NCBI GenBank assembly: GCA_950295325.1
Contig: OX485805.1
Span: 7,192,501 to 7,256,500 of the forward strand
Source: Polytrichum commune
Lineage: Eukaryota; Streptophyta; Polytrichopsida; Polytrichales; Polytrichaceae
DNA: 64,000 bases
Direction of reading: 5' to 3'
Shown piece by piece: positions 1 through 64,000 of this stretch (its first letter is position 1; each line of letters begins with the position of its first letter). The notes beneath the pieces were generated by a model, which searched no databases, was not told the DNA's origin, and was given only the letters and a program-made list of their open reading frames with translations. The translations under genes and the position numbers were made by a program.

Positions 1-450
1 GAATCGAAATCATATTGAGAGGATGACAAAGGAGGTGGCCAACGAGTGGGCCACATCAAGCACCACATGAATCTCGAGCAATATTAAGATTGCATCTCCA
101 TAACCATACCTCATCGATTAAAGGGAATTCTAAATGATGGCATAAGATTTACGGAAATGAGAACTTGAATAGGAAATGGGTCAAACACTTCAATGAATGA
201 ATTCATGTAAATCATGTGTACTCTATGAATTGAATGGTTTGTGGAATCTCGTAAAGATACTTTAGCGAGGAGTAGGTTAGGAATACATAAAGTCTTGAGA
301 CTCTTTCAAATTGAAATATTGAAATATAATTGAATAGAGGAAGAATAATACGTAGGTCATTCAATCCATGAAAGAGATAAAAATAACTCCATAAGTTATT
401 AGAGATGAGAATGATTTACATGCATGAACACTTAGCTTTGACATTAATGT
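1..450. other. AT-rich DNA without a recognisable gene
   Basis: I see no supported ORF, RNA gene or repeat boundary here. The stretch ends at the target duplication of the transposon that begins at 459. Confidence 0.5.
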
Positions 451-458
451 CTTAGGGA

Positions 459-1781
459 CTCGGGGGGGGGGGGGGGCACTGGCAAAAAATGTAGGAACTA
501 CGTGCGATAAAATATAGGGTCTTGTATAAAAATTTGGCGTAAAATTTGTAAAATTATTAGATGTAGTATAGGGTGCTTTGGGATTGTGAAACATGATTAT
601 ATGTAATATAGCATTTGACAAAACATGATTAAATTACCTAAGTGGTACATATAAAATAGCATGGACAAAAAGCGATAGTTTCAAAAATTAAATACTTTGC
701 CACCAAAATATGGCATGTTCTATATAGGAAGGGTTCAAAAGATAAGGGTGAAGGTTGGTACTAAGTGGGGCAATTGTTGGCAACCCATTGACTTGATGAA
801 ACGTGCAGTCCAGAACGGAAATAGAGAGACGCTCTTCCCAACTACTATGGCTTACCTCCATTGGTTAAAAAAACAGCTGGGTCTCAACAAATATAAGTAT
901 GTTGAGAGTGATTGTGTGTGGGTTGATGTGGATGCTATTCTCTCAACAGTGTCTCTAGTAACAATGAATCAACTAGCAAAATCTACACCTTAGATGAGGT
1001 AGATGCAAACTCATTGAATGAGTTCATTTCAAATAAAAAATAAAACCTATTAAATTTGTACTATCTCACACGTGTGGAGATATAATTTGGAGAAAGGGTT
1101 GAATGATCATTAGTATACCTTGAAATCTGTAGTAGCCATTTCAGTTCGATTACCCTCATATCTCCCACATGTGTAAATGGTAGCCTAGCTAGTTTAGGTG
1201 GATTTTGCTTGCATGGCGTGGGATTTTCTACCAATGTGTAGGATTGGAAGATCAAGGCATCAATTGTAGGGCTTCTGCAAACCTTGTAAATGTGACTTTG
1301 AGACACATGTGGCTGGCCTGTTCCCTAAGACCTCAAGGTTTCTAACTGTGTTATCCAACACAACTTTCATTCGTTGGCTCGTGTTGCTTAATGACATGTA
1401 ATTGCAATCTTTTGTTGTTATTGTTTAGTGTTTTGCTTTGCCCGGACTTCAGTGTGACCCTGAACCCTAAACCCTAGTAAATGTTTGTTTCTCTTACTTT
1501 GTACACGTGCTTCTAACGAGAATTCTACTGTATCATACACTTTAAGGAATGGGGGCAATCAGGGGGGAAAAATTGCATATAAGTAATATAGGGTACCATA
1601 AAATCAACCATCCAAGAATTTATAATTACCAATAGGGTGCAAATAATCACAACAATTTACCATTATTTCAAAAATTAGCATCCCTTATAATCCTTTCTCA
1701 TAGGTAAATAGCCCCCATTTTAATAGATCATTATCGCAGGTGTATGCAAAATATACAAGGGAATGCCCCCCCCCCCCCGAG
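459..1781. mobile_element. Non-autonomous DNA transposon with poly-G terminal inverted repeats
   Basis: The left end reads CTC followed by 15 G (462-476). The right end is 13 C (1766-1778) followed by GAG, so the two ends are inverted copies of each other. The 8 bases CTTAGGGA lie directly outside both ends (451-458 and 1782-1789), a perfect 8-bp target-site duplication. Inside each end is a related subterminal motif containing TGCGATAA. The interior has recurring ATATAGGGT-type motifs and a short telomere-like AAACCCTA stretch near 1463-1476. An 8-bp duplication is typical of hAT elements; assigning it to hAT is inference. No transposase is encoded. Confidence 0.8.
715..993 (+). CDS. Small ORF of unknown function inside the poly-G transposon
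   Basis: The reading frame runs from the ATG at 715 to TAG at 991-993 (92 aa) and stays open 18 bases further upstream. The product is basic, starts MFYIGRVQK and has a tryptophan-rich first half. I do not recognise a domain. It sits wholly inside the 459-1781 transposon, so it may be a captured host exon or a chance frame. I see no promoter or convincing splice sites. Treat it as doubtful. Confidence 0.2.
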   Translation: MFYIGRVQKIRVKVGTKWGNCWQPIDLMKRAVQNGNRETLFPTTMAYLHWLKKQLGLNKYKYVESDCVWVDVDAILSTVSLVTMNQLAKSTP

Positions 1782-1789
1782 CTTAGGGA

Positions 1790-2439
1790 ACATCAACTTG
1801 AATTCTAAAGGCACTGACTCACTTAAGAATTATTGGACAAGGATATCATATTGAGATTGGAAATTAGTAAACATATGATCACAGATCCTCAACATAGTTC
1901 ACATGCCAACCCATACCCCATTGTATGCCAGACTATCTCTTCATATGTGAACGCTACATGAGGTATAACTTAGAGCCATGTCATGATGATGGATGAGTTC
2001 ATCCATTGACCTTCTCATGTTAGCAACTTGTGATGCAACATTGTCATGGATGATTGCTATATTGTCTACTGTGATATAGTGATAACGTACATGTTCATAT
2101 TAAACGGTTTTGTTAATTCCCACTACATTCCCAAGGGTAAGATGCTTAAGCTCACTATTGGCAAGTGTCATGTGTTTCATTTTAATATTTAAGAGGAATA
2201 CATCCTTAAGCATACTAATGGCATGTCATGTCAAGATTTTAATAAGTGCACTCAAACACCCAGTGTCATGTGACGACACTTACGGTGTTGTTGTTAATCT
2301 GCAATATAACATAGCATACCCTTCAAAATAGGGGTTTCCATTACTGTGGGTTTTTCATCTGTATATTTGGATGAAAATCCAATGTAAGGCAACGAAAGTA
2401 CAATAATATTACAGTGGGCCACACTAAAAATGAACAACA
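1790..2439. other. AT-rich intergenic DNA
   Basis: No gene or clear repeat boundary is seen. The only longer frame (2110-2331, 73 codons) has no recognisable protein features. Confidence 0.4.
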
Positions 2440-2616
2440 GGACTTAGAATAATATAAGGTTTCAAAAATGGCAATGGACATCTTTAAAGTACTATAGGGT
2501 ATGGAAGAATATGTAATTTGGAATTATATGAAATGCAAGGCTTTTTCTATTAACCCAAGGTTGAAAATGCTAATGAAATAAATAACCCTAAACCCTAAAC
2601 CCTAAACCCTAAACCC
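2440..2616 (+). repeat. Partial copy of the poly-G transposon interior, ending in telomere-like repeats
   Basis: The sequence around TTTAAAGTACTATAGGGT matches the stretch at 6350-6526 and the reverse complement of part of the 8276-8619 element. It ends in about four and a half AAACCCT units (2584-2616). An inverted relative lies at 2755-2935, so the two can pair as a large foldback. Confidence 0.65.
2584..2616. repeat. Interstitial plant-type telomere repeat (AAACCCT)n
   Basis: About 4.5 tandem AAACCCT units. Unique-looking sequence lies on both sides, so this is not a chromosome end. The same unit ends a related repeat at 6495-6526. Confidence 0.85.
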
Positions 2617-2754
2617 ATTAGTGTGGTAGTCCACTTAGTGTTGGACCTTACTAGTTGCTCGCCATCTATTTGTGTCCTACTCATATGCAATTAGGAGTCT
2701 AGCAACAACTAATTCTCTTTTATCGCGCATCCATGTGCAAACAACCACTATTTT

Positions 2755-2935
2755 ATATGGGGTTATTACTTTCAATTTTTTTCTTCACATGCTATGATTA
2801 TGTAGTTTTCTTAGTCGGGTTAGTAGAAAAGGGCCTTGCATTAATTACAAATCCAAATAATCGATTTGTTCCATACCCTATAGTACTTTAATGATGCCCA
2901 GTGTCATTTTTGACACCCCATATTATATTTGCTTT
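2755..2935 (-). repeat. Inverted copy of the poly-G transposon interior
   Basis: The reverse complement contains TTTAAAGTACTATAGGGT and AATGCAAGGCCC..TACTAACCC, matching 2440-2616 and 6350-6480. Together with 2440-2616 it forms a head-to-head inverted repeat with a spacer of about 140 bp. Confidence 0.6.
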
Positions 2936-3358
2936 AACATGGGCGGACGTTAAATACCCCCTCACGAACTTTTGGAGGTATCTAATCTGGGTTGGGGCAA
3001 TCTTGTAGAGAAAATTTCTAAACCCGACCAAAAATTGCATTCTTGAAGGCCGCTTGACTACAAATCCCATATTGAGTGCACTAAAATCCGCTTGACTTAC
3101 CATAAATAACTTATATTTGTCATTCTAATGATAGATTAGTGCAAGTGTTTATAAGAGAATAAGGTATAAATAAATGATATGTTATTTGGAATTAGACTCG
3201 TGGGACAATGTTATAGATGGGGTATATATTACTGAGAAAATCATAAGTTTCTGACTATAGCCTATCTGAATTATTTAATAATTTATCCTCATCACATATT
3301 GTATTATCTTTCAAATCACATAGTGTATAACCGTTACTTTTAAATAAATATAATTATA

Positions 3359-3421
3359 TGATACTAATACTAATACTAATACTATTATGCAAATACTAAT
3401 AATAACAATACTAATACTAAT
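3359..3421. repeat. ATACTA-type microsatellite
   Basis: Imperfect tandem ACTAAT units, interrupted near 3384-3395. Confidence 0.75.
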
Positions 3422-5765
3422 ATTGAATTGAGTTTTTTAGTTCACCAATTTATCATAAGGTGATATATATTATTGTGCCATATTACAAATGTTTGAACAA
3501 TCACACATGTGCAAAATAAATGAATTATGAACAAAAAGATGTCTATGACAACACTTCATAATTATATATTGCACACATTGATATCTTACAATATTTATCA
3601 AAATAACCATGTGAAATTCAAAGCCACATCATGGCCTTGGAAACATCTCATGGGAGGTTGGAAAATAGGCTTAGAGCATCCAAGGCCACATCATTGCCCC
3701 TTGCCAACAAATTAATATTTATAAAATAACTATGAGGGAGAAAGTAGGTCTTACATGCCAACTCGGAGGTATTTCACTAAAGTAAGCTCCATCCGAGCTT
3801 CTTGATGGACTCATCCGATTTTTGTTACCGGATGACTTTACTTGAGTGCCACGAATCCCCGGCCATTTCAAGTGGGCTTGTACGGTTAAGGTATTTGTTG
3901 ACTTTCATATTTACGGCCTCGAATGTCCTTCCCAAAGTGCACATCTAAGGGTACTCATGTAAGTATAACCATGCTATCACATAGAGCCTTATTATAACCT
4001 AACATAGTCAATCGCACACTCTCAAAATATTTTCGGTCATTGTAGGGTCGATAGTGCACATGGATTGACAACCTAAGTACCAAAGTACTAAATTTGAGCA
4101 ACAACAAATCCCACATGGATGCAACATCTATGGCTACACGGTCCAAAATTGAGCTTTTATATTCTCCTTAAAGGTGATTTCAAAAATACTTTATGGCAAG
4201 TCCACAAGTCATACCCATGGATTGGAGCATGACATTATGGAAAGGTTACTTAAAGGTTACTCAAAGGTATTTGACCCCGATTTTAAAGAGTAGTTTAATA
4301 ATCTCTAAATAGAAATCTCTAGTCCTATTGTTACCAATGCTTTCGACTTCCCCTCCCTTGGTCTCCCTCCCCTTAGTAGATGTTGTATTGAATCATCCCA
4401 TGATACCTACCTATGGTGCAACAATTAGAGTTTATTGCATTGAGTACTGACTGTTGTTTTGAGAGCTCACATGCTACATAACTAAATAAATTCATTTTTT
4501 ATTTTAGCAATTAGTTTAAAAAGACAATTAGTTAACAAAGATAATAAATTCATTTTTTTATTTTTTTTCCCAAAGCGGGTCACGGGGGCTTATGAGTGGG
4601 GCTATGTGCGTACATGCACATGAAGGTTTTACAGGGGCATGGGCATATGGTTTGCAAGGGTTAATGTATGTGGTTGGGTTCATGCAAGATATGAACCCAA
4701 AATGATTCATACGGACTGGTGTAATGGGTCAGGATGGCACATGCCCAAACTAATAAGGTATGTGGGGCTCATTGATAGTTGTAGTTTGAGGAGGGAAACT
4801 TGACTAGGTTGGTATTCTAGCACATGGAAATTGATTTTCATTTGAGCGGAGAAACCTTGGTTTTTATATACATTGTTAGTGTGAACCATAATTTGTTGTA
4901 TTTACATTGAGAGTTCATGATGCCATGTTCTTACTATTCAAACCTTGCCCAAAGTTTTCTTAATTTATGGAGATTTTGTTTTTCATTTTTCTAGCATCCC
5001 ATGATTAAAAATCAATCAGTCTAGTCAATCAACAACTAAAGTGCGTCAGTACAAGGATGGCCACGTTTCAACTTGTGTTTTGGGCAACGAGCCGAATCTG
5101 CTACCCCCCCCCCCCAACCACCATTGCCACTCCACATGGGAGTGCTCAGTCCAAAAGATGCTTGAAGATACCGGCAAAACCTTCACCAACGTCAGAGAAC
5201 TCTATTTTGTTTCACCAAAACGATTGGTACATGAAAGTGTGCCCTAACTTGGGCTAGACTAATTTGGGGTCAATTCAACTAAATAGGGTTTCCAATAAAC
5301 TTTGAAAAATAACCTCCTTACTACATACTAGTTTAAAGTTTCATTGTTGGATGAATGAGAGTAATATGCTCGTATGCGATAATCCCATTTCGTTGGCCAA
5401 AAAAACATTGATATGTATATAGGGCCTCACATTAGAAGCCCAAGCCCTTGAGGATGTAAATGCTATCACAAATTCCCCATGCGTAGGCAAAGCCTATCAA
5501 TCCGAGGGCAAAGACAAGAAAACATGCTCACATACAAGCACACCCAACATTCATCCAAAAACATTTTATTTAAAAATTCAATTGGTTTGACACCGTAATT
5601 AGCTTCAAAGTTACGGAATTAGTCTAAACCAAGGGGGTTTAGTTTTATATTTTCTGTCGGATCGATGAGAGGTACTCTTGAATGTGAGGTTTTTCTCCAC
5701 ATATGGAAGAGCACATCCTGAAAAGGGGAAGAAATTTTTATTAGGAAAAATTGAGTATGTTTGCT
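3422..5765. other. AT-rich intergenic DNA with one poly-C run
   Basis: No supported gene. A run of 12 C lies at 5104-5115 and resembles the right end of a poly-G transposon, but I could not find a partner end or target duplication. Frames over 5041-5257 are made by this run and are not convincing. Confidence 0.4.
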
Positions 5766-5815
5766 CTATAATGTACATGAGTTTGGGGGTGGTGGGGGGG
5801 GGGGGCTCATTATAG
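5766..5815. repeat. Poly-G run flanked by inverted 8-mers
   Basis: A 12-G run (5794-5805) is bracketed by CTATAATG (5766-5773) and its reverse complement CATTATAG (5808-5815). It could be a decayed poly-G transposon end, but the subterminal motif of that family is absent. Confidence 0.45.
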
Positions 5816-6265
5816 GGCTTATTGCCTTCCTTTTGGAAGCCGGGCTATGTTGGGTGCAACTATCTATTTGGGGCATCCAAGTTTGGGAAGAGGGGGTTGA
5901 CATTGCAACCATTGTATCTCATTGCATCTATTAAGGGGTTGTATGTGTTTGTTTTGTATTGTTGTTTCAATGTATGTGTTGTGGCATAAGGTTTAGGTTA
6001 AGGAGTATATGTCCTCTAGCTGCATTGGGAGTTCCAATCACACACGTGGTGTCCAAACTAAGTCTACCCAAACATGTGCATTATCCAAGGACATGTCAAA
6101 TGATTGGAGTCGCGTTTTTCTACAGCCTTGTCGATCGGTCAGCCTTAAGCCATCATTTCGACATGGGATCTCAAAACGGTCATCCAAAGGGCATAAGTGG
6201 TGGGCCCATAAGTATATAGCGTAAAACCTAGGAAGTGCAGCTAGAAATGTAGTGGACACATACCA

Positions 6266-6526
6266 GGGGGGGGGGGGTTGTGATGTATTGGAGTAGAAAT
6301 ATATGTGCGAAAAATTGAGAGGGTATATGGGGACGTAAAATGAACAAAATGATTTAGAATAATATAGGGTGTCAAAAATGGCGTTGGACATCTTTAAAGT
6401 ACTATAGGGTTTGAAATAATAGGTAACTTGGAAATATAAGTAATGCAAGGCCCTATCCTACTAACCCAGAGCTGAAAATGCTAAGGAAATAAATAACCTT
6501 AAACCCTAAACCCTAAACCCTAAACC
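6266..6526 (+). mobile_element. Partial poly-G transposon ending in telomere-like repeats
   Basis: It starts with 12 G (6266-6277). The next 60 bases match the reverse complement of the right end of the 8276-8619 element, including TTGGAGTAG and TGTGCGAA. The interior carries ATATAGGGTGTCAAAAATGG and TTTAAAGTACTATAGGGT. It ends in AAACCCT units (6495-6526) instead of a poly-C end. No target duplication is found, so the right end is lost or replaced. Confidence 0.65.
6495..6526. repeat. Interstitial telomere-like repeat (AAACCCT)n
   Basis: About four units, the first degenerate. It lies at the same position in the repeat as the array at 2584-2616, so the units travelled with or were added to this element family. 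Confidence 0.8.
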
Positions 6527-6615
6527 GGTTTATAAATGGATCAACATCTCTAGCGTAGTGCTATAAATTTGATGATTTCCCCAGTGTAAATAGGGCATTG
6601 ATGCCCGAGTTGGCC

Positions 6616-6680
6616 ACATATATATATATATGTATATATATATACATACATACATACATATAGACACACACACACATATT
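6616..6680. repeat. TA / CATA / CA microsatellite
   Basis: Compound array of TA, then CATA, then CA dinucleotides. Confidence 0.85.
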
Positions 6681-6802
6681 TGTGGCAAAGGAACTCTATG
6701 GTATGTTGCTACATGTCCAACATCATGATTGATAAGAATGACAAGTGATGCTAAAAGTTGAAAAATGGGTTGTGCAAATCAAAGAGGTGCCATGAAAATG
6801 GA

Positions 6803-6828
6803 CTCTCTCTCCCTCTCTCTCTCTCTTT
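6803..6828. repeat. CT microsatellite
   Basis: Run of CT dinucleotides with one interruption. It creates the serine/leucine-rich frame at 6758-6967, which is therefore not accepted as a gene. Confidence 0.7.
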
Positions 6829-7119
6829 GGTGGCATTTTGCATGTTTCAGTCAATACATGCAAATTCATTTTGTAACATGTGGCGCTTTCAAGTCAAAGA
6901 TGGATTAACCCTAGGCTTGAGCTATTGGGAGAAGGGTCGAATTGTCAAATTGTGTATAATGCCATAGTAGGAGTCTAGGTAGGTATTGAGTCATCACATC
7001 CTATATCATACTATTAATGGGGGTGGGCGAGGCAAGGTTGTGGCAAGTTGACAAGGCTGGGCATGGTCACAAATCATTGGTGCTAAATTTGAGGTCACAT
7101 GAGAAAGTTATTAAATGGG

Positions 7120-7390
7120 CATCTTGGATAACTTAACTTGATAAAACCACCACAAGCCATTGTGAACCGTTGATGATGAGGTTGAGGTTGTTTGGGAAGA
7201 GTGTTCAACAATCATCTTGGATAACTTAACTTGAAAAAACTGCCGTGAACCATCGGGGTTTAGGTTGAGTTTGAGGTTAAGGTTGAGATTGTTTGGGAAA
7301 GGTGGTCCACTTAACTTCATAATTATAAATTCAAGGTTTTATGTTTTGATGTAATAATTCTCAATGGTCATCTTCGATAACTTAAGTACA
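7120..7390. repeat. Decayed tandem repeat with CATCTTGGATAACTTAA units
   Basis: The motif recurs at 7120, 7213 and, diverged, 7369. The GTTGAGGTTGTTTGGGAA segment is also duplicated. Spacing is irregular (93 and 156 bp). Confidence 0.6.
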
Positions 7391-8267
7391 TGATTGTGAC
7401 CTTAGGGTTTTGATGTTTAATGTTTCAAAGTCGTGAACAAAACCAAGAGGTTTATAAAGGAAAGTGACACATACTCCTTTGGTAAGATGAATCCACAAAA
7501 GTGCAAACTCAAATTCATGATTTAACAAAGCAATTTAGCGATAGGTTCTTCCAATTTCATTGGAAATATGAACCAAGTTCATTATTTAAACAACCAATTT
7601 CAGTACATGTTGTGAACAATTTCATGATTTGGTACCCATATTCAAAACTTCACAAAATCAATTTTAGGAAATGCATAACTCTATTTCACAAAGAACATTA
7701 CATCATGTATAGGATTATCCTAGTAAACAAATTGCTCCCTATTCCGCACAACTATACACTACACTCCAAAAACGTTATGCGCTTTGCTCACGCTACCAAC
7801 ACTCTTCCCATAATCAAACCCCCAACTACACTACGTACACTCTCAAACCCATGAGATTACGCACTCCAACTATGTTGGGTATGAGTTGTTTGCTTTGATG
7901 TACAATAATCAAAGACCAAAGGAAAAATGACATTGCTTGCTTCTAACTCCAAGGTAGTGTAATGAAGACCAAAGAAAATTTGACATCAAGGCTAGAGGCT
8001 TCCAAGTAAATACAAAACAATGAGAAGGCAAAGAATGCGAAATGAGGCGGCGAGAATTTGAGAAATAAAAAAACCATAAAGTGTGAACTTGATATGGAAG
8101 ATTCACAAAGTTGATAAAGATAAATGTCCACTATCATGAAATTGAGGTGTGCCACATGTCAAGTCGGTTAAGAAGAATGATCATGGGGATACAACAAAAC
8201 ATTTGCTCATGAAATACAACATTGGACAATGGGGTGGAGCGAGGCAAGTTGACAAGGCTAGGAAAGT
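7391..8267. other. Gene-free AT-rich DNA
   Basis: Frames at 7501-7854 and 7909-8155 lack recognisable domains, good start contexts or splice structure. I see nothing supportable. Confidence 0.35.
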
Positions 8268-8275
8268 ATAAGTAT

Positions 8276-8619
8276 CTTGGGGGGGGGGGCAGTGTGTTAA
8301 AAAGTTAAGGATATAGGTGCGAACAACCATTATTTTATAGGGGGGGTGTTACTTTCAATTCTCTTATTTTTCTCACAATGATGCTATCATTATGTAAATT
8401 TCTACTTTGGGTTAATAGAAAAATGGCTTGCATTACTTATAATTCCAAATTACCTATTATTCCATACCCTATAGGACTTTAAAGCTGTCGAGCATACTGG
8501 TTGATACCCTATATTACTCTTAACTCCATTTATAATTTTTAGCCCCCATGTTTTTAAAATACCCTATCATTTGTTCGCACGTATATTGCTACTCCAACCA
8601 ATGACTACCCCCCCTCGAG
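8276..8619. mobile_element. 344-bp MITE of the poly-G family
   Basis: The left end is CTT plus 11 G (8279-8289). The right end is 7 C (8608-8614) then TCGAG. The flanks are ATAAGTAT (8268-8275) and AGAAGTAT (8620-8627), an 8-bp target duplication with one mismatch. Subterminal motifs with GTGCGAAC lie inside both ends in inverted orientation. The interior, read on the minus strand, matches 2440-2616 and 6266-6526. It is a short deletion derivative of the same family as 459-1781. Confidence 0.75.
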
Positions 8620-8627
8620 AGAAGTAT

Positions 8628-9263
8628 ATGAAACTATTCCGAAGTTGCAACACAATGGGCCACAATGCTAGTTGCTCTAAAAGGAGCAGGCTAGTGTTGA
8701 GCTTCAAACCTTGAATTTGGGTGCAATCATATTCCCAAATTAGACTGCAATCATGAAAGATAATAGTAGCTTTGACCAGGTTATCCTTGCACCTTGCCCA
8801 CAAAATAGGCATCCTATTCACAATTATAAAATATAAAGGAACTATAACTCTGGTGAGAGAATCCCATGTCGTTGTTAACTCTTGCGGATGAAACAATACC
8901 TAACCTTCATACTATTCATTTTGCAAGGGTGCCCATCATAAGTGGTGGACCTGTTATGTGTGCACATGTCCTTATGTAATTTTGGCATGAGTATGCTTGG
9001 TAGTGGTATGAGGTGTATGCAAAGGTTATCCAATGATCATTGGTACCGCAAAGACTCTCCTTCGCCTTGTAACAAATTTTCACTCCATGTACATACGATG
9101 TAGAACCCCACTACCGAAGGTCATCATTATTCAATATGAGGAAGGTTAGAACGTGATTAGCTAATAGCGATAGGAATTGGAGGGAATGACGTCTATGTAC
9201 TTACGAATTTGGAGGGAATGCCTTGTACTTCCTCATGAGAAGTTGATGGCCATGCTCACGACC
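8628..9263. other. Intergenic DNA upstream of the three-exon gene
   Basis: No gene is seen (the frame at 8567-8896 overlaps the MITE end and has no recognisable domain). The 3' part is the probable promoter region of the gene starting at 9342. Confidence 0.4.
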
Positions 9264-9273
9264 TATATAAAGG
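9264..9273 (+). promoter_or_regulatory. TATA box for the three-exon gene
   Basis: TATATAAAGG lies 78 bases before the ATG at 9342, which allows a start site near 9295-9300 and a 5' leader of about 45 nt. The start codon context AACCATGG is favourable. Confidence 0.6.
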
Positions 9274-9341
9274 CCACCATTTGGAGGGTCATTTCTTTCT
9301 CCTCATTTGAGTCCACCCCCCTTCACCCTTGAGGAGCAACC

Positions 9342-12300
9342 ATGGAGAGCGTGCCTCACATGAGTGAAGAGGTTGGTTTTATAACCCCAATGTGCATCCA
9401 CTTTCCCACGGGTGCACCCGTGACAACACTCTGGCCGTACCCCTCCTGTACGGCCAGTCTGCCACGGGTGTTCACCCGTGGGAGACTCTGGCACCCGGTT
9501 TGGGGCCCCCACGGGTGTTCACCCGTGGGAGCTTATGGTTTTTATTTCGGTTATCCTAGCATATGTCAGAATAGAAGTTATCCATATGCTCATGTGTGTG
9601 ACAAACTTTCTAGTAGTAGATGTCAGCATGGTAGCCTCCCACGGGTGAACACCCGTGGGAGAATCCGGCACCAGCATGGAAGCCCCCACGGGTGTTCACC
9701 CGTGGCAGTTCATGATTTGTATTTTAGTTCTCCCTACATATGTGTGGTTATAAGATAGGCATGTATCATGTGTGTGACATACTCAATAGTTGTATATGCA
9801 ATTATGCTTATTTGTAAATTTCCTGCTGAGTATGTGAAATATGTTGTCAATGGGTAATTGGTACATATTATTACGAGTTGGGAGTTTCGTGATGCATTAT
9901 GATAAATGATGACGATGATATTCGTTAAACTGGAATGTTGACACTATCCTGAATGGCAACTATTTCGCTAGCACTTGGGCCAGCAGATGTGACACCTACA
10001 TGCATAGTAATAATTGTACACAAGTAAGTGTTAGGGGTGATAGTTTTGGTGTTTGGGCTTTGTGGAAACTGGTAATAAGGGTCATTCTCCCAATGGGGAT
10101 ATGATAAGTAACACATACTTCACTTGAGTTGTGTGAAGTGAGGTGTAAAGCTCACCCCTATATGAATGTAAATATTCTGTTGAGATGTCAATGTTGTCCC
10201 CCACGGGTGAACACCCGTGAGCTTCTGGTCAATGTGTGTTGACATACTTTGATATCGATGTTCAGATTCCACATTACATTGGACTGTCGAGGACGGACTT
10301 GAAGGGGAAGGCCGTTGTGCTCTTTGATGATGAGGGCCATGCTTTGTGTGATGGATTGATTTGCAACACAAATCCGTTGGATTGTGTTGACAATAGCATC
10401 CTAGGGGCTGAGGATGTTGGAGTTATTATCTTGAACCCAACTGACAATGTTATTTCGCAAGATTGGGAGAATACGCTGCACCGATGGCCACTTTCACTCA
10501 CCAAATTTGAAGGACATACATTAGCGGAAATATTGTTGGTCCATCATAATGCGACCCGCGAAGTTCAAAGTCATCGGCGCTTGCTTGGAAAACGCCAATA
10601 CAACACTGTGAGGATGTGTGCACCTCGGCCACCTGGGAAGAAAATTTGGGGAGCCACTGAGGAGCATGCGCGGATGTTATCAGCGGTGGATTGTTGTTCC
10701 GAGCATTGTTGCCAGGTATTCCCAAGGCCTTTGTTGATGAGTATTCGGGAACACTACTTCGCATTGCCATTCAATGCTCGGAAGCTCATAGCCCTGTCGG
10801 TGTTCCAATCGATCCAGAAACATGAGCACAACGGACGTGAAATGGTGCAGTTGGAAGGGAGAACAATATGCACTCGAGCATGGATGAACATCTATATGAT
10901 ATCAAGGGCACAATATAATAGGAACAAGGCTGAAAGCTTGATGGGGGTTAGATCTCGAGATCATGGAAATACAGGAACTAGAAAACCACGGGCGAATACA
11001 GTGCAAGCACGAGCCACCCTTGGAGTATTGGTTGAGGGTAGGGCGGACGCCATGCCCCATATGACTCGGACTCTTCCAACTGGTGAGAAGATAGGGACGG
11101 AGATGCTCCCTGTGGGAACAACATGGTGCAACCTATTGCAGGAAGTGAACAACTTGGACGGAGACCTAGGGTACACGCCTATCTCCACGTCCACCTTCAG
11201 CCGCCTACATCGACAACATTTCAAGCAGTATGTTATAAAGAGCCCCGGCGACAACTTCTCGCGTTGTGGAACTTGTGCAGCATTCAAGGATTTGTTGCGA
11301 ATACACACAAAGAACACAACTGGTCACTTGGCCATCTCGAATGCTAGCCTTCGTCATCTAACATTGCAGGAGGCTCATAGAAACAGTTACTATAAAGATA
11401 GGATTTTGTCAAAGTATGCTCCCAATGAGGTGCTTTGTATAATCCATGACAAAATGGATTATGGGAAAACGGCTCTTCCCGTCTTCGCGCACAAAAACAA
11501 ACGTGTTGACAAATACGAGCGATTCCCCATATCCATTGCGGGGATGATTGCACATGGTCACTCAGATGTGAATTATGCGCATTATGTCCTTGATATGTAC
11601 CCATCCGATGCCAACTTCACTATCACCTCGATGATGAAGTTGCTTTGTCAACTTGAGGTACAACCTGTTTGCTCTAGTAGATACATTCCGATTTCGTCCA
11701 TAGGTGATCCTTTACACGACGCATTGGTGGTTGGTGTAGAGAAGTGTTCAGGAGTACTTCCCTTGCCACCGCCCGCAAGTATTCCTCCTACAGGTTTGCC
11801 ACCCCTCCTCCTTGTTCAAATGGACAATTGTGCGAAGGACAACAAATCAAAATACAACATGTTGTTTTGGTCAGCTCTGACTGCAAAGGGAATTTTTCGG
11901 GAAGTCAGGGTGTCTTTCCTTATTGTTGGACATACGCATGAGGATGTGGATGCAATGTTTGGGAGGTTTGGACAAAGGCTGAAGATTGAGGATTGCCATA
12001 CACTCCCAGACCTCATGGCATCGTTCATGGCTGCTGGGGAACCCACTATTGTCCCGTCCTTAATCCACGAGGTTGCAGATTTCAAGGAATGGGTGAAGGG
12101 ATACTACAATGAGTATGGTCAAGATCGACTTATTGGGCATTCCAAGGCGCACCAATTCCGTTTTTATGTAGATCCTCAAGGAGTGCCATTGATGCAGTAC
12201 AAAGTGTATTGTACAGATCCAAGTTGGGTGCCTGATGGAGGAATTGCTCTTTGGAAGGTGGACCCTATCACAAAGAAGACCATGGTCCCAACAGGTTAAT

Positions 12301-13215
12301 GGGTCCCTTGTTTGTATTGCTTTGGAAGTGCACTAGAAAATACATGGTGTGAAGTATGTGGCCCACGGGTGATCACCCGTGGGCAGTTAGTCCGTGGTAT
12401 TGCTCCGAGCTCATTGTATGTTTGTTTTTGTAGGGTGCCCCCGTCCCGTTCCAAAAAGGGAGATGAAAGATTCCGTGAACATAAAGCTTGGGGTGCAAGG
12501 TTTTATTAAGTATTGGAAGGATACGGCAGATCAAGATAGTTCGGGTCAATATATGGAGTCCATTGCACCAACAATTTTATATTGGGAGAATGTGCTTGCG
12601 GCTATGGATCAACCTTTACTCCCAACTCCATCTGAACTTAGCGAGCCATTCTGGCCAGCTACACGGTTCTCCATTGCACCAACCCTCCATGTGGATAATG
12701 TGCATCTACTTGAGGAAAACATCACTGATTATGCTTACGTGGGGCCAGCTAGTTCTCGACCTGTTGAGACCTTCCGTCCCGGCGCACATATCAGGATTGG
12801 CCATTATGTGTTACTACGTCCTAGTGAGGATTGTCCTAATCCAGTGTGGATGGGACGAGTGATTTCTGAGCCGAATTTGGCACATATCGGTCCTAATCCT
12901 CGTTCCATTGAGATTGTCTATTATGTACCGGTCCTTGGCCAAAGGAACAAGAAGACCTTAGACGAACGTTATGAGGAATGGGACACGGCAAAATCTTTTC
13001 GATGGACGAGGCTCAAGGACTATGCACCACAACATCAATCCCTAGATTGTGTTGTGGCATCATGGGCAAGACAAAGGAATGCGTCCGATGACAATGTTCT
13101 CATCCCAGCTCGGCAAATTCTTTTCGCAAAGGATAATTTAGATCGATGCACTAGAGGTGAGAAAATGACTGATGGAGATACTTTCGAGGATGGGGTACCA
13201 ACAGAAGACCTCTAG
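9342..13215 (+). CDS. DUF7869-like transposon-derived protein, three exons, 946 aa
   Basis: Predicted exons are 9342-9371, 10266-12294 and 12434-13215. Both introns are GT-AG and every junction keeps the frame (2841 nt including stop). Exon 2 to 3 is strong: the frame stops 5 nt past the donor and resumes in phase. Exon 1 is inferred from TATA box, ATG context and phase. Visible features: Cys343 and Cys346 in FSRCGTC; HDKMD at 404-408; QMDN with Asp530; HTHEDVD with Glu569 and Asp572. The spaced acidic residues suggest an RNase H-fold (DDE-like) core; that is inference. The C-terminal third has a compact segment around HYVLLRPSEDCPNPVWMGRV resembling an SH3/BAH-like fold. From memory the central block matches the DUF7869 family of moss, lycophyte and alga genomes. 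No internal stop or frameshift, and coding DNA is richer in GC than its flanks. CCCACGGGTG palindromes fill the introns. Confidence 0.75.
9407..9422. repeat. Palindrome copy 1 (no spacer)
   Basis: Perfect 16-bp palindrome CACGGGTG/CACCCGTG in predicted intron 1. Confidence 0.9.
9431..9457. repeat. Separate hairpin between palindromes 1 and 2
   Basis: Arms CTGGCCGTAC (9431-9440) and GTACGGCCAG (9448-9457), 7-nt loop. The sequence is unrelated to the CCCACGGGTG palindrome. Confidence 0.85.
9462..9481. repeat. Palindrome copy 2 (TT spacer)
   Basis: Arms CCACGGGTG and CACCCGTGG with TT between, in predicted intron 1. Confidence 0.9.
9508..9529. repeat. Palindrome copy 3 (TT spacer)
   Basis: Arms CCCACGGGTG and CACCCGTGGG, spacer TT. 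Confidence 0.9.
9636..9661. repeat. Palindrome copy 4 (AA spacer, longest arms)
   Basis: 12-bp arms CTCCCACGGGTG and CACCCGTGGGAG, spacer AA. Confidence 0.9.
9686..9705. repeat. Palindrome copy 5 (TT spacer)
   Basis: Arms CCACGGGTG and CACCCGTGG, spacer TT, in predicted intron 1. Confidence 0.9.
9706..10201. other. Rest of predicted intron 1
   Basis: AT-rich, no separate gene seen. Minus frames at 9925-10116 and 10120-10371 are not convincing. Confidence 0.4.
10202..10219. repeat. Palindrome copy 6 (AA spacer)
   Basis: Arms CACGGGTG and CACCCGTG, spacer AA, 46 bp before the predicted acceptor of exon 2. Its right edge creates the in-frame TGA (10218-10220) that closes the exon 2 frame upstream, which supports an intron here. 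Confidence 0.9.
12361..12384. repeat. Palindrome copy 7 (perfect 24 bp) inside intron 2
   Basis: 12-bp arms GCCCACGGGTGA and TCACCCGTGGGC with no spacer, near the middle of the 139-bp intron 12295-12433. Confidence 0.95.
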
Positions 13216-13269
13216 ATTAAAGTTGCCTTGCTCATTCCTGGGTATCTACGGGTGGACTCTCATGGGTGG

Positions 13270-13293
13270 GCTAGATGGTTGACACCATCTAGC
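13270..13293. repeat. Hairpin in the 3' flank
   Basis: Arms GCTAGATGGT (13270-13279) and ACCATCTAGC (13284-13293), loop TGAC, 54 bases after the stop codon. It could form in a transcript 3' UTR. Confidence 0.8.
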
Positions 13294-13480
13294 ATGTTTG
13301 GAGCTCAATTTTAATTTTGTGAGCATTAATTAGAGAGCCGTAGACATTGACATTTGTCCCACGGATGTTCAAACTACCACTTTTAAAGGCATCTTTTTTT
13401 GTGAATTTTCATGTGCATTGTCATATTAGCCAACATGTTTAATATGTGGGAGTCGTCCAATGTCGTCCAATGTTTAATAG

Positions 13481-13502
13481 TCCACGGGTGTTCACCCATG
13501 GA
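13481..13502. repeat. Palindrome copy 8 (one mismatch)
   Basis: Arms TCCACGGGTG and CACCCATGGA, spacer TT, downstream of the gene. More decayed relatives of the half-site are seen near 13246 (ACGGGTGG), 13355 (CCCACGGATG) and 13607 (TACGGGTA). Confidence 0.8.
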
Positions 13503-13960
13503 GTGTAGGCACAATCCTTTTGTCTTCCTTGATGGGATCCTCCATATTACAATTGATTGTTTGCCCGGTTTCATTGGAACACTTGGTTTGTGGAGGCTAA
13601 ACCCTCTACGGGTATTCTCTCGTACAAAAAAATCAATCATTGCGTTCCCATCACGTTCCCCACATTAAAATGAGCGGACCATTTGTCTCATTTTAGTTAA
13701 TATCCCCATCTTAGTAACAACTACAACTCTTGGTAACTTTGAGATTGTGCATGTGACTTGAATTGATGCCACCCTCACTAATTGGTATATGTAGTGTAGT
13801 TCCCTCCCAAACATTCCACCCAATAGATATTTGAGCAATTATGACTTTTGCATGCATGATCTTAACAAAATCATATAAGTACCCCACCCTTACCTACGTT
13901 CTGATGCTTGCACAATCCAATCCCACCTTCGCCCAAAACCAACACCGCATTTGTAATTGG
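13503..13960. other. 3' flank of the three-exon gene
   Basis: No gene is seen. It leads into the duplicated segment that begins near 13965. Confidence 0.4.
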
Positions 13961-13964
13961 CATT

Positions 13965-15110
13965 CAAGCTCATTGTGAGAGACACTCATCAACATATCTT
14001 CCAAATGACTAGGCAAGTTGATTTCATTTGCATTTTATGAAGTGTTGCTTAAATTTTTGCTTTGAAAATGCGATTACGAAGCTGTGAACCTTATATAAAA
14101 ACTCCAATCGTATGGAAGTGTTCTTTGACTTTGTGTCAACATTTTTGCTTCATGAATATTTTATAAGCTTGCAAAAACTCATCTTGAAAAAACATAAATT
14201 AGGGATAATAAGGGCTAAACTTTCGGACTGTTGGAGCTTCTCAAATTTGAGTGAAACAAAGAGATTTTCCTTTCATATCTTCATAATGGAGTTGGTTAAT
14301 AACATTACTCAGCTAATGAGTTTTGTTTAGTTGCCCTTACTTCAAATTTATTTTGAGGCATTGAGATTCCGGGCATATGGAGGCTTTATTTTGGAAACTA
14401 TTACGAAGCTCATGACCACATCTCATCCGCTAAGCAGTGTTACGTTTCCACATACAAGTGGCTGATCACAAAATATGTCAATGTATATGATAATAGACTA
14501 AATTACCTCGACATCAAGGGTGGGATGAAAGCTCCAAGTTCATCAGAAGGCACCCTCTGGCAATAAAGTGATACCCGTGATAGAACACCATTTCCAAGTT
14601 CATATCCATGGAAGCTTCCCAATGGAGAAACGGAGTTGCCAACTGGACCCTCTCATACTAGTCATTCTACTTTGAATGTTTACTTCTGGGCTACCAATTT
14701 TTACTTCAAAGTCAATTCAAAACCCCATTTTCTTTGGTCCCATCACAGAAAACAATATCAACAAATTTGCTTGTGACAATTTGCCCACTTTGTCAATGAG
14801 TTGTATCATCCAGACAATGTGAACTCAATTTACGGCATGGAATTGGCATGCTGTTTCCCTATATGCCACAATAAGCATGAACCACGTAAGATATCCGACA
14901 TGATGAACAATATCCATAAACCCACTCAACCCCCTTACTACTACCACTGTTATCTATAATTCAATATTCTAGTGCAACTTTTGGCTTTCAAGTTTCAAGT
15001 CCACATTGAAGCCAAGAAGGAAGGGAGGAAGGAAGCATACCTACCTCCAATCTCCATGAGCCACAGTTACATGTCAATGACTTCAGCACTGAATGGAATT
15101 GCTACATGTT
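13965..15110. repeat. Large duplicated segment, copy A
   Basis: Matches 22755-22790 plus 23640-24770 at high identity in the same orientation, down to ATTACTCAGCTAATGAG and AAGGAAGGGAGGAAGGAA. Copy A lacks the roughly 850 bp present at 22791-23638. The short frame at 14112-14330 is conserved in part in copy B (23738-23995), but its N-terminal half differs by a frame change, so conservation is at DNA level and no gene is claimed. Confidence 0.75.
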
Positions 15111-15144
15111 ATTCAATAGAGTGAATAAATACGATTTAGAAGAC

Positions 15145-15541
15145 AATGTAAGTGGCATGCAAGTAGGTGATATTGAACAAGTAAATATCTAATTTTTTAA
15201 AATATGATAAATTACATTCAATTGATGGTTTTCTACAAAGTTTTGTGATGATGCCCTCAAAGTTATTATGAATCCAAAGAATATGGAAAAATTTCCAACT
15301 TCAAATGTTTTAAGGTCATGAAATTTACGTTCAAAACCATATTCAATCATTTCCTTTTGAGCATCACTTTTAATGATAATTTTTGAAGATCTTAACTTGA
15401 TATTCTACATTTAGGTACTTAACACAACAATATAGGTCATCATAAGTAATTTTATGCTACTACTTCTAGGCGTTTGACCAAAGAAATTATGGTTTTAGTA
15501 TACCGAAGCACCTTTTTGGTCCACTTTATCATGCTTGCACA
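15145..15541 (-). mobile_element. Truncated inverted copy of the 21300-21941 element
   Basis: The reverse complement aligns along its length with about 21302-21755, starting at GTGCAAGCATGATAAAGT (element end) and passing TGTAGAATATCAAGTT and CTTGTTCAATATCACC. The outer half of the element (matching 21756-21941) is missing, so it is 5' or 3' truncated at 15145. Confidence 0.7.
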
Positions 15542-15690
15542 TGTATGAATTCCAAATATGCACAACCAAATATATTTTTAATGAAGTTGTCTTCTCAAAA
15601 CTTAACATCTCTCTTACTGTGTATCTATATGTGTTGCTTGCGTTCACTCCACCAAGCTTTTCACACATATTTTTGTTACAATCTCTATGA

Positions 15691-16071
15691 ATGGCATCCC
15701 TTCACACTATGGAATGCTCCATTCCCTTCAACCTCCCCTTGGGTCCAAATGGTGTAGTTGTCATTCAAGAGAGTTTGCTTAGGCTAAAAGTTGGCCCTCA
15801 ACTGGACACCATGTATGTGGAACAAAAATTGTTGCATGGCACTAGAGTGTTGTGTGAGACAATATTTGTTCAAAACTCGAGAAAGGAAGTAGGTTCATTT
15901 TGGACGTTAGGTGGAGGCTCTTTCAAAGTCATAGGTTTGTTTGAGATGCAAATGGATTCGTCAACAATGTTGTTGACAAATGAATTTAACACAACAACTC
16001 TTCAAAGCAATGGTATGCGTAGAGTTAAATTGATCCAAGTTCGGAAGAAGTCATACTCCTTAGCAATTTAG
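15691..16071 (+). CDS. Hypothetical ORF, 126 aa
   Basis: Starts ATG at 15691 and is open to TAG. I do not recognise a domain. It lies just upstream of the decayed MULE transposase in the same orientation and could be a remnant of that element, but no motif shows this. The frame could be chance. Confidence 0.2.
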   Translation: MASLHTMECSIPFNLPLGPNGVVVIQESLLRLKVGPQLDTMYVEQKLLHGTRVLCETIFVQNSRKEVGSFWTLGGGSFKVIGLFEMQMDSSTMLLTNEFNTTTLQSNGMRRVKLIQVRKKSYSLAI

Positions 16072-16511
16072 ATGATGAGGGCACCCAAATGGTAGACCTA
16101 GCTATGAATTCGACTTCTTCATTTAAGTTTCCTTCTTCATTCACTTCAACATCTTTTGCACAAGCTCTTCTTGCCAATGAACCTGAATATCTTTACAAAC
16201 CTCTCTATATATGAGAGTTGCAAAAAGACACACACTCCAGAAAACCTCCAATTCATCCCACTTTAATCACAACAAATGTCCATATACTTGATAAACTCAA
16301 ATTTACCAAGTGTTGTAGAAGATCTAGGTCTAACTGAAGTAATATGTACTATTACTAACATTGTCATAGTGGATATCAAATACATGTTGTCTATGTTCAA
16401 TGGGGATATTGTTGATATTTTTTCACCTATAGATCAAGGAGTTCATAATGCCTAAGGCACGATAAGATTCATGATAGACATGTTTAGTGTAGAATCCAAA
16501 CAACAAACATC

Positions 16512-18427
16512 CTAAATGAATTTGCTTTGATTTTTAGGAGGTTTGCATGCGTTGGCCATCTCCAATGCCCTAACGATTCTTGTGAGGAATTGTTGCAAAA
16601 TGGTTGAGCTCACAACAATACCGAGTGGAACAACATTACACCCACCGCATTTGTTGTTGGTAAAGGGCCACCAGAGGAGTCTAGGATTTAATGCCAAGTT
16701 TGTCATTCCCCTTCCATTTGTCTTGCTATTTGTGACATAAGGATTATAAACATTCATTTTGTATCTTTAGTTATGTCCTGTGCATGTCTCCATCTAGGTG
16801 TGCACGACCACCTTTTGTCCACTGGAGTGTGTCGTGAGTCCCAGGATGTGGCTTTCCAATGTGTTGCTCATAAGGTGTCCAAAACTCCAACTGCTAAAAA
16901 TTCAACGATTGTTATGGCTACGAGTTAGCAATTTTTCTAGCTTATTACATCTTCAAGTCCCCTCTCCATGGGGAGAAGAAGTATCTTCATGAAGCTTCGT
17001 TGGAGGTGGTCATGGATAAATTTTTCCCTCTAACCTTCCCTAACTATAGGAACTTCGGTGGAGACATGGAGAATTCTTGGATAATTTTTGACCATGTTAA
17101 GCACCTCCACAATTAGACTACGATCGCACACCATGTCTACTATGACAAACATTGCGGGATATTGACTACATCATGTTATGATATGCAATCAGAGGATTCC
17201 CAAGCCTAGACCTTAGTATGGGAGAATCTTAATGTAGTCATGCTTGGGAATGGCGTCCTCAAGGTGAACTTCAAGGTCTTCTTGGAGGACAATGCACATG
17301 CAATTGCAATGTAGTGAGGAAGATTTATGGTGATGGCGGTCCAACCATTCCTCTGGAGGGCCGTGAGCGTACATGTCTTTTCCATTGGATCTCAATACAA
17401 AGAACCGTGTGTTGGAGGGATTTGGATTGTTTGGACCAACTAAGAGAAAGTTGGATTTGCCACTAAGGTCTAAGTATGATTCGCATCGTCCAAAAAATGT
17501 GAATTACTCCATCCCTGCCTTAACACAAAATCTACTAGAACATGCATTGAAGAGTCCCTCACACATGATGAGAATGTGGTGTCTCACACCACCAGCATGT
17601 TGGAGTTAGATTGTTTGGGATACTAGTGGAACATTTCCAAATTGCCTTATCCGGTGAAGAAAGAGTGCCAAGTGTTGCAAGCCAACACATGGCATCCATA
17701 CATGGCCAAAGAGGGGAAGAATAAGCATGGCACATCCATGCCAACTTACAGAGGTTTGAAGAGGTTTCATTCCAACAATCATGTAGCTACAAAATTTTGG
17801 TTTTGAACAAATGACATCAACCGTCGTGTGCAGGGGAGCAAACATAAATGGGTGCTTGTTTGGCCATATCCTCCAACTATGTGGCTAGTGAAGGTTGGAA
17901 CAAACCTTTCATAAGAGAAGGTTTTTGCATTTAGGATGTTGGTTTGCAACTGCAGCAATGGGAGGCTATATCACCACCTCGTTGTTTGGGTATAATGCCC
18001 AACCTTCCACCCCTCAATCACATTTTTGTGTCCTAGCAAATCCAAATGCTCGCTCCGCCACTAGGTTTTCCAAGGCAATTCATCATAATATGATGGTGTT
18101 GTTGCCAAAACATAGAAATATATGGTCGAGTGCATTACATATAAATGAGTATAATGTTGTAGAAGTGACTATCATCCCATACTTGGATTCAACTACATCA
18201 TAACCATAGTTTCCATGAAGGAGAGGACTTACCTCATGTCCATTGCAGGTAACTCCCAATGCACTTGCCCTAACTTTGCAAAAATGTCATCAATGGTAGT
18301 GGGAAGAGGGGTTAGTGGATTTTTTTGCAAACATTTGTATTATGTGTTCAATTATTTGTGCAAGGTTGACTACCCCACTGGCAAATTTATTCATGCACCC
18401 ATATTCAACTACAACGAGGTCACGTGA
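16512..18427 (+). pseudogene. Decayed MULE-like transposase with SWIM zinc finger
   Basis: Conceptual translation with frameshifts gives recognisable pieces in order: a segment CPNDSCEELLQNG followed by NNTEW and CHSPSICLAIC (16556-16735); CYDMQSEDSQA and VNFKVFLEDNAHA (about 17174-17300); then, one frame over, GDGGPTIPLEGRERTCLFHW (17329-17388); and a C-terminal SWIM zinc finger, CTCPNF with CKHLYYVF (about 18252-18345). The piece order and wording match, from memory, Mutator-like transposases common in moss and lycophyte genomes. At least three frame changes and several stops make it non-functional. I could not define the terminal inverted repeats of its parent element. Confidence 0.7.
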
Positions 18428-19080
18428 TTCGTCTTCTCAAGCTCGCGGGTTTGGCAAAACAAGCTTAGAGCGGTGACAGTGAAGGGCATGGGAACATAGT
18501 TTAGATATAGAAATGTATATGTTTGCCCCGAGGAAATGTAATACACGTTGATGCTCGAATTATTTGGTTGTTTGCCACAATAAGGCACTCAACAATTCAT
18601 ATGCATGTTTGTCATTTCAACAAAGTACTCATAATTGTGGGCCATCATTCACCCTATAATCCATGGTTGTAGGGTCCAATTCAATATTTATTATCTATCT
18701 AATATATATTTTATCCAACATTTATAACTCAAGAGCATTGCAAGTCTTACTTAAATATTCCTTTGTTGGACATTTTGTTCCTCAATGCTCACATGTCACC
18801 GCTCACCACTCAACACTCACATCCTAACTTCCCTTAAGCACCATTACTCGAGGACATAGGGGTATACATGTATTCATTAGGAAGTCCATATATACATGGG
18901 TCTTACTTCTCTCTCTACTCACACGGACACACATATATGTGAATTAGGATCCACAAGGACATAGGTCTCTCCAAGAACATATATATATATATAAGCATAT
19001 GTTACTTCCCACCCTCCGGCACCTAAAGGTATAATTTTACAAGTATAGACCCTTACACTAACTTTTTCCGCGAGATTATT
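18428..19080. other. DNA between MULE and LINE remnants
   Basis: AT-rich, with a short TA tract near 18980-18995. No gene is seen. Confidence 0.4.
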
Positions 19081-19089
19081 AAATGTTTC

Positions 19090-21299
19090 TTATCAATCTT
19101 TAGGGGAGTTTTTTTCTAGTAGGAGAGTTTAATGCTTGAATTAGTTCTCAACAAGGACAAGACTTCCATCTTGATGTCAATGGCATTGACGTGGTAAAGG
19201 CTTTTAAACCACAATGGTTGAGAGAGCCTAATGATATTCGCCATTACAGTGCTTTCATTCGATTCTTTAGCAGAAAATTTGTCCACCTCCAGCTTTGTGA
19301 TTCTTAATGGGGTAAATAAACGATGTCAAAGTTTTACTCGCATCTCTAGTATAGGTGGGGTTAGTGCCATATATTATCTCATAGGTGATTCCAACTCCTT
19401 TTGCAATTCTATCTCTGATTTCCTCATGGGAGATAAATGACCCAATTCATGTCGTCTCTTCTTTAAAATATGTCATACTGTAGGATTAAGTTCCCAACTT
19501 TGTCTATTCAAGGTGAAGTTCTCCATCCCTATCATAAGAAGGCAAATTGATATGTATTAAATGTCAAATATGAACTCAATTATATGCAAGGCGAGACCTA
19601 CACTTCATTAGAGGAACACGCTCGAGCTTGGTTAGACTTAATATTACGCACAACCTAACCAATCTTCTCTAAGAAACTAGGTGGCACACAAAGAGGCAGA
19701 TTGTCCAACACATGGTTCAATAGCAATTGTTGAAAGGCCCACCAACAATAGCATATGATGTTAAACTCTAGTCACTCAGTTAGTACTTCAAGAATAGCTT
19801 TCAAAAAATAATACACAAGGATTTGGGATAAGAAAGACTCTCATTTGGAGTGCAAACAAAACGAATTACATAATTTGCTAAAAAGCGACCCAACTTGTTT
19901 TGGAATAGCTTTGAAGAAAAGATGATTCTACCCTCCCATTTATGCCATAAGAAGCAGTAGATTATTGCACAAAACCATACACCTCAAGACAAAGTATCAT
20001 TGATCATATTGTCCCAAAGACTCAACTTCCAAATGGTTTTATAGAAGGGGAAATATGGGCCAATATGCAAGATCTAGCAAATTACAAGGCATGAGATATT
20101 CACAGGATTAAAACCCGAGCCTTTGGAATGGGTTGTAATTGATCTATGTGAGCCAACCACAAAGATATTTCATTTTATGGCTAGAGAAGATTTCCTAGCT
20201 TCATGGACTACCAACATTATTTAAACAATTTTCAAATCCCGTGAAAAAAAAATTCCTTGGGGAATTATAGGTCCACAATGCTTGGCACAATTCTTGGTAA
20301 GCTCTATGGCTACCCTTTCGAAAAAAATAATTAGTTGATGGGCAAAAATGAAAGGGGACATAGCGAGAGGCCAAGTAGGTTTTACGGAAGATAGATCTAC
20401 TGTGGACCCCATCCTTAGATTGCGTACTTTAATTGAACAAGAAATATTTGCACGTTGATGTCTCTATCATGTTTTGTTGAATTCAAAAGAGCTTTTAACA
20501 AAATTTCACTTGACAAGCTTTTGGGGATGTCTCCGATGTTTAGGTGTACCGCTTCATTCACACACAAGTTGTAAAAGCCATGTATATGACAGTCTACACT
20601 AAGTATGAATAAATGATGACACACATGGCGAAGTAATGTTTGACATCGGTGTTACACAAGGATGTCCCCTTTCCTTCATGCTACTTGGCATGTACATTGA
20701 TGAGCTTGAAAATAATTTGGAGGAGATCGATGGGGACTCTCCATGTTTATTTGATAGGTGATCGCCGTCCATTTTTATGATGATGATATTGTTTTTCTCT
20801 CTAAATTGGGAACAAGCCTGCAAAGAGTTTTGAACAAACTACATGAGTTTTGCACTTCTTCTAGCCTTGAAGTCAATTTATCTAGAACCAAATTCAAGAT
20901 CTTTGGCCTAAACAAAAGGGAAATCAAAACAAGAGGCATTTATCTAGATAAGGACCAAATTGAGGTAACCCACGAATATGAATATCTTGAGAATGAATTC
21001 TATTCACATGTTACTTTGAGCCATCAAGTAAAAGGCAAAGAATGGCATATATGAAAGCCTTGATGCCACTTTCAGGAAAGAAGTAGTAGTCGGAATCACA
21101 TGTTGAGAACTCAAGTCCCATTTAGTCAAGGCTTTGGTGCTTCCAACTTGCACATATGGTACTACAATTTGGGGAGGTGACTTGAAAACTCTTACAATGC
21201 AATTGAAAACAAGGCACGCTTTAGGTTGGAGTGTCCCTTATTTAACCCCATTAGAGATACATTTCCATCAATATTTGAGAATGTAGTATTAGGGAACCT
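19090..21299 (+). pseudogene. Decayed non-LTR retrotransposon (LINE): endonuclease and reverse transcriptase
   Basis: Pieces in order on the plus strand: GEFNA followed by a stop and ISSQQGQDFHLDVNG (endonuclease core, about 19118-19190); RHYSAFIRFFSR and GDSNSFCNSISDFLMGD (19240-19437); ARGQVGFTEDRSTVDPILRL (reverse transcriptase, about 20360-20430); GVTQGCPLSFMLLGMYIDEL (about 20650-20710); and FYDDDIVFLS at about 20773-20802, which replaces the usual YADD with YDDD. A C-terminal CPLFNPIRDTFPSIFENV (21229-21282) precedes the insertion of the element at 21300. Many stops and frameshifts show it is dead. Confidence 0.75.
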
Positions 21300-21941
21300 G
21301 GGTGCAAGCATGGTAAAGTGCACCAAAAAAATGCTCCAATACCCTAAAACCATCATTTTTTTGGGTCAAAGGCCTAAATGTAGTAGCAAAGTGTTGTTTG
21401 AATTGGAGTTTTTCCCATGATGACCTCTATTGTTATTTTAAATGCTCAAATGTAGAATATCAAGTTGAGATCTTCAGTGCTTATCAATGAAAGTGACGCT
21501 CAAAAGCAAATGGTTGAGTATGATTTTTGACGTAGATTTCATGACCTTAATTATTTTGAAGTTATAATTTTTTTCTTCATATTCCTTGAATTCATTATCT
21601 ACTTGAGAACATCATCACAAAATCTGTAGAAAAAAAAAAACCCATCAATTTTTTTTGTTGAATTTGTTGAATTTTTTTTTGTATTTCAAACAAATTTTAG
21701 ACAGTCACTTGTTCAATATCACCTACTTGCACAACACTTGCACCATCTTCTTCTAAAATACATAGACTTTTCTTGGAATGTTTTTTGTCATCATAAATTG
21801 CTTGGCTTTGTAGATCACCGTGTTTCTAAAATGTCTATGATTTTTTCTTCACAAGACTCAAAGTTCGTATGCAAAATTGAATCACTTTCACTTAACACTA
21901 GGCAAGGAACAGGAGCTGCCCACTTTACCGTGCTTGCACCC
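21300..21941. mobile_element. 642-bp TIR element with 4-bp target duplication
   Basis: The left end GGGTGCAAGCATGGTAAAGT is inverted at the right end (21922-21941) with one difference. ACCT flanks both ends (21296-21299 and 21942-21945). It is inserted into the LINE remnant. It has no transposase. A truncated inverted relative lies at 15145-15541. Internal A and T runs (21630-21680) are present. Confidence 0.7.
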
Positions 21942-21945
21942 ACCT

Positions 21946-22750
21946 CAAGTCTTTCTTCCAATCAGATCACATCAGTCTGTGGCTTCCCGGACCCTAAAAT
22001 TAATCTCATTGTAATACACTCTGTCTCATGGAGACGGAACTGCACTCCACCACTCTAGAGAATCAGCCAATCTGAAACCATCGTGATGTCCCATTAGCCT
22101 TTTGTCTTCCTGGACTCTAAAATCAATTTCATTTCCTTGGAGAAACATCAAATTGAACGGGGTAATACGGTCAACTGATATTATTCTAGTAATAAAACTA
22201 TCTTGGGGAAAAACGTCCTCATCAAATCCGTAGACCTGAAATCACTTAAGGAGTCAGGACGTGTCACCATAGCAGCATTGACAGAAGCCGAGTCAATCCT
22301 GGCAATACAGTGATTTGGGTTATATGGTAAGCAGAAGTACCTCTCCTGAAAATTTTAAATTGTGGTTTTGGAGATTAGGGTAACATTTGCACTCGAAGAT
22401 GCCCAGACATTAACCCTTTCTTTCTGGAGGGAACCCCACGTCGGGGCCTCTCTCATAATAAGAGAAGCCACCACGGAGTCACTTCATGTCTTCATTGGTG
22501 GCCCCACTCAGCACGAACATTTTGTGATGTTTCAGGAATAGATAGGTGCAAGTCTCATTTGACTTTCTTTTGAATTGCAGGAGAATGATGTTCTGAAGTT
22601 TTTTTTGGAAGCTCGTAGAAAGCCACTAAGACTTGAAGTACGAATCAATTTTTCATATCTAGGGTGTTGTCCATTGTCATCTTTAATAGTATGGATAACA
22701 CCCCGAACCACTTTTTCATTTTAGTTTTTAGTTATTTATTTATTTGTCTT
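21946..22750. other. Less AT-rich, low-copy-looking block
   Basis: Contains two related stretches (TTCCCGGACCCTAAAAT near 21986 and TTCCTGGACTCTAAAAT near 22107), an imperfect direct repeat. An acceptor-like TTTTGAATTGCAG ends at 22581. No frame is long enough to name. It may hold a captured gene fragment. Confidence 0.35.
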
Positions 22751-22790
22751 ATGAAATTGGCATTCAAGCTCATTGTGGAAGACACTCGTC

Positions 22791-22889
22791 ATTCCGTCAA
22801 CAAACTTTGAGCACCTCTAAATTAAGCATATGAACTCCAAATTCAATCAATTCAAATCCCCACATATGTGGAATCTATATGTATATATA

Positions 22890-22955
<66 letters not shown>

Positions 22956-23638
22956 TTTTTATCTTCATTGAACTCCCTCATCCATCCCATCATCAAAATT
23001 TAGAAAGAAAGAAAGAAAACTTTATTAGTTGCCCCTTAAACTTGAGAACTTAACCCTTCATGTTTTTCCAGACCACATTGTGGTCTCAAGCTTTGGGGTA
23101 CTACCCCCCATAAGCGCATAGTTGGAGGTCCTTTTTGAGAAGATAATTTTTTTGGGAGATTGTGGAAGGCTTACTTCATATTGGTTTTTTGGAACACAAA
23201 TTTGGGTTTATCATACTATTTATTGATCTCATGGCCAACCTCCCAACCGATGAATGATTTCCCCAAAATAATATAGCTATATTCATGAGAATTGTTGACT
23301 TTCAATCTTCAAGTGGTGTTTAGCTACAAAGGATAGTTGTTGGGAATATTTTTCTCTACTCAAAGGAAATATAATAAAATGTTGAAAGTCTATAAATCTT
23401 ATTTTCCAAAGCAATAAAATAAAATAAAATTTTAGAGATGCAAATTGTATCAGATTTGGTATGTTTATCATCAATATGATTATTTGTACATGATAAAACA
23501 TTTGAAACAAAAATGTCATGTTTGATGAACTTAATGAGAAGTTCTCAATTTTATTGGCAGATGTTGTGCACACTCTATACATATGATCATACTCTTTTTC
23601 ACATTTAAGATTTAGCTCATAAGTCTTCATAAAATGAA
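22791..23638. mobile_element. Insertion-like block absent from duplicated copy A
   Basis: The 13965 copy runs continuously where copy B is interrupted from about 22791 to 23638. AACA occurs near both edges. The block contains the GT/TA microsatellite and no recognised gene. It is either an insertion in copy B or a deletion in copy A. Confidence 0.45.
22871..22954. repeat. GT / TA microsatellite
   Basis: About 14 GT units (22892-22920) followed by about 16 AT units (22921-22952). Confidence 0.9.
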
Positions 23639-23639
23639 C

Positions 23640-24770
23640 ATCTCTTCCAAATATTTGGGTGACTTGATTTCATCTGCATTTTATGAAGTTTTGCTTAACT
23701 TTTTGCTTTGAAAATGTGTTTACAAAGCTCATGAACCTTGTGTAAAAACTCCAATTGTATGGATGTGTTCTTTGACTTTGTGTCAACAATTTTGCTTCAT
23801 GAATATTTAGTAAGGCAAGCTTACGAATCTCACCGCAAAACTCATTTTGAAAAACATAAAACCTTAGGGAAAATGAGGGCTAAACTTTCGGACCATTGGA
23901 GCTTCTCAAATTTGAGTGAAACAAAGAGATTTTCCTTTCATATCTTCATAATGGAGTTGGTTAATAACATTACTCAGCTAATGAGTTTTGTTTAGTTGCC
24001 CTTACTTCAAATTTCTTTTGAGGCATTGAGATTCCGGGCATCCGGAGGCTTTATTCTCAAAGCTAGTATGAGACTCATGACCACATCTCATCCGATGAGT
24101 AATGTTATGTTTTCACATACAAATAGTTGATCACAAAATATGTCAATGTATATGATAATAGACTAAATTACCTCGAGGATGAAAGCTCCAAGTTCATCAG
24201 AATGCACCCTCTGGCAATAAAGGATTAATACCCGTGATAGAACAACATTTCCAAGTTCATATCCATGGAAGCTTCCCAATGGAGAAACGGAGTTTCCAAC
24301 TGGACCCTTTCATACTAGTCATTCTACTTTGAATGTTTACTTCTGGGCTACCAATTGTTACTTCAAAGTCAATTCAAAGCCCCATTTTCTTTGGTCCCAT
24401 CACAGAAAGCAATATCAACAAATTTACTTGTGACAATTTGCCCACTGAGTCAATGGGTTGTATCATCCAGACAATGTGAACTCAATTTACGGCATGGAAT
24501 TGGCATGCTGTTTCCCTATATGCCACAATAAGCATGAACCACGTAAGATATCCGACATGATGAACAATATCCATAAACCCACTCAACCCCCTTACTACTA
24601 CCACTGTTATCTATAATTCAATATTCTAGTGCAACTTTTGGCTTTCAAGTTTCAAGTCCACATTGAAGCCAAGAAGGAAGGGAGGAAGGAAACATACCTA
24701 CCTCCAATCTCCACGAGCCACAGTTACATGTCAATGACTTCAGCACTAGTTTATTCATTTTGGAAATGGA
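23640..24770. repeat. Large duplicated segment, copy B
   Basis: Matches 14000-15110 in the same orientation, with small indels (for example the 13-bp ACATCAAGGGTGG at about 14511-14523 is missing near 24176). The start of the segment lies earlier, at 22755-22790, before the insertion-like block. Confidence 0.75.
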
Positions 24771-26325
24771 ATTGCCACATGTTACAATCCCAATGAATGA
24801 AACTTTTGAAATGTAGCCGTGGCACCAAAATAGATTATAATTTTAGATGCAAGGTGTAGAACATGCCATACTATTTGGTACCTTTATGCAAGTCATACTT
24901 GCTTCCAAGCAAACGAAACAAGACGGAAAAAGAAAACATAACCTTGATCTCCACAATGAGCACACTTGTCAACCCCCATCGTGGAGTATATATTATTATT
25001 ATTATTATTACTTTCATAATATAGGTATTGACTTCCAAGCACACATGACATTATTTTTGGCATAACATGCAAAACAAGGTTCAAACCCGTGATTACACAG
25101 TAGACTTGAATTCCACATCCAAATCATAGATTCTCCAAACTCTAGCAAGACCACAAAGGCAATAACTTGAAAGAAAGGAAGCATTTTGAGTCACATTGAT
25201 CGGACTTGAGTCACTTGCTCACAAGGGAAAAGGTCGTATCGCCATTGTGCAAAATGCTAACTATCCTTTATCCCAATGAGTTATGTACTATGGGACTCTT
25301 GTGGGGGAGAGCATATTTGAGTGGGGAGAATCTTAGTTGGATTCACTTTGATGAACTAGGATAAAAATGTAAGATGAAAATTTTTTATTCTTGTTCCAGC
25401 AAGTACAAATGCCTTCAACTAGGATCTAAGTATGTTTGGATTTATGCATGAACCTTGGACAATTTCAACCACCACTACGATGTACACCAGACTACAAAAC
25501 TACACAAATATGACGATTGGCAAACATTTGAAGTTGTTATTGTTGTGTTGTTGATTTTGTTATTGTCATTTGATGTTTTTGCCCCCACATACCTTATTGT
25601 TTTTGAACAAGTGATTTTTCCAAATATACTTAAATGTCAATTCTTCAATGGATGTAGCCTATTAGTGAATTAGTAGTGACCATGACACAACAACATTACA
25701 TTGCGGGGCTTTCATCCACCACCTTCCAAGCTCTAAGTCAATTGACATGTATTAATCAAAAGAGATTGATCTTACGACCCATGGGGTGGGGGGGGGGGAG
25801 GAGAGAGAAGGTACAAAGTTCCTTTATGACAAACTTGGAACTTAAGACTCTACCAACTTATAATAAGTTCACAGTAAAACAAAAAGTAGTTTATACGATT
25901 TGGGTTTACAATTGTCAAATTTAACCATTGTTACTCTACCTAGATTAGAACATCATGGACCTCATGTTTGACATAGCATGTACAGTAAATAATCATGTTC
26001 AATATTCATGGCGGTGTGGGATTACAATAAGGCTAAACGGTGTTGTGTACCCATTGCCCAAGAATCTTTACAACCTTTATATGAACACAATCGTCTGTCA
26101 AAACACTCAACTTAGTACTCATGCACGAGTCGCTTCTTCATCGGCACTTTGATCAAACTTGTGAATCGCAAGTTTGAATCCATTTTGTACTTTGGAGCCC
26201 TCCAGGGTTCATCTAAGTTATAGCTTATTGAATGCTAGGTTTTGCACTGTAATCTCTAAGAGCGTGCCCAATGGTATGGATATAGGGATGGGTAACATTA
26301 TCCCATATTATAAAGGAAGTAGGAC
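24771..26325. other. AT-rich intergenic DNA
   Basis: Holds an ATT microsatellite (24988-25011) and an 11-G run at 25788-25798. Frames at 25455-25673 and 25676-25924 have no recognisable domain. Confidence 0.4.
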
Positions 26326-26329
26326 TAGC

Positions 26330-26590
26330 AATTTCCATCCCTCCAGCCAGTGTCTGGGGAGGTTTTTGGGCATAATCGGTCAAGATCCTAGTGTTTCCAA
26401 GTGCAGCTGGTTACATTTTGTGACCTTTCGGTTTTTTCTTTCATCAATTTGAGGTATATTCTATAGATTCCTCTTAAATGATGTGGGTAATTTTCTTGAA
26501 GTCTCGAACTTCAACTGGTTATTTTCTCAAACTCAACCAGTTCATCTATAACTAGCGGTTGGATCTCCCCATTCATTGGCCCGGGCAAGG
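26330..26590. repeat. Dispersed GGGCATAATCGGTCAAGATCC repeat, copy 1
   Basis: About 250 bp, shared with 39340-39570 and 59855-60115 in the same orientation. Landmarks are TTTTTGGGCATA, TCCAAGT-CAGC-GGTTACAT, CTTCAAC-GGTTATTT and CTCAACCGGTTCATCT. No terminal repeats found. Confidence 0.75.
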
Positions 26591-26639
26591 TCCACCGTCG
26601 TCATAAGTGTTGGCAAATCATGCATAGTAAAGATCATTG

Positions 26640-27015
26640 TCCGGCATACAATCTAACCTCCCTAATATCATGCATGTGCCAACGAAAGTGCACATGATAA
26701 TAAGGAGGTATGTAGTGTTAACATGGATGCGTGATAATAGAGAATTAGTGTAGTGTGTAACAATATGAAATAACACAAAGTCAACATTGCAATAATGACG
26801 ATGATGACAACGATGAGAACATGATGCGTGCAAGCTTGTGGTTTGAATTCTTTGGTGGGTTACTTTAATGTTAAGTCTTGTGATATATGGGAGGTAAATA
26901 TGACAACAAGGAGGGAGATTTAATATGAGAACATCCGTTCCCTAAGGTTTCAAGATATAAGAGAGGGAGTGACATCAAGGAGGGTGATATTACAGTGGTT
27001 AGGGTGTATTTTGCA
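26640..27015. repeat. Dispersed repeat shared with 30118-30625, copy 1
   Basis: Matches in order: GTAGTGTTAACATGGATG, AGAATTAGT-TAG, ATTCTTTGGTGG, GAACATC-GTTCCCTA-GGTTTC and GATATTACAG. The second copy has a long (AAG)n tract between the blocks. Confidence 0.65.
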
Positions 27016-27226
27016 TCCATTAGCATGTTTTCCCTTGCAATGGCACTCTCAGGTTACACTAACCCAAGCCTCCTAAGATATGGCAAACCCCAAATTTACC
27101 ACTTTTAGCTTAAATTCGGCGTCCAAAATCCTTCAAAATCAGCAATATATAAAAAAAAAAATGGCAAATTGCCTCGAACATAATCAATTTTCGTGACGTA
27201 AGTTGTAAACGTGTCAGTTACTCATT

Positions 27227-27570
27227 CTATTGGGCCCCAACGCCATCATCGAACCCAATCGGAATAGGAATTCCCAACACAACACGGCGTTGCTTGGCGT
27301 GAAAGATGCCCTCCAGCGTCGGGCTCATCATTGACTGTCGAAAGTCATCTTTTTCCCATTTCAGAATGCTAAAATCCGACTCAACGCTTGTTGTGTTGGC
27401 GAAAGCATTTGCCAATCCACCACAAAACATTCGCAAATGATCAAAGCGTCTCTTCAGATCATCCCATCCCGTATCGAAGAACGTTGTACGATCCTGCTTA
27501 TCAATGAGGAACTTGGAGCTGGGTTCCCTCTTGTAAACTTTGATAACGAGGCGTCGTCGGCGACGAGGTT
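27227..27570 (-). pseudogene. hAT-like transposase C-terminal fragment
   Basis: Read on the minus strand, an open frame runs from about 27570 to the stop at 27227. It passes KQDRTTFFDTGWDDLKRRFD, then LANAFANTTSVESDFSILKW and FRQSMMSPTLEGIFHAKQ. The SVESDFS...L.W...R pattern with the following LEGI(F/L)H.KQ is, from memory, the C-terminal dimerisation region of hAT-type transposases. Upstream (27570-28100 on the minus strand) I find no continuation. The short length and loss of the catalytic core make it a fragment. hAT enzymes make 8-bp duplications, the size seen at the poly-G elements in this window; a direct link is not shown. Confidence 0.5.
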
Positions 27571-28133
27571 GGGTCTATGACTTTACGACTCTTCGGACAC
27601 CTAGTCATCGACAGCAGTGTCATAACAAAGAACACCTCCAATGACACGTTTGCGCAGCATTTTCAGACAAAACATTCACTTCTTATTTTCGGCGTCCAAG
27701 AAACCTTATATTATCTGAATGTGGTGTCTAAAAATAGAATGACACATTCTAGGAGGCATGCACTAACCTTAGGTTTGCCAGTGGGCCTCGATGGTGCGAT
27801 CACCACGCTGCTCATACTCTCAAGGGCAGGCACTTCTGTCGGCAACACTACAAGTAAAACTAGGAGATTTACATGATACGCCAAAGATGAAGATCACTAT
27901 ATTCGGTAATTGGAGATTTTTTCATGATTTTGAGACTACTTAAGGACATGGTTTTCAAATAAAGAACAAAGAAAACACAAATATATATTCAATGTGACTT
28001 AATTAAGCAATTCACATGGACAACATTAACCAATTTGACACAAATACATGTCATTACAATAAGAAATTGGACTAGATATTAAATCATTTGCATGTAATAT
28101 GAGACATTTGAAAGTCTCCGATTAACAAATATA

Positions 28134-28516
28134 GTGATGAAGGCAGGGGTTGCAAAGTTTGCAAGCTGCCACAACACCATCAAAGACTTGGACGAGTCCA
28201 GCAAAACTGAAGAAGATATCATCAAAGGTGCTCGGGATCTCTGTAAGCAGACGGTGGAATTCAAGCCCTTTTTTCCAAGCACTGTTGGCTGTGCTTGTGG
28301 ACCTAGGTCCTATCCTACGTACGCTTGTTGCCACCGTCAAGAGCATGGGTGCAAAAGGAAGGAGCCATGGCCTACTACCGACAGTTTGCCTGTAATTGGA
28401 GTGAAGGGCAGAGAGACAAAATGCGGGAATCTGCTCCACAACAGTGGATGACACTCCAAAGGGCACAAAAGCTGGGCCGCTTGAGGAGAGAACTTGTTGC
28501 TAAGGAGGAAGCTTAG
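28134..28516 (+). pseudogene. Myb/SANT-like fragment of the Harbinger ORF1 type
   Basis: Plus-strand translation gives FASCHNTIKDLDESSKTEED, then a positively charged tail ending WMTLQRAQKLGRLRRELVAK (one frameshift between, near 28260-28330). The S/TEEDI..GA..L pattern resembles the Myb/SANT-like ORF1 proteins of PIF/Harbinger transposons and related plant genes. It abuts the Harbinger-like element at 28516, which inserted at its 3' end. Assignment is by memory of the pattern and moderate at best. Confidence 0.4.
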
Positions 28517-30031
28517 GGCCGCTTTACACCTAGAGGCCGGGCCAATTCCCCTTGAGGCCGATTGCCTGAAATTTCAGCCCCTTTTGGGTTGGAGGCTGGC
28601 CTCAAATACACATTATGATAAGATTATAATGGGGGCCAATTTTTCAGTATGTAAAGGCTTTAGGGTCAAGAAGCTAGGCCGATTCAATAAATCTAGCATA
28701 ATCCAACGGATCTAGCATAATCTAGCATAGAGTCGTTCATATTTTCACATAATCCAATGAATATGGTTCGTTGAAAAAATCATACTTTATCTTTAAAAAG
28801 GTTAAAATTGAAATTTAACATTGGCCTCGAGGCCAAGAATTGGCCCCCATTTTGGGTACACCCAATTCAACGAGCTCGGGCCATGTCAGACTGTGCATTT
28901 TTTGATTAAAAAAATCATACCACCAAATTGGCCCGGCCTCTATGTGTAAAGGAGTTGGTGTCACGCACCTCTCTATGAGGAGTGCCTGAAACACCATGGG
29001 CACAAGGGGGACCCCGGAGTGACACCCGGGACTTGTGGCACCGTTGGTGAGAGGGTCCAAGTGATCCTAGTGTGGGGTGAGGGCCCCGGGCGTTGGGAAT
29101 GCCTCCCACCCACTAGGACTAGGAGGCACGAGGGTAAGGCCATCAGCTATGAGTAGCTTATGGCGTGTGAATTCTAGAATGCTCAAGAACACTTCAATCG
29201 GAGGTGTGAGCTGGGAGATATGGCAATTTGAGTGGGGCGTTGTCCTGGGACAGCGCCCTGGTACAGCAATGGCCTGGGAGTGGCTCCCAGGACTGCCAAG
29301 GTTTGAACAGGCATAACTTAACTTCCTCAATACTTGCCCAAATAGGGCAAGTGAGGAATCCTTCGGCATCTACGTGAAACGTAAATGACGATGAAGTGGT
29401 TGCTTGTTAGCATCAGGGATATTACAAGGAAGTTATGGTGTTCTGAAGCTGCTGGGGGCTTCTAGCCCTAACGGCTAAGGGAAAATGTCTACTTGGCCTC
29501 AACTCTTGGTAGAGAGACAAAAGGTTTCTTGACGGTGGGGTAGGAGCCCTGCTAAAAGTCCTAGAGGCTTATATGGGTGAGGTGGTGTGGCCTCACCCAC
29601 CCGAGGCCGAACGGCACGGCCTCCATGGGCATTGGCCCAATGTGAAGGCATAGTTGCCTAGTATGGTCCGGGTTGTTATAGTGTTGCTCCGGCAATGTGA
29701 TGATCAACATAAGATTGGACTTCCATGGATGGAAGTTCACATCTAAGAATCGGTTACCGATTAAAGGGTAAGTCCCGAAAGCAAAGTAGGAGGGTTGGTT
29801 CCTCTCCTATGAACTAAGGTCCGTGATATAGGGAGCTAACCATTAGCATGGCGGAATGCGAAGGGTTAGCGCTTGTGACCCTTGCTAGAAGTAAGAGTGG
29901 GCAAGATTGTTAAGCGGGCTAGCAAGGGTTGCGACAGTTGCGGCTGATTTCAGCCTATTGGCCAATTACAAGTGAGGATTTCAAGCCTCTTACACAACAA
30001 ATTGGCCCGGCCTCTAGGTGTAAAGCGGCCC
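28516..30031. mobile_element. PIF/Harbinger-like element, perfect 32-bp TIRs, TTA duplication
   Basis: The left TIR (28516-28547, beginning GGGCCGCTTTACACC) is an exact inverse of the right TIR (30000-30031, ending GGTGTAAAGCGGCCC). TTA flanks both ends (28513-28515 and 30032-30034). GGGCC ends and a TTA duplication are typical of PIF/Harbinger. A third, slightly diverged right-type end lies inside at 28929-28957, so the left 440 bp look like an older short element. The rest (28958-29999) is GC-richer and encodes no recognised transposase. Identical TIRs suggest recent movement. Confidence 0.8.
28929..28957. repeat. Internal third TIR of the Harbinger-like element
   Basis: AATTGGCCCGGCCTCTATGT and GTAAAGGAG match the right TIR with a few changes. 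This suggests a nested or tandem arrangement of two elements. Confidence 0.7.
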
Positions 30032-30117
30032 TTAGGTTGCGGCTACTTGGCCCCCCACAAATGTGGTCTTGCTAGCGTATCTATTAGCAGAGCACCCTCA
30101 ATCAATACACTCTAAAC

Positions 30118-30354
30118 TCTATAGTATCACACCTGTGGCAATCAAAGTGAACATGATATTACGGAGTTTTGTAGTGTTAACATGGATGTGTGATACTATA
30201 GAATTAGTATAGCATGTGACATTATGGAATAACAAAAAGGAGTTGTGAGGACAATTTGAATTCGTTCTCCCGTCACCTATGCTAGTGTGGTCCACTCCAC
30301 TTGGTCTTCCCAAGCAATGTGACGGACGCATGCACCAATATTCAACAAGTGGCA

Positions 30355-30385
<31 letters not shown>

Positions 30386-30625
30386 AAGAAGAAGAAGAAG
30401 AAGAAGAAGGTGACACTCCACATGTTGACACATGGCACAATGCGAGAGTGTGGGTTGACTTCTTTGGTGGTTTGCATTAAGGACAAATCTCGTGATGTAA
30501 GGAAGAGAAATGTGACAATAAGGAGTGAGATTTGAACTCCGAACATCTGTTCCCTAGGGTTTCGGGATATCAGAGAGTGTGTGACATTATGGAGGTTGAT
30601 ATTACAGAGTTTAGGGTGTATCCCT
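30118..30625. repeat. Dispersed repeat shared with 26640-27015, copy 2
   Basis: Same landmarks as copy 1, interrupted by the AAG microsatellite and about 90 bp of other sequence. Confidence 0.65.
30356..30410. repeat. AAG microsatellite
   Basis: About 18 uninterrupted AAG units. It produces poly-Leu and poly-Phe frames on the minus strand that are not genes. Confidence 0.95.
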
Positions 30626-32391
30626 ACTACACCACCTCCAACTTTGGCGATTGTGCCAGAAGATCCCACTCCCCTCCACAACTATTAATCAGTATCATGG
30701 TCAGGGTCTGGAAGAAAGAAAATGTAAAGGTGCGAGTGATGAAGACGACCTTTTTTTTATTAGCACTGTAGCCGCTCCCCTCTTGTAGATCGGTCATAGG
30801 CAGATCCCTCAAAGTTTGGCAATATTGAATTGATTTCTCCACTGCCGTTAAAGACCGCATTAAGAACAACCGACGTGTAATTGTGAGAACCCGGAAGGAT
30901 TGTGACATCATTCCTCCCCCTAAGTGTCATAGACTAACATGAGATTTTCCCATACCCAACTATGTGGCAATCCACGTTTCGCACCCATCATTACCTTTTG
31001 GTAGTCCAATATTCTACAAGAGTATGCCAACCACCACATCTTGTCACATGTCAACCTATTGCTCTTTCAACCAATTTGCACATGGTCAAGTGTCCAGCAA
31101 AGCCCACATTGGTTGCAGGGTGCTCAAGTTAGGTTTTAGGTTGTGTTGTTTCCTTTTCTAGGTTTCCAAAGAAATGTCTACATGTTCGTTTTTTGTTGTG
31201 CAATTGTTTTGCTAAATACCTACATGCAATGAAATCTTTCTTGTTTGGATTCGCTCTTGGTCATTGTCTCATGCTTTGATACTGATGTTGTTTAGGTTTG
31301 CCTCGGTTTTGTGTGGATTTGTATGCTACAATTGGATCATTGCATTGTTGCAACAAGGTTGGGGTTTAGTTTCTTCCTTCATGTTACATTTCCTTCTCAT
31401 TACAGGTTCATATTTTGGCAGGGACACTCTCGTGGTGTACAAATAGGGTTTCGTGCAAAATCAACATGTTTGGATTATGTTTCATGAATTCAGCTTTGTT
31501 GGTCCAATTGCATTCACGTATGATTTCAATTTTAGGCTATTAGACATAAATTTAGGTTTGGCAATGAGACTTGCATTCAGGTTTAGGTTTCGCACTTGCA
31601 TTCATGTAGAGTTATGCAAAAAGGATAGGCATGGATAATGACTAGGAATGCATTCCTAGGTAGTGCGAGGTAAAGCACATGAGTTTGGCAAAGTTTGGTA
31701 ATGAGAAAACCTCATTGCAGTGGCCACATTGCAAAGTTTGGTAATAAATAGAGCTACAAAAATAGTGCCTAGAGCCAATATGATGAACCTCAAATCTTGG
31801 CCAAGCAAAACACAAAACATCATTACCATACAAGCCTAGAACCTAGCAATATAAAACTGAAGCCAAGATTCGGCTACATTGAAAAAAATAACTGAATATC
31901 TTACAACTATCTAATTAGACAGGAGTGGCACCAAACTACAAACAAGAACTACATTGTAGAAATGAGGCACACCTTGAAATAATAGAATCAAGACCTTGAT
32001 TGAAAATATGTTGCCCAACTCTTCCAATACATACTAGATTGTGATGAAATTGTAAAAAGTGTCGTATGAATTAGAAAACTAACATTAGGAGATTCATCAA
32101 CCATTCACCATGTAGCCTAGAATGGAGTTAGTCAACTTTAGTGGGACTTTGATTGATTGTGCAAAAAGGAAAACTAAATACTTGGTGAAGGTGACACATG
32201 CTAGTCAACGTGCCCTTCAAAAACCCATTTGGTTGTGTATAGCAGTTCGATATCTTCTTATGATTTGTGGATATGAGGACATGTACACCCTTAGTCGATG
32301 ATTGTCACTCAAAATCAATATCAAGTGCACATATGGAGACCACATTCCAAATGTTTCCTATTTTTATTTTTGATGTTTTTGGAAGTTTGGC
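30626..32391. other. AT-rich intergenic DNA
   Basis: No supported gene. It contains a perfect 18-bp palindrome (CTAGGAATG/CATTCCTAG) at 31642-31659. Confidence 0.4.
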
Positions 32392-32403
32392 GGGGGGGGG
32401 GGG
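32392..32403. repeat. 12-G homopolymer
   Basis: Followed by TGTATATCAAAGGGTGT about 50 bp downstream, loosely similar to the poly-G transposon interior. No partner end was found. A further 10-G run lies at 33001-33010. Confidence 0.6.
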
Positions 32404-33374
32404 TGAGATGTTACTCTAAAATCTTTAAACCTAGTCGTGTATATCAAAGGGTGTAAAAATGAGACAAATATTAATATGTATGGATTTTGGGGGGTGGACT
32501 CTTCATACCAACTAATTTGAGTGTAAAAAGGGGTAATATTTGAGGTATTAGCGTACGTAGTATACATATAGGAGAGGTATTGTTTTCTCTAGTTTGTACA
32601 TATAAAATAGCTATTGAGAATTTGGAAGTATATGTGGATGTACAAGAGGGATTATTAAGGTTTAGAGAAAAAATGGACGATAGATGTGCTAGTTTCATCC
32701 AATTTACGTTTTCATCCATTATTATTATTGCCTTAGCAATGCCATGCATTTTAAAGTCAAATTATTATGAGCTACATCTTGTGAAAATGAAAACTTGTTC
32801 AATGTCTTATTCATTGGCAAGTGAAAGCGGACTGTATACGTAATTAAGGCCTATTTATTTCATGATTTATATTTATGTATGTAGTAGAGGCATAATATGT
32901 GACATTTAGTTGAAAAGCTTAGTATAAATACATGAGTCCATTTTGTAGCCTACTACTAGTACGTATAAATTTGTTCCTATTTACAAATTTCTTGTATATA
33001 GGGGGGGGGGTTGCCCATGCATGTCATTTAAGTTTCCAATGAAGAGTCCATCCCCTGGGGTATGGATGAAGCGAATGTTAAATGAAATTATCTTAATTGG
33101 ACAGTGGGAACCTGCTCACCACAAAACCTGTAAGGTACTGAGTTGGATACATCCCAAGAACACATGACGGTAATGGGAACAATACCATGACATGGGGATG
33201 CAAATTTAATTGGGGGGCCAAAGGATATTGTGCCCGAAAAATGAATATGTGGTCCCGTGCAATCTGTGTTGGTGAAAGGGCCGGGGCTCTCAATGTTAGA
33301 TGTCAAGTGGTTGTCTTTACCGGCCTTAGTTGGGCCTCCGGGACGATTGGCGGTAACACTAACTTTGTGGCAAA

Positions 33375-33730
33375 GGCCCTGGGCTAAATCACATATGTGT
33401 TTGGCTGGGTCCCGTTCTTCCCACGCCTCTTTCAGAGGTCAGTCTTCTTATCCACACCTGCGTGGGAACTCTTCCTCATTAGGAACCAATGTGACAATAC
33501 CTGGTCACTTAAGCCATTAAGCTCCTTTGGCATGTGAAGGAACTCCATCAATTAACTTGGGAATAATGAAGTGATATCAACTTGAATTTTTGTAATTTTG
33601 ACCGGGTATTATCACATTGGTTCCCAACGAGGAGGAGCATGTAGGTGCGGGCAGGAAGATTGAGTAGTGAAGGAGGCGTGGGAAGGGCGAGGCACATTGT
33701 GATTTAGCCCGGAGCGTGGCAGAGGGCCCT
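33375..33730. repeat. Foldback with about 130-bp arms
   Basis: 33375-33505 and 33600-33730 are imperfect inverted copies. Matching points are GGGCTAAATCACA / TGTGATTTAGCCC, CCCACGCCTCTTTC / GAAGGAGGCGTGGG and GGAACCAATGTGAC / ATCACATTGGTTCC. The 95-bp spacer is AT-rich. Confidence 0.75.
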
Positions 33731-34128
33731 AAACACTTAAACTATTGTACTTAGCATCGGCGTTACTAGACATCATCGGGCATGCTCAAAGGTGGTCCAA
33801 TTTGGACCTCTCCATGTACAAAAACGTGTAGTTGAGCTATGCATATTGAGTGTATACTTCCATTCTTAGTTAAGTATGTTAAAACTAACCCTATCTAAAG
33901 TTAACTCATTTTTCTAGGACAATTTTAAACTTGATTGAATTCCTATTTACAAGTTTGTACATTCACTATCGTCTTTTTGAGTCTTGACATTGATCAATGT
34001 TACAAACTTACATTTATCACTTGAAGGACCACTTGGGGCTTAATCTACAACCATATACACAATACTTACTGAATATATTATCATTTAACATTATTGGATT
34101 TAAAACATAATTATATGTATTATCTTAT

Positions 34129-34937
34129 GGGTCCATTCACGGTTGGGGTACTACTTTTGGGACAAAGGACTTAAGGACTATGTCGCATTGGATCTCGGCG
34201 TCTATCATGATTTACTATTATTTGATTAATAAATTTTAAATAGATAAGTATGTGGTTCATAGGCTTTATCAAGAAAGATATTGTTTCTTATTGAATAATC
34301 ACCAATAATGGATAAATTCCCTATGAAATGAGTAGATAAGTCATAAAACTTGTAAAGAGGTCATATGACTTGTTTGGGCCACATCAATGGCAATTTTAAC
34401 TATTCAAGTGTACATCAGAGGTCAATTTTTTCTTGTTTTGCATCCTAGTACCTTGGTGTAAGTGTCATGTGTCCATACATATATTTTTTAATGTCCAACT
34501 CTAATACTAAACGTTCATTTTTCATGTAGCCATGATTTTGTGTATTGTTGGCCATGTTTGGTGCCACATGTAAAGTTATATAATTAGTATGCAATACATT
34601 TTTGGTTCTATTGGTACACACTTGAACGATGATTGTGAGGAAAAAAATTGGGATCGTTTTGATTAATTTTTGTTGTCCTTTTTATTCCTTGATCCTAAGG
34701 TGAACAATTTTGACAGCACCCATGAATGTCCTTTAAGGAATCAAAATGATATCTTAAATGACCCTATTCCTTGTACATTAACTTTGTCGGTGTACTCAAT
34801 ATGGAGTATGAAATGTAGGTATGATCCAAAATATGCTCCACAATACAAATCTAAGCACACCAAGTATGTAAAGTTGTCTAAAATAGTCCTCCAACCGTTA
34901 GACACCCAAAAGTAGTACCCCAACCATGAATGCCCCC
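34129..34937 (+). mobile_element. 809-bp TIR element, copy 1 (TTAT duplication)
   Basis: Left end CATTCACGGTTGGGGTACTA is inverted at the right end with one change; the outer bases are GGG and CCC. TTAT flanks both ends (34125-34128, 34938-34941). A second copy lies at 40545-41354 in the same orientation. The 3' quarter holds an 81-codon frame (34670-34915) that is nearly unchanged in copy 2. No transposase motif is seen, so the superfamily is open. The 4-bp duplication matches that of the 21300 element. Confidence 0.8.
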
Positions 34938-34941
34938 TTAT

Positions 34942-35797
34942 GTCAAGGTCAATATAAAAATACACTCAAGAGTCACATTAAAATTGATGATCAAAATATT
35001 AAATATGTATTCCCATCCAAGGACATCCAAGATATACATTTTAACCCAAATGTTCAACAATATCAACAATGTGGTCCACACTAATATTAAACTACAGTTT
35101 TGATGTGGGTTGAAAATTAACTTGGCCCACATCAGTTCTCATTATGGGAATTAGTGTGGCTCTAGAAATTTATTGTGGGCCACACTAATTGGACTATTTA
35201 GTGTAGCATGGCATTCTACAAGAAATTGATGATTCACTATTCATGACTAATGCAGACACACCCACACATCAACTTTGAACCTAAAATTGACATTATGTAC
35301 CACGTTCATGCATATGAAGCCTCTAAATATATGACTGTGGTAAATACTTTCGGTTTTTAAAGATGTTATGTTGGTTTTGGGTGCATACATACCTAAAGGT
35401 AAGTGGGTCTAATTTGATTAATTGTCTTAATTTGACACCTATGTTTGACTGTGTGTAATCAAGTGTCGATCTAAGAACAAACACCAAAATGGTAAGTTAT
35501 GTTTATAAACGATTGCACTATGTGTTTAATTTTTTTTAACAATCCCATATATTGAACAGACTGAGGTGATCCACTTCATGGCTTTCCTGGCATTAACATA
35601 ACATTACTTGGTTGGTGAGTTGTGTTCATGGGCCCTACAATAAATTCGAAAATAAAACCTCCAAATTTTGGAGTCCTAGTGCTTCAGACTGATTTAGAAG
35701 TTAGGGCAGCTGAACAAAGCTCATCAGCTGAGTAATGTTATGAAACTCATTTAGTATCGAGCTACATACCCAGCTCGGCCGAGACTCTTTCCAAACC
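34942..35797. other. Upstream region of the haloperoxidase-like gene
   Basis: AT-rich, no gene. The last 250 bp, with CAGCTGA and TCAGCTGA motifs near 35706-35734, are the likely promoter. Confidence 0.4.
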
Positions 35798-35805
35798 TTT
35801 ATAAG
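35798..35805 (+). promoter_or_regulatory. Possible TATA box of the haloperoxidase-like gene
   Basis: TTTATAAG, about 195 bases before the first in-frame ATG. It implies a leader of about 170 nt. Confidence 0.45.
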
Positions 35806-35954
35806 AACAGACAGCCATTTTGTTCAGTGCGCCTTAATACTCAAGTAGTACTCGCTCCAGCATCCGCAATTTAGAACAGTCTCATCGCAATTTGATCCAG
35901 TAATTCGTACTCTGGAGCTTGCAGGCATCTTGTGGTCCCCTTGTGCCCGATCGA

Positions 35955-35975
35955 ATGCAGGGAACTCTGCAGTGA
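35955..35975 (+). promoter_or_regulatory. Upstream mini-ORF in the predicted leader
   Basis: ATG CAG GGA ACT CTG CAG TGA: six codons and a stop, ending 21 bases before the main ATG at 35997. If transcribed it could lower translation of the main frame. Confidence 0.45.
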
Positions 35976-35996
35976 TATAACTCATCACATCGATCC

Positions 35997-38973
35997 ATGT
36001 CGACTCAAGATGGTCTTCAAACTTCTGTGAGCATGTCAAGAGGATTGCCAAGTGACCGCCGGCGAGGTCGAGCGGTCATGGACTCGAGGAGATCGTCGCT
36101 ACATTCAACCGAGTTAATCCACCTGTGCGGGGTTAATAGGGTGCTGATGATGCTGATGATGATGTTCATGCTGGTGCAAGGCCCGAGTTCGGTGACGGCG
36201 GAGATTAGCAATGTGGCCTTCGAGTGGACGACGTTACTGAACACGTTGATCTGCCCCAGCCATCCCTCGTTGACATCCAGTGTACAAGCGCAGCTCCACC
36301 TTGCGCAATGGCACGCACTCCTCGCACTGAAACACACGGGGGGTGACACAACGGAGGAGGCGGTCGTTGCGTTTGCCAGCCACCGCATCCTTGCACACTA
36401 CTTCTCGTGGCTGCAAGCGACCGACGTGCAAATCAGCCCCCTCCTGGACCAGCAGCTGGAGGCTTGGGGGCTCACAGATCAGCAAGAGAATCTGGCGAAG
36501 CGGATCGGCGAGGCTGTCGCGAACCGCTTGATCGCCAAGCGCTCACCCGCGGGGGAGTTCACCCTGCGCGCTGTGAAGAAGGCGCTCAACGCAAACCCTA
36601 ATCCTGCCCCCGGCGTGTTCCGATTCTACGACACGTCGAAGGAAGCGAGGGAGGAGGCGATTTTCTTCTTCACGGTTCCTATATTGTGGCAGCCTTTTGT
36701 GATCCCCCACCCGGTGGAGTTCGTGAAGGAGCATCTGAGCGGCGTGAAACCGCCTGTGATTCCCTCCAAGGAGTGGGATGAGAATTGGAAGTCGCTCAAA
36801 GACATTGGACGGGCTGACTGGTCGGGACGCACCGCGGAGATGAACCTCTTGTCTAACCTGTTCGCGTGCGGGCGCTCCAACAGCAAGCTCTGTCACCGCG
36901 AGCAGGCCGCGACGGCCGCCGCGCAATCGAGCTTGTCGCCCGCGACGTCGCTCTACGACAGCGTCGTCCTGCTCGCCAAGATCAGCGTCTCCATGCATGA
37001 CGCGGCCATCGCACAGGTCGGGCTCCGTGGGTGGCCTTGGGTCACAATGTCATGTGTGTTTTGGTTTGTGTTGTTTGGTTTTGGTTCTTGTAAGGCGGGC
37101 GATTTGCGAGCACTAGGGAAATACGGGGTAAAGTGGACAGAACATGGTGCTCGCGGTCATGAGTGGCGTCACCTCACGTATATTTTGTTTTCATTTGATT
37201 CTTGAATTAGGTGGTTAAATTAGGAGTTAATTCGGGTGAATTACTATATGGGAGAGTGTGTGGTAAAGTGGACACAACATTCTGGACGGGAAATTGTTGT
37301 TTTGCTTTCGAAGATCAGTTACGTCTGTATCCACAACACAACCCTCACTCAAATGAAGCTCGGGCGTAACAGGTCATAATTAACGTGTGTTTTGTTTTAT
37401 TTCAAGGGTCTTATAAGACACATGAAGGAACTTTTGGCAATTTGTGGTTAGCTAGGGGAACATGTGGTAAAGTGGAGACAGCATGGCGGACCATGAGCAG
37501 GTCCAGGCAACACCTCACATTTTTATTTTGTTTTCTTTGTTCCTTAAACTAGAATGAACTAATTTAAACAATTTATCACCTAGGGAAGCATGTGGTGAAG
37601 TGGAAGAAATCCAGTGGATGGGACACTTTCATCTTGCTCGCAAAGTTGAGCATCTCCGTCCACAACGTCATCACTACACACGCCAATGATTGGTTGTAAT
37701 ACTTATCCCATCAATTGTGGTACTTATCCACGTGATAGGGTTGGTTTCCTTCTAATGGATCTTAAGACACGTGGAACATGGTGGTCATTTGTTGGGTCGT
37801 CCATAGAGAAATAGTTCATTAGCACTAGTAGGTAGTTACCTCCTAAGCAAAAAAAAATAGTTACTAGCAAAAAGGAGTCCATGTCACAACAAAAGTCCTC
37901 GGTGGCCACATAACTCAATCGCAAACTTGTGATTGCGTAAGTACAAAGAAGAAGTCCTCTTAAAGAAAGGTGCCCTCTTGATTATGTGTGCACACACAAC
38001 CGCCCTTCACCTCTCAAATATCTATTTTGTTATCATCCGCTATGGGCAACTATCCACATCTCATCTCAAAGTTCACTTGCAAGTGATGATCCTCCTCGTG
38101 AACCGTATGGTCAACTGAACAGACAATCGAATTTTAAAGATTGTATTTTTTTTTCTCCGCTGGTAGTGCTCCATATAAAGAATCTCATTTCACATCGAGA
38201 ACCCCTATTGCCTATGGGAAAATAAGGTAAAATGGACCAAACTTGGTGGCATGCCTTCATTCACTTGGTTTCGTCCACTTTACCAAATGTTTCTGTATGT
38301 GATAAATTGATCAAAGTTTTATGTGAAACTAAACAAACAAAACAAAACAAAACCAATATGATGGTTACGTAAATTTTGTCATCATCATCAGCATGGTGAT
38401 GATCATTTTCTTCTCCTTTTCCTTGAATTGAAGCACTAATCATAGCTATGTTCTATTGTGCAGGCCACAATGAAGTACGGATACTGGTTCTGGCGGCCCA
38501 CACAAGCTTACCGCGCGGGCGACTCCCATCACGCGCCCATCCCCACGTGGGAGCCCTACGCGGGCAACGTGTCGGAGACCGAGTTCCCGAGCGGCACCGT
38601 GACACTAACGTCCTCGGGCGCACGCCCACTGCAGAACTTCTTCGGGCAAGGGAAGAAGGTGGCGTTCACTCTCGCGTTCGGTGGCACCTTCAATTGCCCG
38701 GGGTTCGTCAACCAGCCCATCCCCACTCGCAATTACACATCGTTGGAGGAGTATGTGAACGAGTCGAAGCTCGCACGGATGTATGCAGGTGCACATTTCC
38801 AAAAGTCGGTGGACTCGGGGGCGATCGTTGGCTCCACGGTGGCCGATTATGTGGAGGCACATTGGACGCACACCGCCCCATCCGGCGTGCTCCCCGATCC
38901 CGCCTTCTTGCTCACCCTCGCCAACGTCCCCAAGCACTCGGGCAATTTCTCTCCCGTCCATTATGACCTCTAA
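35997..38973 (+). CDS. Vanadium haloperoxidase / PAP2-like protein, two exons, 509 aa
   Basis: Exons 35997-37016 and 38464-38973 flank a 1447-bp GT-AG intron in phase 0. The donor follows HDAAIAQ and the acceptor precedes ATMKYGYWFWRP, a join typical of vanadium-dependent haloperoxidases, which use the PAP2-type fold and oxidise halides with peroxide. K344-x6-R351-P352 and R445-x5-H451 fit the metal-oxyanion pocket. The middle motif reads PSGT (382-385) where the family has PSGH, so the acid-base histidine is absent and activity is doubtful. Residues 49-60 are strongly hydrophobic: a signal peptide or anchor, more plausible if translation starts at Met28 (36078). Both exons are markedly GC-rich against AT-rich flanks, so acquisition from microbes is possible. 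The 510-nt frame shifted by one base over exon 2 is a composition shadow. Confidence 0.8.
37100..38250 (+). repeat. Intron built from decayed copies of the neighbouring exon
   Basis: GGTAAAGTGGACA-like motifs recur near 37126, 37262, 37455, 37593 and 38225. Stretches at 37290-37345 and 37618-37675 translate, in the exon phase, to VVLLSKISYVCIHN and FILLAKLSISVHNVI, close to the real exon end VVLLAKISVSMHDAAI (36962-37010). The spacing is about 330 bp. This suggests old tandem duplications of exon end plus intron start, now AT-shifted. Confidence 0.6.
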
Positions 38974-39335
38974 TTTGATGTAGAAAAGAAGAAGGAAGAG
39001 GAAATGACTCATTCGTCCTGACGTTCCTTATCAGTGAATGTTCACGACACTCTCAAGTATGGTAAGGGTCTGGTTTGGGCCAAGGCAACTGCTTACTTGT
39101 TGATAGAGGGGCATTATTACTAAGCGGGTCTAGACTCCATGCAACAATAAGTGTCTACCTTGTAGTTTTGTATCATTCTCAATATCGAAGTAGGTGGTTT
39201 ACTTAGTTTGGTTGGAGGGATGGTTAGTATACAGGGAGTTCCTTTCGATGTGTTGGGGAGGTTTCTCCCCAACACCTCCAGTTTAGGCCTTCCTAGGCAT
39301 GTTGAGATGGCAAATTCAAAAAAGTTGATACACCT
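38974..39335. other. 3' flank of the haloperoxidase-like gene
   Basis: No further gene. It contains a hairpin with 11-bp arms, GTGTTGGGGAG (39250-39260) and CTCCCCAACAC (39265-39275), about 280 bp after the stop. Confidence 0.5.
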
Positions 39336-39339
39336 TACA

Positions 39340-39570
39340 AGTGCCTGGGAAGATTTTGGGCATAGTCAGTCAAGATCCTGGTGATTCTACATCCAACCGG
39401 TTACATGTGGACATCTTCCGGTTTTTCTTTCATTCATTTGAGGTATATTCTACTATAGATTCCTCTAAAATGATCGGTAATTCTCCTGAAGTCTCCAACT
39501 TCAACAGGTTATTTCTCAAACTCAACCGGTTCATCTGCAACTAACCGCCGGTTCTCCCCGAGCCCTGCAC
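39340..39570. repeat. Dispersed CCGGTT-rich repeat, copy 2
   Basis: Matches 26330-26590 and 59855-60115 in the same orientation. Confidence 0.75.
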
Positions 39571-40252
39571 CTTACCTAACCGGATCATAGGACATGCACA
39601 TCACTTCAGACATTCACAGCTAAGTTAATGGATTGTCACAAATGTATTTGAATCTGTGAATGTGAGATCGTTATTCTTGGAAGTAGATTTTGATATGGAA
39701 GGTTGAGATTATTGTAGTCGTTCTCATAAAGAGAACTTTTGAGACGATCTTGATACAGTTCTACAGGTTGATCAGCTTTTATTAATTGAGACTACATATG
39801 AGGAACAATTTGATTATCAGATTCTCCATTTTCAAGTAATGAATATATGGGATTTTATATACTTTAGCATTTCACAGAATACTTTTGTCCTTAAATTTTT
39901 CTGCCACGAAACTTTCTCCTTTTTGTCTGAAGACTCCAGGATGACTTATAAGGGCAAGACCTTGGGTCTTGCAAGGCCCACATTATTTCCTCATTGACTA
40001 GACAAATTTTGAGGTGTCCACATGGATTATTTCCACATTAATTTTTCACCCACACTAACATGACATTAACATTGAATTGGACAAATCAGTGTAGTTATCA
40101 TGAGAGAAGCAACGATTTCATGCCAATGGTCATCGGGTCATCTTGCCATCTTGATGTGTTGGTTTTGGGTATGCCTATCTTTGCGCTCACCCCTAACAAT
40201 AGATCATGATGCTTCACCAGTAACATGACAAGAAAATTTATTGACCTGTGTG

Positions 40253-40544
40253 AATTGATTTCCAATGAAGGACATTTTTGCTTAAATTTAAGCATCATGT
40301 GTTAAAAGCCCCTTTCCAATGAAGGACATTATTGTTTAAATTGAAGCATCATGTGTTGATAGCCCCTTGTAAGACTTGTGAATCAATTCCAATGAAAGGC
40401 TATACTACTTAAATTGAAACGTCATGTGTTGAAAGCCCCTCATAAGACTTGTGAATTGATTCCAAAGAAGGACATTATTATTTAAATTAAAACATCATGT
40501 GTTGAATGCCCCTCGTAGGACTTGTGAATCAATTCCAATGAAGG
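40253..40544. repeat. Tandem repeat with CCAATGAAGGACATT units
   Basis: About four units of 65-90 bp, each CCAATGAAGGACATTATT..AAATT-AA-CATCATGTGTTGA-AGCCCCT. A last unit continues at 41355-41405 after the inserted TIR element. Confidence 0.75.
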
Positions 40545-41354
40545 GGTGGCATTCACGGTTGAGGTACTACTTTTGGGACAAAGGACTTAAGGACTTAAGG
40601 ACTAGTGGATTTTGGCGTTTATCATGATTTACGATTATTTAATCAATAAATTTTAAATAAATAAGTAGATAGTTCATAGGCTATATCAAGAAAGATATTA
40701 TTTCTTATTAAATAATCACCAATAATAGAGAAATTACCTATGAAATAAGTAGATAAGTCATAAAACTTGAAAAAGGGTCAAATGACTTGTTTGGGCCACA
40801 TCAATGGCATTTTTTGCTATTTAGGTGTGCATTGGTGGTCAATTATTTCCTGTTTTGCATCTTGGTACCTTGGTATAAGTGTCATGTGTTCATTCATATA
40901 ATTTTTTTTGTCCAATTCTAATACTAGACGTTCCTTTTAGGTGTGGCCGTGATTATATGTATTTTTGGCCATGTTTGGTGCCACATGTAAAGTTGGGCAA
41001 TTGGTATTCAATACATTTTTGGTTCTGTTGGTACACACTTGAACGATGATTGTGAGGAAAAAAATTGGGATCGTTTCGATTAATTCTTGTTGTCCTTTTC
41101 ATTCCTTGATCCTAAGGTGAACAATTTTGACAGCACCCATGAATGTCCTTTAAGGAATCAAAATGATATCTTAAATGACCCTATTCCTTGTACATTAACT
41201 TTGTCGGTGTACTCAATATGGAGTATGAAATGTAGGTATGATCCAAAATATGCTCCACAATACAAATCTAAGCACACCAAGTATGTAAAGCTGTCTAAAA
41301 TAGTCCTCCAACCGTTAGACACCCAAAAGTAGTACCCCAACCGTGAATGCCCCC
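40545..41354 (+). mobile_element. 810-bp TIR element, copy 2 (AAGG duplication)
   Basis: Same family and orientation as 34129-34937. AAGG flanks both ends (40541-40544, 41355-41358). The surrounding tandem repeat supplies unoccupied sites reading AATGAAGGACATT, which fixes the element ends and the 4-bp duplication exactly. The last 270 bp are almost identical to copy 1, while the first 500 bp differ at many positions. Confidence 0.85.
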
Positions 41355-41675
41355 AAGGACATTACTACTTACATCAAAACATCATGTGTTGAAAGCCCCT
41401 CGAAAGATTTGGCTAAATCTTGTAAATTATGTTAGGTAAAATTGGACCTTCAATTAGATGACGAGGAGACGTATACAAGAATCAATTATATGTCCCACCC
41501 TTATGTTGGAGGTGACCAAGTTAGGGAGCAGGGTTGAAGGGAGTGGAAATATTAGCATATAATAAGAGGTAAGGCAAGCATGTGGCCATATCCCAGGCAC
41601 TTCTAACTTGGCAAAAATTTCTTGCTAGTGGATCGGCTTTGGAATTGTCTCATGTATGGCTAGTAAAATATCACC

Positions 41676-41696
41676 AAAAAAAAAAAAAAAAAAAAA
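41676..41696. repeat. Poly-A run
   Basis: 21 consecutive A, possibly the tail of an old retro-inserted sequence; no body could be identified upstream. Confidence 0.6.
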
Positions 41697-41699
41697 TCC

Positions 41700-43958
41700 A
41701 ATAATAAAAAAACGGTAGTTAAGGTTATTTTCCTCTCTGAAAAGGATCACATAGGCCCTCCTCCCTAGTGTGACTAGTGTTAAACATAGAATGGTTGAAA
41801 ATTAAAAGTTTAAGGGGTCCCACTGTAAGACTTATTTGAATTAAATTTTCAAATTCATGCAGTTTTTGAAATATATTTTACTAATGACGGTTTTCAAGCT
41901 TTATATAGTAAGAATATCTTATATCAAAGAGAAAATCAAATTATAGACATAAGTGATAATGATTATAGTTAGTATATATTTGCACCAAAGACACCCTACT
42001 CTCATGTATTTATATCCAATTTCCAAATCATTCGTTACATGAAGGTATTCAACGAACTTCAAATATGCACTTGACAAATAATATCATTTAATCAAGGTCA
42101 CTTTTTCACAATTCACAAAAAAAAATGCATATGGAAACAAAGTGTAAGCTTCTACATGTAAAGAAAATATTATAGGATTGGGTGTGTCACACAACAAGAT
42201 GGCAAGTGAATACTTCACATGAAGATCTGAATTGTATCTAGGCTTCACAAAATGTGAATATCCTCATTGGAAATTGATCAAAAGCTAGAGTTTGCACCCA
42301 AATTCTAATTACAAGTGTCTGAAAATGGTTAGTGTGCTTTTGAGTGTGTTGTGTGCTTGCTACAATCTATGGTTCGAGTGTGATTGTTTATGCATTGGGT
42401 GTTTGAGCATGCGTCAAGTGGCATGAGCATGGGAGAAATTCAGAATATATCTTGTAATGTAGGATGAAATAGGTGCTCCAATCCACCAAAAAGGCATCTG
42501 CTCTACGAATTGAATTTACAGACCACATGTAGAGCTTGATTTGACATCATTGAATTCAATCTCAAGGTTTGTTTTAATCAAAATATGGTTACAAGGATCC
42601 CCTTCAGCATTTTCATGTTAACTTGTCTGCATACAGATAGCCCCTTTGTAGTTTTGAGAATTGACCAACACTCTCCTTAATTGTACATCAAAGGTGGATA
42701 CACTTATTTGGACTGTGACTTATTATGGTTTCCAACAGACATGTACACATGATTCAAGACTGAAATGTACATATCTGAAACAAGATCATCATTGGTAATC
42801 TATGGGTTTCACTACAAGAATTCATAAAAGGCTCACATGGATTTCATAAGCAACAAGCTCAGCACATGTTTCTCAGTTGAGTTTGCTAATGTGCTCATGT
42901 AATTTTTGAAAATTTTATCAAAGCCCTACACCTGCTGAAATCCTCAGTGACATGTCTCCAAATGTAAGGTGAGTGGTATGTGGCAAGGTTTGTAATAAAA
43001 AATAGATGCCAAAAGGACTCAATCCAATGGTCAAGTTGTCTGTGGAGTAAAAAGTGCCCACAGTAGGCCACATGCTTATATCCAATAACCGAATTTATTA
43101 TAATTCCCAACTCCAATGGCATAGTATGACCCACATGTTGTTTGCTCTGTGAGGGATCATTTAGCAGACCCAGCATTTGCACGAGGTTGGTTTACATACA
43201 AGTGCATTTAAGATCTTAAATAATGCTAAGGACTGCAGCCTGACCATCCACCAACCGATGAAGCAAATTCTAAAGCAGAGAAAATGCCATGAAGTCTTGT
43301 ATTGACCAGAAACTGATTACGAAGAGATGATACAGGTAATAGGATCACATAGCTGTTGACCAGATAACCCAAAGGAAGTCCGGAGTCAGCTTGAATGCAT
43401 TCGGCAGGACAGCATTGCAGTCACGGCATGATAGCTCGGTACTAGATTAACAAGAAAAACTACAATGCCAGCACCATTCACTCGTTTGTCCTTCGGTTAC
43501 AGAACAAACATTGTCACGACAAATCAACCCCAGTGACACAAGACATGGATGCTTCCAAGACAATTCATGACGATCCTGCACCTATTTGGAGTCCAACTGA
43601 ATCCGACCAAATGGTCAAAGTTGGACCCCAGTGACTGCTCACACTGCAGACCTAGTGTTGTTCATCACAAAGGGTATCTCCTGTAAGCACTTGCAAAGTC
43701 AATAGAGTAAACATGACTGGAAGCAACAAGCAAGTTTCCAGATATGTGAAGGTGATTCACCATCTTGCCATTAAACAATGTACATACAAATCGCAAATTG
43801 TCCAGCAAAGACTATTTATTGACATACCAGTTCATAAACAACACAATTGCATAAACTGCCTCCGAGACAAGTGACCTCGAAGAAACAAGTAAACTACTTC
43901 AGAGTGATCCTTTCCAACAACATTCATGCAATTTGTCAAGAAAATCTTACAACATCGA
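41700..43958. other. Intergenic DNA downstream of SAR1
   Basis: No repeat boundary or recognised gene. Frames at 42895-43182 (minus) and 43847-44155 (plus) have no recognisable domain. On the minus strand AATAAA at 43959-43964 is a candidate poly(A) signal for SAR1, about 650 nt after the stop. Confidence 0.35.
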
Positions 43959-44609
43959 TTTATTCTGGGGGCAGAAGTCTGCCATATGAGTTACAAGTAT
44001 CAAGACCAATAAACTTTACACAATGGTTTGAAAGTGTGACCAAATGGTCGAACAGATGCCAGGAAACCCTACTGCACCTACCCTCCATATGTAAAATTAC
44101 CTTCACCACCTCTCAGCCCTCTTACAACCTAGGCACCGACAAGTTCGTAGGATGATGGCACTTCACTGCAACTGAGCTAGCGGTCCAGGGGGTTTACTAG
44201 CCAGTGTTAAGGAGCTCAATCCTTCCACTATCAAGGACCAAAACATGCACCAGGAAGGCTTCATCAACCACTCTTCCACATGCAAAGTAATTCAAAAAAA
44301 ATCCTGGCTCTAAACGAATATCCAAGAACCAGCCCCTAAGTGCAAAATCTGGGCAAACACTGCTGTTGCTGACCAATTAACATCTGCAGATGAGAGTCCT
44401 AAGTTATACTAAGTCACTTCTACGATCTGTAAAGGGTTACGGTTTTCAGCCCCACCCTACCCTGCTGCAGTCAACCTGCTCCGGCCAAACCTCCATAACA
44501 AAACTACTACTGTGCATAGAGTTTACCAACATCCAACCCTGAGTCCCAACATCCACTTCCTACTCCATACAAACTCCGTGCATGTCCACCAACAGCCTAA
44601 CCTTCCTAA

Positions 44610-45929
44610 CTACTTGATGTACTGTGACATCCACTTGATGCCCTCTCCATACCCCATCTTTCGCACAATACTGCACATGAAAACCTCAATAGGTCGCATG
44701 TTGGTCTCCCCAAGATTCACCTTACCCTTCCCTGTGGTATAGTTGCTTAGCCCCAACGAGTACCTCAGCTCGTCCTCTGATGCTGCATAGGGAATGTCAA
44801 TCTTGTTGCCCAAAATCAGAAAGGGAACTTGCGCGAGTGAGTCATCTGACAAAAGCGCATCCAGCTCCTTCTTTGACTCTGGAAACCTTTCCTTGTCTGC
44901 TGCGTCTACCAAGTAGACAATACCATCAACCTGCATAGGTATATCATGGTCAGGAACAAGCTAACCTTGAGCCTCAGCCTTAAATTGCCCACCTTGTGCT
45001 CCCTTCACATCCCCTATCAATCACAACCATAATGTGTATGCAAACCCTAAAAGGAATTTGATCCTTAGTGCGTGTGTACAAGTTGTTAGAACAGTGTGAA
45101 TTGGTACGAATCCCAGCTCATTTCTAAAGAACTGGACCTTGACAAAAGTAACCCTAACTGCCAAATATCACAACCTCCTCCTATTTTAACAGCCTGTAAC
45201 AGCTTCGAAGCTCACGAAACAGCACAACCTACTCATTTCACCCTACTCAAATAGACATCTTTCTCTAGCGTCTTGCACGCGACTGAGATCATCCGTCACA
45301 CCAACCAAAAAAAAGTTCAACTGCCACATCATTCAATCCCAGGACACCCGCCCAATGACAACCTCCAGAACGGAATAGAAACGCCACAGGGGCGACGGTA
45401 CCATACCTTAGCGTAATAGTCTTTCCACACTCGTCTGGCGATCTGGTGACCCCCCAAGTCAAACGCTTTGAACTTGATTTTCCCGATGCTCAGCTCTTCC
45501 GATGTAGGATACTGCGTAGGTTGATGCTGCGCTAGCCTCTGTATTGTAAAAAGCGCCAACACAATCCCATAAGAAAAATTACACCAAGTACCAGGAGATG
45601 ACACTCACGTGCCACGACCATCGCCCCGACTCAAAAACCACTACCAGATCGATTCCTTATACATCACCATCATCATCACCATCGCCACATAACATCACAT
45701 AACATAACATCAAACCCCCATACCCCCATACACACTTATATACAAACCCTACCACACGAAAGAAAAGCACCTAAATCGTAAGAAACGTGAACCTCCCCAC
45801 CTCATCCTTGAGCATGTGCAGCAACGTGGTCTTGCCCGCGTTGTCCAGACCGAGGAACAGGATTTTGGCCTCCTTCTGCCATAACCCTAGAGTGGCAAGC
45901 ACGCTGTAGAACCAATCGAACAAAAACAT
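44610..45929 (-). CDS. SAR1: Small GTPase SAR1 (COPII coat assembly), three exons, 193 aa
   Basis: SAR1 is the GTPase that starts COPII vesicle budding at the endoplasmic reticulum. On the minus strand the coding exons are 45929-45801 (43 codons), 45538-45407 (44 codons) and 44930-44610 (106 codons plus stop), with GT-AG introns of 262 and 476 bp, all in phase 0. The total of 193 residues is the usual plant SAR1 length. Motifs: amphipathic start [17 protein letters not shown] that inserts into the ER membrane; P-loop GLDNAGKT (27-34); DLGGH (70-74) with the catalytic His74; NKID (129-132); and [12 protein letters not shown] near the C-terminus. No frame damage; it looks functional. There is no lipidation signal, as expected. 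Plants often have several SAR1 genes, so the paralogue is not assigned. Confidence 0.95.
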
Positions 45930-46335
45930 CTTCCTCCGTTGCTCGAGCCTTCACGGCTCCGTCTTTCTCTCCCGCCAAGCTCACAAGCTTCTGTTCCCGA
46001 ACCGATTCGCACCTCGCCTCGCCGTGCCGTGCCAGGAATGGCGCCTCCCGGATGCGCTCGAAAGAGCTATGGTGAAACAAACCCCCGAGCTCCTCCCTGT
46101 CCTCTCTTGTGTTGTGGTCTGATGAGTATGCTGCCTGTCTAACTTACCCTTCGGAGCACGAGAGACTCACAGCCAGAGAGAGAGAGAGAGAGACACGCGG
46201 TAACTTTTTTGATTACTTAGTCCTGTGTGCGTGGTAAATAACCTTTGGGTAATTTCCTACTTACCATATGGTAAACTGGATGAGTGGACTTGACTGGGTC
46301 GGTGCTATTGAGCGGGTGCTTTTTCTTTAGCCTTG
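45930..46335 (-). promoter_or_regulatory. SAR1 5' leader and promoter region
   Basis: Upstream of the ATG on the minus strand. It carries a GA (CT on the minus strand) microsatellite at 46175-46193, a common element in plant 5' leaders. No clear TATA box was found. Frames here (45802-46080, 45939-46142) overlap exon 1 or the leader and are not genes. Confidence 0.45.
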
Positions 46336-46421
46336 GGGGGCCAAACATAGTTTCACAGGGCTCATGATAGATAGATCATCATACAATGGCCGCCCTAAGT
46401 CAACCCTTCTTTCTCTAATAA
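46336..46421. repeat. Dispersed module with CAACCCTTCTTTCT, copy 1
   Basis: The segment from GGGGGGCCAAACATAGTTTCAC to GGCCGCCCTAAGTCAACCCT recurs, diverged, at about 48150-48240 and 48417-48510, each followed by a Harbinger-like end or its relic. Confidence 0.6.
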
Positions 46422-47148
46422 GGGCTTGTTTACACTTAGGGCCACTTCACACACGAGCCAAGGGCCATGCCCGTGTAGTTGTGAGGGCCCTTGATATTCA
46501 TCCAAAGGCCGTACCACCGACATGGCTTCTCGGAATTTGCATCACGCCTATCTGTTGGAGGTGCCAAATTCTAGCAGACCACGAAACATTAGTTATAGTC
46601 TTTCATGTAGGTATCCATGCAAACTTTTCATTCGTGGTAACTTCTTTGGGCTCTTAGGGCCTTCACCTTCTAGTATGAAGTGAACTTGGATGGTCTTCGC
46701 CTTTTTGACCAATGAGAGATTCTTAAAATGCAATAGTCACATGCCTTTCGTCTCATGGGTGAAGTGGCCCTTACGGCATTAGGTCATGGCTCTTAAATAA
46801 CCATGGTACCCCGCTTTTTGGACAAGAGCGTAGAGAAGTCCATGGACTATATCCCAAAGTCTTTTGAAGGTCACAAGCCCTTAGTGTAAATTCAAATTTC
46901 CACCACACCTTCCGCCGAGCCTACCTTCAAGAGTTGTCCCAAAAATTCACCCTACAATTTCGACCAACATTGTCCATACTTGCCATGTAGGGTTTCATGT
47001 AGATTTTTCATCCACTAAGAATGTTATGGGTTGTAGTCCAAAATTTCCCTCGTGTAAACATACAATGGGAGCATGTGACACTCTAAACCGATGAGAATTT
47101 GAGGATTTTAAGGAGTTGTGGCCTAATGGCTTTCAAGTAAACATGCCC
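46422..47148. mobile_element. Outer Harbinger-like MITE (TAA duplication)
   Basis: Ends GGGCTTGTTTAC (46422-46433) and GTAAACATGCCC (47137-47148) are inverted with one change. TAA flanks both (46419-46421, 47149-47151). It is interrupted by the 46439-46770 element. Confidence 0.65.
46439..46770. mobile_element. Inner Harbinger-like MITE (TTA duplication)
   Basis: Left end GGGCCACTTCACAC, right end GGGTGAAGTGGCCC, flanked by TTA (46436-46438, 46771-46773). Related elements lie at 50680-51178 and 62650-63215, and the ends resemble those of the 28516-30031 element. An internal foldback around 46519-46580 is shared with the relatives. Confidence 0.75.
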
Positions 47149-47151
47149 TAA

Positions 47152-48530
47152 GGTAGAGAGTGCTTAAACCAACCCTTTGGTTGATTTAGACTATATGTAG
47201 CATCCAAAGCATATAAGACATGGCATGTATGTCTTGGCAAATGCAACCACATCATCATAAAAGATAAAAGAATATTTTTCACTACAACTTGAATAGAGTA
47301 CGAAATTATTTTCACAACATATATTTACCTTCTCAATGTCATCATACAGGGGGGTCTTGAGTAGGCCACTATTTAATTGGAAAGCAAATTCTTTATAGCC
47401 TTAATCCATCCACAACTAGCCATTTTCCAACATGTCCTACCCTTGAGAGTCAGCTTGTCACGACCTTAATCCATATGTCCCCATATGTCAACATGTGGGC
47501 ACAAAACCATCCACATTAACTTGTGAAGTGGACCCCATAACATATTGACTTGATTTGTCCACAAGCCAACACATCACTTACGAACTTTAGTGATATTGTC
47601 ATCTCATGCATCATGTGTAACGAAACCTAGCTAACTATATTTTCCTTTTAGCCTTTGTTGACTCCAAGTAGCCATTGACATGTCCAATCAATGCCCAACC
47701 TCACTAATGTAGTTAACACAATATTGATCATTGAGCTACGTATTTACAATGAGACGGATTTAGGTTACATAAAGGAATTGGAATGGGAGGATGATCTAGG
47801 AGACACATTTAAGGAGGGGTTAGAATTAGTTGCCTCTATCTTAGTAACTTGGGTTGGCTCTTAGACCCCCTTTCCACTACTTTACATTATGTACAATTCT
47901 TAAGGTACGTGGCCTTGTTGTGGGCACTCTCGATTACTTACACATCCAATTTTGATTGTTGAATCGGATTGAGAATCATCTCCTTTGGTTATTAATTGCA
48001 AATTACGACAAGCAAATATTGTCATTTTCAAGTTTCAAAAATCGGAGTTGAGATGCTAAAGCTTGAAAAGGTCAAAGTGAGATCTTCCTCCTCATAAACA
48101 ATCACATTGAGTCATTGACCCTATTGACAACGTGCTTATCTTTAGCTTGGTCTCCATACATCATTTTTCGCAAGGCTCAAGGTAGATCACCGTAGAAAAG
48201 CCGCCCTAAATCAACCCTTGTCTCACTAACTTAGGTTGGGTCTTAGGACTCTTTACACTAAGGTTTGTGGGAATTCCAACTCTACGTGTGATTTCGGTTG
48301 TTGGATCAAAATGAAAGATCGTGATGTTAGAATTGGACTTGAGATGAAAGTTAAATTGGACATTTTCCTTCCTATACGATGATTACATTGACCCTATCAA
48401 GCAACGTGTTTTTCTTAGCATGGGCTCCAAACAAAGTTTCACATGTTCATGAAATATCATCATAGAATGGCCGTCCCAAGTCAACCCTTCTTTCTATAAC
48501 TTAGGTTGTGTCTTAGGCCCTTTTACACTA
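47152..48530. other. Repeat-rich intergenic DNA
   Basis: Holds decayed modules at about 47830-47960, 48150-48260 and 48417-48545 related to 46336-46438, sharing TAGTAACTTGGGTTGG-like and GTGGCCTTGTTGTGGGCACTC stretches (the latter again at 48840). No gene. Confidence 0.45.
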
Positions 48531-48832
48531 GGGGTAGGTTTACAATAGGGTCCAAAACCAAACAACTCCAAAATCAAGCTATTCGATTGATTGGGAGTAT
48601 AATTTTGGACTTAAGGAGTTTGCACTAGGGCTTAAATCCAAACTATGAGATAATGAAGTGGCATCACATTCCCATCAAATCTCGTCGATCCTGACTCAAG
48701 GAAATACTCCACCCAATTCGCAAAACCATATTTCAAGTTCGAGTCCAATCTTGAGTCCAAACGTAAGGTCCATAAAGGGGTTTTTGGATCCCCTAATTTT
48801 CTTAAATCCATAGTCTAATGTAAGCCCACCCC
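48531..48832. mobile_element. Probable MITE, 302 bp
   Basis: Ends GGGGTAGGTTTACA and TGTAAGCCCACCCC are inverted with two changes. I could not identify a clear target duplication. The interior has no frame. Confidence 0.45.
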
Positions 48833-49247
48833 AATGTGTGTGGCCTTGTTATGGGCACTCCTAACTCCATGTGCAATTTTGACCATTGCCTATGCTAAGC
48901 AATAGGTTCCTTCAGTTAGCAATTGGGGATCGCAAAGATTGTCATTTTCAAGTTTTGGGATCGGAGATAGAATGGCAAAGCTATAAAAGGTCACAATGGA
49001 GATCTTCCTTCTCGTCAAACAATCACATTGACCCTTTCAAATTTGTTAAAATGTTGAACATGGGATGGTGTCTTGTAGCACTTGCTTCTCACTTTAATAT
49101 TTGGGTTTGACAAGATTTTGTCCAAATCTTAAATACCGCATCTTCAAGCTCTCAATAGCTTGAGCAAGTGTAAAGTGGTCATGTTCAAAGCAAAATATCT
49201 AGTCATGAACATTATTAAACAAATAAAATTAAGATTATGTCCTAAGC
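48833..49247. other. Intergenic DNA
   Basis: Contains another GTGGCCTTGTTATGGGCACTC module. Nothing else is seen. Confidence 0.4.
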
Positions 49248-49575
49248 TACCGTAACACCATAGCAGGTTCATCACCTGGCGAACGAATATTTTTTTTTTG
49301 AAAAATAAGGTTCGTTTGCTAAAAATAGATTTATTTGAAATTCGTTCTTCTATTTTGAGGAAAAAAAATAATTCATCCTGGAACAGAGTAGATGTACGGG
49401 GATGACAACTTAAATTGATTTTTTCAACAGAGTCTGCTTCACCCAACTTTCTGGATTTTCGTTCTTTTCATAATATAATTTTCCATAATTTCGTTCTTCA
49501 TGGCCTGGAATTTCTGATTTTTTTCGTTTTTTTTTTGGAATTATTTAAGAACGAACCTGCTATGGTGTTACGGTA
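49248..49575. mobile_element. 328-bp MITE with TA-flanked 21-bp TIRs
   Basis: Perfect inverted ends CCGTAACACCATAGCAGGTT(C) at 49250-49270 and its inverse at 49553-49573, with TA on each outer side. A TA duplication suggests a Tc1/mariner (Stowaway-like) origin. Subterminal GAACGAA motifs repeat inside both ends. No coding capacity. Confidence 0.75.
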
Positions 49576-50445
49576 TAAGGAACTACAATACTAAACATGT
49601 CATTGCCATATCTAATGGTTGGAGATTACCTCGAAGTTGCTCAAGAAAATGACTACATGGACATGTAAAAGCAATTATACCTTTCACACCTATTAATATC
49701 AATTGAAAGTTATTACAAGTGAAAAACAACATGACCCATTGTATTTATGTGTGGGTTGAAAATTAGGGTCATTCCTAAATCAACAAACCATTCATATTCA
49801 TATTCAAATTGATTAGTGTTCCGCGTTGCTTTACCCAATCAATGATAATAATATCTTTATAATATGAAATTTGAATGGTGTTATAGTACTTGTAAATGTA
49901 GATTGAATCTCGAGATTGTACTTATCATATGAAAATATATCAATAAACTATGGACATTGAGATACTAAAATGGTGTTGTTTAAGATTGAATTCTTTGGTA
50001 TGGTATTAAGATTATATTTGCCAACCCACATGTTATGTAAAAAAAGTTGATTCCATATTCCTGGTTTGGAGCATATGGTGCTATGGGTTAAAAAATGCCG
50101 TGGGCTATGAAAAGTTACATTGACCAAAATTATCATGGTATGTGAAATAGTATAATGGACCACATTAATAAGTGTATAAGGTGTAGTAGGTTCATGACGT
50201 AATGAAACTCAATAAGTTCAATGGGTAATCTAGTAGTCTTATTAAAGTACACTAAGGCTAAGGGCTAAGGGCCAACCACCATAGTTGATGCAATGAATTC
50301 CTTAACACATGGCCCAACAAACACATGATTAGTGGAAGATGGTTATCACATTGGAATTGAGGTTGCAACCACTTTCCTCATAAATTTTGGAGCTCGTTCT
50401 TGATCAAGGTGACGCTTTTAGTGGTAATTACATGGTCATATCCCT
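49576..50445. other. AT-rich intergenic DNA
   Basis: No gene or repeat boundary recognised. Confidence 0.4.
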
Positions 50446-50465
50446 CCCCCCCCCCCCCCTCCCCC
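50446..50465. repeat. Poly-C run
   Basis: 14 C, one T, then 5 C. It resembles the right end of a poly-G transposon, but no left partner or target duplication was found. Confidence 0.6.
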
Positions 50466-50679
50466 ATAATAAAAATAATAAGATTATGTTCACTATGGAA
50501 CTTAGAATGAGTATCATCTTTGAAATATATGTTTTTTTGGTGTCCGCTCTTGGAGCCACACCAAACCACATACCACTCAAATACATGCATCCTAATAAAA
50601 AAGAGTAACCAAATACAACTTGTTCACCTTAAGAATCCTTGACAACCCATTGACTTGGGACCCACAAAATGAGAACTCA

Positions 50680-51178
50680 TGGCCACTACACACACGAGCC
50701 AAGAGCCGTGACCATGAAATTGTGAGAGCCCAAAAGAAAGTGTCCAAAGGCCGTCCCAACACACCTCCAAAATCATGCAGTGTGGTCACGGACCCTCAAG
50801 TGCAGTGTGAAGTCATATGTGACCAAGACCTCAACCTAATGCTATTTCAATGAATTTCTATTCATGTGGGTCCTCACACATGATCAAATAAAATAAACCT
50901 ATAGTTGTGAGCGTTCGGAATGCCATGGTCTCCTGGTTTTGCGTTAGGCCTACCTCCAAGAGGTGGTTTTCGAAAATAGTCCAAGTGACCATGGAACATG
51001 ATCCATTCAATGTCATGCAGGAACCCACATAGACTTTACATCCATCTTGCATTCACATACTCCGTTGGTCCCCCAAGCGCAGTGTGAAGCAAACTTGGAC
51101 CGGGCTTGCCTTTTCCACCAATGAGAGTGCTTGAAGTGTATTGGTCACGGGCTCTCAGTCTCATGTGTGGAGCGGCCC
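50680..51178. mobile_element. Harbinger-like MITE, diverged (TCA duplication)
   Basis: Left end TGGCCACTACACACACGAGC, right end CATGTGTGGAGCGGCCC, flanked by TCA (50677-50679, 51179-51181). The interior matches 46439-46770 and 62650-63215, including AAAGGCCGTCCC and CCAATGAGAG. Divergence suggests an older copy. Confidence 0.65.
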
Positions 51179-51181
51179 TCA

Positions 51182-51888
51182 AACTCTGAACACTCCAAAG
51201 CGACCTCCATGAAGTGCCTTGAGATTTTGACTGAAAGAGTGTCCAAAATGACTGAGAACTCCAGTTGTAGTCAACCATGAATGAGATCCCTCCATGTGGG
51301 CAAACCAACCCGTACATTGGTTCCTTGGAGACAAAGGTTTAAGCATCCAACAAAGAATTAAGCATCCAACAAGGAACGAGTGTATGGGTTGGTTCGCCCA
51401 AATCCTCTAGGTGTGCTACATAAGTATTTTAAGCTTGGCAAGAAGTTGTAACTCACAAATGAGTGAATAAGATTGAGTGAGACGGTCTCGGCCAATGAGA
51501 AGGCTCCTTTCTCTAAGCAAAGGGCCATTATCAAGGGCTACGGTTTTCAAGACATGAATGAATGTGGGTTACCCTATAATGGAGCCTTCTAGCAATATCC
51601 AACATTGACATGTGTCGTGTTACGTAACCGGAGATGATTGGATGATATTTCATTCAATAAGTACTTTGTTGTGTTGTGGACACTTGTGTCTTATAGTGCT
51701 ACCAAACCTCTTTGTAGAAGCAACCACATCATCAAAGTACGAATGGTAGGTGTCATATGCAAATGTTAGTCCCATATATATAGGGCAATAGAATTTGGAT
51801 CGTTGGATTGTCAATCACAACAAAAGATAATAAATAATGTTAAGAACCGGGCCAGTATTTTGGCTAGATTCTACAAGCATTCAGGTGC
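51182..51888. other. Intergenic DNA
   Basis: Contains a short direct repeat of TTAAGCATCCAACAA (51340-51380). No gene. Confidence 0.4.
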
Positions 51889-52036
51889 ATAACATTATTG
51901 AGTGTTGTGCTTCCGTTATGTGGGCCCTTGGGATATAACCGTGGGATGACTTCGATTTATATTGAGCTCCCAACATCCCATAGTTATATTCTCAAGGCCC
52001 ACAAAATGAAGAACACATCAATGAATAATGTGTTGT
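51889..52036. repeat. Foldback with about 55-bp arms
   Basis: 51891-51948 and 51985-52034 are imperfect inverted copies: AACATTATTGA / TGAATAATGT, GTGGGCCCTTGGGATATAAC / TTATATTCTCAAGGCCCAC, GTGGGATG / CATCCCAT. Spacer about 36 bp. The size fits a small-RNA precursor or a tiny foldback element. Confidence 0.7.
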
Positions 52037-52140
52037 CATTTTTTCAAAGCCCACTAGAAGAATTAAGTTAAATTTTATTGTTGTCATTTCGGACTAATTA
52101 CCATGGAGTGCTTTGTATTAAGATTTCTAGAGCCAACTCA

Positions 52141-52141
<1 letters not shown>

Positions 52142-52200
<59 letters not shown>

Positions 52201-52201
52201 G
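52142..52201. repeat. TTG microsatellite
   Basis: 20 uninterrupted TTG units. Confidence 0.95.
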
Positions 52202-52820
52202 CTTAAGTGCCACATGGAGTTATTCACAAGTTTCTTTTAGCAATGTGAGGTGGACAAGTGGAAAAATAAAAATGAACATGGACTTTGATAAATAGTTTTA
52301 GAAAATTTTACAGACTCTGTATGTTCTTTTTTTTTAATACAAAAACATGTAGTTTTCTAAACAAATTGAATATTTTATAGAAGATATTGGTTGCATATCA
52401 CATGTCAATTGCAAAGCGGAAGCACATATGTCACAAAGTTATCACACTCACAACATTCAATTATCTTTGTAGTGGCAATTTAGGGACAAACACTATATTA
52501 AATAAGTATTGTCATGAATGATTAAAATTTGGATGAAACCCATGCCGATTGTTGAAACAATGTTTGGTATATCCTGCATCTTATACGTCATGAAATACGT
52601 CATGGATGATTGAAATTTAGATTAAAAATCACTTAGTAAGTGATAGTAATTGCAACATTATAAACACAAAATGTCCAAATATATTACAAGGCATGACAAA
52701 CAAATGCTAGGTTTACATTTAGTTTCAGTGACACGACACATGCAGTTTACAATGAGCATTGAGCAAGACACGTAGAATTGGTGACACTAAATACAACATT
52801 TAGTGTACTTTTTATATTCA
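52202..52820. other. AT-rich intergenic DNA
   Basis: No gene. The last 90 bp already carry CACTAAAT / ATTTAGTG motifs. Confidence 0.4.
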
Positions 52821-53143
52821 CTACTACACTAAATATGATATTTAATGTTTTTATATATTTAATGTTGTTACCACCCTACCATGCTCAACACTAATTTTCA
52901 ATTCCTTGATAATTAGTGTCAGAAGATATGCTAGAAGATATGCTGGACTTCTCCTTTTATCATTTTTTTTCCATATCCTTACTTACACTAAATTCGAACA
53001 TGTAACTTCCACATATTACCGTAGTTGATATTTAGTGTTTGAGTTTACATTTAATGTAATTTACTTTCATAAGGTTATCGACATTTAGTGTATGCGTTTG
53101 TATTTAGTGTATCAAACACTCAATATCATATTTAGTGTAGTAG
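52821..53143. mobile_element. 323-bp MITE with perfect 22-bp TIRs and CACTAAAT clusters
   Basis: Left CTACTACACTAAATATGATA (with TT following) at 52821-52842 is exactly inverted at 53122-53143. The interior has at least seven copies of ACACTAAAT or ATTTAGTGT in both orientations. The target duplication is not clear (TATTCA versus TATTGA). Clustered subterminal repeats recall CACTA elements; that is inference. Confidence 0.65.
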
Positions 53144-54180
53144 TTATTGAATAATTGCTCTGTAATCCTTTGGCAGAGCTTTAGCCGACGAATGTTTCAT
53201 CTTTGAATACCTAGACCTCTTTTGACCTCAAAGGTCATATTTAGCTTAGTAGGTTGATGAATCTACCAAAGCATATTGCCAAATTAGAGGATCCTTACCA
53301 AAGTATATTGCCCTTATGTCTTGGCAAGGGCAAAGACATAAAAGTTTCAATACTAGAGCTAAGATGAACGATTTTGGTGTTGTGCAAGACATTTCATGAA
53401 TGACGGGTAGCACTTTACCCACATCCAACGTCTACCTTATGTCTAGTTGAGTTATTATGCATTCTTCACACGTGCTTCCCATGCTCATGGTGACACGTTC
53501 AAGATAGAAAGTGATTTGGAAAACTTACTCACTTTGACTTCAAAGTCACTAACTTACGGTAGCCAACAACATAGTCAAATGAATGATGCTCGGGTCGAGT
53601 ATCATGATTCAAATCAAATCGCATAAAATTCATGTTAAATCGACTTGGGCGTTTTTGGGTTTGCTTCTTTTACATTTGCAAAACGTATGTCAATTACATG
53701 ATAAACTAAGAGACATATTATTGTGAGACGTGTTATAATAACTCCATTTGTACACCAAAGTTGTTGAGAATTATTAAAGCAAGTTGGAGATGAATATCAA
53801 ATCGGATTTTGAGCACACATAAATGACCAAGTTTAGATATTGTGCATTTTGGAAGTGATCATCATGTTTTAAGCATAGTTGCACAACTTCATAGCAAGAT
53901 TTCATTTTCATTTGTGCAATTTGGTGCTCACAAGCGAGCATACTAACATGTTTGGGGTCACTTTCGATTTGAGACAAGACAAAGTCATATTTTGTAATCA
54001 TTTTGAGAACATTGTATCCATATATCCAATAGGTGTTTTGGTGGCAAAGTTTTAAACACAAACCATGTTTGTTTGGATGTTGTAGACTAATTTTCTACAA
54101 ACCATTTGAAATATGAGTAGATGTATAAAATATAACATCAATCAAAGCATATGTGAGCTTCAAAAAATACTCGTGCTACA
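53144..54180. other. AT-rich intergenic DNA
   Basis: No supported gene; the minus frame at 53774-54061 has no recognised domain. Confidence 0.4.
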
Positions 54181-54654
54181 CTTGAAAGAATGGTGAAGTC
54201 GGAGTGTTGCAACGCTACCACCTCCACAAACACAACCAACATCCATGAGCAACCACAATGAACAAGCCCCCAAATTGCCCATGCCTAGCATGTTGAAGTC
54301 TGAGAAACTACACACTCTACCCAACATAACACAAATCCAGTTGAAGTGTCAACAAGAAAGACTCCACACAACCTCAACACATACTCTATACACCAAATAA
54401 CATAAACATACCCACAAAGCTCCACAAATCCATACACATAATATGCCTCCTAATACCCCTCCAAGATCTAACCTCCCAACATAAGGATTGTGCCCACATT
54501 CCACCAAAACCCTCCTAGTTTGCTATTATCAGCTCAACACAACCATAATCGCCAAAACGCGTCGAAGATGCACACAATACTCGTCAAACGCCCTCCTTCC
54601 AATACCAACACAAGACCCATGCTTGATCACAAGCATGCTTATCAGAGCCCTACA

Positions 54655-54980
54655 TCGGGCGCCCATACCCATGCCCATGCCCATACCCACCCATGCCCAT
54701 GGGTTTTGGGTGGGCATGGGTGCAATATTATTGTTCATGGGCGGGCATGGCTGGGCATGGCTGCGCTATTATTGTTCATGGGCGGGCATGGGTGGGCATG
54801 GGTGGGGTATAATTACACAATTACACAATACACATTACATAATTTTTGAATACATGGGCGCAATTTGAATAGCATGGGTGGGCATGGGTGGGCACATGTC
54901 ATGCTATGTGTGGGCATGGGTGGGCATGGGTGGGCATAGGTCGTTGCTGATGGGCATGGTCTGGGTATGGGTGCAATTAG
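54655..54980. repeat. GGGCATGGGT minisatellite with inverted block
   Basis: Ten-base units GGGCATGGGT recur at 54710-54810 and 54880-54970. At 54660-54707 the units run inverted (CCCATGCCC), so the left part can fold on itself. TATTATTGTTCATGGGCGG separates two sub-blocks. The plus strand has many GGG triplets, so quadruplexes are possible. Confidence 0.85.
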
Positions 54981-55329
54981 AAAGGAAAATGTTGGGCTCT
55001 GATGCTTATGCAAATTGTAGTCGCCCCCTCCAACAACGCCACTTAGTCACCCTCTCCACAATGTTGCCTTCCACACCCGATACCACACAAGCTCAACCAC
55101 AAACACAACATTCCACCCAACAATCCAAAAAACTACCACCACTAATACACAACTTATGTTCAATCAACCATTCCTCTTTGCACCACCAACACACTTGCTC
55201 CCACAACACACCCACCAAAATTTAGCAAAATTCTCCCAATAAACTGGCCAATCCCATTAATACAAACACAATGACACCAAGATATGCATGCAACAAACCA
55301 CCAATACACACCCACTTGCTCAATTGCAC

Positions 55330-55610
55330 ATTTAAGCTTAGTTGCACACCATCCAACCTCAATCAACAACAATGCCACACTCCCGAAAATAGTACATGTT
55401 AGCACATATCTATTGGTCACCACCCATCGAGCAACCTTATCCCCAAACATCACCGAATTACGCCTACAACCACATGCAAACAATACCAACAACATCCAAG
55501 CTTAGCTACACGCCATCAAAACTCAATCAACAACAACATTGTACTCCCAAAATAATGCAAGATAGCAAAAATCTACTAGCCAACACTCAGCAAACAACCT
55601 TAACTCCGAA
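55330..55610. repeat. Tandem duplication of about 168 bp
   Basis: AAGCTTAGTTGCACACCATC (55333) recurs as AAGCTTAGCTACACGCCATC (55499); the following CAATCAACAACAA, CTCCC-AAAATA and GCAACCTTA/ACAACCTTA stretches align. Confidence 0.65.
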
Positions 55611-55980
55611 TACCTCCAAACTTCATTTGAAATGAATTGCCCAACGACACCAATTTAATGGCTCTAGAGCAACAAAAATTTCCCACTCCAACTCACCTCG
55701 CTCATAGCTTCCTATTTGCACCAACAACCAAGCACGATCACCCCATGATAGACCCCAACGGCTGCTTTGAACCACCTACACATATTGCAAAAACCAACTC
55801 ACTACCCATCCCAACATTCTTCTTTCTCTCACCACCACAACAAGGTCTACATCCAAGATTATCACTACCTACAACCGCAAACATGATAGGCGAGCTTTTG
55901 AAGAATCCACTAGAGGGTCAAAGGAACGAGCCAAAAGCAATGGGAGGAGAATTGGGCTTTGACGAGGAGCCGCACAAATA

Positions 55981-58900
55981 GTCTATGAATCACAAAGAAG
56001 AATTTCAATTGGAAAACTGCATGAAAAGAGACATCCCCCTACATCATGATGAAGACTTGGATATGCAACTTGAAGACGTATCTCCCGAGCATGGAGGGAG
56101 CTCACTTCAACTTTCAACTATCACACATGGCAATTCTCTTCCTTTTTTTAGTGTTGCACCATACATCATTGTACGAGACTAGGTTTTACAATAGAGCTTA
56201 GTTGACCTATATTCAACTTTGTATATTCCAACATGTAGTCACCTTGCGCATTGCATAGACTGATTACTTTTCTCAACTTTGTCATTGCATGGGCAAACGT
56301 GAGGGTTGCATCCTCTACAAAATTGTATTCTCATATCTTAGGGTGTTCTTGTGTTGTATCAATTTTGAAAATGTTTCAATAATTTCTTGGTGATAGTTTT
56401 ATTTTAAAATGGGGTTGTGTCTTTATTGTGTATTTCTTGCATCCATTTTGAGTTGCAAGAAGAATCTAATTTGGAAAGAGTTACCCTTGAAGTTAGTAAG
56501 GGTTGTATTTTATAATGTAGACTATTATGATATACACGTAAATCATGATTGGCACACAATATAATTCTGAAACAATAAATTTACCAATCTGCATAGTGGA
56601 ATAATTTGAAATTACTCTATTTCTTGATGAAATGACAACGTAATAAGGTCCTTGTTTCATGCCAACTTTGTGATTATATACACATACTACACCGTTTAAG
56701 ATATTTAGTGTCACATGTGTAATAGTGTCACTTACCCTATTTTGAGGCGTATGTTAGGTTACACTAATGATCGACAACTTCATCATTAGTGTTATCTCAT
56801 GACACTTAGTGTTCAAGTGCGGTTGCTAATATTTTGGCATGAGTACAGTCAATAATGTTATGAGGTGTATGCCTCTATTTCATAATGGTCTACAAGTTAA
56901 CTAAAAGTGTACAAAAATGACACTTGGCTTTGGTATGCTCAAGAATATTTTCCCCTTGCATACTAAAATGCAAAGCTATCATCTCAAGTATCCATTTTTC
57001 AATTTGGTTTTTGCATATGTTTCATCCTAAATGTGCTAATGTAGACACAAGTTTCGTTATGTAATCCGATTGGTAGAAGTTGGAGACCATGAAAAATGAA
57101 CCAAATAACACCCACCTACCTTAAAGTTGTGGAGTCTCCACAAGTGAGTTTCCAACACATCATAATTACATAAGGATATGCTCAAATAATAAAAGTGCCT
57201 CGATGACCTCATCCTTCAAAGACTTGCCATCTAGGAAAACTAAGGATGAAGAAGAAGGTTTTTGGCTAGGTGTAGTTCAAATATGAATACAACGTTGTAG
57301 ATCATGTTGGGATCTACCAAGTTAGGAGGACAACAAACTAATTTTCACTAAGATTGGTCGTGTCTTAGAAACTAGGTCACGTCTTAAAAACCATCATTTA
57401 GAATGAAAAAATCATGTCCATGAGACTGGGGTCAAGCAAAACCATTAACACTTTCCATCATGTTTTCATTCCTTTATGAATAATTAAAATTAAGATCCTT
57501 AAGCCCTACCATACTATTACATTATATTCTACACATATTACCCCTCCCCCCCCCCGCCCCCATATGTAAATCTCCACACCTCACAATAGATATGGATAAT
57601 GAAATACATTTTGTACATTGTTGCCTCTATAAAAACCCCTCATGTGCAAACCCTAAAACCCATATAGAAGCCCTAAACCCACATTCCTTTTCTAGTAATG
57701 ATTACATAGACCCCTCCCATTTGTGTTAACAATTGAACCAAAAATGGCTTATATATTTTGAGCACATAGGGTACTAAGTAGACCTTATGTAGTCACTCTT
57801 TTTAATTGGACACCTGTATTTAGTGGTATATGGCAAGACTTTTATTTAACAAACATAAAATTATGTCTCATAATGAGATTAGACTGTGTGCTCTAAAATC
57901 TAGACACCATTCCATGCTTAATAATGAACACAATTGGAAAGATCTTTCTAACCATTCAAACAACAAAACAAGGTTCAAGCCTTGATCTCTTATAACTTTT
58001 ACTTTATAACTATCATTAGGAAACTTGAAACCACAATCTTCATGATTTACAATTGCTCACTAGAAGAGATGATTCCCGATCCGATCCCACAATTAAAAAT
58101 CCTTATAACATGTGAAGTTTGAAGTGCCCACAATAGGGCCATGAACCTTAATTCCAAAGTTCTCATCGTAACACAACTCTTTTGGCGTCCATTCCAGAAT
58201 ACATGACTTAGAACTGTACCACTCAAATAATATGGCTGTCAAATCATAAAGAATAACCTCTTAAGGCCCACACGATAATCTCTACGACCAATTGCTTTCA
58301 GTAGGTTCAACAAATATCATGAATCAAATAATGTGTATCTCTGAAATCTTCCTACCTACCTACCTTTACACACAACCTCAATGAGTTTCATGAACCTTAC
58401 CTACCTAATGTGTACCATCTTTTTATGTGTCAAATGAAAACTATATCATAACTCTCTTGGTGACCAACATTCCTTTTTGACTTGCTCAACATCAATGCCT
58501 CATCCTTCAAGATGCAAAGGCGGCTTGCAATTCTTTATAAGTACAAGAATGTTTCAAAGCTCATTATAGTACTACTAGCTTAGTATTCTTGATGTTGCAA
58601 AAGAACAGTTTGGACCTTACAAATTAAACACATCTACCATGGGGAATGTGTCTATCTTCTATGCTCGTTGTGAGATGTGCATCAACCCTCCCGACCTCGT
58701 TGCATGGTCCTTGGGAGAATCACACTAGCATGAAATTTGACTCAAACGATAGTTTCTTGCACATCCATGAGACTAAGCCAAAATAACCGATGCATTTCAA
58801 CCACTGGTCATCCAACGCGTAGATGGAAGTTGTAGTTCATGTGTTTTTGCAAAAATTGTCCTACTCAAAACCACCTTGAACATTGTCATTAGTAAAGTTT

Positions 58901-59854
58901 GGACATGAATACCGTTTGAACAATTGCATTTCTTTTCACAAATTTTAGCTAAGTTATTTCGTACATGCTCCATTTGTAAGGTTGTATTTTCTTGATGTAT
59001 AGTAGATCGCGTACATTGTATCTTCAGAGACAATGTTTAAAACTAGGCTATTGAAGACCACCTTGGATTGTATTCATCATTATATTTTGATGAAGATTGT
59101 TTGGACAATTGCATTTTTAATATGTAAAGACTAACTTTATAAACTCTCCATCTATACGATGCTATTTTCTTATAGTATGGTGGACCTTGTACCGAGTGTC
59201 TTCAAAGACAATATTCCAAGATCATGTATCATAGTTAAATCGAAACAAACTTAAGAACTTAAGAATTAAAACCTTCTTAGCAAAGTCGTAGTCGTAGCAT
59301 TAACCAAAAGAACATAGGGAGAGAATTAGCACATACAAGCATACCTCACACCCATCCAACATAAAAACCTTGACCCCTTACATATTCACGGCTGATTCAT
59401 CTCAATTGCCTTGGAAATAGTAGACTGAATCAAGGTCTTTGAAACTAACTCCGATGTCAAATCAACTTAAAAACATTCATATCCGAGATGCACACTCTTC
59501 CAAGACTTTTATGTTGGATGGTGAGAGCTACACTCGTATGTGATAATCTTCTCTCTTTTTCTCTCCCTCGCCTAGTAACCATATCTTAGTACTATAGAAC
59601 AAACCGAGGAACTAGGTACACACCTGTCACCCTTGCATGTAAGCTAGATCGTAATGAAAGATGAACACAAGGTACCCACTGCATTCAGTCCATGCAACTG
59701 CAAATGGCTCCTCAAATATCTTGCTAACACAAAGTGAGTCAGTTTTCAGATGATAATAAGTTCGCTTAATTACTGGGTTGGCAAGGACTCCATGCAAGAC
59801 CGGTTCTATAGACCTTCCATGCAACGCCTGTCAGCTTCAAAATCCAGGGCTCAA
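55981..59854. other. AT-rich intergenic DNA
   Basis: No supported gene. Contains ATTTAGTGT / ACACTAATGATC motifs at 56700-56820 like those in the 52821 MITE, and a C-rich tract at 57541-57561 followed by CTAAACCC-like motifs near 57650-57680. Confidence 0.4.
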
Positions 59855-60115
59855 ATGTAGGCCAGTGTCTCGGGAGATTTTTGGGCATAAATCGGTCAAC
59901 ATCCTAGTGTTTCCAAGTCCAGCCGGTTACATGTTGCGATCTTCCGGTTTTTTAATTTAATTTAATTTTAATTTATTTATTTGGGGTGTATTCCATAAAT
60001 TCCACTAAAATGGTCGGTAGTTTTCCTGAAAGTTTTGAACTTCAGCCGGTGCTTTTTCAAACTCAATCGGTTCATCTTTAACTAGTGGTTGATTCTCCCC
60101 ATTCATTGATGTAAA
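59855..60115. repeat. Dispersed CCGGTT-rich repeat, copy 3
   Basis: Matches 26330-26590 and 39340-39570, with a TTTAA expansion at 59950-59980. Confidence 0.75.
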
Positions 60116-62649
60116 CAAGGATGATGGCTTTATTCTACACTCGCTCACGTCATCAAATACGGGGTGTATACAATTGTGCATATGGATGTGTGTGTACTTG
60201 GTTATTCAATAGTCACGTATTAGTAGATTTCTTCAAGAGCTTTGGAATATGTCCATGTTGGCTGACGATTTGTGGTGTCTGTGTAAACTCGTTCATTAGG
60301 AAGGTGAAAAAGAAATAAATCATTTTGTGGCGTGAAGTGATTGTTTTGAAATTGTTTGACAATAGCAATTGGAATTGGCACAACAACCCACTTATTTGAA
60401 GAGATCGGGTGTCTATGAATGATTGTAGATTTGTTCTTGATGACCATGCATATTCCTCACACTCTACATCTTATTCCTCAACTCCCACTTGAGAGTCAAA
60501 TGTTTGGATGGGTTTGGGTACTCCATCCGTGGTGGATACATTGGTAAAAAAATCGACATAAATATAGGCAGTTAATTAAAACATTTAACGAGCACGAGTT
60601 TATAGTGTCCATGTTTGTGCAGACTATAGAACACTCAATCGGACACCTTTATTTGAGCGGTGGTTGGTTATTAATAGGACCATATAGTGTAGTTGTCAAG
60701 GAAGGGTCATTGTTGTTGCCGCCCAACGAGCAAGGCATCATCCACTTGAGGTGGGAAATTGTGACATCTTTTCCACTCAAGGAGGGCAATAACATTTCAG
60801 TGCCACCTATATTGACTCGCAAGTAACGGTTCAATCTCCCATCCCTCATGAAGGTCAAGGCCAAGTAGTATGTTGTACCACTAGTATGCAAAAATTAAAT
60901 CACGATTGTCGTCCCAAATCACGGATCCTAAAACTTCAATCAACTTGCTCTCATTAGCCAACTCTATTGTAGACTTGATGCCCCTCATTAGCCATTCCGA
61001 CCACTATGTATATGAAGACTTCACCAATTTGCGAATAAGAGAGAATGAGTTGGTTGTTGGCCGCTCAAAAGTGGGGGCGGCAATGGAATTAAGGCCAAAA
61101 CTCCAATCCCTAAAAGACACAAAGATCCTCGGCAATGTGTTGGGACCAAGCAACAATCCTTAATAATATTTACGTGTAGCAAATTTCAAGACGTGGGTGG
61201 AGTTCAAATTGTTAATGCACTTGGCTAAATGCCCTGAGCGTGACATAATTTTGTGGACATTTTGAGGTTCAAATCAACATTCAACTTCCCTTGGGGATAG
61301 TATGTATGGCTTTGTGTGCACAGGGGAAGCGGTGAGCTAATTGCCATTGCAATATGCTCGTTTTCAAAGGTGAAGCATAAACATGAGTTGTTGGCAAGGA
61401 AGTGGAATGGCATCCCAATTTCACAAGAGGACGTGGGGTGTTAGGCATGGAAGCTTGGTTGGGATGGAGTAAAGAATGATCGCATGGGCAACCCCTAAAA
61501 TTACATGAGTGCCATGCTATTGGCTAAGGGCATTTGGCTTTTGGGGGTTTAACAACCTCATCCAACAACCCTCCCCATTTACCTAGTGATCATTCCCTAA
61601 TGAGAGCAATTCAATACATCAACCCCACATAAAGTTTAGGTGAGTTGGGGGTTGGCCCCAATCCCAACTGGGTTGACCCCCAACCTTTTAGTTGTTGTCA
61701 ATGTTGCATGCAACCAATTTTGACATTGACAGTGCTTAAGGCTCAGAATTTCATGCTTATGTATTTTCATGCAACTATCAATATAGGGAATTTATCAAAC
61801 TTTGTGCAAGTGTACCTACGTCATTTCTTTTTTCCATAATTCTAGGTCGGACCCAAGAATTTAGTTGTTCTTAGTGTTTAACCTAAGTTATGTGGAAACT
61901 TAAGGTGTAACTTGCCTAAATACGAGGTCTAGATGTCATCCTTGAAGTGTCAACATCTCAGTGTGACAAAGCATTAACTAAACCAAAATTAAAAACCACT
62001 AATCGTATGCAAAATTGAGTATAAATCAACACCACTTTGATTAATCATAGTGGCAATGTATGAAAGGTGTCATATCATTTCAAGAAGAACATCAACATTG
62101 ACCAAACACAACAACCTAGTCTAGGATCTACTCACTCAATGAGGCAATGTAAGAAGTGTTCAACAAAAGGTGATCACTAATCTCACACTATAACTTGGCT
62201 CATTTTGTGGTCATTTTCAATCAACATGCAACAGTAGTGGACGCCCCTATGTGGTGTTATGAAATCTATTTTGACAGTCAACTCTATGAGTTGCATTATG
62301 ATATGAATTTTGAATTCTATTAAATTTTGGGATGTCAGTTTAGCACACATTTTCATATCTACCCTCTTGTTTACTACATATAATTTTGTATTTTATTTAT
62401 GTATATCTCTCTACTCTCTTGGTCATTGCCCCAAACTACACAAAGTGTCTGGGGTTGTCACTTACCTTATCCATGGCCCCAATCTTATGAATAAAGCCAC
62501 AAGACTGTATCATGCCAACAAACTTAAAGATATTGCAAACATACAGTAGATAGTCTTTTTTTCTTTTTCTTTTTCTTTTTTGGGTATACTGTTAGAAATG
62601 ATCAGATGCTCTTTTGGAGGAGGAAGACAAGATGCCGAGTGGTGTCTAA
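60116..62649. other. Intergenic DNA with decayed plus-strand frames
   Basis: Between about 60600 and 61700 the plus strand gives protein-like pieces in shifting frames (60605-60826, 60906-61163, 61645-61839). They look like a dead gene or element but I cannot name the family. An inverted repeat GTTGGGGGT (61644-61652) / ACCCCCAAC (61676-61684) is present. Confidence 0.3.
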
Positions 62650-63215
62650 GGGCCACTTCACACATGAGCCAAGAGCCGTGACCTTGTAATGGTGAGGACC
62701 CTTGACTCTCATCCAAAGGCCGTACCATGGGTGTTGGGAAAGCCATTTTATGTAGTCTTTGGCCCTCAAGTATAGTGTGAAGTGAGAATGAACCATGTTG
62801 CGGGACCATTGCATATTTTGTTGGCGAAAAAAGAGGGGAGGATTTGGTTTAATATAATATGTCTCCAAGTTTATCAATTTAAGATAACTACTTGGTGGTG
62901 CTTGTCTGTCCTGGAATCTGTCCTGAAATCTGTCCTGCTGGAAAAAATATTAAAAAAATCATGGTCTCCCGGAATTTGCGTCAAGCCCACCTCTTGGAGG
63001 TGGGCCTGACGCAAATTCTGGTAGACCATGCACCCTTATCCACAACTAGCCATGTAGGACTCCATGTAGACTTTTCATCCACGAACTTTTCTTTGGGCCT
63101 TTAGGCCTTCACCTCCTAGTGTGAAGTGAACTTGGACGGTCTCCGCCTTTTCGACCAATGAGAGCTCTTACATTGCCATGGTCAAGGGCCTTCAGCCTTG
63201 TGTGTGAAGTGGCCC
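62650..63215. mobile_element. Harbinger-like MITE, 566 bp (TAA duplication)
   Basis: Left end GGGCCACTTCACACATGAGC, right end GTGTGTGAAGTGGCCC, flanked by TAA (62647-62649, 63216-63218). Same family as 46439-46770 and 50680-51178. Confidence 0.8.
62960..63030. repeat. Hairpin at the centre of the MITE
   Basis: Imperfect inverted repeat of about 33-nt arms: CATGGTCTCCCGGAATTTGC against GCAAATTCTGGTAGACCATG, and CAAGCCCACCTC against GAGGTGGGCCTG, loop TTG. Diverged versions occur in the related elements. Confidence 0.8.
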
Positions 63216-63548
63216 TAAGTAGTTATTATAAATAAGAGAAAGAAACTAAAACTGGAAGGCACATGTTCATTAGAATTTTGTATGGTGAATGAAATCAAAC
63301 AAGTGTTCACTGGGTTAACAATTGGAATGATTGAAGTTTGAGTCTACATATTATTTATGCTAGATAATAGGATCAAGTGGCAAGCACATAATAACATGAC
63401 AAGAATGCCCTGATTCGACATAGGATAGATCTGCATTATGTGATGTCCAGAGCTTAACTTGCCTGTCAAAATATGGGTCTGTAAGACCTTGCAAGATGTT
63501 CAACCCCGCTCAGCAAATCTCGAAGAGGTCAATATAATTCAAAGCATA

Positions 63549-63776
63549 TTAGGGGTTGCCTGGCAACAACGAGTGTCCTGGGTTGCACAATACTTGTCTA
63601 ATGGTAACTAAAAATGTAGCCGAGAACAAGACTAAGACAACAATCACAGCACTGATGAAATAGCTCAGTATCGTTTTCCTCTGAGCCTTTAACCTCCTTA
63701 GAGCTTTATACTTCCTCACCTCAAACAAGAATTTCGGCCCATCAAAATTGAGGCGTCTGAGCTGATCCGCCACTTG
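63549..63776 (-). CDS. Last exon of a gene for a C-terminally membrane-anchored protein (partial)
   Basis: On the minus strand an acceptor (pyrimidine-rich, ending TTTTGCAG) precedes 63776; the frame then runs 75 codons to a stop at 63549. The exon encodes a basic segment with FEVRKYKALRRLKAQRKT, then one hydrophobic span, ILSYFISAVIVVLVLFSATF, about residues 37-60, and a short tail. Upstream exons lie beyond 64000 or in 63790-64000, where I could not place one. The product looks like a tail-anchored or single-span membrane protein; I do not recognise the family. Clean acceptor, good frame and absence of repeats favour a real host gene. Confidence 0.55.
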   Translation of the reverse strand, partial: QVADQLRRLNFDGPKFLFEVRKYKALRRLKAQRKTILSYFISAVIVVLVLFSATFLVTIRQVLCNPGHSLLPGNP

Positions 63777-64000
63777 CTGCAAAATAAGAATGTGTGATTG
63801 CCAAGTTGGTCATGGGAGGCTAAAAACAAAAGCCTTCGTAAGGTTGCATGGACTCCATGAGCCTCAAAGCACTCAAACCATTAACAATACATATTTACTT
63901 TGACAGTTTCATATCTCAAAACCTTCACCAAGTAGATTTTAATGTCCAAGAATGTGTTTGAAGCATCAAACTTAAGAAAGAAAAAATGTAGTACACCTTA

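Follow-up and report, generated by a model that had tools for sequence, protein, structure and literature searches.

CACTA/EnSpm transposons encode two element proteins, carry many short TnpA subterminal sites on both sides, end in CACTA and generate a 3-bp target duplication. The target duplication of Sola transposons is 4 bp long, and the VANC protein of VANDAL transposons is a DUF1985 protein. VANC and VANDAL of Arabidopsis are described as a transposon-encoded, family-specific anti-silencing system, in which a short motif occurs in many non-coding copies, including introns and upstream regions; the motifs differ by family and subfamily and multiply through expanding and contracting tandem repeats (PMC5735166, PMC10398659). 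The giant Sola-1 transposon of Ectocarpus carries a ParB-like and DNA methyltransferase gene on the opposite strand, and its authors propose that accessory proteins act on the very transposon that encodes them, binding it and modifying it epigenetically (PMC12477816).

How does the present locus compare with these systems? The window (the whole 64-kb stretch of DNA that was analysed) contains a DUF7869 gene surrounded by copies of one palindrome. The literature searched (titles and abstract openings, PMC12477816 apart) yielded no description of this element, no paper that mentions DUF7869 by name and no paper that contains any of the three palindromes discussed below as a literal sequence.

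The DUF7869 gene, its palindromes and the transposon that contains them

The features are as follows, in window coordinates.

1..13709, + strand, right-hand part of a 25,046-bp terminal inverted repeat (TIR) transposon (whole copy C3:7181164-7206209)
9342..9371, + strand, exon 1 of the DUF7869 gene, 10 codons (gene model, predicted splice sites)
9407..9422, no strand, palindrome 1, spacer 0, intron 1 (exact pattern scan)
9462..9481, no strand, palindrome 2, intron 1 (exact pattern scan)
9508..9529, no strand, palindrome 3, intron 1 (exact pattern scan, arm extension)
9636..9661, no strand, palindrome 4, intron 1, 12-nt arms (exact pattern scan, arm extension)
9686..9705, no strand, palindrome 5, intron 1 (exact pattern scan)
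10202..10219, no strand, palindrome 6, end of intron 1 (exact pattern scan, arm extension)
10266..12294, + strand, exon 2, carrying the DUF7869 domain (PF25273, E 2.3e-46)
12361..12384, no strand, palindrome 7, a perfect 24-mer within intron 2, which is 139 bp long (7/7 other aligned copies have the orthologous site)
12434..13215, + strand, exon 3 with the stop (gene model, copy alignment)
13246..13265, no strand, decayed palindrome with 4 mismatches, 3' flank (copy alignment)
13482..13501, no strand, palindrome 8, 1 mismatch, 208 bp from the right end (mismatch scan and copy alignment)
13688..13709, + strand, right terminal inverted repeat end TCATTTTAGTTAATATCCCCAT (its reverse complement forms the left end, at C3:7181164)
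13710..13713, + strand, 4-bp target site duplication CTTA (the same four bases precede the left end)

The element is a TIR DNA transposon (class II). The window opens inside it, the left end preceding the window start, and three copies align with the window at 99.6-99.7% from position 1 to 13709, where the alignments stop. The terminal inverted repeats are confirmed by left and right 22-mers that are reverse complements of each other, and among 97 ends of this element family there are 37 inverted pairs no more than 65 kb apart, with a median of 25,073 bp. A 4-bp target duplication accompanies 8/8 copies with both flanks read, in eight different sequences (six found by script and two by eye from the flanks). 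The lengths of 18 copies differ mostly in multiples of about 47 bp, through the gain or loss of tandem units; these copies come from 29 long alignment rows, of which the window itself and 10 rows with another start or end were omitted. The transposon contains two divergent, outward-pointing genes, and the DUF7869 gene is the right-hand one. Only beyond the window does it emerge that the 25-kb transposon to which this gene and its palindromes belong has a second gene bearing the same sites.

A scan of the whole 64-kb window for CACGGGTGN{0,4}CACCCGTG yields seven exact matches at 9407-12381, a count that 0/100 dinucleotide shuffles of the window match (shuffle mean, 0.00). A scan with an NN spacer and at most three mismatches adds 13483-13500 (one mismatch) and no further new place in the window. 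The arms are longest at 9636-9661 (12 nt) and in the perfect 24-mer at 12361-12384. The first-pass annotation had described eight CACGGGTG-n(0-2)-CACCCGTG palindromes around an intact gene, intron 1 holding six, intron 2 one and the region 3' of the stop one, with none elsewhere in the window. The scans confirm this description (seven exact copies, including the spacer-0 copy at 9407, and one with one mismatch), and the gene model also holds, with predicted GT...AG introns of 894 and 139 bp and a 946-aa product with 0 internal stops. The further claim that no palindrome lies in an exon stands for the DUF7869 gene, whereas in the partner gene one palindrome lies inside an open frame and may be coding. 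The intron-1 palindromes are not all independent because tandem duplication accounts for part of them (spacing of 47 bp; repetition of a 130-bp stretch at 76%). The spacer-0 site near exon 1 is also present in the sub2, sub3, 91% and 689 copies, and the 677 copy L018 has the palindrome CCACGGGCGAAAGCCCGTGG at the place of the decayed one at 13246..13265. Eight control tiles from 14-64 kb of the window (the last tile being 1 kb) contain no repeated palindrome; 13/15 DUF7869 loci have one.

The DUF7869 protein, intact in the window copy, is open in many of the copies listed. In a Pfam scan of the two large right-gene frames and six left-gene frames, DUF7869 and NIF alone pass their cut-offs. Conserved D/N/H motifs in DUF7869 proteins appear to resemble those of an RNase H-like nuclease. 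A profile of DUF7869 proteins against solved structures finds no solved relative (best E, 0.32), single-sequence structure prediction of exon 2 alone gives an uninformative mean pLDDT of 32.5, and no DNA-binding domain is recognised. Among 57 candidate stretches in viral contigs, 0 relatives are confirmed.

Distribution of the sites across the element and the genome

Besides the spacer-0 site, 24 palindrome sites are distributed over both halves of the element, where they occupy 5' arrays, introns and 3' flanks of both genes and are absent from the central 12 kb. Such a distribution could reflect subterminal transposase sites of the CACTA or Ac-like type, at which transposase binding joins both ends for excision. 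The occupied halves and the empty centre place an array on each end's side, as this explanation expects, and the nearest sites lie 208 and 241 bp from the ends. However, perfect copies reach as far as 8.7 kb from the left end and 4.2 kb from the right end. Moreover, the four end-nearest sites (208, 241, 432 and 444 bp) carry 1, 3, 2 and 4 mismatches, respectively, whereas 17/20 of the remaining sites are perfect; that the end-nearest sites are the most decayed argues against simple end recognition. The arrays seen in the more distant families F2 and F3 (described below) also lie 5' of the gene, a position known there from the gene side rather than from element ends. We therefore regard subterminal transposase binding as an unlikely function of the sites.

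The left gene gives an NIF/FCP1-like phosphatase match (Pfam, six frames scanned). One palindrome (L009:4549) lies in a left-gene frame that is open in its own, L007, sub2, sub3 and 677 copies (a comparison made without the 689 copy), and single sites away from arrays are found in intron 2, between left-gene exon frames and within an open reading frame. A ParB identity for the left gene, suggested by eye from an NGQH..A motif, was dropped, as searches gave no support: neither the left-gene frames nor two distant homologues match ParB, and the four PF02195 matches in the genome all lie on small contigs (C10, C12 and C23). No methyltransferase match is found for the frames scanned, and phmmer and a 3-sequence profile against the PDB return nothing credible for the left gene. 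Its distant homologues (at least 49) are not seen near F2/F3-type DUF7869 genes more often than expected (3/49 versus 2.3 expected, within 60 kb of at least 161 typed DUF7869 positions), a count among listed rows that speaks neither for nor against a pairing. In the loci seen so far, the palindrome-bearing families thus have DUF7869 as their common part.

Genome-wide, 835 exact TG..CA sites are present, and the reversed-pattern control gives 0. Among the 50 matches listed, all on C1, 38 are enclosed by paired ends of this family of elements (F1), four (19839099-19881007) belong to an interrupted F1 copy, to which a spacing of 130/47 and the DUF7869 match at 19880422 assign them, and eight lie in one other repeat, X; none lies outside F1 elements or X repeats. 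The even spread over the genome that would have separated the palindromes from this gene family is therefore absent among the C1 matches listed, and the other gene copies that were read do carry palindromes. The same distribution bears on an idea of the first-pass annotation, that a tiny palindromic mobile element inserts beside the gene. The many copies of similar size in differing surroundings agree with it, but no C1 place among the 50 listed is free of F1 or X, orthologous sites recur across element copies and subfamilies, and the copies differ in length mostly by tandem units of about 47 bp. We consider an inserting element scarcely conceivable.

Palindromes of sister subfamilies and of other DUF7869 families

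Two sister subfamilies (87% exon-2 protein identity) differ in the palindrome by one symmetric base, GGGTG..CACCC versus GGGCG..CGCCC, and both arms differ together at most sites. The T..A form occupies 108/116 sites in F1 copies, and the C..G form occupies 22/24 sites in subfamily 677 and 19/27 in subfamily 689; since the copies are young and related, these counts are not independent events, and since the site scan tolerates few mismatches, it favours intact sites. Duplicate sites, recognised by identical flanks, were removed from the counts, which also leave out L001-L008, a set of near-identical F1 copies. Exact sites genome-wide follow the same division, with 835 TG..CA, 208 CG..CG and only 37 hybrid sites. 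In intron 2, the arms are identical to those of the window copy at 16-18/18 positions, and the remainder of the intron is 76-96% identical. The two arm differences of the 677 copy L018 at this site are exactly the symmetric pair, and the 689 copy, which has no match to the exon-1 stretch in the copy alignment, has a hybrid site, so that the symmetry has exceptions. Within the 3' flank, arms of the two most distant subfamilies agree at 14/18 positions, no better than the surroundings (76% and 71%).

A symmetric difference preserves base pairing, and all sites of the DUF7869 gene are intronic or in the 3' flank, so the sites could form RNA hairpins that influence splicing, as the first-pass annotation had also considered. 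At other arm positions, however, 76 departures affect one side and a single one affects both sides in a matching way (the X repeat, with three two-sided cases, apart), and the sequence, not pairing alone, is conserved. Some sites are also found close to the transposon ends or within the left-gene open reading frame. A hairpin role is accordingly disfavoured, and we judge it highly improbable.

In two more distant DUF7869 families, F2 and F3, the arrays on the 5' side of the gene consist of different palindromes. The F2 palindrome, GGTTTGGGTCGNNCGACCCAAACC, forms 5' arrays of 13 and 20 copies, has 15 sites at locus L036 and occurs at 3138 places genome-wide; the F3 palindrome, GGTTTACGGACGNNCGTCCGTAAACC, occurs at 254. 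On C1, 8/11 listed F3 proteins have a palindrome cluster at most 5 kb away, always on the 5' side. The F2 and F3 proteins are 66% identical, and the outer GGTTT is common to both palindromes. No listed DUF7869 gene lies near 28/50 of the F2 places listed or near 19/48 F3 places on C1. A fourth family, F4, has a palindrome array at 1/4 loci (L034, with five copies; L039 has one copy, and L033 with L041 and L035 with L040 have none). The X repeat carries an F1-type palindrome plus another palindrome without a known DUF7869 gene, and such arrays are thus not exclusive to DUF7869.

These families bear on two further explanations. A host transcription, replication or silencing factor recruited by the element might read the sites, in keeping with the F1-type palindromes of X and the arrays at gene 5' ends. 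However, one factor would favour one common site, whereas the palindromes differ by DUF7869 family and the difference tracks subfamily descent; furthermore, none of the 50 listed C1 places lies outside F1 elements and X. A host reader is decidedly unlikely. Alternatively, the palindromes may be units of neutral satellites, multiplied by slippage and homogenised while serving no function. Tandem units of about 47, 78 and 95-97 bp do occur in the arrays, and the number of 47-bp units varies between copies, but isolated sites, which lie far from arrays where slippage cannot homogenise them, keep their arms and share the symmetric difference, and F3 variants differ in spacing and flanks while the core is unchanged. 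We hold neutral expansion to be very unlikely.

A proposed role and comparison with known systems

Of the roles offered in the first-pass annotation, binding or autoregulatory sites fit best, given one arm sequence per subfamily, a symmetric difference in both arms and other palindromes in other families. We propose, as somewhat better supported than not, that a dimeric protein encoded by the element, probably the DUF7869 product, reads the palindromes for self-recognition, in the service of anti-silencing or regulation. The sequences themselves establish the transposon structure, the distribution of the sites, the symmetric difference between subfamilies and the other palindromes of other DUF7869 families; the binding itself, the identity of the binder and the anti-silencing outcome are what we infer from them. 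The DUF7869 product would bind the palindromes as a two-fold symmetric dimer; the sites, strewn through the non-coding DNA of both gene units and multiplying as tandem units, would allow the protein to mark copies of its own family at many positions. Such marking may keep the copies transcribed despite host silencing, as VANC does for VANDAL, or may regulate them. That related elements have their own versions of the palindrome suggests that each marks its own DNA for its own protein.

More tentatively, DUF7869 transposons may constitute an unrecognised superfamily, each lineage of which owns a private symmetric word that its protein reads and that co-diverges with it by symmetric substitution, the VANC strategy having been invented independently. 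The word would then be written many times in non-coding DNA and perhaps once in coding DNA, and X-like elements with another family's word would pirate that family's protein. If our reading holds, this element would join VANC as a second, independent example of self-addressing by means of repeated, family-specific words. From a palindromic site one would expect a dimeric binder. The sister subfamilies, with 87% exon-2 identity and one symmetric base difference, would represent a natural specificity swap for which a few residues should account, and the joint change of protein-site pairs would become directly testable.

The element resembles CACTA/EnSpm in having two proteins of its own and many short repeated sites on both sides, but its ends read ATGGGGATATTAA..., its target duplication is 4 bp long and its sites reach beyond the subterminal few hundred bases. 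With Sola, it has the 4-bp target duplication in common, and like Sola-1 it is a giant DNA transposon whose second gene lies on the opposite strand; unlike in Sola-1, the left gene gives an NIF/FCP1-like match, and the frames scanned contain no ParB or methyltransferase match. Neither DUF1985 nor MuDR has a Pfam match in the two right-gene and six left-gene frames, and the 4-bp target duplications and the DUF7869 gene set the element apart from VANDAL. The VANDAL motif has nine bases and is arrayed in one orientation, whereas the motif here is a palindrome of 20-28 bp. Nevertheless, the F1 element shares with VANC/VANDAL, as described there, family-specific motif arrays that lie in non-coding DNA and diverge between families.

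The DUF7869 gene and its giant transposon

The first-pass annotation placed eight palindromes around an intact gene, and both parts of this description hold in the window. The pattern CACGGGTGN{0,4}CACCCGTG has seven exact matches (mean of 0.00 in 100 shuffles), and an eighth palindrome at window 13482-13501 carries one mismatch. Intron 1 holds six of them, the 139-bp intron 2 holds one and the 3' flank holds one, as had been reported. The gene consists of three exons without an internal stop, and exon 2 matches PF25273 (DUF7869) with an E of 2.3e-46. Its splice sites are inferred, and similar ones are present in other copies in alignment.

Window 9342-9371, 10266-12294 and 12434-13215: exons of the DUF7869 gene, 946 aa
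C3:7181164-7206209: the window's transposon copy, 25,046 bp

Near-identical genomic copies of window 8900-13900 are numerous, and most end at about window 13709; read upstream, the homology of three copies continues past the window start. The terminal 22-mer occurs 97 times in the genome with up to two mismatches (47 forward and 50 reverse). Pairing neighbouring occurrences in inverted order within 65 kb yields 37 end pairs with a median of 25,073 bp, including four above 40 kb that are probably nested or chance pairs. A 4-bp target duplication flanks all eight copies for which both flanks were read (six by script and two by eye). Together, the inverted end pairs and target duplications show that the window's element is a giant TIR transposon. 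Its middle contains two short runs of AACCCTA (window 2584-2616 and 6495-6526), the plant-type telomere repeat.

In the left half of the transposon (L009 and L010 are stretches of the window's copy), a series of exon-like open frames runs on the opposite strand from L009:8097 to 1896; from their order and strand we infer them to be exons of one gene. The last frame matches a NIF/FCP1-like phosphatase (E 1.9e-10), and window 1-9400 contains no frame of at least 140 aa. The opposite-strand frames and this match point to a transposon of two outward-pointing gene units.

A scan of this copy, covered without gaps by L009, L010 and the window, allowed four mismatches around a two-base spacer and found 24 sites in addition to one spacer-0 site; 17 of the 24 are perfect. 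Sixteen sites are in the left part, at distances of 241-8728 bp from its end, and eight are in the right part, at 208-4228 bp from the right end; the stretch between 8.7 and 20.7 kb has none. On the left side, seven form an array 5' of the first frame, and others separate the frames or follow the last one on its 3' side. The site at L009:6749 overlaps the end of a frame and is probably intronic because sister-subfamily similarity ends there. The palindrome at L009:4549 (C3:7185548) sits inside a left-gene frame that is open in this copy, in L007 (from another copy) and in copies of the related groups sub2, sub3 and 677. The palindrome itself is conserved in this copy, sub2, sub3 and 677 although its surroundings are acidic and fast-changing, and it may be coding.

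Palindromes in other DUF7869 families and in a dispersed repeat

A repeated palindrome was found at 13 of 15 DUF7869 test loci, the exceptions (L033 and L035) both belonging to family F4, and the control, the rest of the window (seven 7-kb tiles and one 1-kb tile), contained no repeated palindrome. Each palindrome listing is limited to the first 50 places and each family or protein list to the best 80-150 entries; per-element counts are samples.

F2, loci L019, L020, L032 and L036: 502-aa frame
F3, loci L031 and L037, with upstream pieces L042 and L043: 539 aa

At the F2 loci, arrays of GGTTTGGGTCGNNCGACCCAAACC or close forms (13, 20, 15 and 15 copies, respectively) lie 5' of the gene. This palindrome occurs at 3138 places genome-wide, and 22 of the 50 places listed have a listed DUF7869 match no farther than 6 kb away. 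Because 78 is divisible by three, the F2 arrays of 78-bp units contain no stop in several frames of either strand (L019:5935-7001, up to 355 codons; L020:247-1891, up to 539). The F3 palindrome, GGTTTACGGACGNNCGTCCGTAAACC or close forms, is present in 3, 4, 3 and 6 copies at L031, L037, L042 and L043 and at 254 places genome-wide. Among the 50 places listed, 48 are on contig C1, and 29 of these 48 have a listed DUF7869 match no more than 5 kb away. Eight of the 11 F3 proteins listed on C1 have a palindrome cluster within 5 kb, always on the 5' side; another has a cluster 17.8 kb upstream, and one 91% variant (L059) has the shorter core TTTACGGACGNNCGTCCGTAAA. The F3 core occurs at different spacing in all three 91-92% variants inspected (L059, L060 and L061). 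F2 proteins share 66% identity with those of F3, each is about 50% identical to F1, the family of the window copy, and GGTTT is common to the outside of the F2 and F3 palindromes. F4, which has a fuller domain match, shows an array at one of four loci. At L034:5536-5979, five GTGAGGCANNTGCCTCAC-type palindromes precede the gene frame by 2.4-2.9 kb; L039 has a single copy and the two other F4 loci have none.

Among the places listed, all eight C1 sites outside F1 elements fall within a dispersed repeat, X, whose own palindrome AGAGGCCTCGGNNCCGAGGCCTCT has 566 exact places. The six X loci L021-L026 are alike, and all contain the core of this palindrome. At L038 (C1:47960800-47968500), X holds 33 palindromes of type AAGAGGCCTCGGATCCGAGGCCTCTT, with frequent spacings of 128 and 179 bp. 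The X places listed at C1:13974505-13996837 suggest mirrored arrays flanking a long frame (L058) that by eye looks like Ty3/gypsy. ParB matches over the cut-off were found on the small contigs C10, C12 and C23, possibly bacterial contamination of the assembly.

Evolution of arms and palindrome units

An alignment of eight copies representing six groups shows orthologous intron-2 and 3'-flank sites in all of them. The most distant of these groups are the two sister subfamilies, 689 and 677 (87% identity over exon 2), and their 3'-flank arms show hardly any excess conservation.

Identity to the window copy of arms (of 18 positions) and adjoining sequence
Group; intron-2 arms; remainder of intron 2; 3'-flank arms; 3'-flank surroundings
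sub2; 18; 90%; 18; 88%
sub3; 17; 80%; 16; 80%
91%; 18; 96%; 18; 93%
689; 17; 77%; 14; 76%
677; 16; 76%; 14; 71%

GGGCG..CGCCC arms (CG..CG) occupy 19 of 27 sites in 689 and 22 of 24 in 677, and F1 copies have T..A at 108 of 116 sites. Exact sites genome-wide number 835 for TG..CA (GGGTG..CACCC), 208 for CG..CG and 37 for hybrids, such as the intron-2 site of the 689 copy, with 0 for each reversed control. Methyl-CpG decay can supply TG/CA arm changes, but if random it would leave TG or CA on either side; selection or descent is required to explain why the order is strictly TG..CA. At other arm positions, 76 departures are one-sided and one is two-sided and matching (three two-sided in X), which looks like decay of a fixed word, unlike compensatory pairing, in a set of related copies and a scan that retains low-mismatch sites only.

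The first site in the window (9407-9422) has a spacer of 0, not 2. A spacer-0 site close to exon 1 is also found in sub2, sub3, the 91% copy and 689, with TG..CA arms even in 689, and is degenerate in 677. It perhaps has a different role from the other sites.

Relative to the 4.8-kb window stretch, 18 one-piece copies differ in length by 0 or 1 base (n = 4), +47 to +49 (n = 8), +94 (n = 1), -47/-48 (n = 4) or +18 (n = 1). The +47 copy at C1:48452758-48477718 has an extra intron-1 palindrome at a spacing of 47 bp. These length steps and the extra palindrome indicate that palindrome-bearing units are gained and lost.

A candidate reader of the sites and known systems

Each family has a single fixed word, two-fold symmetric around two free central bases, that differs symmetrically between subfamilies and lies mostly at non-coding positions across both gene units. 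These features suggest that the palindromes would be sites for a dimeric, sequence-specific protein. The DUF7869 protein is the best candidate to read them because it is common to F2 and F3 and the left gene, as far as seen, is not; among the matches listed, three of 49 distant left-gene homologues lie near F2/F3-type DUF7869 genes versus 2.3 expected. The sites could instead serve recognition of the transposon ends. The decay of the sites closest to the ends makes this role less likely: they carry one mismatch at 208 bp, three at 241 bp, two at 432 bp and four at 444 bp.

For sites read by a DUF7869 protein, anti-silencing or self-regulation offers the best analogy. For a giant transposon of Ectocarpus, accessory proteins are proposed to bind and modify their own element (PMC12477816). 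The closest analogy for anti-silencing or self-regulation by the putative sites is VANC of the Arabidopsis VANDAL transposons (PMC5735166, PMC10398659). Units bearing VANC target motifs are described there as coming and going (PMC5735166), as the palindrome units also do here.
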